A model generated the notes under the pieces. That model saw nothing but the letters and a program-made list of their open reading frames with translations, had not been told where the DNA came from and did not search any database. Shown here piece by piece: positions 1 through 64,000 of a stretch of DNA of 64,000 bases. The stretch comes from Butyrivibrio sp. MC2013 (GTDB taxonomy: Bacteria > Bacillota > Clostridia > Lachnospirales > Lachnospiraceae). Location: the NCBI RefSeq assembly GCF_000424585.1, contig NZ_KE384211.1:1-64000 (forward strand), in the 5' to 3' direction. Positions within the stretch are counted from its first letter, which is position 1. The number at the start of each line of letters is the position of its first letter. Made by a program: the position numbers and the translations under genes.

Positions 1-4
1 CTTA

Positions 5-11
5 CTCCTTT
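5..11 (-). promoter_or_regulatory. Ribosome binding site of a gene lying beyond the left edge
   Basis: On the minus strand, two bases after the tnpA stop codon, there is a full AAAGGAG. It has no start codon inside the window, so it most likely serves a gene that begins just past position 1. In IS605-type elements tnpB follows tnpA in this position, so a tnpB is a reasonable guess, but nothing of it is visible. Confidence 0.5.
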
Positions 12-13
12 CC

Positions 14-424
14 TTAATATGATTTACTCTGGTGCTCTATATATCGCCTTATATTTTCTTCAGATACAGAGCCTATTGTTTCGCAATAATATGAGTGATT
101 CCACAATTCCCCTTTCCATAGTTTGGATTTTATTTCAGGGAACTGTTCAAAAAGCTTTCTTCCTGTAATGCCCTTAAGGTACTTTACAATAGTTGTGACC
201 GATAACTTTGGTGGTGCAGTAACAAAGCAGTGGACATGATCCATTTCGCCACATTCAAAAAGCTTAACAGTGAACCCCTTCTCATCAGCAATTTGATTGA
301 TAAGCTGTTTTAGATACGTTTCAACTTCATTATTGAGTATCTTACGCCGATATTTGACAGACCATACCACATGGTAGTTGATATTGCACACAGAAGTGCG
401 GTAATGTATTAGATTTTCTTTCAT
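14..424 (-). CDS. tnpA: IS200/IS605 family single-strand transposase TnpA
   Basis: This is a Y1 HUH transposase that cuts and joins single-stranded ends of IS200/IS605 elements. The metal-binding HUH pair is visible as H-V-H in MDHVHCFVTAPP, and the catalytic tyrosine is in the C-terminal helix (RRYIEHQ). The start at 424 gives 136 residues, normal for the family. A longer frame starting at 517 would have to read through a terminator-like hairpin and is unlikely. The gene looks intact. Whether the element is a lone IS200 or an IS605 with tnpB cannot be seen, because the downstream side is outside the window. Confidence 0.92.
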   Translation of the reverse strand: MKENLIHYRTSVCNINYHVVWSVKYRRKILNNEVETYLKQLINQIADEKGFTVKLFECGEMDHVHCFVTAPPKLSVTTIVKYLKGITGRKLFEQFPEIKSKLWKGELWNHSYYCETIGSVSEENIRRYIEHQSKSY

Positions 425-452
425 ACACATAGTATAGCACAAATACAAGAAA

Positions 453-483
453 AAACAAACATACATTCGTTGTATGCTTGTTT
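453..483. terminator. Terminator-like hairpin upstream of tnpA
   Basis: Arms at 453-465 and 471-483 pair at 12 of 13 positions around the loop TTCGT. T-runs follow on both strands, so it could stop transcription in both directions. IS200-type elements are known to carry such a structure ahead of tnpA to block read-through from outside; that role here is inferred. Confidence 0.6.
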
Positions 484-517
484 TTTCTTTTGACCTCTTT
501 TTTTGTAGCGCTTTCAT

Positions 518-538
518 CTCGGCAATTGAATTGCCGAG
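518..538. repeat. Candidate left-end hairpin of the IS200/IS605 element
   Basis: A near-perfect palindrome, CTCGGCAATT, G, AATTGCCGAG, lies about 95 bases upstream of the tnpA start. IS200/IS605 ends are recognised as subterminal hairpins by TnpA, and this is in the right place for the left end. The exact cleavage site and element boundary cannot be fixed from one copy. The rest of the 425-858 space is AT-rich and holds only the palindrome at 577-601 and no convincing gene. Confidence 0.45.
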
Positions 539-570
539 GATTCCCGCTTGATGTCCTAAAACAATATAAG

Positions 571-605
571 GAGGTAGGTGTCAAAAGTTCCTTTTGACAC
601 CTTAT
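571..605. repeat. Dispersed palindromic repeat, copy 1
   Basis: A perfect 11-bp inverted repeat (GGTGTCAAAAG at 577-587 and CTTTTGACACC at 591-601, loop TTC) sits inside a 35-base stretch. The reverse complement of that stretch recurs at 16370-16403 with about three differences. It is close to the IS200/IS605 tnpA, so it may be part of that element's end or a palindrome moved by it. Confidence 0.65.
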
Positions 606-858
606 GACTAACGGATTGTTCCGTTTCTTCGAAACTCTCACAATCCTAAAACATTCGTAAATCCCCTCTAAATATCTGTTGCAAACATTATGCATATAAC
701 AGAAATGATATATATTAATACGATAATTAATATACTAAAATAACACACATCTCTTTGGATTTATGTTACAATCTTTATGTGAAATATACCGATATGAAAT
801 AATAATATATTAATAATATATAAACGTACATTTTTTCATGGCAGGAGGGGGTTGGATC

Positions 859-2223
859 ATGAGATTTAGCAGTTACGACATTGTGACCAGAAAGCTTAAT
901 AATGGCGGACATATCATACTAAGTGGCCTTACCGGACTCCTTGATCTCATTGATGAGGAGGCCTATGAACTGATAGATGCTCACAAGGATGATGAGTGCC
1001 TGTCAGACGAGCTTATTGATCAGATGGGAGATATTAAGGATCATTTCCTCAAAAGAGGTTATCTTACTGAATTAAGCCCTGCTGATGAGCTTAGAGCTGC
1101 TGCAAAGAAGGCTGCTGAAATGGAAGCTGAGCTCACAGGCGGCAAATGGTCTATTGTCCTGGTGCCCAATCTTGGCTGCAACTACAGATGCAGCTACTGC
1201 TTTGAAAAAGAGAGCGGTTATCCAAAGCGTACCATGAACAAAAAGCAGGTAGATGCTGTCTATGAAATCATAAAAGACAAGATTCCCTCCGGAGAATGTA
1301 TCACTCTCTATGGCGGTGAGCCTCTTGATGCCAGGAACAGAGAGTTGGTGGAATATATTGTCCAAAAAGGAAAAGAGCGTGGCTATTATTTCTTTGCTGT
1401 TACAAATGGTCATGGACTTGACAGCTATATGGACCTCCTTGGCAAAGATATGATCAGGATCCTGCAGATCACCCTTGACGGTCCCTCATACATACATGAC
1501 AAACGCAGAGTATCCACAGATGGCCTTCCTTCATATGACAAGATCGTCTCCAATATAGAAAGGGCACTAAAGGAAACCGGTGTTGAGATAAGGCTCAGGA
1601 TGAATCTGGATCACAGCAATGCTCCTTATATGATGGAGCTCCTCACAGATCTGGATAAAAGAGGGATCTTAAATAATAAAGCCGTGACTCTTGCAGCAAG
1701 TCCCGTTGTTGGCGATAGTGATGGAATGCTTAAATATGATGAAGTAAGAGGAATGGAAAAAGAAGCAGAAGCCAAATACCCAAAACTCAAAAATATTATA
1801 ATGGGCATGCTGCGAGGAACAAATGAAATGATCCTTCCTTCTTTGTTTTTTGAAGAGCCTATTGCTTTAAGGGTGACTGTATGCGGCGCAGCTCATTGCA
1901 TGAAGGTTTTTGCTGCAGACGGCAGCATATATTCCTGCTGGTCCTGCGTGGGCAATCCTGCAGAGAAGATTGGGCAGTTTGATGAAGCAGCAAATGTTGT
2001 CTGGGATGGCAAGGCGCTTGAGCGGTGGAAAAATAAGATGCTGGGCTCAAAGGAGCACTGCCTGAAATGCAAATATGCATTTATTTGCGGAGGCGGGTGC
2101 TTGAGGCCTGCTTTGTCAGGTGAAAAAGACGTAAATGCACATGACTGTGATTTTTATTACAGCAGGTTTGATGATCATCTGGCGAAGCTTACTGAAGAAT
2201 ATCTGTCCGCAGGGAACGAATAA
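859..2223 (+). CDS. Radical SAM/SPASM peptide maturase-like protein
   Basis: A 454-residue radical SAM enzyme of the SPASM type. The N-terminal ~80 residues resemble the PqqD/RRE-like recognition domain found in RiPP maturases (a GLTGLLDLID stretch, then a LKRGYL helix). The [4Fe-4S] SAM-binding cysteines are C107, C111 and C114 (CNYRCSYC), followed by the GGEP motif (YGGEPLDARN). The C-terminal third carries a SPASM-like cysteine set: CGAAHC from residue 342, CWSC, then HCLKCKYAFICGGGC and CDF. ATG at 859 is preferred over the in-frame 838 because AGGAGG at 842-847 lies correctly ahead of it. Two small paralogous genes follow in the same direction, separated by only 22-24 bases, which suggests that they are its substrates or partners. 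Exact substrate and chemistry are unknown. Confidence 0.85.
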   Translation: MRFSSYDIVTRKLNNGGHIILSGLTGLLDLIDEEAYELIDAHKDDECLSDELIDQMGDIKDHFLKRGYLTELSPADELRAAAKKAAEMEAELTGGKWSIVLVPNLGCNYRCSYCFEKESGYPKRTMNKKQVDAVYEIIKDKIPSGECITLYGGEPLDARNRELVEYIVQKGKERGYYFFAVTNGHGLDSYMDLLGKDMIRILQITLDGPSYIHDKRRVSTDGLPSYDKIVSNIERALKETGVEIRLRMNLDHSNAPYMMELLTDLDKRGILNNKAVTLAASPVVGDSDGMLKYDEVRGMEKEAEAKYPKLKNIIMGMLRGTNEMILPSLFFEEPIALRVTVCGAAHCMKVFAADGSIYSCWSCVGNPAEKIGQFDEAANVVWDGKALERWKNKMLGSKEHCLKCKYAFICGGGCLRPALSGEKDVNAHDCDFYYSRFDDHLAKLTEEYLSAGNE

Positions 2224-2245
2224 TTTATCTTGAAAGGAGGCTTTG

Positions 2246-2530
2246 ATGAAGAGTGAATCACTTAACAAGGCAGTAAAGCTGTCTTCTGCAGAGAGAAAGG
2301 CAATTGTCAAAGGTCTTGTCGATCTGGGCATTGACAGGGGCAAGATCGAAGGAATCCTTGGACCTATGATGGAGGGATCAGGATGTTCTGATAATACTCC
2401 CTGTGATCATCATATAAAGTGTGATGATTTCTTCAGTGTCAGTCCTGATTCTCTGGCTGAACTCAAGAAGGTTCTGGGCTCCAAGATCAAGGATCCCAGA
2501 GTAAATCCCATTATCAAGAAGCTTTTTTGA
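2246..2530 (+). CDS. Small Cys-containing protein, possible substrate of the radical SAM enzyme (paralogue 1)
   Basis: A 94-residue protein of no recognised family. It begins at ATG 2246 behind a strong AAAGGAGG, 22 bases after the radical SAM gene. It shares a clear pattern with the next gene: MKSxxxNKxVxL at the start, ER..IV..L...GID, a short Cys-bearing middle, then F.V.P, LKK.L and a KLF ending. Cysteines are at 47, 53 and 59, spaced six apart, in an acidic, histidine-containing stretch. No signal peptide or membrane segment is visible. It may be a RiPP precursor whose modified part is the middle, or a helper protein; the conserved C-terminus argues against a simple leader-core layout. 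Confidence 0.75.
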   Translation: MKSESLNKAVKLSSAERKAIVKGLVDLGIDRGKIEGILGPMMEGSGCSDNTPCDHHIKCDDFFSVSPDSLAELKKVLGSKIKDPRVNPIIKKLF

Positions 2531-2554
2531 TCTTATTGGAATATGAGGTGATAT

Positions 2555-2830
2555 ATGAAAAGTAATCCAATGAACAAAACGGTTACTTTGACAGCTAAGG
2601 AAAGAGACCAAATAGTTGAAAAACTTAAATTGGCAGGTATCGATAAGGAGCTGTTGGCTAAAGTCTTTGATTATCATCAGAAAGGCAGAGATGATTGTCA
2701 ATTGTTCATAGATAAATGCGGAGATTATTTCAATGTAGATCCCGGCACTATGGGCATGCTCAAAAAGGCTCTTGAAGCAAAAAAGATCGATATCAAGAAT
2801 CTTGATCCTGTTGTCAGAAAACTTTTCTGA
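2555..2830 (+). CDS. Small Cys-containing protein, possible substrate of the radical SAM enzyme (paralogue 2)
   Basis: A 91-residue paralogue of the preceding gene, with the same conserved N-terminal pattern (NKxVxLxxxER, IV, L, GID) and C-terminal pattern (YFNVDP, LKKAL, VVRKLF). The middle is divergent, with only two cysteines (48 and 55, seven apart). The ribosome site is GAGGTG. A strong terminator follows at 2868, so the three genes look like one transcript ending here. The pair probably arose by local duplication and diverged mostly in the Cys-bearing middle, which is what is expected if that part is the functional product. This is inference. Confidence 0.75.
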   Translation: MKSNPMNKTVTLTAKERDQIVEKLKLAGIDKELLAKVFDYHQKGRDDCQLFIDKCGDYFNVDPGTMGMLKKALEAKKIDIKNLDPVVRKLF

Positions 2831-2867
2831 TTTAAAACCCTGCGGCATATATTGAACTATGTTTTTT

Positions 2868-2920
2868 AAAAGGCGGAAGGTCTGTGACCTATCATGGATC
2901 CTCCGCCTTTTATTTTATTT
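2868..2920 (+). terminator. Terminator after the radical SAM cluster
   Basis: Ten-base arms AAAAGGCGGA (2868-2877) and TCCGCCTTTT (2902-2911) pair perfectly and are followed by a T-rich tract. The A/T symmetry means it could also work on the other strand. Confidence 0.8.
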
Positions 2921-2981
2921 ACGATATCTGTGTTATTTTTGATATAATTTGTTAGTACATATCTATTTATAAGGGAGACTT

Positions 2982-3836
2982 ATGAAAACAGCGATAGTTA
3001 TGGAAGGCGGGGCCATGAGAGGCCTCTTTACCTGCGGCGTGATAGATGTACTTATGGAGAAAAAGATCACCTTTGACGGCGCAATAGGTGTTTCTGCGGG
3101 AGCTACCTTTGGATGCAACTTAAAGTCCCATCAGATAGGCAGGGCTCTTAGATATAATAAGCGCTATGCACGAGACAAGAGGCTTAAGAGCTTCTCGTCC
3201 TGGATCAAGACCGGAGATCTTTTTAATGTAGATTTCTGCTATCATGAACTTCCCTTTAAGCTTGATATATGGGATGCTGACACCTTTGCTGCTGACCCCA
3301 TGGAATTCTATGTGGTGGCTACCAATGTGGAGACAGGTCTTCCTGCTTATCACAAGCTCACAGACGGGTGCGGCAAGGATCTGGAGTGGATCAGGGCTTC
3401 TGCGTCCATGCCCCTGGCGTCCAGACCTGTATCCATAGATGGAAGGCTGTATCTTGATGGCGGCAGCTCTGATTCCATTCCTCTTGGTTTTATGGAAGAG
3501 AGAGGCTATGACCATTTACTGGTGGTGGAGACACAGCCTGCGGACTATATCAAAAAGCCTCAGAGCTATATGGGGCTGATAAAAACTGTCTACAGAGATT
3601 ATCCCTCATTTGTACGTACCATCAAGGACAGGTATATAATGTACAATAATGAAAAAGCTTACATCCGAGAAAGAGAAAAGTCAGGTGATGTGCTGGTAAT
3701 AAGGCCCGCTTCTCCTCTTGATATCAGCCCCATGGAAAGGGATACTGACGAATTTGACAGGGTATATGAGGAGGGAAGAAAGGCTGCCCTTGAAATCCTG
3801 TCTAAAGAGAACTGGCTTAGTGAGCTTGGCATTTGA
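2982..3836 (+). CDS. Patatin-like phospholipase (RssA/YjjU-type)
   Basis: A 284-residue patatin-fold serine hydrolase, probably cytoplasmic and acting on acyl lipids. Visible motifs are the glycine-rich oxyanion loop (EGGAMRG), the nucleophile elbow GVSAG with the catalytic serine, and the aspartate of the Ser-Asp dyad in the DGG motif (LDGGSSDSIP). Length and order match bacterial stand-alone patatins. The ribosome site AAGGGAG precedes ATG 2982. It is followed within 36 bases by a histidine phosphatase gene, so the two are likely cotranscribed. Natural substrate unknown. Confidence 0.88.
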   Translation: MKTAIVMEGGAMRGLFTCGVIDVLMEKKITFDGAIGVSAGATFGCNLKSHQIGRALRYNKRYARDKRLKSFSSWIKTGDLFNVDFCYHELPFKLDIWDADTFAADPMEFYVVATNVETGLPAYHKLTDGCGKDLEWIRASASMPLASRPVSIDGRLYLDGGSSDSIPLGFMEERGYDHLLVVETQPADYIKKPQSYMGLIKTVYRDYPSFVRTIKDRYIMYNNEKAYIREREKSGDVLVIRPASPLDISPMERDTDEFDRVYEEGRKAALEILSKENWLSELGI

Positions 3837-3871
3837 CAACTAGCTTATTTAAATATAAAGGATGGATCACT

Positions 3872-4663
3872 ATGAGACTCATATTTGTAAGACATGCAGA
3901 ACCTGATTATGAACATGACAGCCTGACACCCAAGGGCTTTAGAGAAGCAGAGCTCTTATCTCACAGGGCTGCAGACTGGAAGGCTGACAAGATATATCTC
4001 TCACCTATGGGCAGGGCTCAGGCTACTGCCAGAGACAGCCTGAAGGCTATGGGCATGGAAGGTGAGACTTTGGACTGGCTGCAGGAATTTGACTATAAAA
4101 TCGCAGACCCGTATACAGGAAGAGAGAGAGTACCGTGGGACTATTTTCCGGAGTATTATACCACCCAGCAATATATGCTGGATCCGGAGAACTGGTATAA
4201 GGCTGAGATATACAGACAAAATCCCCGCATTGAAGAGATGTGGTTTACCATTTGCAAGGAGCTTGACAAGATACTGGCCTCTTACGGCTATGAGAGAAAG
4301 GATAAGTATTATATCTTCCGTGATCCTGATGGACCCGGTTATTCTTCAGAGCTGGATGATATCCAGACCGGGGGCCATATGGAATATAGTGTCAGGGACA
4401 AGGATGACGACAAGTGCATCATATTCTTTTGTCATCTGGGGGTAAGCTGCGTTATGCTGGCTCACCTGCTCAATCTTTCTCCTGTGACCCTTTGGCATAG
4501 CTTTTTTATGCCTGCTTCATCTGTAACTGTCCTTAATGCGGAGAAGCGCTATCACGGTCAGGCAGCTTTCAGGCTGCAGGCCTTTGGTGATACCAGCCAC
4601 TTGAGAATGGAAGGAGAGAGAGTATCAGGCTTTGGAGCTTTCTCCACTGTTTTTTCCAAGTGA
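3872..4663 (+). CDS. Histidine phosphatase family protein
   Basis: A 263-residue member of the phosphoglycerate mutase-like superfamily. The N-terminal catalytic RHA motif is visible (FVRHAEPDY), together with the second conserved region LSPMGRAQATA, whose arginine sits in the phosphate pocket. The second catalytic histidine is in FCHLGVSCVM. ATG 3872 is chosen because the conserved beta strand starts there and AAAGGATGG precedes it; an upstream in-frame start at 3833 would add a 13-residue tail overlapping the patatin gene. Substrate unknown. Confidence 0.85.
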   Translation: MRLIFVRHAEPDYEHDSLTPKGFREAELLSHRAADWKADKIYLSPMGRAQATARDSLKAMGMEGETLDWLQEFDYKIADPYTGRERVPWDYFPEYYTTQQYMLDPENWYKAEIYRQNPRIEEMWFTICKELDKILASYGYERKDKYYIFRDPDGPGYSSELDDIQTGGHMEYSVRDKDDDKCIIFFCHLGVSCVMLAHLLNLSPVTLWHSFFMPASSVTVLNAEKRYHGQAAFRLQAFGDTSHLRMEGERVSGFGAFSTVFSK

Positions 4664-4687
4664 CCATGAAGTGGATACTATATTATT

Positions 4688-5152
4688 ATGCAGACAGATC
4701 TTAATAATATTAAAAATAATAATAAAATCCTTCATGAACTGAAGGGTCAGCCTTATGATCGTAATGATCTGCGTCCCGGCCGTATTCGTGCTGAAGCCAT
4801 ATTGATCATCATTATCCTGACTATATCTCTTCTAATATACCTCTTCATGAATCTGGGTATGAGAAGCGGCAGCACTGTAGAAGTGAGCCTTGGCGGAGAG
4901 ATCATAGCTGTCTATCCCCTTGATAAAGACATGGAGTATAGGATAGAGTCCGAAGATGGGGGATATAATCTCCTGGTCATAAGTGGCGGTGAGTGCTATC
5001 TGTCTGATGCTGACTGTCCAGACCGGCTCTGTGTAAAGCAGGGGCATATAAGCCGTTCAGGCAGGTCTATCATCTGCCTTCCTCATAAGCTTATCATCAC
5101 CATCAGAGGAGATGAGGCGGATGGTGATGGTGTGGATTCTGTTGCCAGATAG
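4688..5152 (+). CDS. NusG domain II-containing membrane-anchored protein
   Basis: A 154-residue protein with a charged N-terminus, one transmembrane helix (about residues 37-55, ILIIIILTISLLIYLF) and an extracellular NusG domain II-like beta domain. In this domain the typical CPDRLCVKQG and ICLPHKL stretches are visible, with cysteines that could pair outside the cell. Proteins of this kind are typically next to the Gx transporter/HepS1-type gene, as here. Role unknown; often near quinone or FMN-related membrane genes in Clostridia. The ribosome site is weak. Confidence 0.85.
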   Translation: MQTDLNNIKNNNKILHELKGQPYDRNDLRPGRIRAEAILIIIILTISLLIYLFMNLGMRSGSTVEVSLGGEIIAVYPLDKDMEYRIESEDGGYNLLVISGGECYLSDADCPDRLCVKQGHISRSGRSIICLPHKLIITIRGDEADGDGVDSVAR

Positions 5153-5157
5153 TGATC

Positions 5158-5220
5158 ATAGAAGGCTTTACATAGAAAAAAGCTTTACATAGAAAAAAGC
5201 TTTACATAGAAAGGCTTTAT
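5158..5220 (+). repeat. 17-bp tandem repeat including a ribosome site
   Basis: Two exact copies of AAAAAAGCTTTACATAG (5176-5192 and 5193-5209) are flanked by partial copies (5158-5175 and 5210-5220), giving about 3.5 units with period 17. The last partial copy carries the AAAGG that serves as the ribosome site for the ATG at 5222. Copy number could change by slippage. Confidence 0.9.
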
Positions 5221-5221
5221 A

Positions 5222-5716
5222 ATGAACAATAGATCAGTGGCCAGGCTGGGGCTGATCCTTGCCTTGGCTCTTATATTGTCATATGTTGAATCCCTTATCC
5301 CCTTTGCTTTTGGCATACCGGGTATGAAGCTGGGCCTGCCTAATCTTGCAGTTGTGATAGCCCTCTATCTATTTGGCTGGAAATGGGCTCTTACAGTTAA
5401 TGTCCTCAGGATCATCCTTTCAGGCTTCCTTTTTGGCAATATGTTTGGGATCATTTATTCCCTGGCAGGAGCACTCACAAGCTTTGTTATAATGCTCCTT
5501 GTAAGGAGAATTGATATTTTCTCAATAAGAGGAGTGAGTATCTGCGGTGCAGTTAGCCATAATATAGCTCAGCTTTTGACTGCTGCCATTCTCATGGAGA
5601 CAGCGGGCATATTATATTATGCTCCATTTCTCCTTGCCGCCGGAGTGGTAACAGGGCTTATAATAGGTATAGCATCAGAGGGTACGCTGCGTATTGTCGG
5701 GAGACTTGGGCAGTAG
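5222..5716 (+). CDS. Gx transporter family / HepS1-like membrane protein
   Basis: A 164-residue hydrophobic protein of the Gx transporter family (also called heptaprenyl diphosphate synthase component I). It is related in layout to the substrate-binding S components of ECF transporters. About five membrane segments are visible, with the characteristic GMKLGLPNLAV and LRIILSGFLFGN stretches. It follows the NusG-II protein, the usual partner. It probably imports a prenyl- or quinone-related or vitamin-like molecule; the substrate is not established. Confidence 0.85.
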   Translation: MNNRSVARLGLILALALILSYVESLIPFAFGIPGMKLGLPNLAVVIALYLFGWKWALTVNVLRIILSGFLFGNMFGIIYSLAGALTSFVIMLLVRRIDIFSIRGVSICGAVSHNIAQLLTAAILMETAGILYYAPFLLAAGVVTGLIIGIASEGTLRIVGRLGQ

Positions 5717-5790
5717 CCTGCTATACAAGTGCTTTAGCGTATTTAAGAGGCATTAGCTTATCATATATATTTAGTTGGAACGGGGGAGAA

Positions 5791-6402
5791 ATGATCTCAT
5801 ATCTTAATGGAATCCTTAAATATCTGGAAGAAGACCTGGCTGTGATAGATGTGGGCGGTGTGGGCTTTGGAGTTAATATATCAGCCTCCACCTGTCAGAA
5901 AATGCCGGGGATCGGGGATGATGTTACCCTCTATACATATATGAGTGTCAAGGAGGATGATATCAGCCTCTACGGTTTTTTATCCAGAGATGAGATCGGG
6001 CTCTTTAAGCTGCTCATATCTGTCAGCGGTATCGGCCCAAAGGGAGCGCTGTCCATATTGTCGGTTTTTGAACCTGACGATCTGAGATTTGCCATCCTGG
6101 CAGGTGATGTAAAGTCTATTTCCAAGGCGCCCGGAGTAGGCAAGAAGACTGCAGAGAGGATAGCCCTGGAGCTAAAGGACAAGATTGGAAATGAAGCGAT
6201 CACCCACGGCGTAATAAGTCAGGGAGCCGTTATATCCGGCTCTGATACTGCAGATGGCTCAGTCAGAGATGAAGCTGTGGAAGCGCTCATGGCCCTTGGC
6301 TACAGCGGCAGCGATGCTATGAAAGCAGTGAGAAAGGTGACTGCATCAGGGGATATATCAGACGTGGGAGAGATCCTGAAGCTTGCCCTTAAAGAAATGT
6401 GA
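5791..6402 (+). CDS. ruvA: Holliday junction branch migration protein RuvA
   Basis: A 203-residue RuvA. It forms tetramers that hold Holliday junctions flat and load the RuvB motor. The three parts are visible: an N-terminal OB-fold (MISYLNGILKYLEEDL), a middle helix-hairpin-helix pair (ISVSGIGPKGALSIL and APGVGKKTAERIALELKDK), and the C-terminal RuvB-contact domain (EALMALGYS, ending LKLALKEM). The ribosome site GGGGGAG precedes ATG 5791. ruvB follows, but a 143-base palindromic element separates the two. Confidence 0.97.
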   Translation: MISYLNGILKYLEEDLAVIDVGGVGFGVNISASTCQKMPGIGDDVTLYTYMSVKEDDISLYGFLSRDEIGLFKLLISVSGIGPKGALSILSVFEPDDLRFAILAGDVKSISKAPGVGKKTAERIALELKDKIGNEAITHGVISQGAVISGSDTADGSVRDEAVEALMALGYSGSDAMKAVRKVTASGDISDVGEILKLALKEM

Positions 6403-6410
6403 TCAAAAGA

Positions 6411-6553
6411 GTTACTATTCACAGTAGAATCACGCACTAGCTGCGTGATTCGTGAGAATATGATACAAGAGTGAGGGGCGATCTTTTGCGAAGCAAAACT
6501 TTAATATCGCCCCGAATGTTACTATGAGCAGTCGTAAGACTGTGAATAGTAAT
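6411..6553. repeat. Palindromic (MITE-like) element between ruvA and ruvB
   Basis: The space is bounded by inverted repeats: GTTACTATTCACAGT (6411-6425) against ACTGTGAATAGTAAT (6539-6553), 14 of 15 matching. Inside are three further hairpins: AATCACGCA/TGCGTGATT (6428-6450); GGGGCGAT/ATCGCCCC (6475-6513) with a nested TTTTGC-GAA-GCAAAA; and CAGTC-GTAA-GACTG (6529-6542). A third version of the end sequence lies at 6518-6525. This looks like a small inserted repeat element. It may affect ruvA-ruvB coupling. Confidence 0.75.
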
Positions 6554-6569
6554 CTAAAAGAAGGTGACT

Positions 6570-7598
6570 ATGGCCAGAACTATTAAAACAGGCTCAGAAC
6601 ATAAGAATATGATGGATGCGGGATACACTCCCGAGGATTTTCAGGTCGAGGGCTCTCTGCGCCCCAGGACTCTTGATAGGTATATAGGTCAGGAGAAGAT
6701 CAGAAAGAGTCTCAGGATCTATATAGATGCTGCCAAGGAGAGAAAGGACAGTCTGGATCATATCCTCTTTTACGGACCTCCGGGACTGGGCAAGACTACC
6801 CTTGCTCAGATCATAGCAGCTGAGATGGGAGTCAATATCAAGATCACATCAGGCCCTGCTATTGAAAAGCCCGGCGATATGGCGGCTATTCTCAATAATC
6901 TCCATGAAGGTGACGTCCTCTTCATCGATGAGATACACAGACTCAACAGGCAGGTGGAAGAGGTATTATATCCTGCAATGGAAGACTTTGCCATAGATAT
7001 CATGATAGGCAAGGGGCCTACAGCCAGATCGGTGAGGCTGGACCTTCCTTCCTTTACCCTGGTGGGTGCAACCACCAGAGCAGGCATGCTCTCAGCCCCT
7101 CTAAGGGACAGGTTTGGCATGATTCACAGGATGGAATTCTACAACGAGGATGAGCTGGCCAGGATCATCACACAATCTGCGGGTGTATTGGGGGTAGATG
7201 TTGATAGGGAGTGCGCTTTGGAAATGGCTAAGCGCAGCCGCGGTACACCAAGGCTTGCCAACAGGACTCTTAAGAGGGTTAGGGATTATGCCCAGGTTCG
7301 TAATGACGGTATCATAAATAGCCAGATTGTGGATGAGGCTCTTAGCCTTCTTGAAGTAGATGATAAGGGCCTGGATAGAACAGACCACGAGATATTAACC
7401 TCTATGATCGAGAAATTCGGAGGAGGTCCTGTGGGCCTTGATACTCTGGCTGCTGCCATAGGTGAGGATGCCGGTACTATAGAGGATGTATACGAGCCCT
7501 ATCTTATCAAATGCGGCTTTATCAACAGGACGCCCAGAGGCAGAGTGGTCACTGCTGAAGGCTATCTTCAGATGGGCTATGAGTATAATGCCCCATGA
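6570..7598 (+). CDS. ruvB: Holliday junction branch migration ATPase RuvB
   Basis: A 342-residue AAA+ motor that drives branch migration together with RuvA. The Walker A is GPPGLGKTT, the Walker [10 protein letters not shown], with sensor 1 in GATTRAG, the arginine finger region APLRDRFG, and the C-terminal winged helix ([11 protein letters not shown], then [17 protein letters not shown]). ATG 6570 is preferred over the in-frame GTG two codons upstream because AAGG at 6561-6564 is correctly spaced for it. Confidence 0.97.
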
Positions 7599-7713
7599 TT
7601 TGTTGAAAAGAACAGGCCCTACAGATATAATGTTTGTAGGTTTATAATGTTCAAGTATCATATATCCTATATGCCCTGCCGGGCAGCGGATATTTATTCG
7701 GGGGAGAGAGATT

Positions 7714-8148
7714 ATGTCAGGTAAAACCGATGCACAGGTTATCATAGGTGGTAAAGTCCTTACCCTTAGTGGTTATGAAAGTGAAGAATACCTTCAGAAG
7801 GTAGCTTCATATATCAATAATAAGCTAGCTGAGCTTGGCGGAATGGACGGCTTTAGCCGCCAGTCTCTTGATATGCAGAATATGGCCCTTCAGCTGAATA
7901 TAGCTGATGACTATTTCAAGGCCAAGAAGCAGATCAGCCTTCTTGAAGAGCAGGCTGAAGAAAAAGAGAAAGAGCTCTATGATATCAAGCACGAGCTGAT
8001 CGCAGCTCAGATCAAGCTTGAAAATAATGAGAAGAATGTAAAGAATCTGGAAAGTGAGCTGGAAGAGAGCAGCAGAAAGATCATAAGACTGGAAGCTGAG
8101 CTCAAGAATAGCCAGTCTTCCTCTCAGTCCAGATCAAAGAAGAGCTGA
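7714..8148 (+). CDS. zapA: Cell division protein ZapA
   Basis: A 144-residue ZapA-type protein that bundles FtsZ filaments at midcell. The N-terminal globular part (VIIGGKVLTLSGYESEEYLQKVA) matches the family. A long C-terminal coiled coil rich in Glu and Lys follows from about residue 75 (YDIKHELIAAQIKLENNEK and onward). The protein is longer than E. coli ZapA because of the extended coiled coil. The ribosome site GGGGGAGAG is strong. ZapA followed by a U32 gene is common in Firmicutes. Confidence 0.9.
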   Translation: MSGKTDAQVIIGGKVLTLSGYESEEYLQKVASYINNKLAELGGMDGFSRQSLDMQNMALQLNIADDYFKAKKQISLLEEQAEEKEKELYDIKHELIAAQIKLENNEKNVKNLESELEESSRKIIRLEAELKNSQSSSQSRSKKS

Positions 8149-8193
8149 TCACAGGCTCTGATTATTGATCTGCTATAGCAGATAAAGGATCAT

Positions 8194-9525
8194 ATGTCAG
8201 ATATTATTAGATCAAAACGTCCTGAGCTGCTGGCTCCTGCAGGCAATTACGAAGCATTTCTTGCTGCGGTAAATGCAGGAGCTGATGCGGTCTATCTGGG
8301 CGGTAACAGATTTGGAGCAAGGGCATATGCTGATAATTTTGACACTGAGCATGTTATCAGAGCTATTGATTATGCCCATATCTACGGTCGCAAGGTCTAT
8401 TTGACCGTTAATACCTTAATTAAAGAAGAAGAATACCTGGACCTGTACGATTATTTGCAGCCCTTTGCTGATGCCGGGCTTGACGGAGTGATCGTACAGG
8501 ATTTTGGTGTATTTGGATTTATCAGAGAGCATTTTCCGGGGGTGGAACTTCATACTTCTACCCAGATGGCTGTTACAGGACCATATGGCGCGCGTCTCCT
8601 GAAGAAAGCCGGCGCAGTCCGCGTGGTACCTGCAAGAGAGCTGTCGCTGGAGGAAATGAAAGCTATAAGACGTGATGCGGATATTGAAGTTGAAGCCTTT
8701 GTGCATGGCGCTATGTGCTATTCATATTCAGGTATCTGTCTCTTCTCGGGAATAGTGGGAGGCAGGTCCGGCAACAGGGGACGCTGTGCCCAGCCCTGCC
8801 GTCTGCCCTATACTGTGGAAACGGGTGGCAGGATAAGGGGCAAGGATGGCAAATATTATCCCTTGTCCCTCAAGGACATGTGCACCATAGAATTCCTGCC
8901 CCTTCTTATCGAAGCCGGTATTGATTCTTTCAAGATAGAAGGCAGGATGAAGAAGGCTGAATACGCCGCAGGTGTGACCTCTATATATCGCAAGTATATA
9001 GACAGATACTATGAATATGGTACTGAAGGCGCAAGAGTCAGTGCTGAGGATATGGATATTCTCAGGTCCCTCTATATCAGATCAGAGATCAGTGAGGGCT
9101 ATTATAAGAGGCACAACGGCAGAGAAATGGTGACTCTCACAGCTCCTGGATATGAAGGCTCTGATGACGCGGTACTGAAGATGGTCAGAGAGCGGTATCT
9201 TGTAGGCGAAAAGAAGCTAAAGATCAGCCTAAAGGCTGTGCTTCATGAAGGAGAAGAGTCTGTACTCTCTATCAGCTGCGGTAATGCCAGCTATGAAGCA
9301 AAAGGGGCTGCGCCAGAGCCTGCTGCCAATAGGCCCATGGACAGGGAGACTATCCTGAAATCTCTATGTAAATTCGGCAACAGCTTCTTTGAAGTGGATG
9401 AAAACGATTGCCGTCTGGATATCAGGGATAGCGGTAATGGAATCTTCATCCCCGTAAAGGAACTCAATGATCTGAGAAGAGCTGCTGCGCAGGGACTTAT
9501 GAAAGAGCTGTCCCGGGGAGTATGA
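8194..9525 (+). CDS. U32 family protein, N-terminal half (prephenate-dependent RNA hydroxylation type)
   Basis: A 443-residue protein of peptidase family U32. Relatives (TrhP, RlhA) take part in prephenate-dependent hydroxylation of tRNA or 23S rRNA; older annotation calls them collagenase-like peptidases. Family motifs are visible: ELLAPAGNYEAFLAAVNAGADAVYLGG, HTSTQMAVTG, EAFVHGAMCYSYSGICLFS, and the iron-sulfur type cysteines in GRCAQPCRLPY. It ends with a partial DUF3656-like region. Long U32 proteins continue with a second module. Here that module is a separate gene whose ATG overlaps this stop codon, so the product is probably a two-chain version. Confidence 0.88.
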   Translation: MSDIIRSKRPELLAPAGNYEAFLAAVNAGADAVYLGGNRFGARAYADNFDTEHVIRAIDYAHIYGRKVYLTVNTLIKEEEYLDLYDYLQPFADAGLDGVIVQDFGVFGFIREHFPGVELHTSTQMAVTGPYGARLLKKAGAVRVVPARELSLEEMKAIRRDADIEVEAFVHGAMCYSYSGICLFSGIVGGRSGNRGRCAQPCRLPYTVETGGRIRGKDGKYYPLSLKDMCTIEFLPLLIEAGIDSFKIEGRMKKAEYAAGVTSIYRKYIDRYYEYGTEGARVSAEDMDILRSLYIRSEISEGYYKRHNGREMVTLTAPGYEGSDDAVLKMVRERYLVGEKKLKISLKAVLHEGEESVLSISCGNASYEAKGAAPEPAANRPMDRETILKSLCKFGNSFFEVDENDCRLDIRDSGNGIFIPVKELNDLRRAAAQGLMKELSRGV

Positions 9526-10541
9526 TAATGCCTGGTAAAAAAGGAAATAGCAAGAAGAAAATTAGTAAAATAAATAGTAAAACTAATAGAAAATCAAATA
9601 ATGAAATAGATAACAAAAATAAACGCGCTGGTAAGCCTTCTTCTGAAAAAGGCTATATTAAGCCTGGTCTTCCCTTTCATCTGCTAATAGCAAGTCTGTC
9701 TCAGCTAAAGGCATATCTTGACAGTTTCTTTAAGGCAGAAAGGATATATATAGACTATCATCTCTTAATGGATACGGGGCTAAGGGAGCAGCTTACAGCT
9801 ATTGCTGATTCGGATACAGAGATATGCTGCGCGCTTCCTTATATGCTAAGGAATGAAGATAAGCTAAAGGGATATGCTATTATAGACCGTATCGCAGACA
9901 GTTATGGAGATATACTAAAGGGCTTCCTTGTGAGGAACCTGGAGGAACTGGGTTATCTGACAGAGAAGGGCACAGAGCTTAAGCTTGTAGCTGATCATTG
10001 CATCTATTCCTGGAATCATGCTTCTGCTGCCTTTTTGAGTGCTGATCTGTCAGTATCAGAGATCACGGTGCCCCTTGAGCTCAACTCTCATGAGATAGCG
10101 GATCTATTAAAAGGCATCAGGACCACGAATGCAGAGAATAGAGAAGGAGAACTTCCTGTTTCCCTTTGTATATACGGCAGGATACCTATGATGGTATCTG
10201 CAGGCTGCGTTAAGAAGACTGCTGACAAGTGCTCGGGACTCACCGGCGAGAATAATACAGAGTATTCCTATATCACTGACAGGAAGAGGAACAGGATGCC
10301 GGTCCTGTGCGACTGCCAAAGCTGCCTTAATGTAATATATAATTCGGTGCCCCTCTCTCTTCATAAGCAAATGGGAGATATAGACAGATTGAAGGGGATA
10401 ACAGCTCTCAGGATAGATCTGACAAATGAATCAGGGGCTGAGACGGCGGCTGTCCTTCGTTTTTTTGGAGGAAAAGCCGGGGGAGATGAAGCTCCCTGCA
10501 AGGATTATACAACCGGACATTTCCGTAGAGGGACTATGTGA
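9522..10541 (+). CDS. C-terminal module of a split U32 protein
   Basis: A 339-residue protein that resembles the second half of long U32 proteins. After a basic, Asn/Lys-rich start (about residues 1-45, with many NK and KK pairs and AT-rich codons) comes a TIM-barrel-like region. It ends in conserved features of the long form: a CxxC-type cluster (LCDCQSCLNVIYNSVPLSL) and the terminal YTTGHFRRG. The start overlaps the previous stop as ATGA, indicating translational coupling; ATG 9528 is an alternative. It could be a genuine two-subunit arrangement or an old gene fission. Confidence 0.72.
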   Translation: MIMPGKKGNSKKKISKINSKTNRKSNNEIDNKNKRAGKPSSEKGYIKPGLPFHLLIASLSQLKAYLDSFFKAERIYIDYHLLMDTGLREQLTAIADSDTEICCALPYMLRNEDKLKGYAIIDRIADSYGDILKGFLVRNLEELGYLTEKGTELKLVADHCIYSWNHASAAFLSADLSVSEITVPLELNSHEIADLLKGIRTTNAENREGELPVSLCIYGRIPMMVSAGCVKKTADKCSGLTGENNTEYSYITDRKRNRMPVLCDCQSCLNVIYNSVPLSLHKQMGDIDRLKGITALRIDLTNESGAETAAVLRFFGGKAGGDEAPCKDYTTGHFRRGTM

Positions 10542-10562
10542 TCAAGCACAAGCGGGGGAGAA

Positions 10563-11909
10563 ATGATACTATACATTACTGAGATCGCCAAATATATCAC
10601 GGCCTGTGCAGCGGCTATATATGCCCTGCTGGGTTTTATCACCTTGAAATTTAAGAGTGAGAAGAGAAGAAAGCCTGTTTATGTCATATTGACAGTGCTT
10701 TTATTTACCATACTCATTCTCAGCTTTATACAGATACTGGTCAATAACAGGGATATATCCATGCTTTTATATGGCATATTTACTGCCGTTATTGTCATGC
10801 TGCTCATATCTCTTTTTCCTCTTGTATTTCCTGATTGCAACAGGATGGTCCTGTATAATGCAGCATTTCTGCTGCAGACTTCCTTTATTGTCCTGGTCAG
10901 GATCAATCAGGCTAAGGGCATCAGGCAGATGATCATAGCTGCAGCCTCTATACTGGTGAGCTTTCTGGTATGCCAGATATATTATAAATTTCCTATTTTT
11001 TCGCGTATCGGCTTTGTATACGGCGCTTTGGGAGTCAGTATGCTCCTGGCAGTTAGAGTCATTGGCAGTATGACCAACGGCTCTTATCTGTCTGTTACTC
11101 TTATGGGCCTTACATTTCAGCCTTCAGAATTTGCCAAGATCATGCTGATCCTCTTTCTTGCATGTACCCTAAGTGGGAGGACTGATATATTAAGCGTGGG
11201 TGTATGCTTTGCAGTGACTTTTGTTTATATGCTGGTCCTTCTTGCAAGCAGAGATCTGGGTGCTTCGGCTATTCTGTTTGTGATATGCCTTTGCGTGGTA
11301 TATCTTGCCACCGAGAAGATCAGATATCTCCTCGCGGGCCTGGCCCTTGGAGGAGCAGGTAGCGTTCTTGCATACTTTTTCTTTTCCCATGTAAGACGCA
11401 GATTTACAGCCTGGATCGATCCCTGGACCAATATTGATGGAAGCGGATATCAGCTGACCCAGTCCCTTTTTGGCATCAGCAGCGGAGGCTTTTGGGGGAC
11501 CGGCCTCTTTAAGGGGGATCCTTCGGCCATACCATACGTGGAGGATGATTTTATTTTCTCTGCAGTTGCCAATGAATTTGGCATTATCTATGCTGTTTCC
11601 ATGGTTTGTATATGTCTTGGTATATTCCTTATGATGCTCCTTGAGACAGCCAGGCTCAGGGACAAATGGTCAGGACTTTTGGATACAGGTATAGGCATTT
11701 CATTTATTTTCCAGACCTTCCTGACAGTAGGCGGCGGTAGCCGCTTTATACCTCTTACAGGTGTTACTCTGCCCCTTGTCAGTTACGGAGGTTCCTCCAT
11801 CATGACCAGCATGATCATGATTGGACTATTTCAAGCTACTAGTATTATCAGAATGGACGAGCATTATGATGCTCTTGCCAGATACAGGGGATATACGGGA
11901 GAGGGATAA
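10563..11909 (+). CDS. FtsW/RodA/SpoVE family peptidoglycan polymerase
   Basis: A 448-residue SEDS glycosyltransferase that polymerises glycan strands from lipid II in the membrane. Membrane segments run throughout. Recognisable SEDS features are FQPSEFAKIMLILFLA, ASRDLGASAILF, the Asp-containing loop after RFTAWIDPW, and the C-terminal TLPLVSYGGSS. The first ~120 residues are an extra hydrophobic region. It overlaps the class B PBP gene by one base (TAATG); this FtsW/RodA plus PBP pairing is the usual functional unit. Which of elongation or division it serves is not decidable here. Confidence 0.9.
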   Translation: MILYITEIAKYITACAAAIYALLGFITLKFKSEKRRKPVYVILTVLLFTILILSFIQILVNNRDISMLLYGIFTAVIVMLLISLFPLVFPDCNRMVLYNAAFLLQTSFIVLVRINQAKGIRQMIIAAASILVSFLVCQIYYKFPIFSRIGFVYGALGVSMLLAVRVIGSMTNGSYLSVTLMGLTFQPSEFAKIMLILFLACTLSGRTDILSVGVCFAVTFVYMLVLLASRDLGASAILFVICLCVVYLATEKIRYLLAGLALGGAGSVLAYFFFSHVRRRFTAWIDPWTNIDGSGYQLTQSLFGISSGGFWGTGLFKGDPSAIPYVEDDFIFSAVANEFGIIYAVSMVCICLGIFLMMLLETARLRDKWSGLLDTGIGISFIFQTFLTVGGGSRFIPLTGVTLPLVSYGGSSIMTSMIMIGLFQATSIIRMDEHYDALARYRGYTGEG

Positions 11910-13600
11910 TGTCACTTAAATGTCTGTTTCGATCAAAGAAATACAAAGAGGATTATTACGAGGATGATCCTGAGCAGGGCTATGATGGTCCTGATTATCC
12001 CGGTGATGGATATGATAACGGATATAATGGAATAAATCATTCACAGGGATATGATAACAGTTATAAAGAAGGTGATCCTTCGATGTATAATGGCCCTGTC
12101 TCTTATGAGGGTATTGAGGATATAGAAGATGATTATTCCTATGAAGATGATCCTGATTATAAGCGCAGGTATCGCAGACCTCACAAGAACAGAGGGGTAG
12201 TATTGCTTGGATGTATCTTTTCCCTACTCATGGCTGCCATGCTCACCTATATAGTCTATTACAGCTACAGCAACAGAAAGGAACTGATCTCCAACAGCTA
12301 TAATAAGCGTTCTGTGCAGCTTGCTAAAGAGAATCTCAGAGGCAGGATAGTGTCCTCGGATGGCTATGATCTTGCATATTCGGAAGTGGATGAAAAGGGT
12401 GAGGACCATAGAGTATACCCCTTTGGCAATGAATTTGCCCATGTGGTGGGCTATAACATCCTTGGAGGAAGCGGCATTGAGAAGATATCGGATTATTATC
12501 TCATGAGATCCGATGCGTCACTGTCCACCAGAGCGGATGCCATGGACAAGGGGCAGAAGTTCCCCGGCAATAATGTCTACAGTACCATCAATGCTTCTCT
12601 CCAGAGACTGGCATATTATTCACTGGGAGATTATGACGGCGCTGTTATAGTATCTGATCCAAAGACCGGCAGGATCCTGGCTATGGTATCAAAGCCTGAT
12701 TTTGACCCTAATACTATAGCTGATAACTGGAAGAGCCTTAGCCAGGACAAGGAGAGCTCGGTTCTCCTTAACAGAGCGACAGGAGGCCTCTATCCTCCGG
12801 GCTCTACCTTCAAGATAGTGACAGCTCTTGAATATATAAGGGAGCATCCTGCGGGGTATAATGATTACAAGTTCCATTGTCAGGGTTCTTTTACCAAGGA
12901 TGATACCAGTGTTAAGTGTTATCATGGTTCTGTTCATGGGAATGTTGATTTCTATGGATCCTTTGCCCAGTCCTGCAACAGCTCTTTTGCCAATATGGGA
13001 CTTGAACTGGACCAGAAAAAGTTCTCATCAACTCTGGACAAGCTTCTCTTTGGACATGAGCTTCCGACAGAGCTTCCTTCAGCAGTATCCAGGGCTGAAG
13101 CTTCGAAAGGACTGTCAGTCCATGACAGGATGCAGCTCTCTATAGGTCAGGGCAAGACTCTGGTCACGCCCCTTCATATGAATATGATCACCATGGCTAT
13201 CGCCAATGACGGCCTTCTTATGAAGCCCTATCTGGTAGAGCTGGTCAAGACTTCGGACGGACATGTACTGGAGAATACTGAGCCAAAAGAATATGGCAGG
13301 CTTATGAGTCAGGAGGAAGCTGATATCCTGACAGAGATGATGACAAAGGTTGTGGAAGAGGGTACGGGCTCTGGCCTTAAGTCTGCTTCTTATCATGCTG
13401 CAGGTAAGACCGGCTCTGCTGAATATATGACAGGCAAGACTGATTCTCATGCCTGGTTTACAGGATTTGCTCCTGCTTCCGATCCCAGGATATGTGTGAC
13501 TGTCATAATGGAGAAGGCAGGCAGCGGCGGACGTATGGCTGTGCCTGTAGCCAAGAGGATATTTGACGAGTATTTCAGAGTCTACAATTATGGAGACTGA
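11909..13600 (+). CDS. Class B penicillin-binding protein (PbpA-like transpeptidase)
   Basis: A 563-residue peptidoglycan transpeptidase. The order is a cytoplasmic N-terminal tail of about 90 residues very rich in Tyr, Asp, Gly and Glu (repeated GYD/YDN units), a basic patch, one transmembrane helix (about 95-117), a dimerisation region, then the transpeptidase domain. The catalytic motifs are STFK (S299), SCN (about residue 355) and KTG (in AAGKTGSAEYM, near 497). The gene overlaps the SEDS gene. The acidic Tyr-rich tail is unusual in length and might be a target for tyrosine phosphorylation or a binding platform. Confidence 0.92.
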   Translation: MSLKCLFRSKKYKEDYYEDDPEQGYDGPDYPGDGYDNGYNGINHSQGYDNSYKEGDPSMYNGPVSYEGIEDIEDDYSYEDDPDYKRRYRRPHKNRGVVLLGCIFSLLMAAMLTYIVYYSYSNRKELISNSYNKRSVQLAKENLRGRIVSSDGYDLAYSEVDEKGEDHRVYPFGNEFAHVVGYNILGGSGIEKISDYYLMRSDASLSTRADAMDKGQKFPGNNVYSTINASLQRLAYYSLGDYDGAVIVSDPKTGRILAMVSKPDFDPNTIADNWKSLSQDKESSVLLNRATGGLYPPGSTFKIVTALEYIREHPAGYNDYKFHCQGSFTKDDTSVKCYHGSVHGNVDFYGSFAQSCNSSFANMGLELDQKKFSSTLDKLLFGHELPTELPSAVSRAEASKGLSVHDRMQLSIGQGKTLVTPLHMNMITMAIANDGLLMKPYLVELVKTSDGHVLENTEPKEYGRLMSQEEADILTEMMTKVVEEGTGSGLKSASYHAAGKTGSAEYMTGKTDSHAWFTGFAPASDPRICVTVIMEKAGSGGRMAVPVAKRIFDEYFRVYNYGD

Positions 13601-13601
13601 T

Positions 13602-13940
13602 ATGGATAAACACTACTGCATATTTGCTGACAATCTGTATATAGGTGAATCTGTGGATAATCCTGCTCTGGTGAGATGGAAGCTGACTCACGGTGCCGGT
13701 CAGTTTGGCATATATCTCATCACTCCGGCTCTTAATGGTATTGATCAGCTGGAGATCATCCATTGTGCCAATCTGAAACAGAAATACTACAGAGAGCATC
13801 CTGCGCTCATATATGGCATAGCTGCCGGCAAGGCAGAAGCCATAGACCTTTTGGTGACTATATCCGAAGAGGCATCTGCCTCAGGTATGGACGGGGACCT
13901 TTTGGGATATCTTAGGAGCAGTGGTGGGAAAGGAGAATAA
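13602..13940 (+). CDS. Conserved small protein of unknown function in the wall gene cluster
   Basis: A 112-residue soluble protein that I do not recognise. It begins MDKHYCIFADNLYIG at ATG 13602, right after the PBP stop. GGAG at 13592-13595 supports this start over the in-frame 13590 and 13563. It is mixed alpha/beta, without signal peptide or membrane segment. It overlaps the DUF2953 gene by one base (TAATG), so it is translationally linked to the cell wall genes on one side and DUF2953/ytfJ on the other. Confidence 0.6.
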   Translation: MDKHYCIFADNLYIGESVDNPALVRWKLTHGAGQFGIYLITPALNGIDQLEIIHCANLKQKYYREHPALIYGIAAGKAEAIDLLVTISEEASASGMDGDLLGYLRSSGGKGE

Positions 13941-14983
13941 TGCCTGCGATACTATTTGGAATAATTAAATGGACAGGGATAGTAGTTGGCATTATCCTCT
14001 TACTACTACTAGTGCTTATCCTATTGATACTCTTCGTGCCTGTGAGATATGAGATCAGGGCCGTTTTGCCGCCTGACGGGGAGGGAGATATCCTGACGCG
14101 TTTTGGGGCAACTGCCAAAGTGAGCTGGCTCCTGAAAATAGTAAGGGGGAGACTCTTATTTGAAAACAAAGAGGTGTCCCTTTGGGCCAAGGCTTTGTTT
14201 TTTACCATTCTGCCTCGCGAGAGCAGGGAGGAAACAAAAGCTGAGCAAATGACAGATGCTGAGAGAGAAAAAGTGTCAGCGGCTATAGATGAGTCCGAAG
14301 AAAAGGATAATCTAATCTCTCCTAAGGCAGATACTGCAACTGAGATTGATATGCACCTGGATCTGGATGATACTCATACAGACAGTGTTTCTTATAATGA
14401 GCCTGATGATCAGGAAGAGAAAGCACCTAAAGCTGCAAAGCCTTCACGCGCTCTAAAATGGAAAATACCTGATCCTGTAAGCATTATATGGAATATTCTG
14501 GATAAGATCTTTTCTTTTATAGATATGATATTTAAGGCTGTGGATGCTCTGTGGACGCTCCTGAATGACACTGATGCCCTGGCCTCCAAAATCGAATATA
14601 CATTGGAAAAGGGCTGTGTTAGAATAGAAATGATCAGGAGGCTCATAGAGAGCCCTGAATTTGAAAGAGGATTTGGCCTTGGCAAAAAGGGCATTTACAA
14701 GGTCCTGAAGGATATCATGCCCTGTAAGATCACAGGCGAAGTGACATACGGGATGGGAGATCCTGCTGATACAGCAAATCTGCTGGCAATAGCAGGTCCT
14801 ATACTTGCCTATACAGATAACAGGCTTGATATCTATCCTGATTTTGACAGGAAATACCTGGATCTTGATATTGATATCAAGGGCAGGATAAGGATATTTG
14901 TTCTGTTGTATTGGGGCGCAGTGCTGTTTTTTAATAAGGATATCCGAGAGGTTATCCGAAGATTCAAGAAGATATTTGCCTGA
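13940..14983 (+). CDS. DUF2953 domain-containing membrane protein (YtfI-like)
   Basis: A 347-residue protein with an N-terminal transmembrane helix (about residues 7-33, run of L, I and V) followed by VPVRYEIRAVLP. A long acidic linker (about 95-165) comes next, and then the DUF2953 region (KGCVRIEMIRRLIES to VTYGMGDPADTANLLAIAG), ending in a second hydrophobic patch near the C-terminus. In Bacillus, ytfI of this family is next to ytfJ, and the same order holds here, one base apart in overlap. Role unknown; possibly envelope or sporulation related. Confidence 0.82.
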   Translation: MPAILFGIIKWTGIVVGIILLLLLVLILLILFVPVRYEIRAVLPPDGEGDILTRFGATAKVSWLLKIVRGRLLFENKEVSLWAKALFFTILPRESREETKAEQMTDAEREKVSAAIDESEEKDNLISPKADTATEIDMHLDLDDTHTDSVSYNEPDDQEEKAPKAAKPSRALKWKIPDPVSIIWNILDKIFSFIDMIFKAVDALWTLLNDTDALASKIEYTLEKGCVRIEMIRRLIESPEFERGFGLGKKGIYKVLKDIMPCKITGEVTYGMGDPADTANLLAIAGPILAYTDNRLDIYPDFDRKYLDLDIDIKGRIRIFVLLYWGAVLFFNKDIREVIRRFKKIFA

Positions 14984-15003
14984 TGCCGGGGATTGGAGGA
15001 GAA

Positions 15004-15396
15004 ATGGCTGAAAATAATTTTGATAATGTTGTTGATTCTTTGATGGATGGTATGAATCATCTTTTGTCCAGTAAGACTGTTATAGGCGAAGCTACAAAGC
15101 TTCCTGACGGTACCATGATACTTCCTCTTGTGGATGTATCCTTTGGCGTGGGAGCCGGCAGCAACAGTCAGGATAAGGCAAAGAAGGGACTGGGAGGCTT
15201 TGGTGCCAAGATGTCACCTTCAGCTGTGCTGGTCATCAAGAATGGTTCTACCAAGCTGGTCAATGTCAAGAACCAGGATGCAGTTACCAAGATACTGGAT
15301 CTGGTACCGGATGTGGTCGATAAATTTACAGCATCAAAGCAGAATATGCCCTCTGATGAGGAAGCAGTAGATGCGGCCTTTGGAGAAGAGCTGTAA
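15004..15396 (+). CDS. ytfJ: GerW/YtfJ family sporulation-type protein
   Basis: A 130-residue protein of the YtfJ (GerW) family. Characteristic stretches are seen: KTVIGEATKLPDGTMILPLVDVSFGVGAG split over the first half, then PSAVLVIKNGSTKLVNV and ILDLVPDVVDKF. In spore formers it is needed for germination, but relatives persist in non-sporulating Clostridia. ATG 15004 with GGAGGA at 14995-15000 is preferred over 14983. It is paired with DUF2953 upstream. Confidence 0.88.
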   Translation: MAENNFDNVVDSLMDGMNHLLSSKTVIGEATKLPDGTMILPLVDVSFGVGAGSNSQDKAKKGLGGFGAKMSPSAVLVIKNGSTKLVNVKNQDAVTKILDLVPDVVDKFTASKQNMPSDEEAVDAAFGEEL

Positions 15397-15423
15397 TAAG
15401 TCCTGATAAAGGGGGACGGAGCC

Positions 15424-15984
15424 ATGGATAAGATAAGCAGCGAAGATATAATCAAAAACGGAAACGAGAAGGATCTTGAAGAACTAAGGCTCTTCCTCTT
15501 TAAAGAGTGCTGCCGCCTTAAGAACAGAGAGAGTGCTCTAAATGACCAGTGGACGAAGCTGGAAAAGATGAGACAGGATCTGGCTGACGAGACAGCGGAG
15601 AGACTAAGGCAGCTCCAGGAGGAGCGGGCCGCTTTTGAACAGGAAGCTTCCATGTTTGATCAAAAGATGGCTATCCTTACCGATGGATTTAAGAAGCTTG
15701 AGGCTGACAGACAGCAGCTAAGGGCTCAGGAGAAGAAAATCTTATCTGACAGGAGGAGTCTCCTTGAAGATATGGCCTATATGGATGATGAGATACAGCG
15801 CAAATCCGCAGAGCTCATGTCTGTGCTCTTTAAAGGTGCTGAAGGCGAAGCTCAGCTCAAGAAGAGATACAGGGACCTGATGAAGATATTCCATCCCGAT
15901 AATACGGATGGAGATACAGAGCTGGTACAGCTCCTTAATATCGAATATACAAGACTTCTTGATGAATTAGGTGACTATTATTGA
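15424..15984 (+). CDS. Coiled-coil protein with C-terminal J domain
   Basis: A 186-residue protein. Residues about 15-130 form a long charged coiled coil (KLEKMRQDLADETAERLRQ and similar). The last ~50 residues form a short J-domain-like helical hairpin with the HPD motif in KIFHPDNTDGD. J domains recruit and stimulate DnaK; here the domain is at the C-terminus, the reverse of DnaJ, so it is probably a specialised DnaK adaptor. The partner is unknown. The next gene has its own promoter. Confidence 0.75.
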   Translation: MDKISSEDIIKNGNEKDLEELRLFLFKECCRLKNRESALNDQWTKLEKMRQDLADETAERLRQLQEERAAFEQEASMFDQKMAILTDGFKKLEADRQQLRAQEKKILSDRRSLLEDMAYMDDEIQRKSAELMSVLFKGAEGEAQLKKRYRDLMKIFHPDNTDGDTELVQLLNIEYTRLLDELGDYY

Positions 15985-16001
15985 ATTTTTAAAAAAACTT
16001 C

Positions 16002-16030
16002 TTGCAAATAGTCCCGGTCTTTGATATAGT
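16002..16030 (+). promoter_or_regulatory. Sigma-A-type promoter of rpmB
   Basis: TTGCAA (16002-16007) and TATAGT (16025-16030) are separated by exactly 17 bases, in the intergenic space upstream of rpmB. Confidence 0.65.
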
Positions 16031-16034
16031 ATCA

Positions 16035-16058
16035 ATGTTGCGACTTGGTGTCGCACAT
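16035..16058 (+). promoter_or_regulatory. Leader hairpin of rpmB mRNA
   Basis: TGCGAC (16039-16044) and GTCGCA (16050-16055) pair, and ATG/CAT extend the stem across a one-base bulge. It would form at the very 5' end of the rpmB transcript. It could stabilise the mRNA or take part in feedback by a ribosomal protein; there is no direct evidence. Confidence 0.45.
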
Positions 16059-16115
16059 TTATAAAATTGTTATGTAAATTAGCAGATTTCACATGGCTTA
16101 TAAGGAGGTGTCAAA

Positions 16116-16301
16116 ATGGCAAAGTGCGAAGTTTGTGGCAAGGGCGTTCATTTCGGTAACAACGTAAGCCATTCCCATAGAAGATCAAACAGAGCATGGA
16201 ACGCAAATGTTCAGCGAGTAGCTGTTAAGATCAACGGCAATACACGCAGAATGAACGTATGCACCAGCTGTCTCAGATCTAATGCTGTAGAAAGAGCATA
16301 A
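16116..16301 (+). CDS. rpmB: 50S ribosomal protein L28
   Basis: A 61-residue L28. It starts MAKCEVCGKGVHFGNNVSHS and has the zinc-ribbon cysteine pairs CEVC and CTSC, i.e. the C+ form. Typical ends are present (RRMNVCTSCLRSNAVERA). The ribosome site AAGGAGG is strong. It has its own promoter and a terminator at 16320, so it is a single-gene transcript. Confidence 0.97.
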   Translation: MAKCEVCGKGVHFGNNVSHSHRRSNRAWNANVQRVAVKINGNTRRMNVCTSCLRSNAVERA

Positions 16302-16319
16302 GAGTATTTGAGTAGTACC

Positions 16320-16353
16320 AGGGGACATCTGAATAAGATGTCCCTTGTTTGTT
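16320..16353 (+). terminator. Terminator of rpmB
   Basis: The stem GGGGACATCT (16321-16330) pairs with AGATGTCCCT (16336-16345), loop GAATA, followed by TGTTTGTT. Confidence 0.8.
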
Positions 16354-16369
16354 ATCGTAATATGATGAC

Positions 16370-16403
16370 GTAAGGGTCAAAAGGAATTTTTGACACCTAC
16401 CTC
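16370..16403. repeat. Dispersed palindromic repeat, copy 2 (inverted)
   Basis: The reverse complement of this 34-base stretch matches 571-605 with about three differences. The palindrome is GGGTCAAAAG against TTTTTGACACC, with one base missing in one arm relative to copy 1. It lies just upstream of the asp23-fakA transcript. No transposase is adjacent. Confidence 0.65.
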
Positions 16404-16454
16404 ATATGATAAAATATTAGTCGTGACCAATAACAACTGACCAGGAGGATTCCT

Positions 16455-16817
16455 ATGAAAGCTTCTACAATGAACACTCATATGGGAAATATATCCATTG
16501 ATTCTGAGGTTATTGCCCAGTACGCAGGAACAGTTGCCATGGAATGCTTTGGCATCGTGGGTATGGCCAATGTCAGCATCAGAGACGGCCTTGTTAATCT
16601 GCTCCATAAGGACAATATGACCAAGGGTATCAATGTTGAAGTCAGCCAGAGCGGTAAGCTGATCCTCAACTTCCACGTGATCGTATCCTACGGCGTAAGT
16701 ATTTCCGCTGTTGCAGATAATCTTATCGACAGTGTTAAGTACAAGGTCGAGGAGTTTACCGGACTTGAGATCGAGAAGATCAACATCTTTGTTGAAGGCG
16801 TCCGCGTGATTGACTGA
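16455..16817 (+). CDS. Asp23/Gls24 family envelope stress protein
   Basis: A 120-residue Asp23/Gls24 (YloU-like) protein. The family core is seen in GNISIDSEVIAQYAGTVAME and the C-terminal VEEFTGLEIEKINIFVEGV. These small proteins act at the membrane or in the cytoplasm in envelope homeostasis. The neighbouring fakA-like gene follows after 18 bases, the classical yloU-yloV order. AGGAGG-type ribosome site. Confidence 0.92.
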   Translation: MKASTMNTHMGNISIDSEVIAQYAGTVAMECFGIVGMANVSIRDGLVNLLHKDNMTKGINVEVSQSGKLILNFHVIVSYGVSISAVADNLIDSVKYKVEEFTGLEIEKINIFVEGVRVID

Positions 16818-16835
16818 ATTTAGGAGGTTTTTGTT

Positions 16836-18671
16836 TTGAGTACAGTATCTATAGATGCCCTCAAGGTTGCCAGAATGTTCCTTCAGGGATCACAGAATCT
16901 TGAGAGCAAGAAGGACTGGATCAATCAGCTGAACGTATTCCCTGTTCCTGATGGAGATACCGGTACCAATATGACTATGACCATTATGTCTGCCGCAGGA
17001 GAGGTCTCCAAATGCGATCAGACAGATATGGCAGCTGTATGTAAAGCCATTTCATCAGGTTCCTTAAGGGGAGCCAGAGGTAATTCCGGCGTTATCCTGT
17101 CCCAGCTTCTCCGTGGATTTACCAAGGTAGCAGCAGAGCATGATACACTTGATGTCCAGATCCTTGCGGACGCATTTGACAAGTCTGTAGAGACAGCTTA
17201 CAAGGCTGTTATGAAGCCCAAGGAAGGAACTATTCTCACTGTTGCGAAGGGAGCCTGTGATAAGGCCAGAGAGCTGGCTTCTGCCGGTGAGACTGATCTT
17301 GAAGTATTTGCTCAGAAGGTGCTGGAGTATGCAGAGGAAGTACTGGCTGCCACTCCTGATATGCTTCCTGTTCTTAAGCAGGCCGGCGTAGTTGATTCAG
17401 GCGGACAGGGTCTGGTAGAGGTCCTTAGAGGTGCCTGTGACTGCATCAACGGAAGAGAGCTGGTGATCACTGCTCCCGCCGCAGATGTTGCTCCCAAAGC
17501 TCCTGCCAAGATGGTAGAGAAGTCTGCACCTACAGAGATCAAGTTTGGTTATTGTACAGAGTTTGTCATCCTCTTAAAGCATGAGCTTAACAGCAAGCAG
17601 GAATCTGATTTCAGGACATTCCTGGGAGATATAGGTGATTCTATAGTCATGGTAGCAGATGATGAGATCTGCAAGATCCATGTACACACCAATGATCCCG
17701 GACTTGCTATACAGAAGGCTCTTATGCTGGGCCAGCTGTCCAATATGAAGGTGGACAACATGCGCATGGAGCACAGAGAGAAGCTCTTCCATATGAACAA
17801 GGACGGCAAGGCTGATGAGATCGATCAGGAGATCTCAGGCATGGCTGAGAGGACTATCCCTCAGACTGCTGAGAATGAATGGCCTGACGGCAATATCTCT
17901 CTTTCCGGCAAACATGTGGAGGCAGTTCTTAATGATGCTGCCAAGTGGGAAGATGACAAGGGCGAAGCTTTTGGAAGTCTTGAAGCTGCACAAGAGCCTG
18001 TAGAGGATGCCAAGGATTTTGGTATTGTGACAGTATGCGCAGGTGACGGCCTTGCTGAGATATTCAGAGGACTGGGTGCTGACTATGTCATATCAGGCGG
18101 TCAGACCATGAATCCCAGTACTGATGATATTCTCAGTGCTATTGAGAAGGTCAATGCCAGGACTGTGTTCGTATTCCCCAATAACAAGAATATTATCATG
18201 GCTGCCAACCAGGCAAGGGACCTGACAGAAGACAAGACTGTAATAGTGATTCCCACAAAGACAGTACCTCAGGGTATCACAGCTGCCATCAACTTCATTC
18301 CCGATATGTCTGCTGAGGAAAATGAGGAAGTGATGCTGGATGCCATATCCGGTGTACGTACCGGCGAAGTGACCTATGCCGTCAGAGATACCATGATCGA
18401 TGACAGAGAGATCCACTCCGGTGATTATATGGGTATCGGTGATGATGGTATTGCTGCAGTAGGTACAGACATTCAGGATGTTACCTTTGAGATGCTGGAA
18501 TCTATGGTTTCAGCTGAGACTGAGCTTATAAGTGTATATTACGGCTCTGACGTGGATGAAGTTGAGGCTGCAAGGCTTCGTGACAGGATAGAAGAGAAGT
18601 TTACTTCCTGTGATATCGAGCTTCAGTGCGGCGGACAGCCTGTATATTATTACATTGTATCTGCTGAATAA
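16836..18671 (+). CDS. fakA: DAK2 domain protein, fatty acid kinase catalytic subunit (FakA/YloV)
   Basis: A 611-residue DAK2 protein. In Gram-positives FakA phosphorylates fatty acids held by a FakB (DegV-type) protein. The N-terminal DhaL/DAK2 nucleotide domain has FPVPDGDTGTNM (Mg/ATP-binding Asp residues) and SLRGARGNSGVILSQ. The middle and C-terminal parts (from about residue 235, KFGYCTEFVI, then VTVCAGDGLAEIF) match the family. It starts at TTG 16836 with AGGAGG eight bases upstream. A DegV protein is encoded about 5 kb downstream and is a plausible FakB. Confidence 0.9.
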   Translation: MSTVSIDALKVARMFLQGSQNLESKKDWINQLNVFPVPDGDTGTNMTMTIMSAAGEVSKCDQTDMAAVCKAISSGSLRGARGNSGVILSQLLRGFTKVAAEHDTLDVQILADAFDKSVETAYKAVMKPKEGTILTVAKGACDKARELASAGETDLEVFAQKVLEYAEEVLAATPDMLPVLKQAGVVDSGGQGLVEVLRGACDCINGRELVITAPAADVAPKAPAKMVEKSAPTEIKFGYCTEFVILLKHELNSKQESDFRTFLGDIGDSIVMVADDEICKIHVHTNDPGLAIQKALMLGQLSNMKVDNMRMEHREKLFHMNKDGKADEIDQEISGMAERTIPQTAENEWPDGNISLSGKHVEAVLNDAAKWEDDKGEAFGSLEAAQEPVEDAKDFGIVTVCAGDGLAEIFRGLGADYVISGGQTMNPSTDDILSAIEKVNARTVFVFPNNKNIIMAANQARDLTEDKTVIVIPTKTVPQGITAAINFIPDMSAEENEEVMLDAISGVRTGEVTYAVRDTMIDDREIHSGDYMGIGDDGIAAVGTDIQDVTFEMLESMVSAETELISVYYGSDVDEVEAARLRDRIEEKFTSCDIELQCGGQPVYYYIVSAE

Positions 18672-18684
18672 GTTTTAATATTAT

Positions 18685-18726
18685 ACCCCCGTTCAGGTTC
18701 ATTCCTTAACGGGGGTTTACTTTTTA
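18685..18726. terminator. Terminator between convergent genes
   Basis: ACCCCCGTT (18685-18693) pairs perfectly with AACGGGGGT (18708-18716), and a T-rich tract follows on the plus strand. It lies between the fakA stop and the end of the convergent GGDEF gene. Confidence 0.8.
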
Positions 18727-18758
18727 TATATTTATTTGAAATTATAATGGGCTTTTTA

Positions 18759-21023
18759 CTATTTTCTGAATCCGCTTCCTTTTTGTTTATGGATATTCTT
18801 TTTCTCCAGGTACATGGATTTATCTGCTTCTTCCAGCATATCATCCAGGACCTTGGGATATCCTCCTTTGACAAAGCAGCTTCCTATGGAAACTGATACA
18901 AGATAGGGCTTATCGGACATGTCATTAAGCTCATCAAAAGCTTTTCTCATTGAAAGGATCGCGTTGTCAGCAGCTTCTTTATCTGAGCATCTAAAGAGAC
19001 ATGCAAATTCATCGCCGCCGATCCTGGCAGCATAGCCTTTATCTTCAGCTTCTTTTGTAATGATCTCACCTACACATCTGATGGCGTGATCACCTTCTTC
19101 ATGGCCAAATTCGTCATTGATCTCCTTGAGCCAGTTCAGATCAAGGTATAGCAGGAGCAGATGAGAGGCCATGCCCTTTTCTTCCTCTGCAAAAAGTTCG
19201 TAAGCTGCATCTGTAAAGCCTCTTCTGTTGAGTATTCCTGTGAGAGGATCGATCCTGGACAATTTATCAAGCTTGTCCGAAGTGACTTCATTGAGATGCA
19301 GGAGTGATATCATTCGTGCCGCGCAGCCGGCCTGGCCTGCAAGGAAGTCTCCATTGATATAGAGATCCTCGGTCATGTTGCAGATCAGGAAACCGTAGTA
19401 TTCATTACCATAGAAGATAGGGAACATGACATATTGGTTCTTTTCGCCATTGCTGAGCTTTTTGAAGATTTCCTCCATGGTCATTTCCTGTTTTTTGGGA
19501 GAGCTGACTCTGCCGTCCCTGAGAATGGCCTTTAGCAGCAGCTTGTCAGGCAGTTCATATTCATCTCTGAAATCATGTATGAACATACGGGGCGTAAGAC
19601 ACAGCGCAGCCTTGTCAATACCAAGCCAGCCCAGGTCAGACAGGATGGCTGAGTAGCTCTTGTCATTTCCTGTTGTAAAGCTCATGGTGCGGCGGCAGAA
19701 GAGTCTCATTTCCTGCTCGTTGAGCATCTTTTCTCTGGTCAATCGTCCGTTTTCTTCATTGAGGGCTTTTACCATCTTTTTGAATACCAGACTAAAGACA
19801 GAATAGAGCCTGCTCAGAGAATCCTCGCTTTGATACTTGTGCCTGAGCTGCTGTTCAAGCTTGGTCAGATAGTTGATAGTGGAGCTTATATCCAGAAATG
19901 CGGTAGCTCCGGCCTTTTCTGTTGCGTCTGACAAGAGGTTTGATATATTAAAGAGCTGCTCATTAAAATCTTTTTCAGAATTTGAGGCAACTGCATTTTC
20001 AATGATGACAGGTATGGCATCATAGAGCTGCTTGTTTCTAAGGTACTCCTCGGTTTTGATAGAATGGCTGTTCCTAAGGAGGCTGCTGTTCATTGAATCT
20101 GAGGCGTAGTTAAGGTCGCTGACAATCTTGTTTGAGCCCTTACCAAAGGAATCTCTGATAATAAGAGGACAGGGGATCCTGAAATCTATGCGGTCAGAGA
20201 GAGGTGCATCACTGCATATCTTCTGCAGGAGAGATACGCACTCCATTCCAATACGCTGGGCATCAGCATGTATGGTGGAGAGGGAAGGAGAAGCATTTGC
20301 AGCGCCGCTCACATCATCAAAACCAAGGATATAAATATCTTTGCCGGGAGTCAGACCTCTGTAATACATCTCTTCATATACTGCAAGAGCTGTGTCGTCA
20401 TTGGCACAGAATATTGCTTCCACGCCGGGGTTCTGATCCAAGATCATGGCTGTGCTCTTATCTTTATGTCTGGGAAGGAGGCAGCGGACGATCTGATCCT
20501 TTGTCACTTCCAGATCATGGGATTCCATAAAGGCGCAAAAGGCCATTTCTCTTTCCAGCATATCAGTATTCTCTGAGCTTCCTGCCAGGCAGGCGAATTT
20601 TCTAACACCCAACTTGTCATAGAGAAATTCCAGGCCTTCGTGCACACCCCTTGTGTTATCGTAATTTACGCTGTAATAGCCCTCCATATGCATACCGCAT
20701 AATACAATGGGATAGTCCTTGAAGCCTTCAATAAAAGCTCTGAGCTTTTTTCTGGAGGTATAGTTGCCTATGGAACCGGCTGTGCAGATAAAGGCATCCA
20801 CTCCGGCTTTTTTGGCTTCGTCAAAGAGTACCTGGTACTGATATTCAAAAGAAGATTCCTTTTGCAGGATATCATCCCTTACATCCAGGTATTTGCCGGG
20901 GAAAATGATGACATTGATACCTTCCATAAGGGCTCTGTCAACTGCGCCTCTGCATATCTGGCCTGAGTATTCTTCTGTTATACCGCTTGATAATATGCCT
21001 ATAGTACGTATCTTCTTGTTCAT
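18759..21023 (-). CDS. LacI-type sugar-binding sensor fused to a GGDEF diguanylate cyclase
   Basis: A 754-residue cytoplasmic signalling protein. Residues 1-290 form a periplasmic-binding-protein-like sensor domain of the LacI/GalR regulator type (IFCANDDTALAVYEEM, then DIYILGFDDVSGAANASPSLSTIHAD), without the DNA-binding helix-turn-helix and without a signal peptide. A helical/GAF-like middle follows (about 300-590). The GGDEF domain spans about 605-745 (DPLTGILNRRGF; GGDEF intact at 669-673). The usual RxxD inhibitory site ahead of it is absent (EDKG at that position). A cyclic di-GMP response to a cytoplasmic small molecule, probably a sugar, is inferred. It is the only large minus-strand gene, inserted between fakA and recG. 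Confidence 0.85.
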   Translation of the reverse strand: MNKKIRTIGILSSGITEEYSGQICRGAVDRALMEGINVIIFPGKYLDVRDDILQKESSFEYQYQVLFDEAKKAGVDAFICTAGSIGNYTSRKKLRAFIEGFKDYPIVLCGMHMEGYYSVNYDNTRGVHEGLEFLYDKLGVRKFACLAGSSENTDMLEREMAFCAFMESHDLEVTKDQIVRCLLPRHKDKSTAMILDQNPGVEAIFCANDDTALAVYEEMYYRGLTPGKDIYILGFDDVSGAANASPSLSTIHADAQRIGMECVSLLQKICSDAPLSDRIDFRIPCPLIIRDSFGKGSNKIVSDLNYASDSMNSSLLRNSHSIKTEEYLRNKQLYDAIPVIIENAVASNSEKDFNEQLFNISNLLSDATEKAGATAFLDISSTINYLTKLEQQLRHKYQSEDSLSRLYSVFSLVFKKMVKALNEENGRLTREKMLNEQEMRLFCRRTMSFTTGNDKSYSAILSDLGWLGIDKAALCLTPRMFIHDFRDEYELPDKLLLKAILRDGRVSSPKKQEMTMEEIFKKLSNGEKNQYVMFPIFYGNEYYGFLICNMTEDLYINGDFLAGQAGCAARMISLLHLNEVTSDKLDKLSRIDPLTGILNRRGFTDAAYELFAEEEKGMASHLLLLYLDLNWLKEINDEFGHEEGDHAIRCVGEIITKEAEDKGYAARIGGDEFACLFRCSDKEAADNAILSMRKAFDELNDMSDKPYLVSVSIGSCFVKGGYPKVLDDMLEEADKSMYLEKKNIHKQKGSGFRK

Positions 21024-21184
21024 AATGATCCCATATATGCTCGAAATAAATTATGTGTATACTTAATCAATTGGATAATAAGCATCAATATTAAATATAT
21101 ACTAAAAACAAATATTATTATATATCAAAATATACAGCATCTGTATGTACTATCGGCATTTTGAGCCTTATCCTTTAATTTGCT

Positions 21185-21213
21185 TTGAACATGTGGGCAA
21201 AATCTCATACAAT
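21185..21213 (+). promoter_or_regulatory. Sigma-A-type promoter of recG
   Basis: TTGAAC (21185-21190) and TACAAT (21208-21213) are separated by 17 bases. This lies just upstream of the recG ribosome site, in the divergent space between recG and the GGDEF gene. Confidence 0.65.
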
Positions 21214-21230
21214 GTTGTGGGGAGGATCAT

Positions 21231-23288
21231 ATGAACGAGGACTTTCTGTTTGAAGCCATTGATTCCATCAAGGGCATTGGAGATAAAACCAAAGCGGCAT
21301 TTAATAAGGCCGGTATCTATTATATCAAAGACCTTTTGGCCTATTATCCCAGAAATTATGATACTTTCGAGGAAATTTTGCCTTCATCTGCGGCCAAGGC
21401 AGGTAATGTTTCGGCTTTCAGGCTCAGGATCAGTTCGGAGATCACTGTCAGGCATGTGAAGAATATGAGCATACTGACCTTTGAAGGAGCTGATAATGAG
21501 GGCGTGCTTAACATTACCTTTTTTAACCAGCCTTATCTGAAATCCAGTCTTAAAAGGGGAGGCTGGTATATCTTCAGGGGCCTTGTTAAGACAAAAGGAA
21601 GAAAGCTCGTCCTGCAGCAGCCTTCCATATACAAGCAAGAGGACTATGCTGCCCTTGAAGGTACCATGCAGCCTATATACCCATTGGTAAGCGGTCTCAC
21701 CAATAATATGGTCAAGAAGGCCATGAAGATCGCTATAGAATATGTGTCTTATATGAAGGATACTCTGCCTGCAGAGCTAAAGCAAAGACATGAGCTTATG
21801 GAATACAGCGCAGCTCTTAAGGATATACATTTTCCCAAAAACAGAGACTCTTTTGACATGGCCAGAAAACGCCTTGCTTATGATGAATATCTGTTATTTA
21901 TATTAAAATTAAAGCTCTTAAAGCTCTCAGGTAGCCCGGCGCTGCCAAAGGCGGTGATCAGACCGTCAGAGATCACAGACAGGCTGTCTGACAGCCTTCC
22001 CTATAAACTGACCACGGCCCAGAAAAGAGTCCTGTCAGAGATCAGAAGGGACATGTCTTCAGGTAGAGTCATGAACAGGCTGATCCAGGGAGACGTGGGC
22101 TGCGGCAAGACTATCCTGGCATTTATGGCCATGCTCGATACTGTATCCATGGGCCTTCAGGCGGCTCTCATGGCTCCTACAGAGGTGCTGGCAAGGCAGC
22201 ATTATGAAGATATGCTGGAGATGACTAAAAAGTATGACCTGCCCTTTAAGCCTGTCTTTTTGGCCGGCAGTGTGACAGCTGCACAAAAGAAAAAGATCAG
22301 AAAGAGCATCATATCCGGTGAAGTCAATGTGATAATAGGGACCAATGCTCTGATACAGGATGCGGTGGAATACAAGGACCTGGCTCTTGTGATCACGGAT
22401 GAGCAGCACCGCTTTGGCGTCAGGCAAAGGGAGAGATTTGCAGACAAGGGAGAGAAATGCCATGTCCTTGCTATGAGTGCTACGCCCATACCCAGGACTC
22501 TGGCTATTATCCTCTATGGTGACCTGGACGTATCCGTGGTTGATGAGAAGCCCGGGGAGAGGCTCCCTGTCAAGAACTGCGTAGTAGATACTTCCTACAG
22601 GCCTACGGCCTATAATTTTATAAAAAAGCAGGTAGCTCTGGGCAGGCAGGTATACGTCATCTGTCCCATGATAGAAGAGGGAGAGATGAATGATGTGGAG
22701 AATGTCACAGATTATACTGCTAAGCTCTCGCAAATTCTTCCTGACCTCAAGATAGCCATGCTAAACGGCAAGATGAAGGCTGCCGAGAAGGACAGGATCA
22801 TGGAAGACTTTGCCCTTCATAATATTGACGTACTGGTATCAACGACAGTTATAGAAGTGGGCGTCAATGTGCCCAATGCCACTGTGATGATGATTGAGAA
22901 TGCCCAGCACTTTGGTCTGGCCCAGCTCCATCAGTTAAGGGGCAGGGTAGGAAGAGGGAGCGAGCAGAGCTACTGCATATTTATCAACAGTTCTGAAGGG
23001 GAAGAAGCCGCCAAAAGGCTGGATATACTGGCAAAGTCCAATGACGGCTTTGTGATAGCGGAGGAAGACCTAAAGCAAAGAGGTCCCGGAGAGCTCTTTG
23101 GCATCAGGCAAAGCGGAGAGCTCTCTTTTAAAGCAGGTGATATATATGCTGATTCTGATCTTATCAGGCAGGCTGCTGCAGATGCCGCTAAGATACTGGA
23201 GTCTGATCCCGATCTGAGCAATAAAGAGCACAGCCTTATGAGGAAGGAAGTATATCTGCCCGTTATGGAAAGAGATGTGACCTTATGA
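21231..23288 (+). CDS. recG: ATP-dependent DNA helicase RecG
   Basis: A 685-residue RecG, which remodels stalled forks and branched DNA. The wedge/OB-fold N-terminal part (FEAIDSIKGIGDKTKAAF) is followed by helicase motifs: QGDVGCGKT (Walker A), TDEQHRFG (DEQH box), MSATPIPRTL, and the C-terminal VVVStt-type VLVSTTVIEVGVNVP, then HQLRGRVGRG. Length is typical. Strong GGGGAGG ribosome site. Confidence 0.97.
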   Translation: MNEDFLFEAIDSIKGIGDKTKAAFNKAGIYYIKDLLAYYPRNYDTFEEILPSSAAKAGNVSAFRLRISSEITVRHVKNMSILTFEGADNEGVLNITFFNQPYLKSSLKRGGWYIFRGLVKTKGRKLVLQQPSIYKQEDYAALEGTMQPIYPLVSGLTNNMVKKAMKIAIEYVSYMKDTLPAELKQRHELMEYSAALKDIHFPKNRDSFDMARKRLAYDEYLLFILKLKLLKLSGSPALPKAVIRPSEITDRLSDSLPYKLTTAQKRVLSEIRRDMSSGRVMNRLIQGDVGCGKTILAFMAMLDTVSMGLQAALMAPTEVLARQHYEDMLEMTKKYDLPFKPVFLAGSVTAAQKKKIRKSIISGEVNVIIGTNALIQDAVEYKDLALVITDEQHRFGVRQRERFADKGEKCHVLAMSATPIPRTLAIILYGDLDVSVVDEKPGERLPVKNCVVDTSYRPTAYNFIKKQVALGRQVYVICPMIEEGEMNDVENVTDYTAKLSQILPDLKIAMLNGKMKAAEKDRIMEDFALHNIDVLVSTTVIEVGVNVPNATVMMIENAQHFGLAQLHQLRGRVGRGSEQSYCIFINSSEGEEAAKRLDILAKSNDGFVIAEEDLKQRGPGELFGIRQSGELSFKAGDIYADSDLIRQAAADAAKILESDPDLSNKEHSLMRKEVYLPVMERDVTL

Positions 23289-23307
23289 CTATAAATCCTT
23301 CCATAAT

Positions 23308-23336
23308 TTGACAGTTACTGGCTTTGCGGGTAAGAT
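23308..23336 (+). promoter_or_regulatory. Promoter of the degV-type gene
   Basis: A perfect TTGACA (23308-23313) and TAAGAT (23331-23336), separated by 17 bases, lie between recG and the DegV gene. Confidence 0.6.
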
Positions 23337-23376
23337 AATTAAGTTGATAATATAGACGGAAAAGGAAAGGACACTT

Positions 23377-24240
23377 ATGGCTAAGATTGCAGTTGTAACA
23401 GATTCCAACAGCGGGATCACACAGGCAAAGTCCAAAGAACTGGGTATTGAAGTCATTCCCATGCCCTTTAGTATAGCTGGCGTGGATTATTTTGAAGATA
23501 TAAATCTTACACAGGAAGAGTTTTACCAAAAGCTTAATGATGATGAGGAAATCCTTACATCCCAGCCTTCACCTGAAGTGCTAATGAAGACCTGGGACAA
23601 GATCCTTGAAGATCATGATGAGATAGTATATATACCTATGAGCAGCGGTCTGTCATCCTCATGTCAGAGTGCCAGCATTTTTGCAGAGGATTATGACGGC
23701 AAAGTACAGGTTGTTGATAACCAGAGGATATCCGTTACTCAGAAATCTTCATGTCTGGATGCCTTGAAACTGGCAGCTGAGGGTAAGAGCGCGGTAGAGA
23801 TCAAGGAGATACTGCTTGCTGATAAGTTTAATTCCAGCATCTATATTATGCTGGATACTCTTCATTACCTGAAGAAGGGCGGCAGGATCACACCTGCAGC
23901 TGCTGCACTGGGTACACTTCTCAGGCTTAAGCCTGTTCTTCAGATCCAGGGAGAGAAGCTGGATGCCTTTGCCAAGGCCCGTACCTCTTCTCAGGGCGAG
24001 AAGATCATGCTGGGTGCCATTAGAGATGATGCCATGAAGCGCTTTGGCGGGCTGGATCCTGATAATGTGAGGATATCTGCGGCTTATACTCAGGACAAGG
24101 AGAGAGCTGAGCATTGGAAGCAGGCCATAGAGGAGGCTTTCCCCGGTTTTGAAGTTGATATGGATCCCTTGTCACTGTCTGTATCCTGTCATATAGGCCC
24201 CGGAGCTCTTGCTGTTACAGTTACCAAAATACTTAAATGA
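23377..24240 (+). CDS. DegV family fatty-acid-binding protein (possible FakB)
   Basis: A 287-residue DegV protein. The fatty-acid-binding features are visible: VTDSNSGITQAKSKELGI at the start, the MSSGLSSSCQSA loop, and the second lobe with LHYLKKGGRITPAAAALG. Family members (FakB) present a fatty acid to FakA for phosphorylation. A fakA gene lies upstream in this window. Own promoter and terminator suggest a single-gene unit. Confidence 0.9.
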   Translation: MAKIAVVTDSNSGITQAKSKELGIEVIPMPFSIAGVDYFEDINLTQEEFYQKLNDDEEILTSQPSPEVLMKTWDKILEDHDEIVYIPMSSGLSSSCQSASIFAEDYDGKVQVVDNQRISVTQKSSCLDALKLAAEGKSAVEIKEILLADKFNSSIYIMLDTLHYLKKGGRITPAAAALGTLLRLKPVLQIQGEKLDAFAKARTSSQGEKIMLGAIRDDAMKRFGGLDPDNVRISAAYTQDKERAEHWKQAIEEAFPGFEVDMDPLSLSVSCHIGPGALAVTVTKILK

Positions 24241-24250
24241 TAATTAATAG

Positions 24251-24287
24251 ACCTGCAGATATTTTTTGTGCTGCAGGTTCTTTCTTA
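24251..24287 (+). terminator. Terminator after the degV-type gene
   Basis: ACCTGCAG (24251-24258) pairs with CTGCAGGT (24271-24278), followed by TTCTTTCTT. The T-run is interrupted, so strength is uncertain. Confidence 0.6.
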
Positions 24288-24327
24288 TGAAGTTATACGA
24301 AGATATAAGATCTGTTAGGGGGAAACA

Positions 24328-26256
24328 ATGCCAGATAAGAACGAATACGGCGCAGGCAGTATCACTGTCCTCGAGGGACTTGAAGCAGTCCGTAAAAGAC
24401 CCGGAATGTACATCGGATCCACATCTACAAGGGGTCTGAACCACCTGGTCTATGAAATAGTAGATAATTCCGTGGATGAGCATCTTGCAGGCTACTGCAC
24501 AGAGATACATGTCACTCTCTATGAGGACGGTTCAGCATCTGTAGAGGATAACGGACGAGGTATCCCTGTGGGTCTCCATGCCAAGGGCGTGTCTGCAGAG
24601 CGTGTGGTACTGACCATGCTTCATGCCGGAGGCAAATTTGATAACAGCGCCTACAAGACATCAGGCGGTCTCCACGGCGTAGGCTCCTCTGTAGTAAATG
24701 CTCTTTCATCCTGGATGAAGGTCAGGATCAAAGAGAATGGCTGCATATACGAAGACAGCTACGAAAGAGGTATCCCTACCACAGAGCTCATAGGCGGACT
24801 TCTTCCTGAAGTGGGTAAGACCAGAGAGCATGGTACCTGCATCTCTTTTCTTCCCGATCCCGAGATATTTGAGAAGACCCGTTTCCGCGAAGAGGATATC
24901 AAGAACAGACTTCACGAAACAGCATATCTTAATCCTGATCTCACCATCATCTATGATGACAGGAGAGAGGGCAGTATGGAGCATTTGGAATTCCATGAGC
25001 CTGACGGTATCAGGGGCTTTGTGGATGAGATGAACAAGAATGCCGAGGCTCTCCATGATATCGTATACATCAGCGGTGAGAGCGATAATATCTCTGTAGA
25101 GATCGCTTTCCAGTATGTTAATGATTTCCATGAGGATGTGCTGGGCTTTTGTAATAATATTTATAACTCAGAAGGTGGTACACATATCACCGGCTTTAAG
25201 ACAGTATTTACCTCTATCATCAACTCCTATGCCAGACAGCTGGGTAATCTTAAGGACAAGGATGCCAATTTTACAGGTGCAGATGTGAGAAACGGCATGA
25301 CTGCAGTTATCTCCATCAAGCATCCGGATCCCAGGTTTGAAGGCCAGACCAAGACCAAGCTGGACAACCAGGATGCTTCAAAGGCTGTATCCAAGATAGC
25401 AGGTGACGAGCTTACCAGATTCTTTGACAGGAACCTGGATACTCTTAAGGCTGTCATATCTTCAGCAGAAAAGGCTGCCAAGATCAGACGTACTGAGGAA
25501 AAGACAAAGACCAACCTCCTGTCAAAGCCCAAGTATTCCTTTGACAGCAACGGCAAGCTGGCTAACTGCATCAGCAAGGATGCAAAGATGTGCGAGATCT
25601 TTATCGTAGAGGGTGATTCAGCGGGCGGCAGTGCCAAGATGGCAAGAGATCGTCAGTATCAGGCCATTCTGCCTATCAGAGGTAAGATCCTCAACGTAGA
25701 GAAGGCTTCCATAGACAAGGTCCTGGCTAATGCTGAGATCAAGACTATGATCAATGCCTTTGGCTGCGGCTTCTCGGAAGGTTATGGCAATGACTTTGAT
25801 ATTTCCAAGCTCCGCTATGACAAGATAGTGATCATGGCCGATGCGGACGTGGATGGTGCCCATATAGCAACTCTTCTCCTAACGCTCTTTTATCGCTTTA
25901 TGCCGGAGCTGATCCAGGAGGGACATGTATATATCGCCATGCCTCCTCTTTATAAGGTGGTACCGTCCAAGGGCAAGGAGGAATATCTCTATGATGACAA
26001 GGCTCTGGAGAGATACAGGGCCAGCCACAAGGGATCCTTTACTCTTCAGAGATACAAGGGTCTGGGAGAAATGGACCCGGGACAGCTCTGGGAGACCACT
26101 TTGGATCCCAAGACCCGTATGATGAGGGTTGTAGAGATAGACGATGCCAAGACCGCTTCACATATGACAGAGCTGCTCATGGGCAGTGAAGTACCACCCA
26201 GACGCGCATTTATCCATGATCATGCAGAAGATGCAGAACTGGATTTCCAGGCGTGA
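24328..26256 (+). CDS. Type IIA DNA topoisomerase subunit B (GyrB/ParE type)
   Basis: A 642-residue ATPase subunit of a type IIA topoisomerase. The GHKL ATPase motifs (EIVDNSVDEHLAGY, DNGRGIPVG, TSGGLHGVGSSVVNAL) are followed by the transducer and the Toprim domain (EGDSAGGSA, then IMADADVDGAHI) and the C-terminal LQRYKGLGEM motif. It is not near dnaA, recF or a replication origin, where gyrB normally lies. Together with the downstream A subunit it is probably the second (topoisomerase IV-like) pair of this family; gyrase cannot be ruled out from this subunit alone. Confidence 0.88.
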   Translation: MPDKNEYGAGSITVLEGLEAVRKRPGMYIGSTSTRGLNHLVYEIVDNSVDEHLAGYCTEIHVTLYEDGSASVEDNGRGIPVGLHAKGVSAERVVLTMLHAGGKFDNSAYKTSGGLHGVGSSVVNALSSWMKVRIKENGCIYEDSYERGIPTTELIGGLLPEVGKTREHGTCISFLPDPEIFEKTRFREEDIKNRLHETAYLNPDLTIIYDDRREGSMEHLEFHEPDGIRGFVDEMNKNAEALHDIVYISGESDNISVEIAFQYVNDFHEDVLGFCNNIYNSEGGTHITGFKTVFTSIINSYARQLGNLKDKDANFTGADVRNGMTAVISIKHPDPRFEGQTKTKLDNQDASKAVSKIAGDELTRFFDRNLDTLKAVISSAEKAAKIRRTEEKTKTNLLSKPKYSFDSNGKLANCISKDAKMCEIFIVEGDSAGGSAKMARDRQYQAILPIRGKILNVEKASIDKVLANAEIKTMINAFGCGFSEGYGNDFDISKLRYDKIVIMADADVDGAHIATLLLTLFYRFMPELIQEGHVYIAMPPLYKVVPSKGKEEYLYDDKALERYRASHKGSFTLQRYKGLGEMDPGQLWETTLDPKTRMMRVVEIDDAKTASHMTELLMGSEVPPRRAFIHDHAEDAELDFQA

Positions 26257-26291
26257 TAAGAAGGATTTGATCGGGGGAAGAGAGATTAGTT

Positions 26292-28541
26292 ATGGAAGAA
26301 CAGCGTATTATCCGAAGTGAATATTCGGAGATAATGCAGAAATCATATATTGACTACGCTATGAGCGTAATCGTATCCAGGGCTCTACCTGATATCAGGG
26401 ACGGCCTTAAGCCCGTTCAGAGGCGTACCCTCTATGATATGTATGAGCTGGGCATCAGATATGACAGACCTTATAGAAAAAGTGCCCGTATAGTAGGCGA
26501 TACCATGGGTAAATATCATCCCCATGGTGACAGCTCCATATATGACTGTCTGGTTGTCATGGCCCAGAATTTTAAGAAGGGTCTGCCATTGGTAGACGGT
26601 CATGGCAACTTTGGTACCATAGAAGGCGACGGCGCGGCTGCCATGAGGTATACCGAGGCAAGACTGTCTAAGGTGACCCAGGAGAATTTTCTTGCTGACC
26701 TGGACAAGGATATAGTGGACTTTATACCCAATTTTGATGCCACTGAAAAGGAGCCCTCTGTACTGCCTGTTAAGATACCCAATTTTCTGATAAACGGCTC
26801 GGAAGGTATCGCGGTAGGTATGGCTACCAGTACACCGCCTCACAATCTGGCTGAAGTGATAGATGCCGAGATAGCCCTGATGCAGGATGAGACCCTCTCT
26901 ACTGCCAAGCTGATGCACTATATCAAGGGACCTGATTTCCCTACAGGCGGTATAGTGATCAACAAGGACGAGCTAAGGGCTATTTATGAGACAGGCGAAG
27001 GCAAGATCAGGATCCGCGGAAGAGTAGAGACTGAGAAGGCAAGGAACGGTCATATCAACCTGGTGATCACAGAGATCCCTTATACCATGATCGGTGCAGG
27101 CATATCCAAGTTCTGTGCAGATGTGGCTGCTCTTGCTGAAAAGAAGATCACAAATGACATAATAGACATTTCCAACCAGTCCTCCAAGGAAGGTGTCCGC
27201 ATAGTCATAGAGCTAAAAAAGGACACTGATGTTGAGAACTTTACCAATCTCTTATACAAGAAGACTAAGCTGGAAGATACCTTTGGTGTCAATATGCTGG
27301 CTATATCCGGCGGAAGACCTGAGACGCTGGGACTTAAGGCTGCTCTTCAGGCTTCCATTGATTTCCAGTTTGAGACCTCAGAGAGGAAATACAGGACTCT
27401 TCTGAAAAAGGAGCTTGAAAAGAAGGAGATCCAGGAAGGTCTTATCAAGGCTTGCAATGTTATAGACCTGGTAATAGAGATCCTAAGGGGGTCGAAGGAC
27501 CGTCCTCAGGCAAAGAACTGCCTTGTAAACGGTGTGACAGAGGGAATTAATTTCAAGTCCAGAGAATCCAGAGTGATGGCTGAGCAGCTCCATTTTACAG
27601 AAAGACAGGCAGATGCCATCCTGGAGATGAGACTCTACAGACTCATAGGTCTGGAGCTGGATGCCCTGGTCAAGGAGCACGAGAATACTGTAGCTAATAT
27701 CTACAGATATGAGGATATACTGGAAGACAGGACCAGCATGTCTATGGTCATCCAGGAAGAGCTCAGGGCTATCAGAAGCGAATACAAGACAAGGAGAAAG
27801 ACAGAGATAGGCCAGTACGACGAGGCTGTTTATGAAGAAAAGCCCGAAGCCGAAATAGATGTTGCCTTTGTCATGGACAGATTCGGATATGCCAAGACTA
27901 TTGATGCAGGAACCTATGACAAGAATCTTGAAGCTGTAAAGAGCGACTTTAAGTATCACTTTATTATGAAGAATACCGGTAAGGTCTGCATCTTTACCAG
28001 CAGTGGCCAGCTCCATACAGTCAAGGCTTCAGATCTGCCCCAGGGCAGGCTCAGGGACAAGGGTGTGCCTATTGACAATGTCTCAGGCTTTGATTCATCC
28101 AAGGAGACTATCATCACGGTCATGAGCCAGTCCAGCATCAACCTGTATAAGCTCCTCTTTGTAACAGCTGATGCCTATATCAAGCAGGTAGGCGGCGGTG
28201 AGTTTGATGTATCAAGAAGGACCGTTGCCGCTACCAAGCTTTCTGACAAGGATGAGCTGGTATGCGTTCATCCCATTAAGGGTGAGGAAAGCGTGGTATT
28301 AGAATCCGAAAACGGCTTTTGCCTCAGATTCCTCCTTGATGAAGTACCGGAACAAAAGAAGACTGCAGCAGGTGTACATGGTATGAACCTGGCAGCAAAA
28401 GATAAGATCAAAAATGCATATCTCCTTGGCGCTATGGAAGAAAGGACCGAGAAGATATCAGGAATAAAGACAGACCTTGGAAGCTTAAAGATAGCCGGCA
28501 GAAACGGCAAGGGCAGCAAGGTAAAGAAACAGAAAGGATAA
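26292..28541 (+). CDS. Type IIA DNA topoisomerase subunit A (ParC/GyrA type)
   Basis: A 749-residue breakage-reunion subunit. The catalytic tyrosine is Y120 (AAMRYTEA). The quinolone-resistance region is HPHGDSSIYD (S81, D85), unaltered. The C-terminal beta-pinwheel is present, but where gyrases have QRRGGKG there is only LPQGRLRDKG, a degenerate box. This is the pattern of topoisomerase IV subunits, so relaxation/decatenation is more likely than supercoiling. It is cotranscribed with the B subunit (35-base gap) and ends in a Lys/Gly-rich tail. Inserted between recG and rsmD relative to the usual order. Confidence 0.87.
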   Translation: MEEQRIIRSEYSEIMQKSYIDYAMSVIVSRALPDIRDGLKPVQRRTLYDMYELGIRYDRPYRKSARIVGDTMGKYHPHGDSSIYDCLVVMAQNFKKGLPLVDGHGNFGTIEGDGAAAMRYTEARLSKVTQENFLADLDKDIVDFIPNFDATEKEPSVLPVKIPNFLINGSEGIAVGMATSTPPHNLAEVIDAEIALMQDETLSTAKLMHYIKGPDFPTGGIVINKDELRAIYETGEGKIRIRGRVETEKARNGHINLVITEIPYTMIGAGISKFCADVAALAEKKITNDIIDISNQSSKEGVRIVIELKKDTDVENFTNLLYKKTKLEDTFGVNMLAISGGRPETLGLKAALQASIDFQFETSERKYRTLLKKELEKKEIQEGLIKACNVIDLVIEILRGSKDRPQAKNCLVNGVTEGINFKSRESRVMAEQLHFTERQADAILEMRLYRLIGLELDALVKEHENTVANIYRYEDILEDRTSMSMVIQEELRAIRSEYKTRRKTEIGQYDEAVYEEKPEAEIDVAFVMDRFGYAKTIDAGTYDKNLEAVKSDFKYHFIMKNTGKVCIFTSSGQLHTVKASDLPQGRLRDKGVPIDNVSGFDSSKETIITVMSQSSINLYKLLFVTADAYIKQVGGGEFDVSRRTVAATKLSDKDELVCVHPIKGEESVVLESENGFCLRFLLDEVPEQKKTAAGVHGMNLAAKDKIKNAYLLGAMEERTEKISGIKTDLGSLKIAGRNGKGSKVKKQKG

Positions 28542-28546
28542 TCCTA

Positions 28547-29113
28547 ATGAGAGTAATAGCAGGAGAAGCTAGAAGCGTACCACTTGTAACACCTGAAGGA
28601 GAAGATACAAGGCCTACCCAGGACAGGATCAAGGAAACACTTTTTAATATGATCCAGATGCAGGTGCCGGGCTCTATATTCATAGACCTGTATTCAGGAA
28701 GTGGTTCCATAGGAGTGGAAGCCATATCAAGAGGTGCTGCCCATGCTTATTTTGTAGACAGAGGCGTCAAGCCCATCAGCTGTATTACAGCCAATGTCCA
28801 CAAATGCCATTTTGATGACAAGGCGACTATTATCAAAAAGGACGTATCCATTGCCCTCAGGTCTATTCACGAAAAGGAAGCGGATATAATATATATCGAT
28901 CCTCCATATGACGGCGGACTTTATGAGCATACACTCAGAACTCTCTATTCCATGCCCTATGTCAGTGAATATACCATGATCATCTGCGAGGCTGATATTA
29001 ACGAGGACTTCTCCTTTGCTGAGGGATTGGGCTATGAGATCACAAGAGAAAAACTCTACAAGAACAACAAGCATGTGTTCCTGAAGAAGAGAAATATAAA
29101 CAGGGCGCTTTGA
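28547..29113 (+). CDS. rsmD: 16S rRNA (guanine-966 N2) methyltransferase RsmD
   Basis: A 188-residue SAM-dependent methyltransferase acting on 16S rRNA in the assembling 30S subunit. It begins MRVIAGEARSVPL and continues TRPTQDRIKETLFNM, with the SAM-binding loop DLYSGSGSIGVEA and the catalytic DPPY motif (YIDPPYDGG). It is followed by coaD, the usual neighbour. It starts five bases after the topoisomerase stop, so it is likely cotranscribed. Confidence 0.93.
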   Translation: MRVIAGEARSVPLVTPEGEDTRPTQDRIKETLFNMIQMQVPGSIFIDLYSGSGSIGVEAISRGAAHAYFVDRGVKPISCITANVHKCHFDDKATIIKKDVSIALRSIHEKEADIIYIDPPYDGGLYEHTLRTLYSMPYVSEYTMIICEADINEDFSFAEGLGYEITREKLYKNNKHVFLKKRNINRAL

Positions 29114-29125
29114 TGGGAGGTAATT

Positions 29126-29623
29126 ATGAAAGTAGCTGTTTATCCTGGATCCTTTGATCCTATTACTCTGGGGCACCTTGATATTATCCGCAGAGCATCA
29201 GTGATGTTTGACAAGCTGATCGTAGTCGTGATGAAGAACTCTGCCAAGACTTCATTGTTTTCGCCTGATGAACGTGTTAAAATGATAGAGGATTGTGTGG
29301 GGGATTTGGATAATATAACAGTAGATTCATATGATGGTCTGCTGATAGATTATTGCAAAAAGGAACAGATCCACATTGTTTTGAGGGGGCTGCGTGCTAT
29401 TACTGATTTTGAGTATGAGCTGCAGATCGCACAAACTAATCGTGAGTTATCCCATAATAACGTCGATACTGTATTTCTGACCACCAATTTGATCTATTCA
29501 TACCTTAGCAGCTCATCTGTTAAGGAGATAGCCGGATATGACGGAGATGTGTCCGGTATGGTTACGGAAAACGTGCTGGAGAGGCTGCGGGAGAAATACG
29601 GCCATAACAGCAAGGGGAATTAA
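29126..29623 (+). CDS. coaD: Phosphopantetheine adenylyltransferase CoaD
   Basis: A 165-residue enzyme for the fourth step of CoA synthesis, adenylating 4'-phosphopantetheine. The nucleotidyltransferase motif is YPGSFDPITLGHLDII (T/HxGH). The second conserved region is LRGLRAITDFEYELQIA, and the C-terminal YSYLSSSSVKEIAGYDGD is present. Strong ribosome site GGGAGG. CoaE, the next and last step, is also in this window at 54.8 kb. Confidence 0.96.
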   Translation: MKVAVYPGSFDPITLGHLDIIRRASVMFDKLIVVVMKNSAKTSLFSPDERVKMIEDCVGDLDNITVDSYDGLLIDYCKKEQIHIVLRGLRAITDFEYELQIAQTNRELSHNNVDTVFLTTNLIYSYLSSSSVKEIAGYDGDVSGMVTENVLERLREKYGHNSKGN

Positions 29624-29648
29624 TTCTATATTTATGTGAGGAGCCTTT

Positions 29649-30347
29649 ATGACCAACAAGATTGAACAGGTTATCGACGAGATCGAAGCATACATTGACG
29701 GATGCAAATCAGTACCTTTCTCCAATAACAGCATTATTGTGGACAAGGAACAGATCATGGAGCTGATCCGTGAGCTCAGGACCAAGACTCCTGACGAGAT
29801 CAAGCGTTATCAGAAGATCGTATCCAATAAGGAGGCTATCCTGAATGATGCCAGGGGCAAGGCTCAGCAGCTTCTCGAAGATGCCAAGGCTCAGACCAAT
29901 GAACTTATAAGCGAACACGAGATCATGCGCCAGGCTTATGATCAGGCCAGTGAGATCGTATCCTCTGCTGCAACCAAGGCGCAGCAGATCATAGACGGAG
30001 CAGGCAATGAAGCCAATAGTCTGAAGGCTCAGGCTGTTTCCTATACAGACCAGCTTCTGGCTGAAGTGCAGAATGTCCTGCAGAATTCCATCAATACTAC
30101 CAATGCTCATTATGAGCAGCTGCTGACAGATTTTACCAGCTTCGAAGAAATGGTTAGATCCAACAGAGCAGAACTGGTTCCTCCGCAGCCTGTAGCTGCA
30201 CCTGAGACTTATCCTATGCAGGATGGACAGACATATTTGGATCAGAGCACGGCTTTTGATCAGACTTATGACGCAGCTTCCCCAGCTGCAGCGGATAACG
30301 CAGGAGAGATGGCTGCTATTGCAGGCGCTGCAGAGCCGACTGTATAA
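29649..30347 (+). CDS. Coiled-coil protein of unknown function (annotated in relatives as ATPase-like)
   Basis: A 232-residue protein. Residues about 1-165 are a long helical, coiled-coil region with many A/Q/E heptad positions (KEAILNDARGKAQQLLEDAK, then AATKAQQIIDGAG), similar in texture to ATP synthase b/H subunits or DivIVA-type filaments. The last ~60 residues are Pro/Ala-rich and low-complexity. No catalytic motif is seen. It follows coaD by 25 bases. A structural or division-associated role is possible, but not shown. Confidence 0.7.
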   Translation: MTNKIEQVIDEIEAYIDGCKSVPFSNNSIIVDKEQIMELIRELRTKTPDEIKRYQKIVSNKEAILNDARGKAQQLLEDAKAQTNELISEHEIMRQAYDQASEIVSSAATKAQQIIDGAGNEANSLKAQAVSYTDQLLAEVQNVLQNSINTTNAHYEQLLTDFTSFEEMVRSNRAELVPPQPVAAPETYPMQDGQTYLDQSTAFDQTYDAASPAAADNAGEMAAIAGAAEPTV

Positions 30348-30380
30348 AATCCATTAACATCATATGACGACTGGATATAG

Positions 30381-30412
30381 GCGGCCTGAGTAAAATCGGG
30401 CCGCATTATTTT
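30381..30412 (+). terminator. Weak terminator candidate after the coiled-coil gene
   Basis: GCGGCC (30381-30386) pairs with GGCCGC (30399-30404), followed by ATTATTTTA. The stem is short and the T-run interrupted. Confidence 0.45.
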
Positions 30413-30444
30413 ATGCACAACATATGTGCCAATTAGGAGAGCTA

Positions 30445-31209
30445 ATGCAAAGACTGGACAAATTTCTGGCTGACAGAGGCCTGGGTACAAGGAAGCAGAT
30501 AAAGGATCTGATAAAGAATGGTACCATATCTGTTAACGGTGATGTGATCTATAAGGCAGACACTCATATTGATGAGACTACTGACCATGTGTATTACATG
30601 GGAGAAGAGCTTGTATACGAAAAAAACAGATATTATATATTAAATAAACCCTCAGGTGTGATCACAGCTACAAATGATAAAAGAGCTGCTACTGTCCTGG
30701 ACCTCCTTGAAGGCGAGAATACAAAAGGCCTTTCTCCTGTGGGACGCCTGGATATAGATACAGAGGGACTCCTTATCATAACAGATGACGGTGCTTTGAA
30801 TCATTACCTTCTAAGTCCCTCTCATCATGTTGAAAAGGAATATGAGGTACATCTGAGACATGATATAACAGACAAGGATATTGAAAAGCTCATAAAGGGC
30901 GTAGATATCGGTGATCGAAGGAAGGACAACAGCCCTGATATCACTCTTCCTGCAAAATGCAGAAGAGGAGAATATGGGGAAGGCGCAGATCCCGTAATAT
31001 ATCTGGCTATCTGCGAAGGACGTTTTCATCAGGTTAAGCGCATGCTGGAAGCTGTCGGCAATGAAGTGACAGCTCTAAAACGTGTCAGGATGGGAGGCCT
31101 TAGTCTCCCTGCGGACCTTGAGATATCTGAATACAGGAGACTCACAGCTGATGAGCTGACTCTCCTAAAGAAGACTGATGATTTAATCGTGGATAATTTG
31201 GAGGAATAA
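30445..31209 (+). CDS. Pseudouridine synthase of the RsuA family
   Basis: A 254-residue rRNA pseudouridine synthase. The N-terminal S4 RNA-binding domain (RLDKFLADRGLGTRKQIKDL) is followed by the catalytic domain with GRLDIDTEGLLIITDDG, whose aspartate is catalytic, and the RsuA-type FHQVKRMLEAVGNEVTALKR end. ATG 30445 with TAGGAGA upstream is preferred over 30424. The 16S U516-type target is inferred from the family. It overlaps the next gene by one base. Confidence 0.88.
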   Translation: MQRLDKFLADRGLGTRKQIKDLIKNGTISVNGDVIYKADTHIDETTDHVYYMGEELVYEKNRYYILNKPSGVITATNDKRAATVLDLLEGENTKGLSPVGRLDIDTEGLLIITDDGALNHYLLSPSHHVEKEYEVHLRHDITDKDIEKLIKGVDIGDRRKDNSPDITLPAKCRRGEYGEGADPVIYLAICEGRFHQVKRMLEAVGNEVTALKRVRMGGLSLPADLEISEYRRLTADELTLLKKTDDLIVDNLEE

Positions 31210-31811
31210 TGAGAAAAGCAGTAAAGGGTAGCAGGACATATATAGACAGTATGAGAAGGTATACAGGCATCAGGACAGGCATCATAGCGGGTGTGATCCT
31301 GGCTATATTCATAGCAGGCCTGATGATCTTTGGCAACAGACAAAATGCTCTTACAATAATAGCTATAGTGCTGTGCTTGCCCGGTGCCTGGAGCGCGGTC
31401 AATCTCTATATGTATTTGAGAGCTCACAAGATCTCTGACAGGGCCCTCGAGAGGATCGAAGGAGTCAAAGAAGGTCTGTATGTCCTCTATGACCTGTGTA
31501 TGACTTCAGAAAAGGGAAGCTATAATGTCTCTGCCATTACAGTAATGGAAAAGAATATCATAGGCTACAGCGAGGATGAGGATATGGATTCTCGTGACTG
31601 CCAGGAGCACATCAGAAATATGATAGCTCAGAGCGGCTATCATGACTATACCATCAAGATCTTTGACAATCTTGATAAGTTCTGTGACAGGCTGGGCGAA
31701 CTGGAAAAGCTAAGGATAGCCCACAAGATAGATCCCAAAGCCGTAGAAGATGCCTGGGTACCCGGTACCAAGCAGACTGTCAGCGGAATATTGCAGAGTG
31801 TATCCTTATAA
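31209..31811 (+). CDS. Conserved membrane protein of unknown function
   Basis: A 200-residue protein. Two transmembrane helices occupy about residues 23-41 and 48-67. A soluble C-terminal part follows (LERIEGVKEGLYVLYDL and onward). I do not recognise the family. It is translationally coupled to the RsuA-type gene (TAATG) and lies 16 bases before another pseudouridine synthase, so it is in the same transcript. Confidence 0.65.
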   Translation: MRKAVKGSRTYIDSMRRYTGIRTGIIAGVILAIFIAGLMIFGNRQNALTIIAIVLCLPGAWSAVNLYMYLRAHKISDRALERIEGVKEGLYVLYDLCMTSEKGSYNVSAITVMEKNIIGYSEDEDMDSRDCQEHIRNMIAQSGYHDYTIKIFDNLDKFCDRLGELEKLRIAHKIDPKAVEDAWVPGTKQTVSGILQSVSL

Positions 31812-31826
31812 GAGGCGGGAAGCATT

Positions 31827-32864
31827 ATGAAAGAGATCATAGTAGGTGATAATGAAGCCGGTAAGCGCCTGGACAAATTTCTGGGCCAGTATCTCTCTGA
31901 AGCCGGTAAGGGCTTTATATACAAGATGCTTAGAAAAAAGAATATAGTCCTCAACGGCCATAAGGCCGACGGCTCCGAAAAGCTTGCAAAGGGAGACAGT
32001 ATAAGGCTCTGGTTCTCTGATGAGACCTATCTTAAGCTTGTAAATCCTGCTGCCAGGCAGTCTGAAACAGAAGGCGGCGTAGATGCGGCAGAGTATGAGA
32101 GAGCCTATTCCGAACTAAAGGGCATAGAGATCCTCTTTGAAAATAAGGATATAATGATAGTTAATAAGCCTGCAGGCATCCTGACTCAGAAGGCTGCAGC
32201 AGGGGATATATCACTTAATGAGTGGCTGATAGGTTATTTATTGTATAAAAATGCAATAATAGCTAAGGATCTGGCTTTTTTTAAGCCCTCTGTATGCAAC
32301 AGGCTGGACCGTAATACTTCAGGACTGGTGATATGTTCAAAGAGCCTTACTGGAGCCAGAACAGCTGCCAGCCTTTTAAAAGACAGGAGTCTTAAGAAAT
32401 ACTACAGGACAGTGGTATCAGGTATCATCACAGAGCCTCTTGAGATCAGGGGTGTCCTGTCCAAGGATGAAAAGAATAATATCGTAAAGGTCAAAAATAT
32501 CCAGTCTAAAGACCCTGCTGCCAATATAGACACAGCTATCGTGCCTCTGGCAGTAAATAAGGCTGACAAGCTCACATATATAGAAGTGGAGCTAAGAACA
32601 GGCAAGACTCATCAGATAAGAGCTCATCTGGCATCCATAGGTCATCCTCTTATAGGTGATTCCAAATACGGTGACAGGGAGCTTAACAAGGCCTTTAGAG
32701 ACAGGTATGGGCTTAGATATCAGCTGCTCCATGCCTATAGAATGGAATTTCCGGGGGCTGATGAAGCTGCTCAGGAGATGGAAGATGAGCGCTCTGTATG
32801 GGACATGGTAATAGAATGTCCCCTTCCGCCTCTGGCAAAAAAAATCATAGAAGATCTGTTCTGA
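31827..32864 (+). CDS. Pseudouridine synthase of the RluA/RluC family
   Basis: A 345-residue 23S rRNA pseudouridine synthase. It has an S4 domain at the N-terminus (GKRLDKFLGQYLSEAGKGF, then RKKNIVLNG) and the catalytic motif NRLDRNTSGL with the active-site aspartate. The RluA-type ending TGKTHQIRAHLASIGHPLIGD is present. The asparagine in place of the common histidine before RLD occurs in Gram-positive relatives. Specific target uridines are not known. Confidence 0.9.
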   Translation: MKEIIVGDNEAGKRLDKFLGQYLSEAGKGFIYKMLRKKNIVLNGHKADGSEKLAKGDSIRLWFSDETYLKLVNPAARQSETEGGVDAAEYERAYSELKGIEILFENKDIMIVNKPAGILTQKAAAGDISLNEWLIGYLLYKNAIIAKDLAFFKPSVCNRLDRNTSGLVICSKSLTGARTAASLLKDRSLKKYYRTVVSGIITEPLEIRGVLSKDEKNNIVKVKNIQSKDPAANIDTAIVPLAVNKADKLTYIEVELRTGKTHQIRAHLASIGHPLIGDSKYGDRELNKAFRDRYGLRYQLLHAYRMEFPGADEAAQEMEDERSVWDMVIECPLPPLAKKIIEDLF

Positions 32865-32955
32865 TATATTGTGATCCGGCTGTTAACTGCATTTGACAGC
32901 TGCTTTTGCCTTTTCGTATGACTATATGTTTGTACTGTGATTTTGGAGGATATAT

Positions 32956-33492
32956 ATGGGGACTTGGACATCCAGAGGACTTAGAGGATCTGTTCTGGAA
33001 GAGATGATCAACAGGACCAATGAGAGCTATCTGGCCAGGGGCCTGGCTCTGATACAGAAGATCCCTACGCCCATTACTCCCATTAATATTGATAAAGAGA
33101 CCAGGCATATCACCTTGGCATATTTTGACCAAAAGTCCACTGTGGACTATATTGGTGCGGTCCAGGGGATTCCGGTGTGCTTTGATGCCAAGGAATGCAG
33201 CGTGGACACCTTTACTTTGCAGAATATCCATCCTCATCAGGTAGCCTTTATGGAGAACTTTGAGAAACAGGACGGCGTGGCTTTTTTTCTCATCTATTTC
33301 ACGGGAAGAGATGAATATTATTACCTGCCTTTCAGAGACCTAAAGGTCTTTTGGGACAGAAGAGAAAATGGGGGCAGAAAATCTTTTCGCTATGATGAAC
33401 TTGATGAAATGTATTTTATTCATCAGAGCGTCGATGGCCTGGTTCCTTATCTGGAGCCTTTGGCACTGGATCTGAAGCAAAGAGAAGCTTGA
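32956..33492 (+). CDS. recU: Holliday junction resolvase RecU
   Basis: A 178-residue RecU, the Gram-positive resolvase that cuts Holliday junctions after RuvAB has moved them. It starts WTSRGLRGSVLEEMI. Catalytic acidic residues are visible in STVDYIGAVQG and FDAKECS, with the FTLQNIHPHQV stem. RuvA, RuvB and RecG are also encoded in this window, but no ruvC is present, which fits a RecU-based system. Strong GGAGG ribosome site. Confidence 0.92.
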   Translation: MGTWTSRGLRGSVLEEMINRTNESYLARGLALIQKIPTPITPINIDKETRHITLAYFDQKSTVDYIGAVQGIPVCFDAKECSVDTFTLQNIHPHQVAFMENFEKQDGVAFFLIYFTGRDEYYYLPFRDLKVFWDRRENGGRKSFRYDELDEMYFIHQSVDGLVPYLEPLALDLKQREA

Positions 33493-33541
33493 AAACCGTA
33501 GCAAAATTAATGTTTCGCTTGATTAAATATAAGATTTTCTC

Positions 33542-33570
33542 TTCACTTTTACCATTTTAAGTGATATAAT
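33542..33570 (+). promoter_or_regulatory. Promoter of the OPT transporter gene
   Basis: TTCACT (33542-33547) and a perfect TATAAT (33565-33570) have a 17-base spacer. Confidence 0.6.
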
Positions 33571-33642
33571 TCCTCTTGTTGCGTTCAACGCGTTAAAGTT
33601 TCGACGCTTTGCCGCAAATTATTACAGAGGAGCTATTTTACT

Positions 33643-35532
33643 ATGGGAAATGAAGAATTCAAACCCTTTGTCCCGGCAGATAAGAAAGTATCTGAACTGA
33701 CCGTGACATCTGTTATTATCGGTATTTTGCTGGCTGTTATATTCGGCGCTGCAAATGCCTATCTTGGTCTGCGCGTAGGCATGACCGTATCTGCATCTAT
33801 TCCTGCAGCCGTTATTTCTATGGCTATTGTCAGGTATGTGCTTAAAAGAGATTCCATTCTTGAGAATAATATGGTCCAGACAATCGGATCTGCCGGCGAA
33901 GCAGTAGCTGCCGGTGCGATCTTTACAATGCCTGTACTCTTTTTATGGGCACAGGAGGGCGTGACAGGTAAGCCCAGTATCATCACTATCACAGCAATCT
34001 CATTGGTTGGTGGTATACTTGGCGTGCTCTTTATGATACCTCTTCGTAATGCTCTTATAGTCAAGGAGCATGGCAACCTTCCTTATCCTGAAGGAACAGC
34101 ATGTGCAGACGTACTGCTGGCAGGTGAAGAGGGCGGCGAAGGAGCCAAGCACGTATTCATGGGCCTTGGCGTATCTGCTCTTATCAAGTTTATCGTAGAT
34201 GGTCTTAAAGTCGCAGGCAGCGTTATCACTATCCCTGTAAAGGCTATGAAGACTGAGTTCTCCGGTGAAGTATATCCTGCACTTATTGGCGTAGGCTATA
34301 TCTGCGGTATCAAGATCTCGTCCTATATGTTTGCAGGTGGTCTCCTTGGATGGTTTGTCCTGATCCCTGCTATTGTGACCTTTGGCGCTGACACCGTGCT
34401 TTATCCCGGTACTGTTACCATCGGAGAGATGTATGCAGCAAACGGAGCAGGTGCCATCTGGTCCTCTTATATTAGATACATCGGCGCCGGAGCAGTTGCC
34501 TTTGGTGGTATCGTATCTCTGATCAGAGTACTTCCTATGATCTTTTCAGCATTTACATCCTCAGTCAAGGATATGACATCTGCTGATAAGGTAACAGGAG
34601 ACCTTCGTACCAACAAGAATCTCAGCAGCAAGCTGATCCTTGTTGTAACAGTGATCGTGGCTGTCCTTCTCTGGCTCCTGCCTGCTGTACCTGTTAATTT
34701 CATCGGAGCACTGCTGATCATCCTCTTTGGTTTCTTCTGTGCTACTGTATCCTCCAGAATGGTAGGACTGGTAGGCAGTTCCAATAACCCTGTTTCAGGT
34801 ATGGCTATTGCTACGCTGCTGTTCTCTACACTGATCCTGAAGTCTACAGGTCTTACTGGTGCTTCAGGCCTTATCGGAGCTATCTGTATCGGTTCTGTTA
34901 TCTGCATCATCGCAGGTGTTGCAGGTGATACTTCACAGGATCTTAAGACAGGTTACATCCTGGGCGCTACTCCCAGAAATCAGCAGATAGGTGAGCTTAT
35001 CGGTGTTATCGTATCAGCCTTCACAATAGGCGGCGTACTCCTCCTTCTGGATAAGGCGTGGGGCTTTGGTACACCTGAACTGGCTGCACCTCAGGCTACA
35101 CTTATGAAGATGATCACAGAAGGTGTTATGAATGGCAACCTTCCCTGGGCACTGATCATGATCGGTATCTTCGTAGGCGCTGCAATGCTGGTACTTAAAG
35201 TGCCGATCCTGCCTTTTGCTATCGGTCTGTATCTGCCTCTTGAGCTTTCTACTACAATCATGATCGGCGGTGCTATCCGTTATCTCATTGATCGTAGGAA
35301 TAATGATTCTGAAGAGAACAGCGAGACCTCTCATGGTATCCTTTTCTGTTCAGGACTTATTGCCGGAGAGGGTCTTATCGGAATCGTACTGGCTATCTTT
35401 GCAGTATTTGGATTTGATAAGGTCATCAATCTCTCATCCGTGCTGAACCTTGGCACAGTTGGTGGTATCATTGTACTGGCTGCTATTGTAGCTCTCGTAT
35501 TTAAGAGTGGTCTTAAGAAGAATGAAAAGTAA
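33643..35532 (+). CDS. OPT family oligopeptide transporter
   Basis: A 629-residue integral membrane transporter of the OPT family. These import small peptides or metal-chelate compounds using an ion gradient. About 15 membrane segments are predicted from the hydrophobic pattern. Typical stretches include GAANAYLGLRVGMTVSASIP and EHGNLPYPEGTACADVL. Its gene overlaps by 11 bases with a stand-alone PqqD-like gene. The ion used and the cargo are not visible. Confidence 0.92.
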   Translation: MGNEEFKPFVPADKKVSELTVTSVIIGILLAVIFGAANAYLGLRVGMTVSASIPAAVISMAIVRYVLKRDSILENNMVQTIGSAGEAVAAGAIFTMPVLFLWAQEGVTGKPSIITITAISLVGGILGVLFMIPLRNALIVKEHGNLPYPEGTACADVLLAGEEGGEGAKHVFMGLGVSALIKFIVDGLKVAGSVITIPVKAMKTEFSGEVYPALIGVGYICGIKISSYMFAGGLLGWFVLIPAIVTFGADTVLYPGTVTIGEMYAANGAGAIWSSYIRYIGAGAVAFGGIVSLIRVLPMIFSAFTSSVKDMTSADKVTGDLRTNKNLSSKLILVVTVIVAVLLWLLPAVPVNFIGALLIILFGFFCATVSSRMVGLVGSSNNPVSGMAIATLLFSTLILKSTGLTGASGLIGAICIGSVICIIAGVAGDTSQDLKTGYILGATPRNQQIGELIGVIVSAFTIGGVLLLLDKAWGFGTPELAAPQATLMKMITEGVMNGNLPWALIMIGIFVGAAMLVLKVPILPFAIGLYLPLELSTTIMIGGAIRYLIDRRNNDSEENSETSHGILFCSGLIAGEGLIGIVLAIFAVFGFDKVINLSSVLNLGTVGGIIVLAAIVALVFKSGLKKNEK

Positions 35533-35857
35533 TTATCTGGATTTTGTGCCAGTAAAGGCAAAGGACATACATCATACCTTTAGAGATAATGGCAATATAA
35601 CCCTTCTTGTAAGTCATAATTCCATGGTCGACAAGATTGCCCAAAAAGTATTTCACAAGGCTCCTGTCTCTACAGTAGACCTGGACGAAAACGGCAGTAC
35701 TGTCTGGTCTCTCATCGACGGCAAGCGTAGTATCTACGAGATAGGCCTTATAGTCAAAGAAAGGCTGGGAGAGAAGGCTGAGCCTCTCTTTCCAAGGCTG
35801 GTCCAGTTCTTCAAGCTGCTGGATGGCAATCATTATATCGAATTTAAAAAGTCCTAA
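35522..35857 (+). CDS. PqqD family (RRE-like) peptide-binding protein
   Basis: A 111-residue protein of the PqqD fold. It begins NYLDFVPVKAKDIHHTF, with the winged-helix core DENGSTVWSLIDGKRSIYEIGLIVKE, in which the STVW and G-x-x-S/T stretches are typical of PqqD. Such domains bind leader peptides in RiPP pathways. Here it stands alone directly after an OPT peptide transporter, with an 11-base overlap, so they are translated as a pair. ATG 35522 is chosen because the family core starts soon after. No peptide-modifying enzyme is adjacent. Confidence 0.78.
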   Translation: MKSNYLDFVPVKAKDIHHTFRDNGNITLLVSHNSMVDKIAQKVFHKAPVSTVDLDENGSTVWSLIDGKRSIYEIGLIVKERLGEKAEPLFPRLVQFFKLLDGNHYIEFKKS

Positions 35858-35859
35858 AC

Positions 35860-35893
35860 AAAAGCCTCCTTGCAGCGCAGCAAGGAGGCTTTT
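35860..35893 (+). terminator. Strong terminator after the OPT-PqqD pair
   Basis: A perfect 14-bp stem, AAAAGCCTCCTTGC (35860-35873) against GCAAGGAGGCTTTT (35880-35893), with a six-base loop. Symmetric enough to act in both directions. Confidence 0.88.
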
Positions 35894-35902
35894 GGGTTAT
35901 AG

Positions 35903-36281
35903 TGCAGCTGCAGAAGTTTTTTACACGTTCGCAGCACTTCAAATGGTGTTTTTCTAATTCTTCCGCAGACTTCATTTTAATGCGCCGCACTCGAAAGAAA
36001 CTCGCATGGGCAAAGTATTATTATTATTTTCAATGGTCATATGCCCGCTGCGCGAGCATATACAATAAAAGAAATATCCCTCTCTTTAAGCAAGCTTAAG
36101 AGCCGGATATTTCTTTTATTTTTGGGTGCTAACGCCCCCAATGACCATTGAGCGTAAACTATCTGCTTTGCCATGCTCAAACAACTTTCTCGTGGGCGCT
36201 TTGAAGCCTGCGTATGAAGAATAAGAAAAACAAACCATTTGAGTGAATAGCTCACTTTGTAAAATAAATTCTGCAGCTGCA
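35903..36281. mobile_element. 379-bp foldback (imperfect palindrome) element
   Basis: The space between the PqqD gene and the Y-family polymerase gene is one long inverted repeat. The ends are TGCAGCTGCAGAA (35903-35915) and its perfect complement (36269-36281). Further arm pairs are at 35940-35955 with 36226-36241, 36004-36015 with 36166-36176, 36031-36040 with 36141-36150, and a perfect 16-bp central hairpin 36064-36079/36105-36120. The midpoint is near 36092. Read inward, each arm is open for more than 60 codons, and the two peptides share MQLQ at the start and NKRNI at residues 55-59. No transposase is present. It may be a non-autonomous foldback element or a structured RNA gene; the type given is a best guess. 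Confidence 0.7.
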
Positions 36282-36332
36282 ACGAATAGATTTTAAAATA
36301 CTATAATTGTTTATTTTATGAGTTATAAATGT

Positions 36333-36338
36333 TATAAT
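36333..36338 (+). promoter_or_regulatory. -10 box placing the transcript start next to the polymerase ATG
   Basis: A perfect TATAAT ends 11 bases before the ATG at 36349, so transcription would begin within a few bases of the start codon. No good -35 is seen (TTATTT at 36310-36315 is 17 bases upstream). No Shine-Dalgarno sequence precedes this ATG. Confidence 0.55.
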
Positions 36339-36348
36339 TATTTTCAGT

Positions 36349-37791
36349 ATGAAGGAAAAACAATATATCGCTATTGATCTGAAAAGTTTCTATGCTTCCG
36401 TGGAGTGTCAGGAGAGGGGCCTTGACCCCCTTACTGCACGCCTTGTGGTGGCGGATACGTCCAGAACGGATAAGACCATATGCCTTGCAGTTTCGCCTGC
36501 CCTCAAGGCTTATGGGATATCGGGGCGTGCTCGCCTTTTTGAAGTGGAGCAAAGGATCAGGCAGATCAAATCAGAGACAGGCAAGGAAATAGACTACATA
36601 GCAGCCCCGCCCAGAATGCAGAAATACATGGAGTACAGCTCCATGATATACAGGATCTATCTGAAATATATAGCTCCTGAGGATATCCATGTATATTCCA
36701 TAGATGAGGTATTCATGGATGTGACTTCTTACCTGTCTACCTATAAGATGACCGCCAGAGAGCTGGCTATGACCATGATAAGGGATGTGCTTAGCCAGAC
36801 CGGCATTACAGCTACTGCCGGTATAGGGACCAACCTCTATCTGTGCAAGGTCGCCATGGACATTGTGGCCAAGCATGTGCCTGCAGACAAGGACGGCGTA
36901 AGGATAGCTGAGCTGGATGAGATGAGCTACAAGGAACAGCTCTGGGAACACAGGCCTTTGACAGACTTTTGGAGAGTGGGAAGTGGCTATGCCAGAAAGC
37001 TGGAATCCCATGGCATCTTTACTATGGGTGACGTAGCCAGATGTGCGCTGGCTAATGAAGATATACTTTATGATATGTTCGGTGTCAATGCAGAGCTCCT
37101 TATAGACCATGCCTTTGGCATAGAGCCGTCTACAATACCGGATATCAAGGCATACAAGCCTGTTAATAATTCACTTTCGTCAGGGCAGGTGCTTATGTGT
37201 CCCTATGATTACGACAAGGCATATCTCATTGTAAAGGAGATGACTGATCAGCTTTTTCTGGATATGACAGAAAAGGGGCTTGTTACAGATCAGCTGGGAC
37301 TGGCCATCGGTTATGATATATCTAATCTTACGGATCCTGATATTTCACGGAAATACAAAGGAAATGTGGTAATGGATTATATGGGAAGGCTTGTTCCCGA
37401 GCATGCCAGGGGGTCTGTTAACCTGCCTTCATACAGATCATCCACAAGGGAGATCATGGATGCTATGGGCGGGCTTTATGAAAGGATCGTCAACAGGGAC
37501 CTTCTCATCCGCAGGGTGAATATATCTGCAAACCGTGTGATAAGTGAAGCTGCCGCTATGGAACTGGAGCAAAATGAATTCGTACAGCTGTCCCTATTTG
37601 ATAACATACCTGAGATGATGGATGAAAAGGACAAGCTTCGCAAAGAAAGGGACAAGGATATGAAAGCCAGGCAGGCTGTGGTCTCTATACGGCAAAAGTA
37701 TGGTAAGAATGCCATCCTGAAAGGAATGGATCTGCAAGAGGGGGCTCAGACCATTAACAGGAACTCCCAGATTGGTGGCCACAAAGCTTAG
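36349..37791 (+). CDS. Y-family DNA polymerase (UvrX/YqjW, UmuC-like)
   Basis: A 480-residue translesion polymerase. The catalytic palm residues are visible: YIAIDLKSFYASVE near the start and YSIDEVFMDV. HhH-like and little-finger regions follow. QLSLFD near residue 430 is a beta-clamp-binding motif. The ATG at 36349 is fixed by the conserved N-terminus and has no ribosome site, with a TATAAT only 10 bases away, suggesting leaderless translation. It is paired with a YolD-like gene, the usual UvrX partner. No LexA-like operator was found upstream. Confidence 0.9.
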   Translation: MKEKQYIAIDLKSFYASVECQERGLDPLTARLVVADTSRTDKTICLAVSPALKAYGISGRARLFEVEQRIRQIKSETGKEIDYIAAPPRMQKYMEYSSMIYRIYLKYIAPEDIHVYSIDEVFMDVTSYLSTYKMTARELAMTMIRDVLSQTGITATAGIGTNLYLCKVAMDIVAKHVPADKDGVRIAELDEMSYKEQLWEHRPLTDFWRVGSGYARKLESHGIFTMGDVARCALANEDILYDMFGVNAELLIDHAFGIEPSTIPDIKAYKPVNNSLSSGQVLMCPYDYDKAYLIVKEMTDQLFLDMTEKGLVTDQLGLAIGYDISNLTDPDISRKYKGNVVMDYMGRLVPEHARGSVNLPSYRSSTREIMDAMGGLYERIVNRDLLIRRVNISANRVISEAAAMELEQNEFVQLSLFDNIPEMMDEKDKLRKERDKDMKARQAVVSIRQKYGKNAILKGMDLQEGAQTINRNSQIGGHKA

Positions 37792-37814
37792 AAGAAGAAA
37801 TATAAGGGATTATT

Positions 37815-38039
37815 ATGTATAATACTAATGGTGAATTTAAATATTCTGATATCATTAATGAGAAGAGGCCTGTATCTGCTAAGCATCCGCCTATGCCTAT
37901 GGATAAGAGAGCTGCTCAGTTCTCGCCTTTTGCGGCGCTCACCGGATATGAGGACTCAATAGACAGCGCAAGGCTCCTCTTTTTTGAAGAAAATGCCAAA
38001 AGCGGTGAATACAGAGATGATCTGCCTGATGACATATGA
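37815..38039 (+). CDS. YolD-like small protein, partner of the Y-family polymerase
   Basis: A 74-residue protein with the conserved stretch MPMDKRAAQFSPFAALTGYE, which is typical of small YolD-like proteins encoded next to UmuC-type polymerases in Firmicutes. It probably modulates the polymerase, like a functional stand-in for UmuD; this is unproved. The C-terminus is shorter than in most relatives. Ribosome site AAGGGA. Confidence 0.78.
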   Translation: MYNTNGEFKYSDIINEKRPVSAKHPPMPMDKRAAQFSPFAALTGYEDSIDSARLLFFEENAKSGEYRDDLPDDI

Positions 38040-38078
38040 TTTACTTAGATTACATGTATTAAAGAAAAAGGTACTGAC

Positions 38079-38894
38079 ATGAATTTTATGGATCATTATA
38101 CCAATTACATAAATAGTGGAGATACCGACACCAGGTCTGCCATCATGTCTATGACAGAAGTGGTCAAAAAAGACGTGGAAGCCGGTGATAAGGAGCGCTG
38201 CAGGGAGGATATGAGACGGCTCTACGCATATCTTAACGGTTCAGATATAGACGAGGATTCTCAAAAGTCTATCATCAGCTCTGTCATGGTGCTCAGCTCC
38301 TTGCAGGACAGGGCCTGGTTTCGAAGCGAGTTTGCAGGATATCTGTCTTTTATAAGCAATGATTTTTACCTTAAGACAGCTGAACTGGACAGAGTACTGG
38401 ATGCTGCCAGGGCTTCGGAGGAGTCTTATAGGTTCTTTGACGATAAGGAGATGGACATCTTTATCAAAAGGGTGATCCCTCTTATTGCAGATCATTATTA
38501 TGGAGAGGGAAAGGCTCCAGATAATAGCGGTGATTACTATATCAACAAGTGGTATCTCTTGAAATATATGGAAGAGGAGCAAGGAGACCTTGCCCTTCTC
38601 CAAAAAGATTATCCAGGGCTCTATAAATGCGTAGAAGATATAGGAAATACAAGCACTTCGTACAGATCATTGGAGATAGAATATCTGAAGAAGATCAAAG
38701 GCGTAACAGCGCCGGGCATCGATCTCTACAGGAGACTTATATCATCATATTATGATAATATGCAAAAGATATATCCCCAGCGCAAAGATGAATATGATCA
38801 AAAGAGAATTCTTTGGGATAAGGCTTCCGGTAACGATCATTGCCCCTGCGGCAGCGGACGTAAATTCAAAAAATGTCATGGCAACCTGATCTGA
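38079..38894 (+). CDS. SEC-C metal-binding domain protein
   Basis: A 271-residue protein. The last ~20 residues form a SEC-C zinc-binding motif (CPCGSGRKFKKCHG), the same as at the SecA C-terminus. The rest is mostly helical, and I do not recognise it. SEC-C motifs bind zinc and contact SecB or ribosomes; the role here is unknown. It lies 39 bases after the YolD-like gene and just ahead of the his promoter. Confidence 0.8.
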   Translation: MNFMDHYTNYINSGDTDTRSAIMSMTEVVKKDVEAGDKERCREDMRRLYAYLNGSDIDEDSQKSIISSVMVLSSLQDRAWFRSEFAGYLSFISNDFYLKTAELDRVLDAARASEESYRFFDDKEMDIFIKRVIPLIADHYYGEGKAPDNSGDYYINKWYLLKYMEEEQGDLALLQKDYPGLYKCVEDIGNTSTSYRSLEIEYLKKIKGVTAPGIDLYRRLISSYYDNMQKIYPQRKDEYDQKRILWDKASGNDHCPCGSGRKFKKCHGNLI

Positions 38895-38951
38895 AAACTT
38901 AAGTGCCTCGAACGAGGAAACTAACTTTCTAAGCAGCGTCATATATTCCCC

Positions 38952-38980
38952 TTGACAAGGCTGGGCCTGGCCTGTATACT
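38952..38980 (+). promoter_or_regulatory. Sigma-A promoter of the his operon
   Basis: A perfect TTGACA (38952-38957), a 17-base spacer and TATACT (38975-38980, five of six). It is the best promoter match in the window. The ~50-base leader to hisZ shows no T-box, attenuator or His-codon leader peptide. Confidence 0.8.
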
Positions 38981-39040
38981 CGAATTTATCTAATTAGTGA
39001 AGTAGCACGTTACTATGGTAAAGCGTTTCGAAAGGATAAT

Positions 39041-40147
39041 ATGAGCAGAGAATTAGTCCATACCCCTGAAGGCGTCAGAGATGTTTATGGCCGTGAGTCT
39101 TATGAGAGAACAGCCATCAGTTCCAGGATACTGGAGACCATGCACAGATTCGGCTATGAGAATATCATGACTCCCGCCTTTGAGTTTTTTGATGTATTTG
39201 CCAAAGAGATCAGTCAGGCCAGTGCCAAGGATCTCTACAAGTTCTTTGATAATGAAGGCAACACTCTGGTCCTGAGACCTGATTTTACCCCTTCTGTTGC
39301 CAGATGTATTGCCAAATATTATATGGATGCCAATGATCCTGTAAGGATCTGTTACAACGGCAATATCTATATCAATACCCATAGGCTTCAGGGTAAGCTC
39401 AGAGAGCATACTCAGCTGGGCGCAGAGCTTATGTGTGATGACAGCATACATGCAGATGCTGAGATGATAGCCATGATGATCGAATCTGTTAGAAATACAG
39501 GTCTTAAGGATTTTATCGTGACCTTGTCTGATGCGGATTATTACATGGGCATCGTGCAGGAGTCCGGTATAGATGATGAGACAGAGGAGAAGCTTAGAAG
39601 CCTTATAGAGGGCAGGAATTTCTATGCTGCATCAGATCTCATCGTTACTGCCACAGGCAATGAGAAATACAGAGAGACCATCGCAGATATGCAGCAGCTC
39701 CATGATACAAAAGGCCTCCTTAGGGCTGCAGACAAGGTAAAGAGCGACAGAGCCAAGGCCAGTGTATGCAGGCTCCTTGAGATATACAGGGTGCTGTCCT
39801 TGTATGGTCTTGGTGATTACGTTTCCTTTGATCTGGCTATGCTCTCTGAGTACAACTATTATACAGGCGTCATCTTCAGGACTTATACCTACGGCGTAGG
39901 TGATGCTATTGCCAAGGGCGGTAGATATGATTCACTATTGTCCAAATTTGGCAAGGACGCTGCGGCTATCGGATTTATGATTGATCTGGAGTACCTCATG
40001 AGCGCACTTTACAGTCAGAAGATTGAGATCAATTGCTGCAAAGAGCCTGAGATTGTTGAATATACTGATGATGATTTTGAAGAAAAGCTGAAAAATGTTC
40101 AGGAAAGAAGGGCAAAGGGAGAGCATCTCCTTTTGATTCACAGATAA
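39041..40147 (+). CDS. hisZ: ATP phosphoribosyltransferase regulatory subunit HisZ
   Basis: A 368-residue HisRS-like paralogue that activates the short-form HisG and gives it histidine feedback. The class II synthetase-like core is visible: TPEGVRDVYGRESYERTAISSRIL, PAFEFFDVFAKE, LVLRPDFTPSVAR, and the later GGRYDSLLSKFGKD. It has no anticodon-binding domain. Pairing with a short (213-residue) HisG downstream confirms the assignment. Confidence 0.94.
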   Translation: MSRELVHTPEGVRDVYGRESYERTAISSRILETMHRFGYENIMTPAFEFFDVFAKEISQASAKDLYKFFDNEGNTLVLRPDFTPSVARCIAKYYMDANDPVRICYNGNIYINTHRLQGKLREHTQLGAELMCDDSIHADAEMIAMMIESVRNTGLKDFIVTLSDADYYMGIVQESGIDDETEEKLRSLIEGRNFYAASDLIVTATGNEKYRETIADMQQLHDTKGLLRAADKVKSDRAKASVCRLLEIYRVLSLYGLGDYVSFDLAMLSEYNYYTGVIFRTYTYGVGDAIAKGGRYDSLLSKFGKDAAAIGFMIDLEYLMSALYSQKIEINCCKEPEIVEYTDDDFEEKLKNVQERRAKGEHLLLIHR

Positions 40148-40160
40148 GGAGAGGACATAT

Positions 40161-40802
40161 ATGAGATATTTGACTTTTGCCCTGGGTAAGGGAAGGCTGG
40201 TAAACGATACCATGGAGCTTTTGGAGAAATGCGGTATCGTATGCAGCGAAGTAACTGACAAGAATACCAGAAAGCTGATATTCACCAACGAAGAACTGGG
40301 GCTGAAATTCTTTTTGGCCAAGGGACCTGATGTTCCCACTTATGTGGAATACGGCGCAGCTGATATCGGTGTGGTAGGAGAAGATACCATACTGGAAATG
40401 GGCAGGAATGTATATGAAGTGCTGGACCTGGGCTTTGGCAAATGCAGGATGTGCGTGGCAGGACCTGCCCAGAAGAGACAGCTCCTTGAACATCATGAGA
40501 TGATCAGAGTAGCCAGTAAATATCCCAATATAGCAAGGGACTATTTCTATAATAAGAAAAATCAAACAGTAGATATAATCAAACTAAATGGTTCTGTTGA
40601 GCTGGGACCTATTGTAGGACTGTCTGATGTGATCGTAGACATAGTAGAGACAGGCTCTACACTTAAGGCTAACGGGCTCGAAGTTCTGGAGGAGATATGC
40701 GATCTCTCTGCCAGAGTCATAGTCAATCCTGTTAGTATGCAGATGGAATCCGAGAGGATCAGGAAGATAATATCTGATATGAAAGCAGCTCTTGAACAGT
40801 AA
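40161..40802 (+). CDS. hisG: ATP phosphoribosyltransferase, short form HisG
   Basis: A 213-residue enzyme for the first step of histidine synthesis. It begins RYLTFALGKGRLVNDTMELL. The PRPP-binding region is VDIVETGSTLKANGLEVLEE, and EYGAADIGVVGEDT is typical. The short form lacks the C-terminal regulatory domain and needs HisZ, which is encoded 13 bases upstream. Confidence 0.96.
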   Translation: MRYLTFALGKGRLVNDTMELLEKCGIVCSEVTDKNTRKLIFTNEELGLKFFLAKGPDVPTYVEYGAADIGVVGEDTILEMGRNVYEVLDLGFGKCRMCVAGPAQKRQLLEHHEMIRVASKYPNIARDYFYNKKNQTVDIIKLNGSVELGPIVGLSDVIVDIVETGSTLKANGLEVLEEICDLSARVIVNPVSMQMESERIRKIISDMKAALEQ

Positions 40803-40829
40803 TTTAAGACTTATAAACGGAGGATTAAC

Positions 40830-42122
40830 GTGAAGATCATAGAACTTAACAACGAAAGTAAAAATGAGCTCCTTGATATACTTCAGAAGAGAAGTACACA
40901 GGGCTTTGCAGAATACGAAGAAAAGGTTGATGCTATTATTGCTGATGTCAGGCAAAGGGGCGATGAGGCATTATTTGAGTACACTCAGAAATTTGATAGA
41001 TTCCTGCTGAACGCTGATAATATCAAAGTGACAGAAGAAGAGACTAATGAGGCTATGGATAGCCTTGATCCTGAATTTATCAGGGTTATGAAAAAAGCCA
41101 GGGATAATATAGTAGCTTTTCACGAGAAGCAGAAGAGAAATTCCTGGTTTACAAGCTCTGATAATGGTTCTATCCTGGGCCAGAGGATACTGCCCATAGA
41201 GATATCAGGCGTGTATGTGCCCGGAGGCAAGGCTGCTTATCCCTCATCTGTACTTATGAATGTCATCCCGGCTAAGGTTGCAGGCGTTGAGAGGATCATC
41301 ATGTGCACACCTCCCGGAGCTGACGGCAAGGTCAATCCCGGTACTCTGGCTGCAGCAAAGGTAGCCGGTGTAGATGAGATCTACAAGGTAGGCGGTGCTC
41401 AGGCAATAGCAGCCATGGCTTTTGGTACAGCTTCTGTACCCAGAGTAGACAAGATCACAGGCCCCGGCAATATATTTGTGGCACTTGCCAAGAAGGCAGT
41501 ATTTGGCCACGTATCCATTGATTCCATAGCAGGCCCTTCAGAGATCCTGGTGATCGCAGATGAAACAGCCAATCCCCGTTATGTTGCTGCTGATCTTCTG
41601 TCTCAGGCTGAGCACGATGAGATGGCTTCTGCTATACTGATCACTACATCTCCTGAGCTGGCTGATAAGGTTTCTGTGGAAGTGGAGAAATTCACCAATG
41701 AACTTGACAGGCAGGAGATAATCAGAAAGTCTCTTGATAATTACGGTTATATCTTTGTGGCAAAGGATATGGATGATGCTATAGATGCCGCTAACGCTGT
41801 GGCTTCAGAGCACTGCGAGATCATCACAGCCAATCCCTTTGAGATCATGCCCAGGGTCAAGAATGCAGGAGCACTTTTCCTTGGAGCATATTCCAGTGAG
41901 CCCCTTGGGGATTATTTCGCTGGCCCTAATCACATCCTTCCTACCAATCAGACAGCAAGGTTCTTTAGTCCTTTGTCTGTGGATGATTTTGTTAAGAAGA
42001 CCAGCATTATCGCTTATTCACGAGCAGGTCTTGAAGAGGTACACAAGGATATCGAGCTTTTTGCTTCCAAGGAAGGCTTTAGCGCTCACAGAAATTCTAT
42101 AGCAGTAAGATTTGAAGACTGA
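40830..42122 (+). CDS. hisD: Histidinol dehydrogenase HisD
   Basis: A 430-residue enzyme for the last two steps of histidine synthesis, zinc- and NAD-dependent. Motifs: VPGGKAAYPSSVLMNVIPAKVAG in two parts, KVGGAQAIAAMAFGT, DKITGPGNIFVALAK, and SEHCEI carrying metal and catalytic residues. The start is GTG 40830 with GGAGG upstream. It is cotranscribed with hisG. Confidence 0.96.
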   Translation: MKIIELNNESKNELLDILQKRSTQGFAEYEEKVDAIIADVRQRGDEALFEYTQKFDRFLLNADNIKVTEEETNEAMDSLDPEFIRVMKKARDNIVAFHEKQKRNSWFTSSDNGSILGQRILPIEISGVYVPGGKAAYPSSVLMNVIPAKVAGVERIIMCTPPGADGKVNPGTLAAAKVAGVDEIYKVGGAQAIAAMAFGTASVPRVDKITGPGNIFVALAKKAVFGHVSIDSIAGPSEILVIADETANPRYVAADLLSQAEHDEMASAILITTSPELADKVSVEVEKFTNELDRQEIIRKSLDNYGYIFVAKDMDDAIDAANAVASEHCEIITANPFEIMPRVKNAGALFLGAYSSEPLGDYFAGPNHILPTNQTARFFSPLSVDDFVKKTSIIAYSRAGLEEVHKDIELFASKEGFSAHRNSIAVRFED

Positions 42123-42215
42123 TAGGTAAAGGCCCCTTTGCAGCAAATGATCCATGACAAGTCTGACGGACTTTGGGCAAGGGGGAAAATAACAGACTTT
42201 GGGTGGAGGAACGCC

Positions 42216-42803
42216 ATGAGCAGATCTGCAACAGTCACAAGACGAACCGGAGAAACAGATATTACTGTTACCATTAATCTTGATGGCAGCGGCAAAACAA
42301 ATATTGATACAGGTATAGGCTTTTTTGATCACATGCTGGACGCCTTTGGGCGCCATGGTTTCTTTGATCTGGATGTGAAGGTAGTGGGAGATCTTATCGT
42401 AGACGGGCACCATACTGTAGAGGATACCGGCATTGTCCTTGGTCAGGCTATCATGAAGGCACTGGGTGATAAGAAGGGCATAAAGCGTTACGGACAAAGG
42501 CTTCTTCCCATGGATGAGGCGCTGGCTCTTTGTGCTGTAGACCTTGGCGGCAGGCCCTATCTGGTATTTAATGCTGACTTTACACAGGCCATGGTAGGCA
42601 ATTTTGATACCCAGCTGGTCAAAGAATTCTTCTATGCTCTTTCCTACAGCGCTATGATGAATATCAACATCAGGCTGATGGACGGAGATAATGATCATCA
42701 CAAGATAGAGGGCATCTTTAAGGCTTTTGCCAAGGCACTGGATGAAGCATCCATGTTTGATCCCAGAGTGGAAGGTGTGCTAAGTACCAAGGGAAGTCTC
42801 TAA
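42216..42803 (+). CDS. hisB: Imidazoleglycerol-phosphate dehydratase HisB
   Basis: A 195-residue monofunctional dehydratase. Two metal-binding repeats show FFDHMLDAFGRHGFF and GHHTVEDTGIVLGQA. ATG 42216 with GGAGG at 42204-42208 gives the normal length; the in-frame upstream 42138 would add an atypical 26-residue head. It lacks the phosphatase domain of E. coli HisB. hisC, hisH, hisA and hisF are not in this window. Confidence 0.95.
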   Translation: MSRSATVTRRTGETDITVTINLDGSGKTNIDTGIGFFDHMLDAFGRHGFFDLDVKVVGDLIVDGHHTVEDTGIVLGQAIMKALGDKKGIKRYGQRLLPMDEALALCAVDLGGRPYLVFNADFTQAMVGNFDTQLVKEFFYALSYSAMMNINIRLMDGDNDHHKIEGIFKAFAKALDEASMFDPRVEGVLSTKGSL

Positions 42804-42839
42804 TCTCCTAATTACAATAAATTGAAAAGGTTATATATC

Positions 42840-44177
42840 ATGATAAAAGAATTTATACCATCAATAATATTACGTGACGGAAAGGTCTTTGACTCTTTTA
42901 AAGGAGGAAACAGCATATCTTCTGAGCCTGTAAAGCTTGCAGAAGGCTATAATGATGCAGGTGCGGATGCTCTCATAGTATTTGATCAGTCAACAGATGA
43001 TGCATCCCATGACAAGGCCCTGGATATCATCAAGGATATCTGCCATGTTGTTGATATTCCTGTTATTGGCGGCGGCAACATAAAGAGGATGGAAGATGTC
43101 AAGAAGATGCTCTATGCAGGCTGCAAGGCATGCTTTCTGAGTACGGCCAAGGAGTCCAATATGGAGCTTTTAGAGGAAGTATCCCTGAAATTCGGCAAAG
43201 AGAAGATCATGATCTGCTATGCTGATAAGGACGAGGAAAAAGCAAGGGGTATAGCTCATTCTGAAGATATTAAAAAATACGCCTCCTCTATGATTGTGCT
43301 TCCATGCGCATTTGACGATAATAGCATAGATTCTGTTGGGGCTGTGCTCCCTAAAGAGCTTGACGGTTTAAAGGGCTATCTTTATATCAGCAGCTTTTGC
43401 GACAAAGACAGGCTTATGGACATCTGTCTTACATTTATGAATAATGATCTGTACCTGGGTGCTACAGGTACAGGCTTTATAAATGGCGCAGAATGGATCA
43501 CTGATATCAAGGAAGAAGTGTCTGAAGCCGGTATGGAGGTAAAGAAGCTGACCAGCAGCTTCAAATGGGAAGATTTTAAAAAGGACAATGCAGGACTGGT
43601 GCCTGTAGTAGTCCAGGATTACAGGACTTCACAGGTGCTGATGCTGGCTTATATGAATGAGGAAGCCTTTAATACTACCATCAGGACCGGTAAGATGACC
43701 TATTACAGCCGCTCCAGGCAGGAGCTTTGGATCAAGGGCCTGACCAGCGGCCATTTCCAGTTTGTTAAAAGCCTTTCTGCAGATTGCGACATGGATACTA
43801 TCCTTGCCAAGGTAAAGCAGATCGGAGTAGCCTGCCATACAGGCTCTTACAGCTGCTTTTTTAACCAGATCGCTGAGAAGGAATATGACAAGAAGGACCC
43901 CAGCAAGGTTCTCTCAGATGTATATAATGTTATTGCCGACCGCAAGATTCATCCAAAAGAAGGTTCATATACCAACTACCTTTTTGACAAAGGAATTGAT
44001 AAAATATTAAAGAAGTGTGGTGAAGAAGCCACAGAGATAACCATAGCTGCCAAGAATCCCGGCGAAAATGAGATAGTTTACGAAATAGCTGATTACCTGT
44101 ATCATATGATGGTACTAATGGTAGAAAAGAATGTACGCTGGGAAGATATAACGGACGAGCTTACAAGAAGAGAATAG
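42840..44177 (+). CDS. hisI: Bifunctional HisI/HisE enzyme with a degenerate HisA/HisF-like N-terminal domain
   Basis: A 445-residue three-part protein. Residues 1 to about 235 are a TIM-barrel domain like HisF/HisA (FIPSIILRDGKVFDSFKGG, then DIPVIGGGNIKRMEDVKKML), but the HisF catalytic Asp position (usually CLDV) is IILR, so the lyase is probably inactive. The second part is HisI, with metal-binding CHTGSYSCF. The last ~100 residues are HisE, with KIHPKEGSYTNYLF, then KKCGEEATEITIAAKN. ATG 42840 is preferred over the in-frame TTG 42822, with AAAAGG nine bases upstream. Confidence 0.88.
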   Translation: MIKEFIPSIILRDGKVFDSFKGGNSISSEPVKLAEGYNDAGADALIVFDQSTDDASHDKALDIIKDICHVVDIPVIGGGNIKRMEDVKKMLYAGCKACFLSTAKESNMELLEEVSLKFGKEKIMICYADKDEEKARGIAHSEDIKKYASSMIVLPCAFDDNSIDSVGAVLPKELDGLKGYLYISSFCDKDRLMDICLTFMNNDLYLGATGTGFINGAEWITDIKEEVSEAGMEVKKLTSSFKWEDFKKDNAGLVPVVVQDYRTSQVLMLAYMNEEAFNTTIRTGKMTYYSRSRQELWIKGLTSGHFQFVKSLSADCDMDTILAKVKQIGVACHTGSYSCFFNQIAEKEYDKKDPSKVLSDVYNVIADRKIHPKEGSYTNYLFDKGIDKILKKCGEEATEITIAAKNPGENEIVYEIADYLYHMMVLMVEKNVRWEDITDELTRRE

Positions 44178-44184
44178 GTATATT

Positions 44185-46056
44185 ATGAACGACAAACTGG
44201 CACTTAGCGATGAAATACTTCTGTCCTGCGAAAAGCCTGAAAGATATATAGGCAATGAAGTGGGCAGTGTGACAAAAGACAAAGACAGTGTAAAACTGCG
44301 CTTTGCCTTTTGTTTTCCTGATGTTTATGAGATAGGAATGTCTCATCTGGGAATCCAGATCCTCTATGGCATGTTTAATTCCATGGATGATGTATGGTGT
44401 GAAAGGGTATACTCTCCCTGGACTGATATGGACAAGATCATGAGAGAGAGGAATATCCCTCTTTTCACATTGGAATCCCAGGAGCCTGTTAAGGATTTTG
44501 ATTTCCTGGGCTTTACTCTCCAGTACGAGCTTTGCTATACCAATATCCTGCAGGTACTGGACCTGTCAGGCATTCCCCTTTTATCTGCAGACAGGAAGGA
44601 CTGGAATAGTCCCATCGTTATAGGGGGAGGCCCTTGTGCAACCAATCCCGAGCCTATAGCTGATTTCTTCGACATCTTCTATATTGGCGAAGGAGAAGTC
44701 AGATACAGAGAGCTCTTTGACCTGTATGAGAGCTGCAGGGAAGATGGCTGCTCCAGAGAAGAGTTTCTAAAGAAGGCTGCATGCATTGAAGGCATCTATG
44801 TGCCCTCACTCTATGCGGTCAGCTACAATGATGATGATACTGTAGCTTCGATCAACCCTCTCTCAGACGATATACCTGCCAGGGTAAGGCGCCAGGTTGT
44901 GACAGATATGGACAGCTCTTATTATCCCACTGCACCTGTAGTGCCCTTTATCAAAGCTACCCAGGACAGGGCTGTTCTGGAAGTAATGAGAGGCTGCATC
45001 AGAGGCTGCAGATTCTGCCAGGCAGGCCAGCTCTATCGTCCCAAAAGGGTCAAAAGTGCAAAGGTCCTCATAGAGCAGGCAAGAGAGATACTTAAGAATA
45101 CAGGCTATGAAGAGATATCGCTGGCTTCTCTATCTACCAGCGATTACGATGAGCTGCCTCAGCTTCTTGACTTTCTTATAAATGAATGCGGCAAGGAAAA
45201 GGTCAATATTTCCCTGCCTTCACTTAGAATAGATAATTTCTCATTGGACGTAATGAGCAAGGTCCAGGATATCAAGAAAAGCTCCCTTACCTTCGCTGCA
45301 GAAGGCGGCACTCAGCGTCTTCGCGACGTGATCAATAAGGGAGTTACAAAAGAGGATATACTCACGGGCTCCAGGGAGGCATTTAAGGGCGGCTGGAATA
45401 AGGTTAAATTCTATTTCATGCTGGGTCATCCCACAGAAACAGATGAAGATATTGCCGGCATTGGTGAGATCTGCAATGAGGTAGCTGCAGAATATTTTGA
45501 TACAGTGCCAAAGGAGAAGAGAAACGGCCAGTCTGTGGAGATCACAGCCAGCACCAGCTTTTTTGTACCCAAGCCCTTTACACCTTTCCAGTGGGCCAGG
45601 ATGTGCAGGCCCGAAGAATTCCTGGAAAAGGCTGCCAAGACCAAGGCGGGTATCAGGTCTCAGATCAATCAAAAGAGGATACATTACAACTGGCATGAAG
45701 CAGATGCCTCCATGCTGGAAGGCGTATTTGCAAGAGGTGACAGAAGACTTTCCAAGGTCATACTTACAGCTTATAGAAAGGGCTGCATCTATGATGCTTG
45801 GGGCGAATATTTTAAGATCGATCTATGGAAAGAATGCTTTAAGGAATGCGGTATAGATCCTGAATTTTATACAGTAAGGGAAAGAGCTGATGATGAGGTC
45901 TTCCCCTGGGATGTGATAGACATAGGCGTGACCAAGGAATATCTCCTCAGGGAATGGCATATAGCCCTGGGCGAGGGCCACATATCACCCAACTGCGCGC
46001 AGCAGTGCATGGGCTGCGGCGCAAGGTCCTATGGTTGTGGTATATGTATGAAATAG
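44185..46056 (+). CDS. B12-binding-domain radical SAM protein, TIGR03960 family
   Basis: A 623-residue protein. An N-terminal cobalamin-binding-like domain (LRFAFCFPDVYEIGMSHLG) is followed by the radical SAM domain with CIRGCRFCQAG and a long C-terminal region with a tail rich in Cys (QQCMGCGARSYGCGIC). In many Clostridia it is followed by the TIGR03936 protein and RNase G, as here. The reaction is not known; association with RNA modification is a frequent guess. Confidence 0.9.
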   Translation: MNDKLALSDEILLSCEKPERYIGNEVGSVTKDKDSVKLRFAFCFPDVYEIGMSHLGIQILYGMFNSMDDVWCERVYSPWTDMDKIMRERNIPLFTLESQEPVKDFDFLGFTLQYELCYTNILQVLDLSGIPLLSADRKDWNSPIVIGGGPCATNPEPIADFFDIFYIGEGEVRYRELFDLYESCREDGCSREEFLKKAACIEGIYVPSLYAVSYNDDDTVASINPLSDDIPARVRRQVVTDMDSSYYPTAPVVPFIKATQDRAVLEVMRGCIRGCRFCQAGQLYRPKRVKSAKVLIEQAREILKNTGYEEISLASLSTSDYDELPQLLDFLINECGKEKVNISLPSLRIDNFSLDVMSKVQDIKKSSLTFAAEGGTQRLRDVINKGVTKEDILTGSREAFKGGWNKVKFYFMLGHPTETDEDIAGIGEICNEVAAEYFDTVPKEKRNGQSVEITASTSFFVPKPFTPFQWARMCRPEEFLEKAAKTKAGIRSQINQKRIHYNWHEADASMLEGVFARGDRRLSKVILTAYRKGCIYDAWGEYFKIDLWKECFKECGIDPEFYTVRERADDEVFPWDVIDIGVTKEYLLREWHIALGEGHISPNCAQQCMGCGARSYGCGICMK

Positions 46057-46071
46057 TTTGCGAGGTTATTG

Positions 46072-46854
46072 ATGATAAAGATCAGACTTAAATTTGATAA
46101 AAAGGGCCCTATCCGCTTCATAGGTCACCTGGACCTTATGAGATATTTCCAGAAGGTCAACAGACGCGCCTCTATCCCGGTAGCTTATTCAGAAGGCTAC
46201 AGCCCTCATCAGATACTGTCCTTTGCTGAGCCCCTCAGCGTAGGAGCTACCAGTGACGGTGAATATCTGGATATGCAGCTGTCAGAAGACATGGATACAG
46301 CAGTGCTCTGCGAGAAGTTAAATAGTGTTATGAACGAAGGCGTCAGGATACTGGGCGCCGAGAAGCTTCCCGAGAGATCCGAAAAGGCCATGACCATAGT
46401 AGATGCTGCAGAATGGATACTCTCCTTCAGGGAAGGCCTTGCTCCCTCAGAGGACTGGCCTGTTAAGCTTGAAAGCTATCTAGAGAGAGAGTCACTTCCT
46501 GCTCTTAAGAAGACCAAGAGAGGCGAGACTACCATAGACATGAAGCCTCTGATCTATAGATATGAGATAATCAGAGCTGCTGATATTAAGGGCTATGCTG
46601 ATGAGAACTACAGATACACTGATCCTCAGGTAAGTCCTGATGAATATGTATTTCATCTTCTGGTGAGCAGCGGAAGCAGTGACCACTTAAAGCCATCAAT
46701 GGTAATAGAGAATTTTGCACAGGATCAGGGCCTTCGTCTTTCAAGCGTTGCTATCAGGCTTCACAGAATAGAGACCTATCTAAGAGGCGAGGATGATAAG
46801 GGGACATATGAGAGACCTCTTATAGAATCTGCCGGATCCAGGATATATATATAA
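46072..46854 (+). CDS. TIGR03936/DUF2344 radical SAM-linked protein
   Basis: A 260-residue protein of the DUF2344 family, which acts together with or is fused to the TIGR03960 radical SAM protein. It begins KIRLKFDKKGPIRFIGHLDLMRYFQ in two parts, with YSEGYSPHQILSFAEPLSVGATS following. ATG 46072 with GAGG upstream is chosen over the preceding TTG codon. Biochemical role unknown. Confidence 0.88.
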   Translation: MIKIRLKFDKKGPIRFIGHLDLMRYFQKVNRRASIPVAYSEGYSPHQILSFAEPLSVGATSDGEYLDMQLSEDMDTAVLCEKLNSVMNEGVRILGAEKLPERSEKAMTIVDAAEWILSFREGLAPSEDWPVKLESYLERESLPALKKTKRGETTIDMKPLIYRYEIIRAADIKGYADENYRYTDPQVSPDEYVFHLLVSSGSSDHLKPSMVIENFAQDQGLRLSSVAIRLHRIETYLRGEDDKGTYERPLIESAGSRIYI

Positions 46855-46863
46855 AGGGGTAAT

Positions 46864-48096
46864 ATGACAGCTTCCAAACAGATCCTGATATCAAGGGTAA
46901 AAGAGGATGAAAGCAGAATCAGGATCAGCTCTATGCTGGATAAAGAGCTGGAATATGATCTGACAATCTCACCTTCTGATTCCATTGTTGGGAATATATA
47001 TGTGGGTAGGGTAGAGAATATAATAGATAATCTTGGTGCGGCCTTTGTCAGGTTCAAAAATGATGCTCCTGATGCCAGGGACAATACCGGTTATCTGCCT
47101 CTGAAGGATATAGATCCAAATGTAGTATACAGCAGTCATAATGATAATAAGAGCATGCTAAGAGGCGGAGACCTTATCCTGGTGCAGGTATCCAAGGCTC
47201 CTATCAAGACCAAACAGGCGGTTCTAAGCGGCTGTATCAGCATTAGCGGCAAGTACACTGTCCTAAGCCTTGGCAGAAAAGGGATAGGCTGTTCCAGGAA
47301 AATTGATAAAAAACTAAGGCGGGAGCTCATAGCCAGGTTTTCTCATGATTTTACCTTCAGATCCCTGGCTGATCAGGGCTATGGCTGCCTTATAAGGACC
47401 AGAGCTGCAGACTGTATCAGTAATGATGATGCTTTTGCAGAGGCAAGACGTGAAATTATGGAGCAGGTAGCTGCTCTTGAAGAGATCATTGATAGTGGCA
47501 GGATGAGGACTGCAGGGAGCCTTATATATGAGGGATCTGCAGGAAGAGACCTTTTGGAAGCCATAGTTTCATCTGCTGGCTGCCTGGATACCCTATCACC
47601 TGAGGGAAGGTGCGAACTGATCTCTTCTGACAGAGAACTTATGGGAATGGTATGCTCTTTGGATCTTGAAGAGTATAATATAGATATCCGTCCTTTTGAG
47701 AAAAGCCTTGGGAAGGCAGAGCTTGTATTTGGTCTTCTTGGCAAGCTGGAGCATTGCAGCAGCAAGAAGGTATGGCTTGGGAGCGGGGGCTACCTTGTGA
47801 TAGAATCCACGGAAGCCATGCATGTGATAGATGTTAATAGCGGCTCTTCCGGTGCTCTTAAGGGCAATCTTTTCCTGAATATCAATATAGAAGCTGCCAT
47901 AGAGGCTATAAGGCAGATCAGAGTGCGAGGCTTTAAGGGCATGATCCTTATCGATTTTATCAATATGGCCTCCCGCGAAGAATATGTAGAGCTTGAGAAG
48001 GTTATTAAAAGGGAATGCAAGGCAGACCCTGTTAAATGTACATTTATTGATTTCACCGGGCTGGGCATAGCCGAGCTGGTTAGGAGGAAGTCATGA
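46864..48096 (+). CDS. rng: Ribonuclease G/E family, short form
   Basis: A 410-residue RNase E/G-type endoribonuclease. The S1-like region is VGNIYVGRVENIIDNLGAAF. The catalytic DNase I-like subdomain has VIDVNSGSSGAL and ILIDFINM, whose aspartates bind magnesium. The protein ends right after FTGLGIAELVRRKS, so it has no CPxC zinc-link and no C-terminal domain. Gram-positive relatives can be this short. Normally rplU-rpmA follow this gene; here an SDR-type gene overlaps its stop codon (ATGA). Confidence 0.85.
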   Translation: MTASKQILISRVKEDESRIRISSMLDKELEYDLTISPSDSIVGNIYVGRVENIIDNLGAAFVRFKNDAPDARDNTGYLPLKDIDPNVVYSSHNDNKSMLRGGDLILVQVSKAPIKTKQAVLSGCISISGKYTVLSLGRKGIGCSRKIDKKLRRELIARFSHDFTFRSLADQGYGCLIRTRAADCISNDDAFAEARREIMEQVAALEEIIDSGRMRTAGSLIYEGSAGRDLLEAIVSSAGCLDTLSPEGRCELISSDRELMGMVCSLDLEEYNIDIRPFEKSLGKAELVFGLLGKLEHCSSKKVWLGSGGYLVIESTEAMHVIDVNSGSSGALKGNLFLNINIEAAIEAIRQIRVRGFKGMILIDFINMASREEYVELEKVIKRECKADPVKCTFIDFTGLGIAELVRRKS

Positions 48097-49121
48097 TAAA
48101 GGTATTGATTATAGGCGGCAGTGGTACTATTTCCAGCGGTATTGTTAAACATCTTTCAGCTATTGCTGATTATGATGTATATGTACTTAACAGGGGCAAC
48201 AGATCTGACGTGATCCCTTCAAATGTGCATATCCTTAAGGCGGATATCAATGATGAGGCAGAGGCAAATAAGGCTCTGGGCAATTTGTATTTTGACAGCG
48301 TATGTGATTTTATCTGCTTTACAGTCCGGGATGCCGAGAGGCATTACAAGCTCTTTAAAGGCAGAACAGGGCAGTTTATGTTTACAAGCTCTGCGTCTGC
48401 TTATCACAAGCCTTCCAGGAATTATATCATTACAGAGGGTACTTCCCTGGCCAATCCCTATTGGGAGTATTCCAGGAATAAGAAGGCCTGCGAAGAATTC
48501 TTTATGGAGAAGTATTGCAGCGAGGGCTTTCCTGTGACCATTATCCGTCCCAGTCATACCTATGACGAGCGTTCCGTTCCTGTGGGAGTTCATGGTAACA
48601 ATGGCTCCTATCAGGTCATAAAGAGGATCATGGAAGAGAAGCCTGTCATTATTCATGGTGACGGGTCTTCCTTATGGGCTCTTACACATAACAGTGATTT
48701 TGCAGTGGGCTATACAGGCCTTATTGCAAATGATCATGCTATTGGCGAAGCTTTTCAGATCACAGGGGATGAGATACTAAGCTGGGATCAGATCCACAGG
48801 ACCATCTGTGATGCACTTAATAAGCCTTTTATCCCTTTCCATGTTTCTTCTGACTTTTTGGCAGAAGCAGGACAAAGTGAAGGCTATGATCTTAGGGGCG
48901 CCCTTACGGGAGATAAGGCAGCGTCTGTAGTATTTGATAACAGTAAGCTCAAGAGCTTGGTGCCTGATATGAAGACAAGAGTACCCTTCAAGGTGGGAGT
49001 CAGAAGGAGTCTTGACTATATCATGAGCCATGAAGAATGCCGCAGGGAGGATTCTGCCTTTGATGCATTCTGTGATAAGGTTATTGCAGCGCAGCAAGAT
49101 GCGCTAAAAAGCTTTAGATAA
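48093..49121 (+). CDS. NAD-dependent epimerase/dehydratase family (SDR) protein
   Basis: A 342-residue extended short-chain dehydrogenase with Rossmann start IIGGSGTISSG, a plausible catalytic YSRNK (Y-x-x-x-K) and C-terminal part resembling mRNA-binding plastid CSP41-type and sugar-epimerase proteins. It overlaps rng by four bases (ATGA). AGGAGG lies inside the rng end. Substrate unknown. Coupling to a ribonuclease gene is not the usual context. Confidence 0.82.
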   Translation: MIKVLIIGGSGTISSGIVKHLSAIADYDVYVLNRGNRSDVIPSNVHILKADINDEAEANKALGNLYFDSVCDFICFTVRDAERHYKLFKGRTGQFMFTSSASAYHKPSRNYIITEGTSLANPYWEYSRNKKACEEFFMEKYCSEGFPVTIIRPSHTYDERSVPVGVHGNNGSYQVIKRIMEEKPVIIHGDGSSLWALTHNSDFAVGYTGLIANDHAIGEAFQITGDEILSWDQIHRTICDALNKPFIPFHVSSDFLAEAGQSEGYDLRGALTGDKAASVVFDNSKLKSLVPDMKTRVPFKVGVRRSLDYIMSHEECRREDSAFDAFCDKVIAAQQDALKSFR

Positions 49122-49149
49122 AAATACATAAATTACCAAGGGGGGAATT

Positions 49150-50784
49150 ATGCCGGTTACAGAATTATTGGAACGTAATGCCAAGTTATATCCTGATGAG
49201 ATAGCTCTTGTGGAGCTGAATCCTGAGCTTGCAGATACCAGGAGGATCAGCTGGAAAGAGTATGAACTCATAGAGCCTTCACATTTTGAGCCTTACAGAA
49301 GAGAGATCAGTTGGAAAGTGTTTGATGAAAAGGCTAACAGATTTGCTAATCTCCTTATCAACAGGGGCATTACCAAGGGGGATAAAGTCGCTATTATCAT
49401 GTACAACTGCCTGGAGTGGCTGCCTGTATATTTTGGCGTACTCAAGACCGGTGCTATAGCTGTACCCTTTAATTTCAGATATGACGCTGAAGAGATTCTC
49501 TATTGCGCAGAGCTTGCAGAAGTTGATGTTATCGTCTTTGGCCCTGAGTTCATTGGACGAATCGAGAATTATGCAGAGAGACTCAGTAAGGGCAGGCTTC
49601 TCTTTTATGTAGGCGACAACTGTCCCAGCTTTGCAGAGAGCTACAGAGAACTGGTGGCTGACTGCTCCAGCAAGTCTCCGGGACTTAAGCTCAAAGAGGA
49701 TGATTTCGCAGCTATATATTTCTCTTCAGGTACCACAGGCTTTCCCAAAGCAATACTTCATAAGCATCTGAGCCTGAGCCAGGCTGCAGAGATGGAAGCA
49801 AAGCATCATGGTCAGACACATGATGATGTATTTTTGTGCATCCCGCCTCTTTATCATACAGGCGCCAAGTTCCACTGGATGGGCAGTCTCTTCTCAGCGG
49901 GCAAGGCAGTACTCTTAAAGGGTGCCAAGCCTGAGATCATACTCTCAGCTGTATCCAATGAGAAATGCAGTATAGTATGGCTCCTGGTACCTTGGGCGCA
50001 GGATATACTGGATGCTCTGGACAGGGGAGACTTAAAGCTTGAAGATTATCAGCTGGATCAGTGGAGACTCATGCATATCGGTGCTCAGCCGGTTCCTCCG
50101 TCACTTATCAAGAGATGGCTGGAGTACTTCCCCAAGCACCAGTATGATACCAACTATGGTCTCTCAGAATCTACAGGCCCCGGCTGCGTACATCTGGGCG
50201 TAGAAAACATAAATAAAGTAGGCGCTATCGGTGTTCCCGGATACAGATGGTCCTGCAAGATCGTAGATGAAGATAATAATGAAGTGGAGGATGGCCAGGT
50301 GGGCGAGCTCTGTGTCAAAGGCCCCGGTGTCATGACCTGCTATTATAATAATCCCGAAGAAACTGATAAAGTCCTGAAGGACGGCTGGCTCTATACAGGA
50401 GATATGGCCATGAAGGATCCTGATGGATTTATATTCCTGGTTGACAGAAAGAAGGATGTAATCGTCTCCGGTGGTGAGAATATATATCCTGTTCAGATTG
50501 AGAACTATATCAGGACCAATGATAAGGTCAAGGATGTAGCTGTTATCGGCATGCCTGATCCTCGTCTTGGCGAGATCACTGCAGCAGTTATTGAAACCAA
50601 GGAAGGCTGCGAACTTACCAGAGAAGAGATTGATGAGTTCTGCCTGGGCCTCCCCAGATACAAGAGACCCAAGGAAGTATTTTTTGAGGAGATCCCCAGA
50701 AACGCTACCGGCAAGATTGAGAAGCCCCGCCTTCGCAAGCTCCACGGTGCGGAGAACCTGGTAGCAATGGAGAACCGTAGTTAA
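49150..50784 (+). CDS. Class I adenylate-forming enzyme (acyl-CoA synthetase-like)
   Basis: A 544-residue AMP-binding enzyme, activating a carboxylic acid to the acyl-AMP, then usually to the CoA thioester. Motifs: YFSSGTTGFPKA (P-loop-like), YGLSESTGPG, the GWLYTGDMAMKDPDGF hinge and RNATGKIEK with the catalytic lysine. Near residues 33-60 it has a short extra segment (SWKEYE and again SWKVFDE) seen in this clostridial subfamily. Acid substrate not predictable. Strong ribosome site AAGGGGGG. Confidence 0.87.
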   Translation: MPVTELLERNAKLYPDEIALVELNPELADTRRISWKEYELIEPSHFEPYRREISWKVFDEKANRFANLLINRGITKGDKVAIIMYNCLEWLPVYFGVLKTGAIAVPFNFRYDAEEILYCAELAEVDVIVFGPEFIGRIENYAERLSKGRLLFYVGDNCPSFAESYRELVADCSSKSPGLKLKEDDFAAIYFSSGTTGFPKAILHKHLSLSQAAEMEAKHHGQTHDDVFLCIPPLYHTGAKFHWMGSLFSAGKAVLLKGAKPEIILSAVSNEKCSIVWLLVPWAQDILDALDRGDLKLEDYQLDQWRLMHIGAQPVPPSLIKRWLEYFPKHQYDTNYGLSESTGPGCVHLGVENINKVGAIGVPGYRWSCKIVDEDNNEVEDGQVGELCVKGPGVMTCYYNNPEETDKVLKDGWLYTGDMAMKDPDGFIFLVDRKKDVIVSGGENIYPVQIENYIRTNDKVKDVAVIGMPDPRLGEITAAVIETKEGCELTREEIDEFCLGLPRYKRPKEVFFEEIPRNATGKIEKPRLRKLHGAENLVAMENRS

Positions 50785-51953
50785 TGAATCTGTCATTTAT
50801 TAAAAGCTTTGCTGTCAAAGTCAGAAAGACTGCTAAAAGGACCATAAGAAGGATCATCAGAAAGCTTGCATATCCTAAAAGCAGAAGGTATATAGTGATC
50901 TCAATGGTCCTTGTAGCTGCTCTGCTGCTCATCCCCTGCATAGTCATAATCAAAAAGGCCGGTGAAGAAAAGAAAAAGGGCGTAATGACTGCTGCTTTGT
51001 CAGCAGAGAATGAGATGACTGCTGATAATGATGAGGGCAGCGTATCTGTGAATCTCATCCAGGAAGAAGAGCCGGAGACAGACCCTGCTTATGACTATAC
51101 ACAGGAGGCCCTGTCCATACTGGAAACAGGTCATGATGATGAGACCTTAAGCCTTGCCATTGAAGCCTTTTCAAATGCTCTGAAAGAGGATCCTGACTAT
51201 GAGGACGCTCTGAGAGGAAGGGCAGAAGCTTACATGATGCACTCAGATACTGTTGTATCGCTTGAAGGAGCTGCGCTGGACTATCAAAAGTATCAGACCC
51301 TTCATCCTGATGAGGCTTATGGTTATCTTGGCGAAGCAGAGGTTTATATCAGAGATACCTTTAAGAATAAGGCTCTGGAAGTGCTTGAGAAAGGTATGGA
51401 CGCTGTCACGGATGAAGCTGAGATGAGGAGCCTTCAGGATAAGGCAGATGAACTTAATGCATCTGCAGATTACTCAGACAGCCTGGGAAGAGCAAGGTGC
51501 AAAGAGGTACGCCTGGAAGACGGCTCTTTATATGAGACCATCTATTATAAGAGATATATAAACGGCCAGGACAGCCCTGCTGTGATCAGGACCTATGATG
51601 CAGATGGCAATGAGATAGGTACCAGCTTCTCACTCTATGAGGGTACTGACAGATATGTATATGGCTTTATACATACAGATGGTGCCTGGGATGTGTACAT
51701 TCCGCTGTATGCTGATGGCGTTATGACAGGTGTATCCACTTATTACGGCGATAATCTTACAGGTTACGAGGTCTATATCCGTGGTGACAACGGTGAAGAG
51801 CTGTACAGCCAGAAGCTTGACAGCGAGGGCAATCTTATAGAGACTGTGAGTTATGACAATTCCCTGGATTATATCCATGAAGCGGCAGCTGTTACAGGAA
51901 GCCCAAATTATAGTTTGAATGAAGTGTATGATCTTATGAAGGAGATTCTGTGA
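50784..51953 (+). CDS. Membrane-anchored TPR-repeat protein
   Basis: A 389-residue protein. A basic N-terminus (about 1-35) precedes one transmembrane helix (about 38-56, ending LIPCIVIIKK). An acidic linker follows, then tetratricopeptide-type repeats (DETLSLAIEAFSNALKEDPDYEDALRGRAEA), and a beta-rich C-terminal domain from about residue 235. The outside face is probably extracellular. It overlaps the AMP-binding gene's stop (TAATG). The next gene is a zf-HC2 protein with four bases of overlap. Function unknown. Confidence 0.72.
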   Translation: MNLSFIKSFAVKVRKTAKRTIRRIIRKLAYPKSRRYIVISMVLVAALLLIPCIVIIKKAGEEKKKGVMTAALSAENEMTADNDEGSVSVNLIQEEEPETDPAYDYTQEALSILETGHDDETLSLAIEAFSNALKEDPDYEDALRGRAEAYMMHSDTVVSLEGAALDYQKYQTLHPDEAYGYLGEAEVYIRDTFKNKALEVLEKGMDAVTDEAEMRSLQDKADELNASADYSDSLGRARCKEVRLEDGSLYETIYYKRYINGQDSPAVIRTYDADGNEIGTSFSLYEGTDRYVYGFIHTDGAWDVYIPLYADGVMTGVSTYYGDNLTGYEVYIRGDNGEELYSQKLDSEGNLIETVSYDNSLDYIHEAAAVTGSPNYSLNEVYDLMKEIL

Positions 51954-52285
51954 ATCACAAAGATATAGAAAGACTCATACCCAGTTTTCTTGATGAAAGT
52001 ATGGATGATGATACTTTGGAGAAATTCCTGGATCATATTGAAAAATGCCCTTCCTGCAAGGAAGAACTCACAGTGCAGTTCCTCCTGGGACTGGGCATGT
52101 CTCTCCTTGAAACGGGAGAGACCTTTAACCTTAGCAGTGAGATGAACAAGAAGCTTAAAGAAGCTCACGAGAGGCTGGAGCACAACAAGAGATTCAGGAA
52201 TATTTCTTTTTCCTTTGAAGTATTTGCCATACTTTTTATTACAGCAGTGGTCATCATGGCTTTTTATCTGCACATGGTAGTATAA
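51950..52285 (+). CDS. zf-HC2 (anti-sigma-like) small membrane protein
   Basis: A 111-residue protein. A zinc-finger-like HC2 motif is seen as FLDHIEKCPSCKEEL, and the C-terminus has one transmembrane helix (about residues 88-107). Such proteins usually hold an ECF sigma factor at the membrane. GTG 51950 overlaps the previous gene, with AAGGAG upstream. No sigma factor is adjacent, so its partner is elsewhere or it has another role. Confidence 0.75.
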   Translation: MNHKDIERLIPSFLDESMDDDTLEKFLDHIEKCPSCKEELTVQFLLGLGMSLLETGETFNLSSEMNKKLKEAHERLEHNKRFRNISFSFEVFAILFITAVVIMAFYLHMVV

Positions 52286-52313
52286 ATATATATTGTTGAG
52301 AGATAGGTATTGT

Positions 52314-54755
52314 ATGAATAATATACTGATAATAGACTCTAATTCTTTGCTGGCTCTGCTCAGGGACATTGTACCTGATATGAGAGATGAGAAGGGGCTC
52401 AGGACAGCAGTTTTGTCAGCTTTTGAGCACCTTGTTGATACAGCATTTAAGAGAAGGCCCTATGTGAAGACTATGCTCTATGCAGGCTCTGACCTGTCAC
52501 TTGATCTTGGTATCAATATGAGCGAGTCTGCAGGGGCTTATTTTGTTAATGGCGCTGATATGACTGCTGAACTTGAAGAGATCAGGAGTTATTGCAGATC
52601 AAAGAATGCGGAACTGTCCGAAGAAATGGATATATCAATTACTGAGCTTCTTTCTACAGATATTGATGATACGAGATACACTCTTTTGACTGCCGGAATT
52701 ACTCTAAAGAGCTACGCAGGAGATAAAGCTGAGATCCTGAGTCTGGAGCTTACAGACAAGAGCATAGGCCTAAATGAATACGGTGCATTTCCTTTGGAAG
52801 GGCTTGATGCAGGAAGCGGCTCTGTAAGCGGAGATAATCCGGAAGATGCATTCATGCCTTGCAGTGATAATCCCTTTGATGATGATACAGATAGCAGTTG
52901 CGGCTCAGTGGCAGGCTCTGCTATGGGAGCTTTTGCTGCAGGAGTCTCCTCAAAACAGTCTCCTTATAGAGAAGTTAAGAATAGAGAGACTGCTGATGAG
53001 CTGATAAGAAAATGCAGAGAATATGCTTCAGGTCATGATGATCGCTTCATAGGCTTTGCTGCAGAAGGTGATGAGCTCTCCGGTGAAGATATAGTGGGAC
53101 TATGCCTCTACACACCTGCTACAGGCTCATTTTATATAAAGTCAGGTGAAGGCTTTGACAGGGCATATTTTGATGAGATACTTAGCGGCTTGTCAGAAGA
53201 CTGCAGGCTTGCCGGCTTTGATCTTAAGAGGAGCTATAGATTCTATACTCCTTATGAGATAGATCATCAAAAGGAGGCTGGCTCCTTTGACATACTCATT
53301 GCAGCCTACCTTTTGGATCCCAATAACGGAGCCATCACTGCTGAATATATTGCAAAGTTATATCTTGATACAGATATTCCTGACCTTAAGAAGAGGCTGG
53401 GAGACAGCTCTAAAAAGCCCCTTCCGCCCTATAGCGTGCTCAGGTCCTATGACCTTCTCTATGAATATCTGTCAGATCTAGCCAGGATCTCAGCTATGGC
53501 TGCACCCATCCTGGAAGATAAGCTGGTCAGCATAGGCGAGCTTGATATCATGAGAAAGATGGAAATGCCTCTTTCATATGTGCTCTATGATATGCAAAAG
53601 GAAGGCATAATCTGTAAGAGAGAAGAGCTTGAGAGTTACGGCTATGAGCTCACTGCAGGTATCGACAGATTAGAGAGCAGGATCTACGAGGCTGCAGGCG
53701 AAGTATTCAATATCAATTCGCCCAAGCAGTTAGGACAGATCCTTTTCGAGAAAATGGGCATCGAAGGTGGCAAGAAGACCAAGACAGGCTATTCCACTTC
53801 GGCAGATGTCCTGGAGAAGATAGCAGTAGATGAGCCTATAGTAAGGGATATCCTGGAGTACAGGGGCCTGACCAAGCTAAGGAGCACCTACGCCGAGGGC
53901 CTTGCTGATTACATAGGACCTGATAACAGGATTCATACCCAGTTTAACCAGACAGTTACAGCTACAGGAAGGATATCTTCTTCAGAGCCCAATCTCCAGA
54001 ATATTCCCATGAGGACTGAGCTGGGCAGACAGATCAGGAAGGTATTTGTACCTAAGGAAGGCTATATCTTTACCGATGCCGATTACAGCCAGGTGGAGCT
54101 GAGAATACTGGCTGATATGTCAGGAGACCCGGGGCTGATAGATGATTACCGCTCAGGTAGGGATATACACAGAGCTACAGCTTCCAGAGTATTCCATACT
54201 CCCTTTGATGAGGTAACAGCTGCTCAAAGGTCCAATGCCAAGGCGGTCAACTTTGGTATAGTTTATGGTATCAGCGTTTTTGGCCTTGCCAATGACCTTA
54301 ATATATCAAGGGAAGAAGCAGCATCCTATATGGACGGCTATTTCCTCACTTATCCCGGAGTAAAGGCATATCAGGAGAGCAGCGTGGAATTTGCCAAGGA
54401 GCATGGCTACAGCCTTACACGTATGGGCAGGAGAAGGCCTATACCAGAGCTTAAGGATTCCGTATATATGAAGAGGCAGTTTGGTGAACGTGTGGCCATG
54501 AATGCTCCTATTCAGGGCACTGCTGCAGATATCATGAAGATAGCCATGATAAATGTATATATGGAGCTGAGAAAGAGAAAACTTAAGTCAAAGCTCATAT
54601 TACAGATCCATGATGAACTGCTCATAGAGACTGCTCCTGATGAAAAGGAACTGGTGGCAGAGATACTAAAGAAGGGCATGGAGGAAGCAGCAGAACTCAA
54701 AGTACCTCTTCTTGCAGAATGCAGCACAGGTTATGACTGGTACGAAGCCAAGTGA
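52314..54755 (+). CDS. polA: DNA polymerase I with degenerate nuclease domains
   Basis: An 813-residue PolA. The polymerase domain is intact: FTDADYSQVELRILADMSGD, AQRSNAKAVNFGIVYG, QIHDELLIE. The N-terminal ~130 residues only faintly resemble the 5'-nuclease (ILIIDSNSLLALL), and the EADD, TGDRD and GDxxDNxPG metal and HhH motifs are absent. A low-complexity Ser/Gly/Asp stretch lies between (about residues 150-210). The 3'-5' exonuclease-like region lacks its DxE residues (FIGFAAEGDEL). So it is probably polymerase only. ATG 52314 is preferred over TTG 52293. Confidence 0.9.
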   Translation: MNNILIIDSNSLLALLRDIVPDMRDEKGLRTAVLSAFEHLVDTAFKRRPYVKTMLYAGSDLSLDLGINMSESAGAYFVNGADMTAELEEIRSYCRSKNAELSEEMDISITELLSTDIDDTRYTLLTAGITLKSYAGDKAEILSLELTDKSIGLNEYGAFPLEGLDAGSGSVSGDNPEDAFMPCSDNPFDDDTDSSCGSVAGSAMGAFAAGVSSKQSPYREVKNRETADELIRKCREYASGHDDRFIGFAAEGDELSGEDIVGLCLYTPATGSFYIKSGEGFDRAYFDEILSGLSEDCRLAGFDLKRSYRFYTPYEIDHQKEAGSFDILIAAYLLDPNNGAITAEYIAKLYLDTDIPDLKKRLGDSSKKPLPPYSVLRSYDLLYEYLSDLARISAMAAPILEDKLVSIGELDIMRKMEMPLSYVLYDMQKEGIICKREELESYGYELTAGIDRLESRIYEAAGEVFNINSPKQLGQILFEKMGIEGGKKTKTGYSTSADVLEKIAVDEPIVRDILEYRGLTKLRSTYAEGLADYIGPDNRIHTQFNQTVTATGRISSSEPNLQNIPMRTELGRQIRKVFVPKEGYIFTDADYSQVELRILADMSGDPGLIDDYRSGRDIHRATASRVFHTPFDEVTAAQRSNAKAVNFGIVYGISVFGLANDLNISREEAASYMDGYFLTYPGVKAYQESSVEFAKEHGYSLTRMGRRRPIPELKDSVYMKRQFGERVAMNAPIQGTAADIMKIAMINVYMELRKRKLKSKLILQIHDELLIETAPDEKELVAEILKKGMEEAAELKVPLLAECSTGYDWYEAK

Positions 54756-54777
54756 TATATAAATATTTGGAGGATAT

Positions 54778-55392
54778 ATGCGCCTTATAGGTGTGACAGG
54801 GGGCGTGGGCGCCGGCAAGAGCAGCGTCTTGTCCTGGATCGAGAATAATTATAATTGCAGAGTCATCTATTCCGATGACGTTGCCAACAGGGTCAAAGAA
54901 AAGGGGATGCCTGCTTATGACAAACTTGCAGATCTGCTTGGAAGAGATATCCTGTTATTTGATGAAAGCGGGATGGATATAGGCATAAACAAGAAAGCCA
55001 TGGCCGATAAGATCTTTAATGCGCCTGAGCTCCTTGAAAAAGTAAATGCCATCCTCCATCCTGCGACCAATGATTATATCAAGATGACAATAGAAAAGGA
55101 GAAGGATGCCGGAAAGCTGGATTATCTCTTCGTAGAAGCAGCCCTCCTTATAGAGAACGGCTACAAAGATATAGTAGACGAGATGTGGTATATATATGCC
55201 TCTGAGGAAGTGAGAAGAAAACGCCTCAAGGAAAGCAGAGCTTACAGTGATGAGAAGATAGACTCGATTTTTGCATCTCAGCTGTCAGACGAGATATTCA
55301 GAGCTAATGCCGATCTTATAGTTGATAACAGCGGCGAGCTCTCTGACAGTATCACTATTGTAAAAGAACATCTATCTAAACAAATGGTATAA
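54778..55392 (+). CDS. coaE: Dephospho-CoA kinase CoaE
   Basis: A 204-residue kinase for the last step of CoA synthesis. P-loop GGVGAGKSS, SDDVANRV with the substrate Asp, and EAALLIENGYKDIVDEMW in the lid region. It follows polA by 22 bases, the standard Firmicute order, with a GGAGG ribosome site. Confidence 0.95.
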   Translation: MRLIGVTGGVGAGKSSVLSWIENNYNCRVIYSDDVANRVKEKGMPAYDKLADLLGRDILLFDESGMDIGINKKAMADKIFNAPELLEKVNAILHPATNDYIKMTIEKEKDAGKLDYLFVEAALLIENGYKDIVDEMWYIYASEEVRRKRLKESRAYSDEKIDSIFASQLSDEIFRANADLIVDNSGELSDSITIVKEHLSKQMV

Positions 55393-55459
55393 AGAATAAG
55401 TCCTTTGGATCCGATATATCCTGTGAGATGTCAGGATTTGCGAAGGGGGGTTCTTAATC

Positions 55460-57622
55460 ATGCCAAGCCTTGAACAGAAACAGCAAAAGGTTGTCTTTGG
55501 TCTGGATATAGGTACCAGGAACGTAGTGGGTACCATAGGATATCTCAGAGATGACGGCAAATTCTATGTTATCGCCCAAAAAGCCAGGAGTCATGAGAGC
55601 AGAGCTATGCTGGATGGTCAGATACATGATATCAACAAGGTATCTGCGACTATCCGCACTATTAAGAATGAGCTGGAGACAGATTCTGATATCCATCTGA
55701 CGGATGTATGTATCGCAGCTGCGGGGCGTGTACTTCGTACAGTGGAGACCTCCTATGAAGAGGATATGGAGGAAGGCCGCGCTATTACTGATGAGGATAT
55801 CTACAATCTTGATTCCAAGGGCGTAGAGAAGGCATATCAGGAATTCCTGGAAAAGAATAAGGACAGCAATCTGAAATTCTATCTGGTGGGATATTCTGTC
55901 CTGCACTATTATCTCAATGATTATCAGATAGCCAATCTGGAAGGACATAACTCAGGCAAGGTGCGCGTAGAGCTTATAGCGACCTTTCTTCCTGATGATG
56001 TTGTGGACGGCCTTTATAAAGCATGCGAAAGAGCTGAGCTCAACGTAGCCAATCTTACTCTGGAGCCTATAGCTGCTATCATGGTAGCTATCCCGGAAAA
56101 GTTCAGACTCCTGAATCTGGCTCTTATAGATGTGGGTGCAGGAACATCTGATATATGCGTTACCAAGGAAGGCACCATAACCGCCTATGGCATGATCCCT
56201 ACAGCAGGCGATCATCTCACTGAATCCATAGCCCAGCATTGCCTGGTAGATTTTAATACAGCAGATAAGATCAAGGTTGATGCTTCCCATATGGATACTG
56301 TGGAATATACAGATATCATGGGACTGACCAAGACCATATCCAGGCAGGAAGTAAATCAGACACTTCATCCCCTGGTATCCAAGATGGCCAAGCAGGTCAC
56401 AGGTGAGATCAGAAGACTCAACGGCGGAGAGCCTGTAAGTGCTGTCTTTGTAGTAGGCGGCGGCGGAAGAATAGACGGTTATACCTCTGCTATAGCCTCT
56501 GATATGGGCATCAGCGAAGAGAGGGTAGCTCTTAGGGGCGATGAAGTCATGAAAGACTTTGTATTCCTTTCTGATGAAGGTCCTGCCCATGATTCGCTTA
56601 TGGTCACACCTCTTGGTATATGCAAGAGCTATTACACAGATACCAATAACTTTGTATTTGTCTCCTTTAACGGAGTACAGACCAAGATATATGATAATGG
56701 CAAGCTCCAGATAGTGGATGCTGCCATGCAGGCAGCCTTCCCTAATGAGGATCTCTTCCCCAAGAGGGGCGAAGCTCTTACCTTTACAGTTAATGGTCAG
56801 GACAGAGTAGTTGCAGGTGAGCCCGGAGAATCCGCTGTGATCACTCTAAACGGTAAGCCCGCTGACATACACTCCAAGATCCATGCCAATGACATTATCA
56901 ATGTAAAGCCCTCAACTGCCGGACTCCCCGGTACTGCTGATATTAATTCACTTCCTGAATACAAGTCCAGATTTAAGGTTATCGTAAATGGCAAGGATGT
57001 GGAGGCTTCCCGCTTTGCAACAGTAGGAGGGCAGGCAAAGACCCCTCTTTACCAGATCATGCCCGGAGATGAAGTCAAGGTGCTGGATTATGATACAGCT
57101 GCTCAGATAGCCCAGCTTCTGGATATTGAGATCACTGAAGATACCATGATAGTGGTCAATAATGAAGTGGCAGGACCGGATACACCTGTTTATGAGAATT
57201 TCAAGATCGACTTCAAGAGCAAGGAAGATGCCATCATGGAGTACTACAGTGACATCCCTGATGCAGATGAGGTACTTATAGAGCAGGAAAATGAAGAAGT
57301 GCTCTCAGATATAGATAATGCTGACAGAGCTGAGCGCACAGACCTTGATGAGCATGATCCTGTTAATCAGGAAGTAGAAAAAGAAGAAGCTGTCGCCACT
57401 GTTAAAAACATCCTGGCTCATGATCTTCATGTGATCTGTAACGGCTCGCCCATAACACTTCATAACAAGGCAGATTATATCTTTGTAGATATATTTGACT
57501 ATATAGATTTTGACCTTAGTAAGCCCCAGGGCAAGGGCATAGTGACTCTCCTTAACGGTCAGACTCCCGACTATATGCAGTCCATAAAGGAAGGGGACAA
57601 GATCGAGGTCTATTGGACGTGA
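55460..57622 (+). CDS. FtsA/PilM-like actin-fold ATPase with extended C-terminus
   Basis: A 720-residue protein. Residues about 10-400 are an FtsA/PilM-type actin fold (VFGLDIGTRNVVGTIGY, then LALIDVGAGTSDICV and FVVGGGGRIDGYTSA for the nucleotide pocket). The C-terminal ~300 residues form one or two beta-rich, ThiS-like regions (FTVNGQDRV, FKVIVNGKDV) separated by an acidic stretch, and end in another such unit (HVICNGSPI). It lies after coaE, in a Clostridial context; a role in division or envelope assembly is inferred. Much longer than FtsA. Confidence 0.78.
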   Translation: MPSLEQKQQKVVFGLDIGTRNVVGTIGYLRDDGKFYVIAQKARSHESRAMLDGQIHDINKVSATIRTIKNELETDSDIHLTDVCIAAAGRVLRTVETSYEEDMEEGRAITDEDIYNLDSKGVEKAYQEFLEKNKDSNLKFYLVGYSVLHYYLNDYQIANLEGHNSGKVRVELIATFLPDDVVDGLYKACERAELNVANLTLEPIAAIMVAIPEKFRLLNLALIDVGAGTSDICVTKEGTITAYGMIPTAGDHLTESIAQHCLVDFNTADKIKVDASHMDTVEYTDIMGLTKTISRQEVNQTLHPLVSKMAKQVTGEIRRLNGGEPVSAVFVVGGGGRIDGYTSAIASDMGISEERVALRGDEVMKDFVFLSDEGPAHDSLMVTPLGICKSYYTDTNNFVFVSFNGVQTKIYDNGKLQIVDAAMQAAFPNEDLFPKRGEALTFTVNGQDRVVAGEPGESAVITLNGKPADIHSKIHANDIINVKPSTAGLPGTADINSLPEYKSRFKVIVNGKDVEASRFATVGGQAKTPLYQIMPGDEVKVLDYDTAAQIAQLLDIEITEDTMIVVNNEVAGPDTPVYENFKIDFKSKEDAIMEYYSDIPDADEVLIEQENEEVLSDIDNADRAERTDLDEHDPVNQEVEKEEAVATVKNILAHDLHVICNGSPITLHNKADYIFVDIFDYIDFDLSKPQGKGIVTLLNGQTPDYMQSIKEGDKIEVYWT

Positions 57623-57689
57623 GAATATGAGCCTTAGTGACATCAATAGAATAGGTGATTAAGGAGATATCCAAAAGTCAGCATAATTA

Positions 57690-57722
57690 GCGTAGCAGCC
57701 TTAAAGCTGCTACGCTTTTTCA
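57690..57722 (+). terminator. Terminator after the FtsA-like gene
   Basis: A perfect ten-base stem GCGTAGCAGC (57690-57699) / GCTGCTACGC (57706-57715), followed by six T. Confidence 0.88.
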
Positions 57723-58038
57723 TTCTATGATCGCTGTTAAACTCGCAAACGCTTCGCTTTTTGCTCGTTATAAAATCACTGCTGACGCAGTTCTACGGGT
57801 ACGGGGCTTATAACCCCGCACCCGTAATCAAGATATTCCCACCACCTAAAGGTGGTGGGTTATCTTGATTATTTTATATATGACGGGGAATTATTTTTCC
57901 GGAAATACTTAACTTCCACATCAGCGCCTTAAATAATTATCCGGAATAGTCCTTTGCAGAGGGGAGTGTTTTGTTGTATTCTATATAGGATTAAAAGATG
58001 GGGGCAGATGCGCATGCGCTCATCAAGGGGGAGGAAGT
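57723..58038. repeat. Gene-free space with two large hairpins, resembling an orphan IS200/IS605 end
   Basis: No gene is seen. Hairpin one pairs ACGGGT/CGGGG (57795-57806) with CCCCG/ACCCGT (57814-57825). Hairpin two pairs AATCAAGATA and CCCACCACCT (57826-57847) with AGGTGGTGGG and TATCTTGATT (57850-57870). The CCACCACCT-type palindrome resembles right-end hairpins of IS200/IS605 elements; this is from memory, not a search. Downstream are two 15-base direct-repeat-like copies ending TCCGGAA near 57890-57903 and 57935-57945. No TnpA or TnpB is adjacent. Confidence 0.55.
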
Positions 58039-58836
58039 ATGCGTTTTGCATCACTGGCTTCAGGCAGCAGCGGCAACAGCACCTATATAGGTTCTGATAA
58101 TACACACATTCTCGTAGATGCCGGCTGCACCAGAAAGAAGATTTTAGAGGCTCTGACAGAACTGGAGCTTGACCTGCCCGATATTTCGGGTATATTTGTT
58201 ACACATGAGCACATTGACCATATAGCTGCGCTATATACCATACGCAAGAAATGGCCCATACCCATCTATGCTACAGAAGGCACCATTGAGGGTATCAGGC
58301 TTGCTGATAAGAAAAAGGTATTATCTGACGACCTTTTTCATATTATAAGAGCTGATGAAGAAGTGAAGATCGGGGATCTGACTGTTAGAGCCATCAGGAT
58401 ATCCCATGACGCAAGAGAACCTGTGGGATACAGGATCACAGGCTCAGAGAGCAGCTGCGCTGTTGCTACCGACCTTGGATGCTTTGATGATTATACAGTT
58501 GAGTGCTTAAAAGATTGCAAGGCTCTGCTCCTGGAAGCCAATCATGACTCCAGGATGCTGGAGACAGGTCCTTATCCTTATAATCTGAAGATGAGGATCG
58601 CAGGAGACAAGGGGCACCTGTCAAATGACAGCTCAGGTGAACTGCTCATCAGGCTTCTTAATGATAATATTAAAGGCATTATCCTGGGGCATCTGTCAGA
58701 TCATAATAATCTGCCGGAACTGGCTTATGAGACAGTCAGAGTACTGGTAGATATGAGCAGCACCCCTTACCACAGCGGGGATTTTCCCATGTATGTTGCA
58801 GGCAGAAGCTCTATGAGCCCTGTTATTGAGTTTTAA
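58039..58836 (+). CDS. Metallo-beta-lactamase-fold hydrolase (WalJ/YycJ-like)
   Basis: A 265-residue metallo-beta-lactamase-fold protein. The metal-binding motif is VTHEHIDHI; other conserved parts are RFASLASGSSGNSTYI at the start, ISHDAREPVGY, and GHLSDHNN. This matches WalJ/YycJ proteins, reported as DNA-processing or cell-wall-related exonuclease-like hydrolases. It is not next to walK/walR here. Strong GGGGGAGG-type ribosome site. Confidence 0.88.
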   Translation: MRFASLASGSSGNSTYIGSDNTHILVDAGCTRKKILEALTELELDLPDISGIFVTHEHIDHIAALYTIRKKWPIPIYATEGTIEGIRLADKKKVLSDDLFHIIRADEEVKIGDLTVRAIRISHDAREPVGYRITGSESSCAVATDLGCFDDYTVECLKDCKALLLEANHDSRMLETGPYPYNLKMRIAGDKGHLSNDSSGELLIRLLNDNIKGIILGHLSDHNNLPELAYETVRVLVDMSSTPYHSGDFPMYVAGRSSMSPVIEF

Positions 58837-58848
58837 GGAGGAATATTT

Positions 58849-59121
58849 ATGAAAAGAGCCATTATCACAGTAGTAGGACAGGATACAGTAGGCATTATCG
58901 CCAGAGTCTGCACATGTCTGGCAGATGAAAAGGTAAATATCCTGGACATTTCACAGACTATCGTATCCGGATATTTCAATATGATGATGATCGTAGACGT
59001 AAGCGGAAGGGACGCTGACTTTGACAAGCTTGCAGACCTCCTTGAGAAGAAGGGCGAAGAGATCGGAGTAGTTATCAAGATGCAGAGAGAAGAGATTTTC
59101 GATTCAATGCACAGACTGTAA
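58849..59121 (+). CDS. ACT domain-containing protein (UPF0237)
   Basis: A 90-residue ACT domain. It begins RAIITVVGQDTVGIIARVCT, with VNILDISQTIVSGYFNMMMIV typical of the family. It is regularly encoded next to the PFL/UPF0210 protein, as here, 40 bases upstream, and probably regulates or pairs with it. Small-molecule ligand unknown. Confidence 0.93.
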   Translation: MKRAIITVVGQDTVGIIARVCTCLADEKVNILDISQTIVSGYFNMMMIVDVSGRDADFDKLADLLEKKGEEIGVVIKMQREEIFDSMHRL

Positions 59122-59160
59122 ACCATATATAATTATTTAATTCTTTTTTAAAGGAGTTTT

Positions 59161-60525
59161 ATGATCGGGATAAGAGAAGTTTCAGAAACTAATGATATGA
59201 TCGAAAAGGAGAATCTGGATGTAAGGACCATTACCATGGGCATCAGCCTGCTGGAATGTATGGATTCCGATCTGGACACTCTCTGCACCAAGATACATAA
59301 CAGGATATATGAATCAGCAAAGGATCTGGTATCTACAGGCGAGCAGATATCAAGGGAATATGGTATTCCCATTGTCAATAAGAGGATATCACTGACTCCC
59401 ATTGCTATAGTTGGCGCAGCTGCATGTAAGACCAGCGATGATTTCGTAAAGATTGCTCATACTTTGGATGACGTAGCCAGGGAAGTGGGCGTTAACTTCA
59501 TCGGAGGCTATTCTGCACTGGTATCCAAAGGCATGACAAAGGCCGATGAACTGCTGATCAGATCTATACCCAAGGCTTTGGCAGAGACTTCCTACATCTG
59601 TTCATCAGTAAATGTAGGCTCTACCAAGACCGGTATCAATATGGATGCTGTAAGGCTCATGGGTGATATAGTGACTCAGACTGCAATTGCCAGTAAGGAC
59701 TGCAAAGTTAATGGCTGTGCCAAGCTTGTGGTATTCTGCAATGCACCTGATGACAATCCCTTTATGGCAGGTGCTTTCCACGGCGTAACTGAAGCTGACA
59801 GGATCATAAATGTAGGTGTCAGCGGGCCCGGCGTTGTAAAGACTGCACTTGAAAAGGTCAGAGGAGAGAGCTTTGAAGTGCTCTGCGAGACTATCAAGAA
59901 GACTGCCTTTAAGGTTACAAGAGTGGGACAGCTGGTAGCCAAGGAAGCATCCCAGAGACTGGGCGTACCTTTTGGTATCATTGATCTGTCTCTTGCTCCT
60001 ACTCCGGCTATCGGTGACTCAGTTGCAGATATCCTCTGTGAGATCGGCCTTGAAAGAGCCGGCGCCCCCGGTACTACCGCAGCTCTGGCCCTCCTTAATG
60101 ATCAGGTCAAGAAGGGCGGTGTTATGGCTTCTTCATATGTAGGTGGTCTTTCAGGAGCGTTCATTCCTGTAAGTGAAGATCAGGGTATGATCGATGCAGT
60201 CGAAGCAGGAGCTCTTACACTTGAAAAGCTTGAAGCTATGACCTGCGTATGCTCTGTGGGTCTTGACATGATCGCAGTTCCCGGCGATACAAAGCCTACT
60301 ACAGTGGCCGGTATCATTGCTGATGAGATGGCTATAGGTATGATCAATCAGAAGACTACAGCAGTCAGACTGATCCCCTGCCCGGGCAAGAAGGTGGGAG
60401 ATAAGGTGGAATTCGGCGGACTTTTAGGTCATGCACCTATCATGCCTGTTAACTCCTTTGACTGCAGCGCTTTTGTTAACAGAGGAGGAAGGATACCTGC
60501 TCCTGTTCACTCATTTAAGAACTAA
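59161..60525 (+). CDS. PFL family protein (UPF0210/DUF711)
   Basis: A 454-residue protein of UPF0210, related to pyruvate formate-lyase-like folds but without the glycyl-radical site. Recognisable stretches are [47 protein letters not shown]. It is paired with the ACT-domain protein as in most Firmicutes. Molecular function not established. Confidence 0.92.
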
Positions 60526-60601
60526 GCTGCATGAGGCAGCAAACTGCCTTTTAGGCTAAATATATCCTTATTGATCACTATTTGAGAAAGGAGAAGCCCC
60601 T

Positions 60602-60625
60602 GTGCTGAATTTAGGGGCAATATAA
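60602..60625 (+). other. Possible leader peptide / structured leader of the first COG0523 gene
   Basis: A GTG codon nine bases after AAAGGAG (60587-60593) opens a seven-codon frame ending TAA at 60623-60625, four bases before the GTPase ATG at 60630. The ATG itself has no ribosome site. A hairpin GCCCCT (60596-60601) / AGGGGC (60613-60618) overlaps the frame. Translational coupling or a metal-responsive switch is possible; it could also be chance. Confidence 0.4.
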
Positions 60626-60629
60626 ATCT

Positions 60630-61868
60630 ATGACAAAGGTTGATATTATTTCCGGCTTCCTTGGAGCCGGTAAGACTACACTTATCAAAAAGCTTCTGGC
60701 TGAAGCGCTTGCTGGTACCAAGACTGTACTTATTGAAAATGAGTTTGGTGAAGTAGGTGTTGACGGAGGTTTCCTTCAGTCAGCCGGTATCGAGATCAAA
60801 GAGATGAATGCAGGATGTATCTGCTGTTCGCTTGTAGGTGATTTTGATACTAATCTTACTGAGATCATGAATACTTATTCTCCCGAGAGGATCATCATCG
60901 AGCCATCAGGAGTAGGCAAGCTCTCAGATGTAGCTGCTGCTATCAGCAATGTTACAGCCAAGTTCCCTGAGATGAAGCTGGGAAGCGCTGTGACAGTAGT
61001 AGATTGCCTTAAGGCAAAGATATACCTTAAGAACTTCGGCGAATTCTTTACTAATCAGATCGAAAGCGCCGGCACTATCATCCTCACCAGGACAGATAAG
61101 GCTTCTGAAGAGAAGATAGAAGAAGCTGCTGAGCTGATCAGGAGCCTGAATAAGAAGGCTGTGATCATCACAACTCCCCTTGCAGATCTGACAGGTAGGG
61201 AGATCCTTGATACCTTTGAAGGCAATCATGACCTGGAAAAAGAGCTGCTGGCTGAGATGATGAAGGTCCATGATCACGACCATGACGAAGATGAGCATGA
61301 GCACCACCACCATGATCATGATGAAGATGAGCATGAGCACCACCACCACGATCATGACGAAGATGAGCATGAGCACCACCACCATGATCATGACGAAGAT
61401 GAGCATGAGCACCATCATCACTATCATGATGAAGATGAGCATGAGCACCATCATCACGATCATGATGAAGATGAGCATGAGCACCATCATCACCATCATG
61501 AGGCAGAAGCTGATGAAGAAGGCGTAGTAGTACATCACAGTGACCGCCATCACCATCATCACCACCACCATCATGGTGGCCACGATGCTGATGAGATATT
61601 CCAGAGCTGGGCTCTTGAGACTCCTGTGAGATATTCTCAGGCTGATATCGAAGAGATGCTGACTAAGGTTGAAGACGTTGATAAATACGGCTTCGTGCTT
61701 AGAAGCAAGGGTATTGTCCAGGATAGCGAAGGCAACTGGATCGAATTTGATCATGTACCTGAAGAGACTCAGTTCAGAAAGGGCAATCCTGATGTAACAG
61801 GGAAGATTGTAGTCATCGGATCTGATCTGAAGGAAGATGCACTGGAAGACCTTTTCAGAAGAAGATAA
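60630..61868 (+). CDS. COG0523 (CobW-type) GTPase metallochaperone with His-rich repeats
   Basis: A 412-residue G3E-family GTPase. P-loop GFLGAGKT (9-16), the CxCC metal-binding motif in AGCICC (C63, C65, C66), and a GTPase core to about residue 215. Residues 217-288 are six exact or near-exact copies of DHDEDEHEHHHH, followed by a second run of His (near 307-316) and the CobW C-terminal domain (from about 320). Such enzymes hand over Zn, Co or Ni. It was not possible to identify a Zur-type operator upstream. The next gene is a second family member. Confidence 0.9.
   Translation: MTKVDIISGFLGAGKTTLIKKLLAEALAGTKTVLIENEFGEVGVDGGFLQSAGIEIKEMNAGCICCSLVGDFDTNLTEIMNTYSPERIIIEPSGVGKLSDVAAAISNVTAKFPEMKLGSAVTVVDCLKAKIYLKNFGEFFTNQIESAGTIILTRTDKASEEKIEEAAELIRSLNKKAVIITTPLADLTGREILDTFEGNHDLEKELLAEMMKVHDHDHDEDEHEHHHHDHDEDEHEHHHHDHDEDEHEHHHHDHDEDEHEHHHHYHDEDEHEHHHHDHDEDEHEHHHHHHEAEADEEGVVVHHSDRHHHHHHHHHGGHDADEIFQSWALETPVRYSQADIEEMLTKVEDVDKYGFVLRSKGIVQDSEGNWIEFDHVPEETQFRKGNPDVTGKIVVIGSDLKEDALEDLFRRR
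61278..61493 (+). repeat. Six tandem 36-bp repeats inside the COG0523 gene
   Basis: Six in-frame 36-base units encode DHDEDEHEHHHH (unit 5 begins with Tyr in place of the first Asp). Differences between units are mostly third-position (CAC/CAT, GAC/GAT). Length changes in whole units would keep the frame. Confidence 0.95.
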
Positions 61869-61885
61869 TTAGTGGAGTTTTAAAA

Positions 61886-62857
61886 ATGATCGGAAAGAAG
61901 GTTTATATGAAACCGGTATATATAATAAATGGATTTTTGGACAGTGGTAAGACGGACTTTTTCCGTTATACCATTGCTCAGCCTTATTTTCGTACCAAGG
62001 GCAAGACCCTGCTCATAGTCTGCGAAGAAGGCGAGAACGGATATGAGGCCAAGCTCCTTAAGTCTACCAATACTATCCTTGAGACTATTGAGGACGAGGA
62101 AGACTTTACACTGGAGAAGCTACAGGAGTTGGATAAAAAGCATGATCCCGAAAGAATCCTCATAGAGTTCAATGGTATGTGGGATTTCAGAAAGATAGAG
62201 CTTCCCTCAACCTGGAACAAGGAGCAGCAGATCACTATGATCAACTGCAAGACCTTTGAGATGTATTACACTAACATGAAGTCCCTCCTTGTAGAGCATA
62301 TCAGAAACTCAGATATGATCCTCTTTAACAGATGCGACGGCATGAATGAGAAGCTTCCCACCTATAAGCGCAATGTGAAGGCTGTAAACAGGCAGTGCGA
62401 TATCATCTTCGAGAATATGAACGGAGAAGTAGATGTTACTCTGGATGAGGACCTTCCTTTTGATCTTAAGGCAGATCCCATAGATCTGAATAATTATGGC
62501 TATGGAATGTTCTATCTGGATGCTCTTGAGCATGTAGACCGCTATGAGGGCAAGAATGTAAGGTTCAAGGCTCTTGTTGCCAAGCCCCCGGAATTTAAGG
62601 GCAAGAGATTCGTACCGGGGCGCCTTTCAATGAACTGCTGTGCTCAGGATATGCAGTTTCTGGGCTTTGCCTGCGACTGTGATGAGATAGACAACTACGA
62701 GGAAAAGAGCTGGGTAGAGCTTACAGCCAGAGTTGAAAAGGAATATGTAGAGGAATATCAGGGAGAAGGCCCTGTGCTCAAGGCTCTCCACATTAAGCCC
62801 TGCAAGGAACCTGCTCATCCTATTGTGGACTTTACAATGCCCATTATGGAAGATTGA
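61886..62857 (+). CDS. Second COG0523-like GTPase with a YcgQ-like C-terminal region
   Basis: A 323-residue protein. The P-loop is GFLDSGKTDFF (residues 15-25), a divergent COG0523 form, and IEFNGMWDF stands where the usual IEPSG is found. There is no CxCC motif. From about residue 225, FKALVAKPPEFKGKRFVPGR, NCCAQDMQFLGF and WVELTARV resemble the C-terminal domain of TIGR03943/YcgQ proteins, usually a separate partner of CobW-type GTPases. This suggests a fusion. The matching YcgR permease gene is not in the window. Metal handling is inferred. Confidence 0.78.
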   Translation: MIGKKVYMKPVYIINGFLDSGKTDFFRYTIAQPYFRTKGKTLLIVCEEGENGYEAKLLKSTNTILETIEDEEDFTLEKLQELDKKHDPERILIEFNGMWDFRKIELPSTWNKEQQITMINCKTFEMYYTNMKSLLVEHIRNSDMILFNRCDGMNEKLPTYKRNVKAVNRQCDIIFENMNGEVDVTLDEDLPFDLKADPIDLNNYGYGMFYLDALEHVDRYEGKNVRFKALVAKPPEFKGKRFVPGRLSMNCCAQDMQFLGFACDCDEIDNYEEKSWVELTARVEKEYVEEYQGEGPVLKALHIKPCKEPAHPIVDFTMPIMED

Positions 62858-63016
62858 TCATAGGTAAGAAATATTTAGTAACATAACATGCGCTCTTTAT
62901 TATGAAAACGCTGGAATACTGATAAAACCTGTGATATATTGTATGTAGTAATCAATACTACATGTAAGGGTTTTGAAAACAGAGTACTGTTTGTTTTTGT
63001 AATAAGGGGGTAGCAC

Positions 63017-63274
63017 ATGACATCAAAAGATCTTAAGAAGTTTTTTAAGGAGCATCTGGTTCCGAAGAAGCTTTATAAGGTGGGCGGAGAGAAGAATAAT
63101 CGTATTTGCCTTGAGAAATGCGGTGAATACTGGGAGGTCTTCTTCAGAGATCACAAGAAGAAGCTGGGCCTTATACGTTATAAGGACGAGAAGTCAGCCT
63201 GCGAAGGGATGATGAATGAGATCCGCAAACTTATGGAGAGTATCTACGGGATCACCTGGGCTGGAAATAACTAA
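63017..63274 (+). CDS. Small conserved protein of unknown function
   Basis: An 85-residue, Lys-rich soluble protein (MTSKDLKKFFKEHLVPKKLY, then CGEYWEVFFRDHKKK). Family not recognised. The ribosome site is AAGGGGG. A small hairpin (ATGTAGTA/TACTACAT, 62943-62963) lies upstream. Next gene starts 16 bases later. Confidence 0.65.
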   Translation: MTSKDLKKFFKEHLVPKKLYKVGGEKNNRICLEKCGEYWEVFFRDHKKKLGLIRYKDEKSACEGMMNEIRKLMESIYGITWAGNN

Positions 63275-63290
63275 TGCATATAGGAGTATT

Positions 63291-63863
63291 ATGAAGAAGC
63301 TGGCAGTGTTTTTTCCCGGCATCGGTTACACCAAAGACAAGCCGCTATTATATTACAGCAGAAAGCTGGCTATGGCACATGGATTTGATATTATCCAGGT
63401 GGACTATGGAAATCTTAGCTTTGAGTCAAAGGGCAATAGAAAAAACGTAGAAGCCTGTATGGATGATGCCTGGAATGCTACAGTAAACTGTCTGGATTCT
63501 GTGGATCTAACAGCTTATCAGGGAGATGAGGATATTATCATATTCTTTTCCAAGAGCATAGGCACTGTCCTTGCCGCCAGATATGCCAAAGAAAAGGGGC
63601 TTCTGACAGGTAATGTCTACTATACACCTTTGGAAGATACCTTTAGCTATGTTAATGATGGCTACGGAATTGCTTTTAGCGGCGATGCAGATCAGTATAC
63701 TGACGGCGAAAAGCTCATGGAGCTTGCTACATTAAACCATATAGAGATGTATATGCTTCCGGATGCTGATCATTCTCTTGAAACAGGGGATGTCCTTAAC
63801 GATATGGATTATCTTACTGATATCATGGAGATGACAGAAGAGTATATCAGGGATTGCGAATGA
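63291..63863 (+). CDS. Alpha/beta hydrolase-like protein
   Basis: A 190-residue protein. The start is VFFPGIGYTKDKPLLYYS; a nucleophile-elbow-like FSKSIGT (Ser with a Ser in place of the first Gly), a candidate acid in GDADQYTDG and a candidate His in DADHSLETG fit an alpha/beta hydrolase triad. ATG 63291 with TAGGAG upstream is chosen over the in-frame 63216, which overlaps the preceding gene. Substrate unknown. Confidence 0.72.
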   Translation: MKKLAVFFPGIGYTKDKPLLYYSRKLAMAHGFDIIQVDYGNLSFESKGNRKNVEACMDDAWNATVNCLDSVDLTAYQGDEDIIIFFSKSIGTVLAARYAKEKGLLTGNVYYTPLEDTFSYVNDGYGIAFSGDADQYTDGEKLMELATLNHIEMYMLPDADHSLETGDVLNDMDYLTDIMEMTEEYIRDCE

Positions 63864-63912
63864 TATTTGATGCAGAGCTTTCTCAAAATACCTAATGATC
63901 ATATTTCATTAA

Positions 63913-64000
63913 TTATTTTTCAAAGCCTGCATTTACTTTGGCTCTTGACATTATGGCGATTTTATCATAAACTGTTTGACGTATGTGAGCATTTGCTGTC
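63913..64000 (-). CDS. C-terminal end of a probable LuxR-type regulator (partial)
   Basis: On the minus strand the last 28 codons of a gene run in from beyond the right edge and end at a TAA (63913-63915). The peptide contains HIRQTVYDKIAIMSRAK, which fits the end of a LuxR/GerE helix-turn-helix (H-I-x-x-x-Y-x-K-I-x-I-x-S-R-A). It is too short to be certain. The 63864-63912 space holds nothing else obvious. Confidence 0.5.
   Translation of the reverse strand, partial: TANAHIRQTVYDKIAIMSRAKVNAGFEK

Follow-up and report, generated by a model that had tools for sequence, protein, structure and literature searches.

The first 64,000 nucleotides of contig NZ_KE384211.1 of Butyrivibrio sp. MC2013, hereafter the window (its first base is base 1 of the contig, G000:C2), carry a radical SAM enzyme gene directly followed by genes for two small cysteine-bearing proteins. 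Based on comparisons with other genomes, we consider it likely that these three genes belong together as a radical SAM RiPP cassette whose family is uncatalogued, with leader-core-follower precursors and a probably thioether-forming enzyme. The loop in the middle of the small proteins is probably the part that the enzyme modifies, since the ends are conserved, the Cys-bearing middle varies and the layout is repeated in relatives.

The cassette and its recurrence

The first gene (859..2223, + strand) encodes a radical SAM/SPASM peptide maturase of 454 aa that starts with MRFSSY and has relatives at 50-51% and 35% identity. It is followed on the same strand by two putative precursors: small protein 1 (2246..2530, 94 aa, Cys 47/53/59), which has homologues at other loci, and its paralogue small protein 2 (2555..2830, 91 aa, Cys 48/55). 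The enzyme stop and small protein 1 are separated by 22 bp, and the two small proteins by 24 bp. The original prediction, made from the same DNA, had these coordinates, lengths and cysteine positions right. An alternative in-frame ATG for the enzyme lies at 838; we favour 859 because of an AGGAGG at 843-848 and because MRFSSY is common to four relatives.

The strong terminator noted at the end of the cassette corresponds to a predicted hairpin. RNA folding gives a terminator-like hairpin with U-rich sequence 3′ of it (2867..2912, + strand; -29.9 kcal/mol for 100 bases folded, z -4.6, none of 200 shuffles as good). A consensus terminator scan of 500-3000 listed no terminator, perhaps because the stem of this hairpin is long and interrupted. 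No Rfam RNA element matched in 1-4000. Left of the cassette, close to the contig start, is an IS200-type transposase (14-517, - strand; PF01797, 138 bits), which may point to mobility. On the right follow a patatin-like protein, a histidine phosphatase, a NusG II-domain protein and a heptaprenyl diphosphate synthase component I-like membrane protein.

Three further close loci, L017, L018 and L019, encode enzymes 50-51% identical to that of the window. L017 is from a Butyrivibrio-labelled genome of the same genus; L018 and L019 are from Clostridiales of goat and water buffalo omasum. At all four close loci homologous small proteins are found directly downstream on the same strand: two in the window, three at L017, one at L018, where it overlaps the enzyme end, and two at L019, the first beginning 19 bp past the enzyme. 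The conserved co-occurrence with middle cysteines that had been proposed as a check is therefore found for eight small proteins at four of four close loci.

The carrier family is small, with four close loci and one distant locus. When 84,980 species, represented by one genome each, were scanned for two conserved peptide patterns, seven related loci emerged: the three close ones named above (50-51% identity) and another four, at 25-28%, from Ensifer/Sinorhizobium. As a group, the 79 genus genomes were queried with the enzyme alone, and five of them gave a hit at E 1e-30 or better: the close ones are the own genome and that of L017 (G472), and the other three (L014-L016) are at 31-32% identity, beside double-glycine peptides. 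Enzyme profile A4 matched 3 of 397 family genomes at 1e-60 (own, G009, G079), 3 of 115 genomes of the L018 family (those of L018 and L019, and G831) and, at 1e-80, 1 of 391 class genomes (own). With profile A6, 5 of 216 order genomes matched at 1e-60 (own, G462, G404, G479, G507). These genus, family, order and class samples overlap.

The distant locus, L039 (genome G009), has an enzyme of 35% identity and, 48 bp downstream, a protein of 99 residues with Cys at 50/56/60, 39 residues past the last Cys and no aromatic residue after it. Homology of this protein to the others is not established: its score of 9.6 bits (best stretch 8.8) was reached or exceeded by 4 of 1000 self-shuffles and by seven frames that are unrelated or lie in a different position, including two double-glycine peptides of L040. 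What ties L039 to the family is only the layout of its small protein, the position of that protein and the enzyme clade.

The small proteins were also used as queries. Within the own genome, small protein 1 found besides itself only small protein 2 (E 1.9e-8; matches listed to E 0.01), and small protein 2 found only small protein 1 (E 1e-8; listed to E 10). Among 397 family genomes, small protein 1 matched outside its own genome only with an 18.7-bit stretch in a 467-residue frame. A five-protein profile found in 392 order genomes, besides the own, only three 17-18-bit stretches in frames of >900 residues. With a seven-protein profile, the three other carrier genomes gave, beyond the cassettes, two stretches in G472 (18.2 and 15.7 bits) in unrelated frames. 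Homologues that are common without the enzyme, which would count against a substrate role, were thus not seen in the samples searched, and none of the genomes sampled has a convincing homologue outside the enzyme's neighbourhood.

Anatomy and possible fate of the small proteins

Small proteins 1 and 2 are paralogues, as originally proposed (35% identity, E 4e-15 in a single BLASTP comparison). In small protein 1, the alignments (A5 for the N-terminal part) delimit a conserved, leader-like N-terminal part (approximately residues 1-40, 2246..2365), which resembles the leaders at locus L041, a variable Cys middle (residues 47-59, C-x5-C-x5-C, 2384..2422) and a conserved, follower-like C-terminal part (residues 60-94, 2423..2527), all on the + strand. 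The variable Cys middle of small protein 2, from the same kind of alignment, covers residues 48-55 (C-x6-C, 2696..2719, + strand).

The eight small proteins of the four close loci have 91-123 residues. Invariant among them, in small protein 1 numbering, are M1, K2, S3, N7, L24, G28, I29, D30, C59 and L73. The number of cysteines ranges from 2 to 7 per protein, and all 31 are located in the variable middle, between residues 46 and 84. After the last Cys 35-39 residues follow, with an aromatic residue at +3 or +4 in eight of eight. A GG precedes the last Cys in half of them (4/8), not including the window proteins. Small protein 2 has two Cys only and no His in its core. A conserved leader, a variable core and a conserved follower beside a modifying enzyme are thus found for 8 proteins at 4 loci, and the variable region in the middle with a conserved C-terminal part, singled out as odd in the original prediction, is still an oddity.

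The DNA of close paralogues has the same three-part structure. The first two paralogues of L017 are identical at 104/117 bases in the leader (the first 117 bases) and 96/117 in the follower with 0 gap columns, and at 31/44 bases in the core with 23 gap columns. For the L019 pair, the values are 93/117 and 83/117 with 0 gap columns for leader and follower, and 25/39 with 12 gap columns for the core. Gap-free ends around a gapped middle are found in four of the 28 protein pairs, the closest ones (the first two of L017, the L018 protein with both of L019, and the two of L019); more distant pairs have gaps in the ends as well. Since the middle contains the gaps and the aligned core bases (53-83%) are not always below the ends in identity, core variability is chiefly in length. 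The L018 protein (9445-9813) carries its Cys core motif twice in tandem, with 40/63 bases identical between the copies.

An AF2 model of small protein 1 has a mean pLDDT of 64.7 and two better halves, with residues 41-60 under 50. The first half contains a strand (10-13) and helices 14-26 and 31-38, the second half a strand (62-65) and helices 67-80 and 88-91. A fold search with this model returned 24 PDB matches, none significant (best E 2.1). When PDB sequences were searched with a profile, the best match (E 0.0027) was a designed protein aligned over 34 positions, which we judged to be chance. No significant NCBIfam match was found for the six small proteins scanned out of nine (both of the window, the third of L017, that of L018, the second of L019 and that of L039), and PHROGs gave nothing below E 0.2.

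The original prediction also remarked on the absence of a protease or transporter next door. This oddity stands: with ORFs inspected by eye, no protease or peptide exporter was recognised next to the cassette in the window, or within 8 kb on each side of it at L017-L019. Pfam was also run on some neighbours, namely two downstream and two upstream at L017 and one on each side at L018 and L019; the downstream gene at L019 encodes a solute-binding protein. A single C39 peptidase match occurs in the own genome, on a different contig, so that export from elsewhere is possible. This C39 match is approximately 7 kb from another radical SAM gene (G000:C9:8106-8495 and C9:964-1431), possibly a second RiPP cluster.

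No neighbour is common to all four close loci (blastp, 100 ORFs of 90 aa or more). Besides pairs between L018 and L019, one neighbour pair is shared: a NusG II-domain protein and a heptaprenyl diphosphate synthase component I, 28-36% similar across the window (4688-5152 and 5222-5716), L018 (1936-3023) and L019 (2298-3277). L017 has none of the neighbours shared. As the shared pair follows the cassette in the window and precedes it at L018 and L019, we count these genes as housekeeping neighbours and not as cassette parts.

These results bear on whether the small proteins are precursors at all. They could instead be modified and left uncut, acting inside the cell as mature proteins that are folded and have one loop cross-linked, a reading for which QhpC and QhpD offer a precedent (PMC8172795). 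The conservation of both ends, the two better-predicted halves of the AF2 model and the lack of a recognised protease or peptide exporter near the four loci agree with it. We nevertheless think it unlikely: the mean pLDDT is only 64.7 with no significant fold match, no partner protein is conserved beside all four loci, and a middle that varies in length and copy number would better suit diversified products than one cellular function.

Our preferred reading, a RiPP cassette, builds on the predicted substrate role of the pair. The original prediction is supported in part: the substrate role gains considerable support from recurrence at four of four close loci in 1-3 copies with variable Cys middles, from the duplicated core of one protein, from leaders that resemble those of the short Cys peptides at L041 and from the lack of convincing homologues elsewhere in the samples searched. 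More tentatively, and on balance doubtfully, the precursors could be folded mini-proteins in which leader and follower form a scaffold that holds one exchangeable loop stapled by a single radical SAM enzyme, a natural form of loop grafting. The loop would then stay on the scaffold or be cut out later, and new loops would arise via core swapping and core duplication.

The enzyme and related loci

The enzyme matches PF04055 with 55.9 bits (cut-off 29.5) and the SPASM domain model TIGR04085 with 50.4 bits (cut-off 27; match 342-427). In an alignment with four relatives, the CX3CX2C radical SAM cluster motif (C107, C111 and C114; residues 107-114, 1177..1200, + strand) and all seven cysteines of the SPASM region (C342, C360, C401, C404, C410, C414 and C430; residues 342-430, 1882..2148, + strand) are invariant in 5/5 enzymes. 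The predicted SPASM-like cysteines are confirmed by these ten invariant residues and the TIGR04085 score.

Among the best 25 of 78 NCBIfam families, the best maturase model is TIGR04463 (151.5 bits, cut-off 525), together with Clo7bot (130.4/600), CefB (125.3/600), geopeptide (117/400), PapB (106.9/340) and SCIFF (95.3/425) maturases, and no maturase cut-off is reached. As the nearest curated models are peptide maturases, all below cut-off, we regard the enzyme as a peptide maturase by kin with no named family. In a tree of 17 enzymes, the window, L017, L018, L019 and L039 form one clade with support 99/97, within which the four close loci form a clade with support 98/99. This tree includes one TIGR04463 row and one Clo7bot row, and no CefB, PapB or SCIFF row.

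These scores also speak to the idea of a divergent member of a curated family (TIGR04463, CefB, Clo7bot, PapB or SCIFF maturase) with precursors that have simply acquired a C-terminal tail. Such models are indeed among the best-scoring ones for the enzyme and its relatives. Their scores are far under the cut-offs, however, the window small proteins match no NCBIfam model, and the five-locus clade is apart from the TIGR04463 and Clo7bot rows of the tree, so we find this origin quite improbable.

The best solved relative of the enzyme is 5wgg, which we take to be CteB, a SCIFF thioether maturase. Positions 17-427 of a four-enzyme profile align with chain 5wgg_A, beginning at residue 15 of that chain, and the alignments of some NCBIfam maturase models with the enzyme begin at residues 1-4. 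RRE/PqqD Pfam models have no match in the enzyme, and its AF2 model (mean pLDDT 50.1) has an N-terminus under pLDDT 50. The RRE-like character proposed for this N-terminus has only indirect support.

Other origins were considered and rejected. Three IMG/VR scans, run with the enzyme or with alignments of it, found no relative that would point to a viral origin. For a defence system, PADLOC matched the radical SAM core only (three viperin models, best 49.8 bits) and found nothing for the small proteins. On plasmids, 87 records match the enzyme, all with <60% identity (best listed 174 bits).

Related enzymes with small peptides provide a context for the leader. Loci L041 (892-1418, - strand) and L042 (2888-3538) each have three peptides of 45-68 residues directly behind the enzyme, whose Cys lie towards the C-terminus and which lack a follower; none of the six is significantly matched in NCBIfam. 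Their enzymes are related to profile A6 over the whole length (285.5 and 273.5 bits). An 'LN' near the leader start is common to these peptides and the cassette small proteins. The leader profile of the eight proteins scored 20.9 in hhalign against the L041 leaders, with 0/150 column shuffles as high, and was not significant against the L042 leaders (12/150 shuffles as high), which in turn align with those of L041 (0/150).

The same leader profile scored 17.2 (0/150 shuffles as high) against ten double-glycine leaders, one row of which (L014_853) had been trimmed to four residues; the double-glycine peptides at L014-L016 we assume to be Nif11-like. Part of the leader similarity may therefore be generic helix similarity. 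In a Nif11-type test, the window proteins gave no significant family match and had no GG. The likeness to the L041 leaders supports, but does not prove, a role of the N-terminal part as a RiPP leader. We also considered an internal duplication in which the follower is a second leader (hhalign 15.9, with 0/200 and 0/150 column shuffles as high) and do not claim it, because in the same test the leader scores 17.2 with double-glycine leaders and generic helix similarity explains the result equally.

Several of the loci have features of their own. L014, L015 and L016, from three genomes of the window's genus, have one layout in common: two radical SAM genes together with two double-glycine peptides. 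L045 (1477-3018), on an 18.8 kb Muribaculaceae plasmid whose record is unannotated, has a radical SAM/SPASM maturase directly followed by a 47-residue Cys peptide. L040 (691-4278) combines a radical SAM/SPASM maturase with several double-glycine peptides and a downstream ORF that, judged by eye, resembles an ABC transporter of the C39 type. Next to two distantly related maturases from Rhodococcus, the annotation shows no small Cys protein. Substrates after the enzyme had originally been listed as an oddity, which no longer holds given the peptides behind the enzyme at L041, L042 and L045.

That the small proteins are metal-binding, regulatory or adaptor proteins of the enzyme, with a Cys/His middle (C-x5-C-x-H-xn-C) that binds zinc or a cluster, fits the C-x5-C-x-H-like spacing in several of them, but is very improbable given the two-Cys core without His of small protein 2, Cys counts from 2 to 7 with one core duplicated, and leaders like those of the short Cys peptides at L041.

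For the RiPP cassette, we propose the following route. The leader (residues 1 to approximately 40) would be bound by the N-terminal domain of the enzyme, and the SAM radical and the SPASM auxiliary clusters would cross-link the middle-loop cysteines to residues close by, with ranthipeptide-like thioethers as the most likely bonds. The follower, formed by the 35-39 residues past the last Cys, would hold the loop in place together with the leader, and paralogues with exchangeable middles would allow one enzyme to make several products. The thioether chemistry is suggested by the nearest maturase models and their chemistry as published (PMC9413430 for PapB; PMC8172795 for QhpD and SCIFF). A Cys-Xn-Asp/Glu pair (n 0-6) in the core is absent in one of the eight proteins, the second of L019; PapB-type chemistry can therefore not be general, and there is no constant acceptor residue.

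Should the loop be what is modified, a single radical SAM enzyme would tolerate very different Cys loops given the right flanks. The cassette would then offer a compact and testable case of radical stapling that acts on loops within proteins and not on peptide tails, and represent an uncatalogued RiPP family in Clostridia with two carriers from the ruminant omasum. The lack of a recognised neighbouring protease or peptide exporter also raises the question of whether the product ever leaves its scaffold.

Comparison with known systems

Ranthipeptides (PapA/PapB freyrasin and SCIFF) resemble the cassette in having a SPASM radical SAM maturase, an N-terminal leader and a Cys-bearing core. The cassette differs in that its core is internal, with 35-39 residues after it, in that no Cys-Xn-Asp/Glu pair is constant, and in that the enzyme is under the curated PapB (106.9 vs 340) and SCIFF (95.3 vs 425) cut-offs. 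PapA carries a CX3D motif according to PMC9413430.

The best-scoring maturase models are those of TIGR04463/CefA-CefB and Clo7bot. A Clo7bot locus, L048, is like the cassette in having several small Cys targets per enzyme. Its annotated Clo7bot peptides have 41-50 aa, precede the enzyme and have the Cys region at their end, whereas the cassette proteins have 91-123 aa, are located after the enzyme and contain a conserved C-terminal part. L041 and L042 share with the cassette an uncatalogued related enzyme and peptides directly downstream; unlike in the cassette, these peptides are short (45-68 aa), with a C-terminal Cys region and no follower.

In darobactin (DarA/DarE), a core modified by a radical SAM enzyme is located between leader and follower, and the precursor is cleaved by E. 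coli host proteins, as stated in PMC9055067. The latter offers a precedent for release without a dedicated protease. Unlike in the cassette, core and follower of darobactin together have 10 residues, and its chemistry involves Trp/Lys and not Cys.

The radical SAM enzyme QhpD makes thioether links inside the small protein QhpC, the gamma subunit of quinohemoprotein amine dehydrogenase (PMC8172795). QhpC is a single dehydrogenase subunit with its own operon, whereas the cassette has no such operon and several variable paralogues.

A Hungate1000 survey used TIGR03973 as its rule for ranthipeptides (PMC13289728). A survey of this kind would presumably miss the cassette precursors. No description of this layout was found in the literature searched, with most subscription papers outside that search. 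Among the related loci compared here, peptides behind the enzyme are not unusual; it is the long conserved follower that is distinctive of the cassette.
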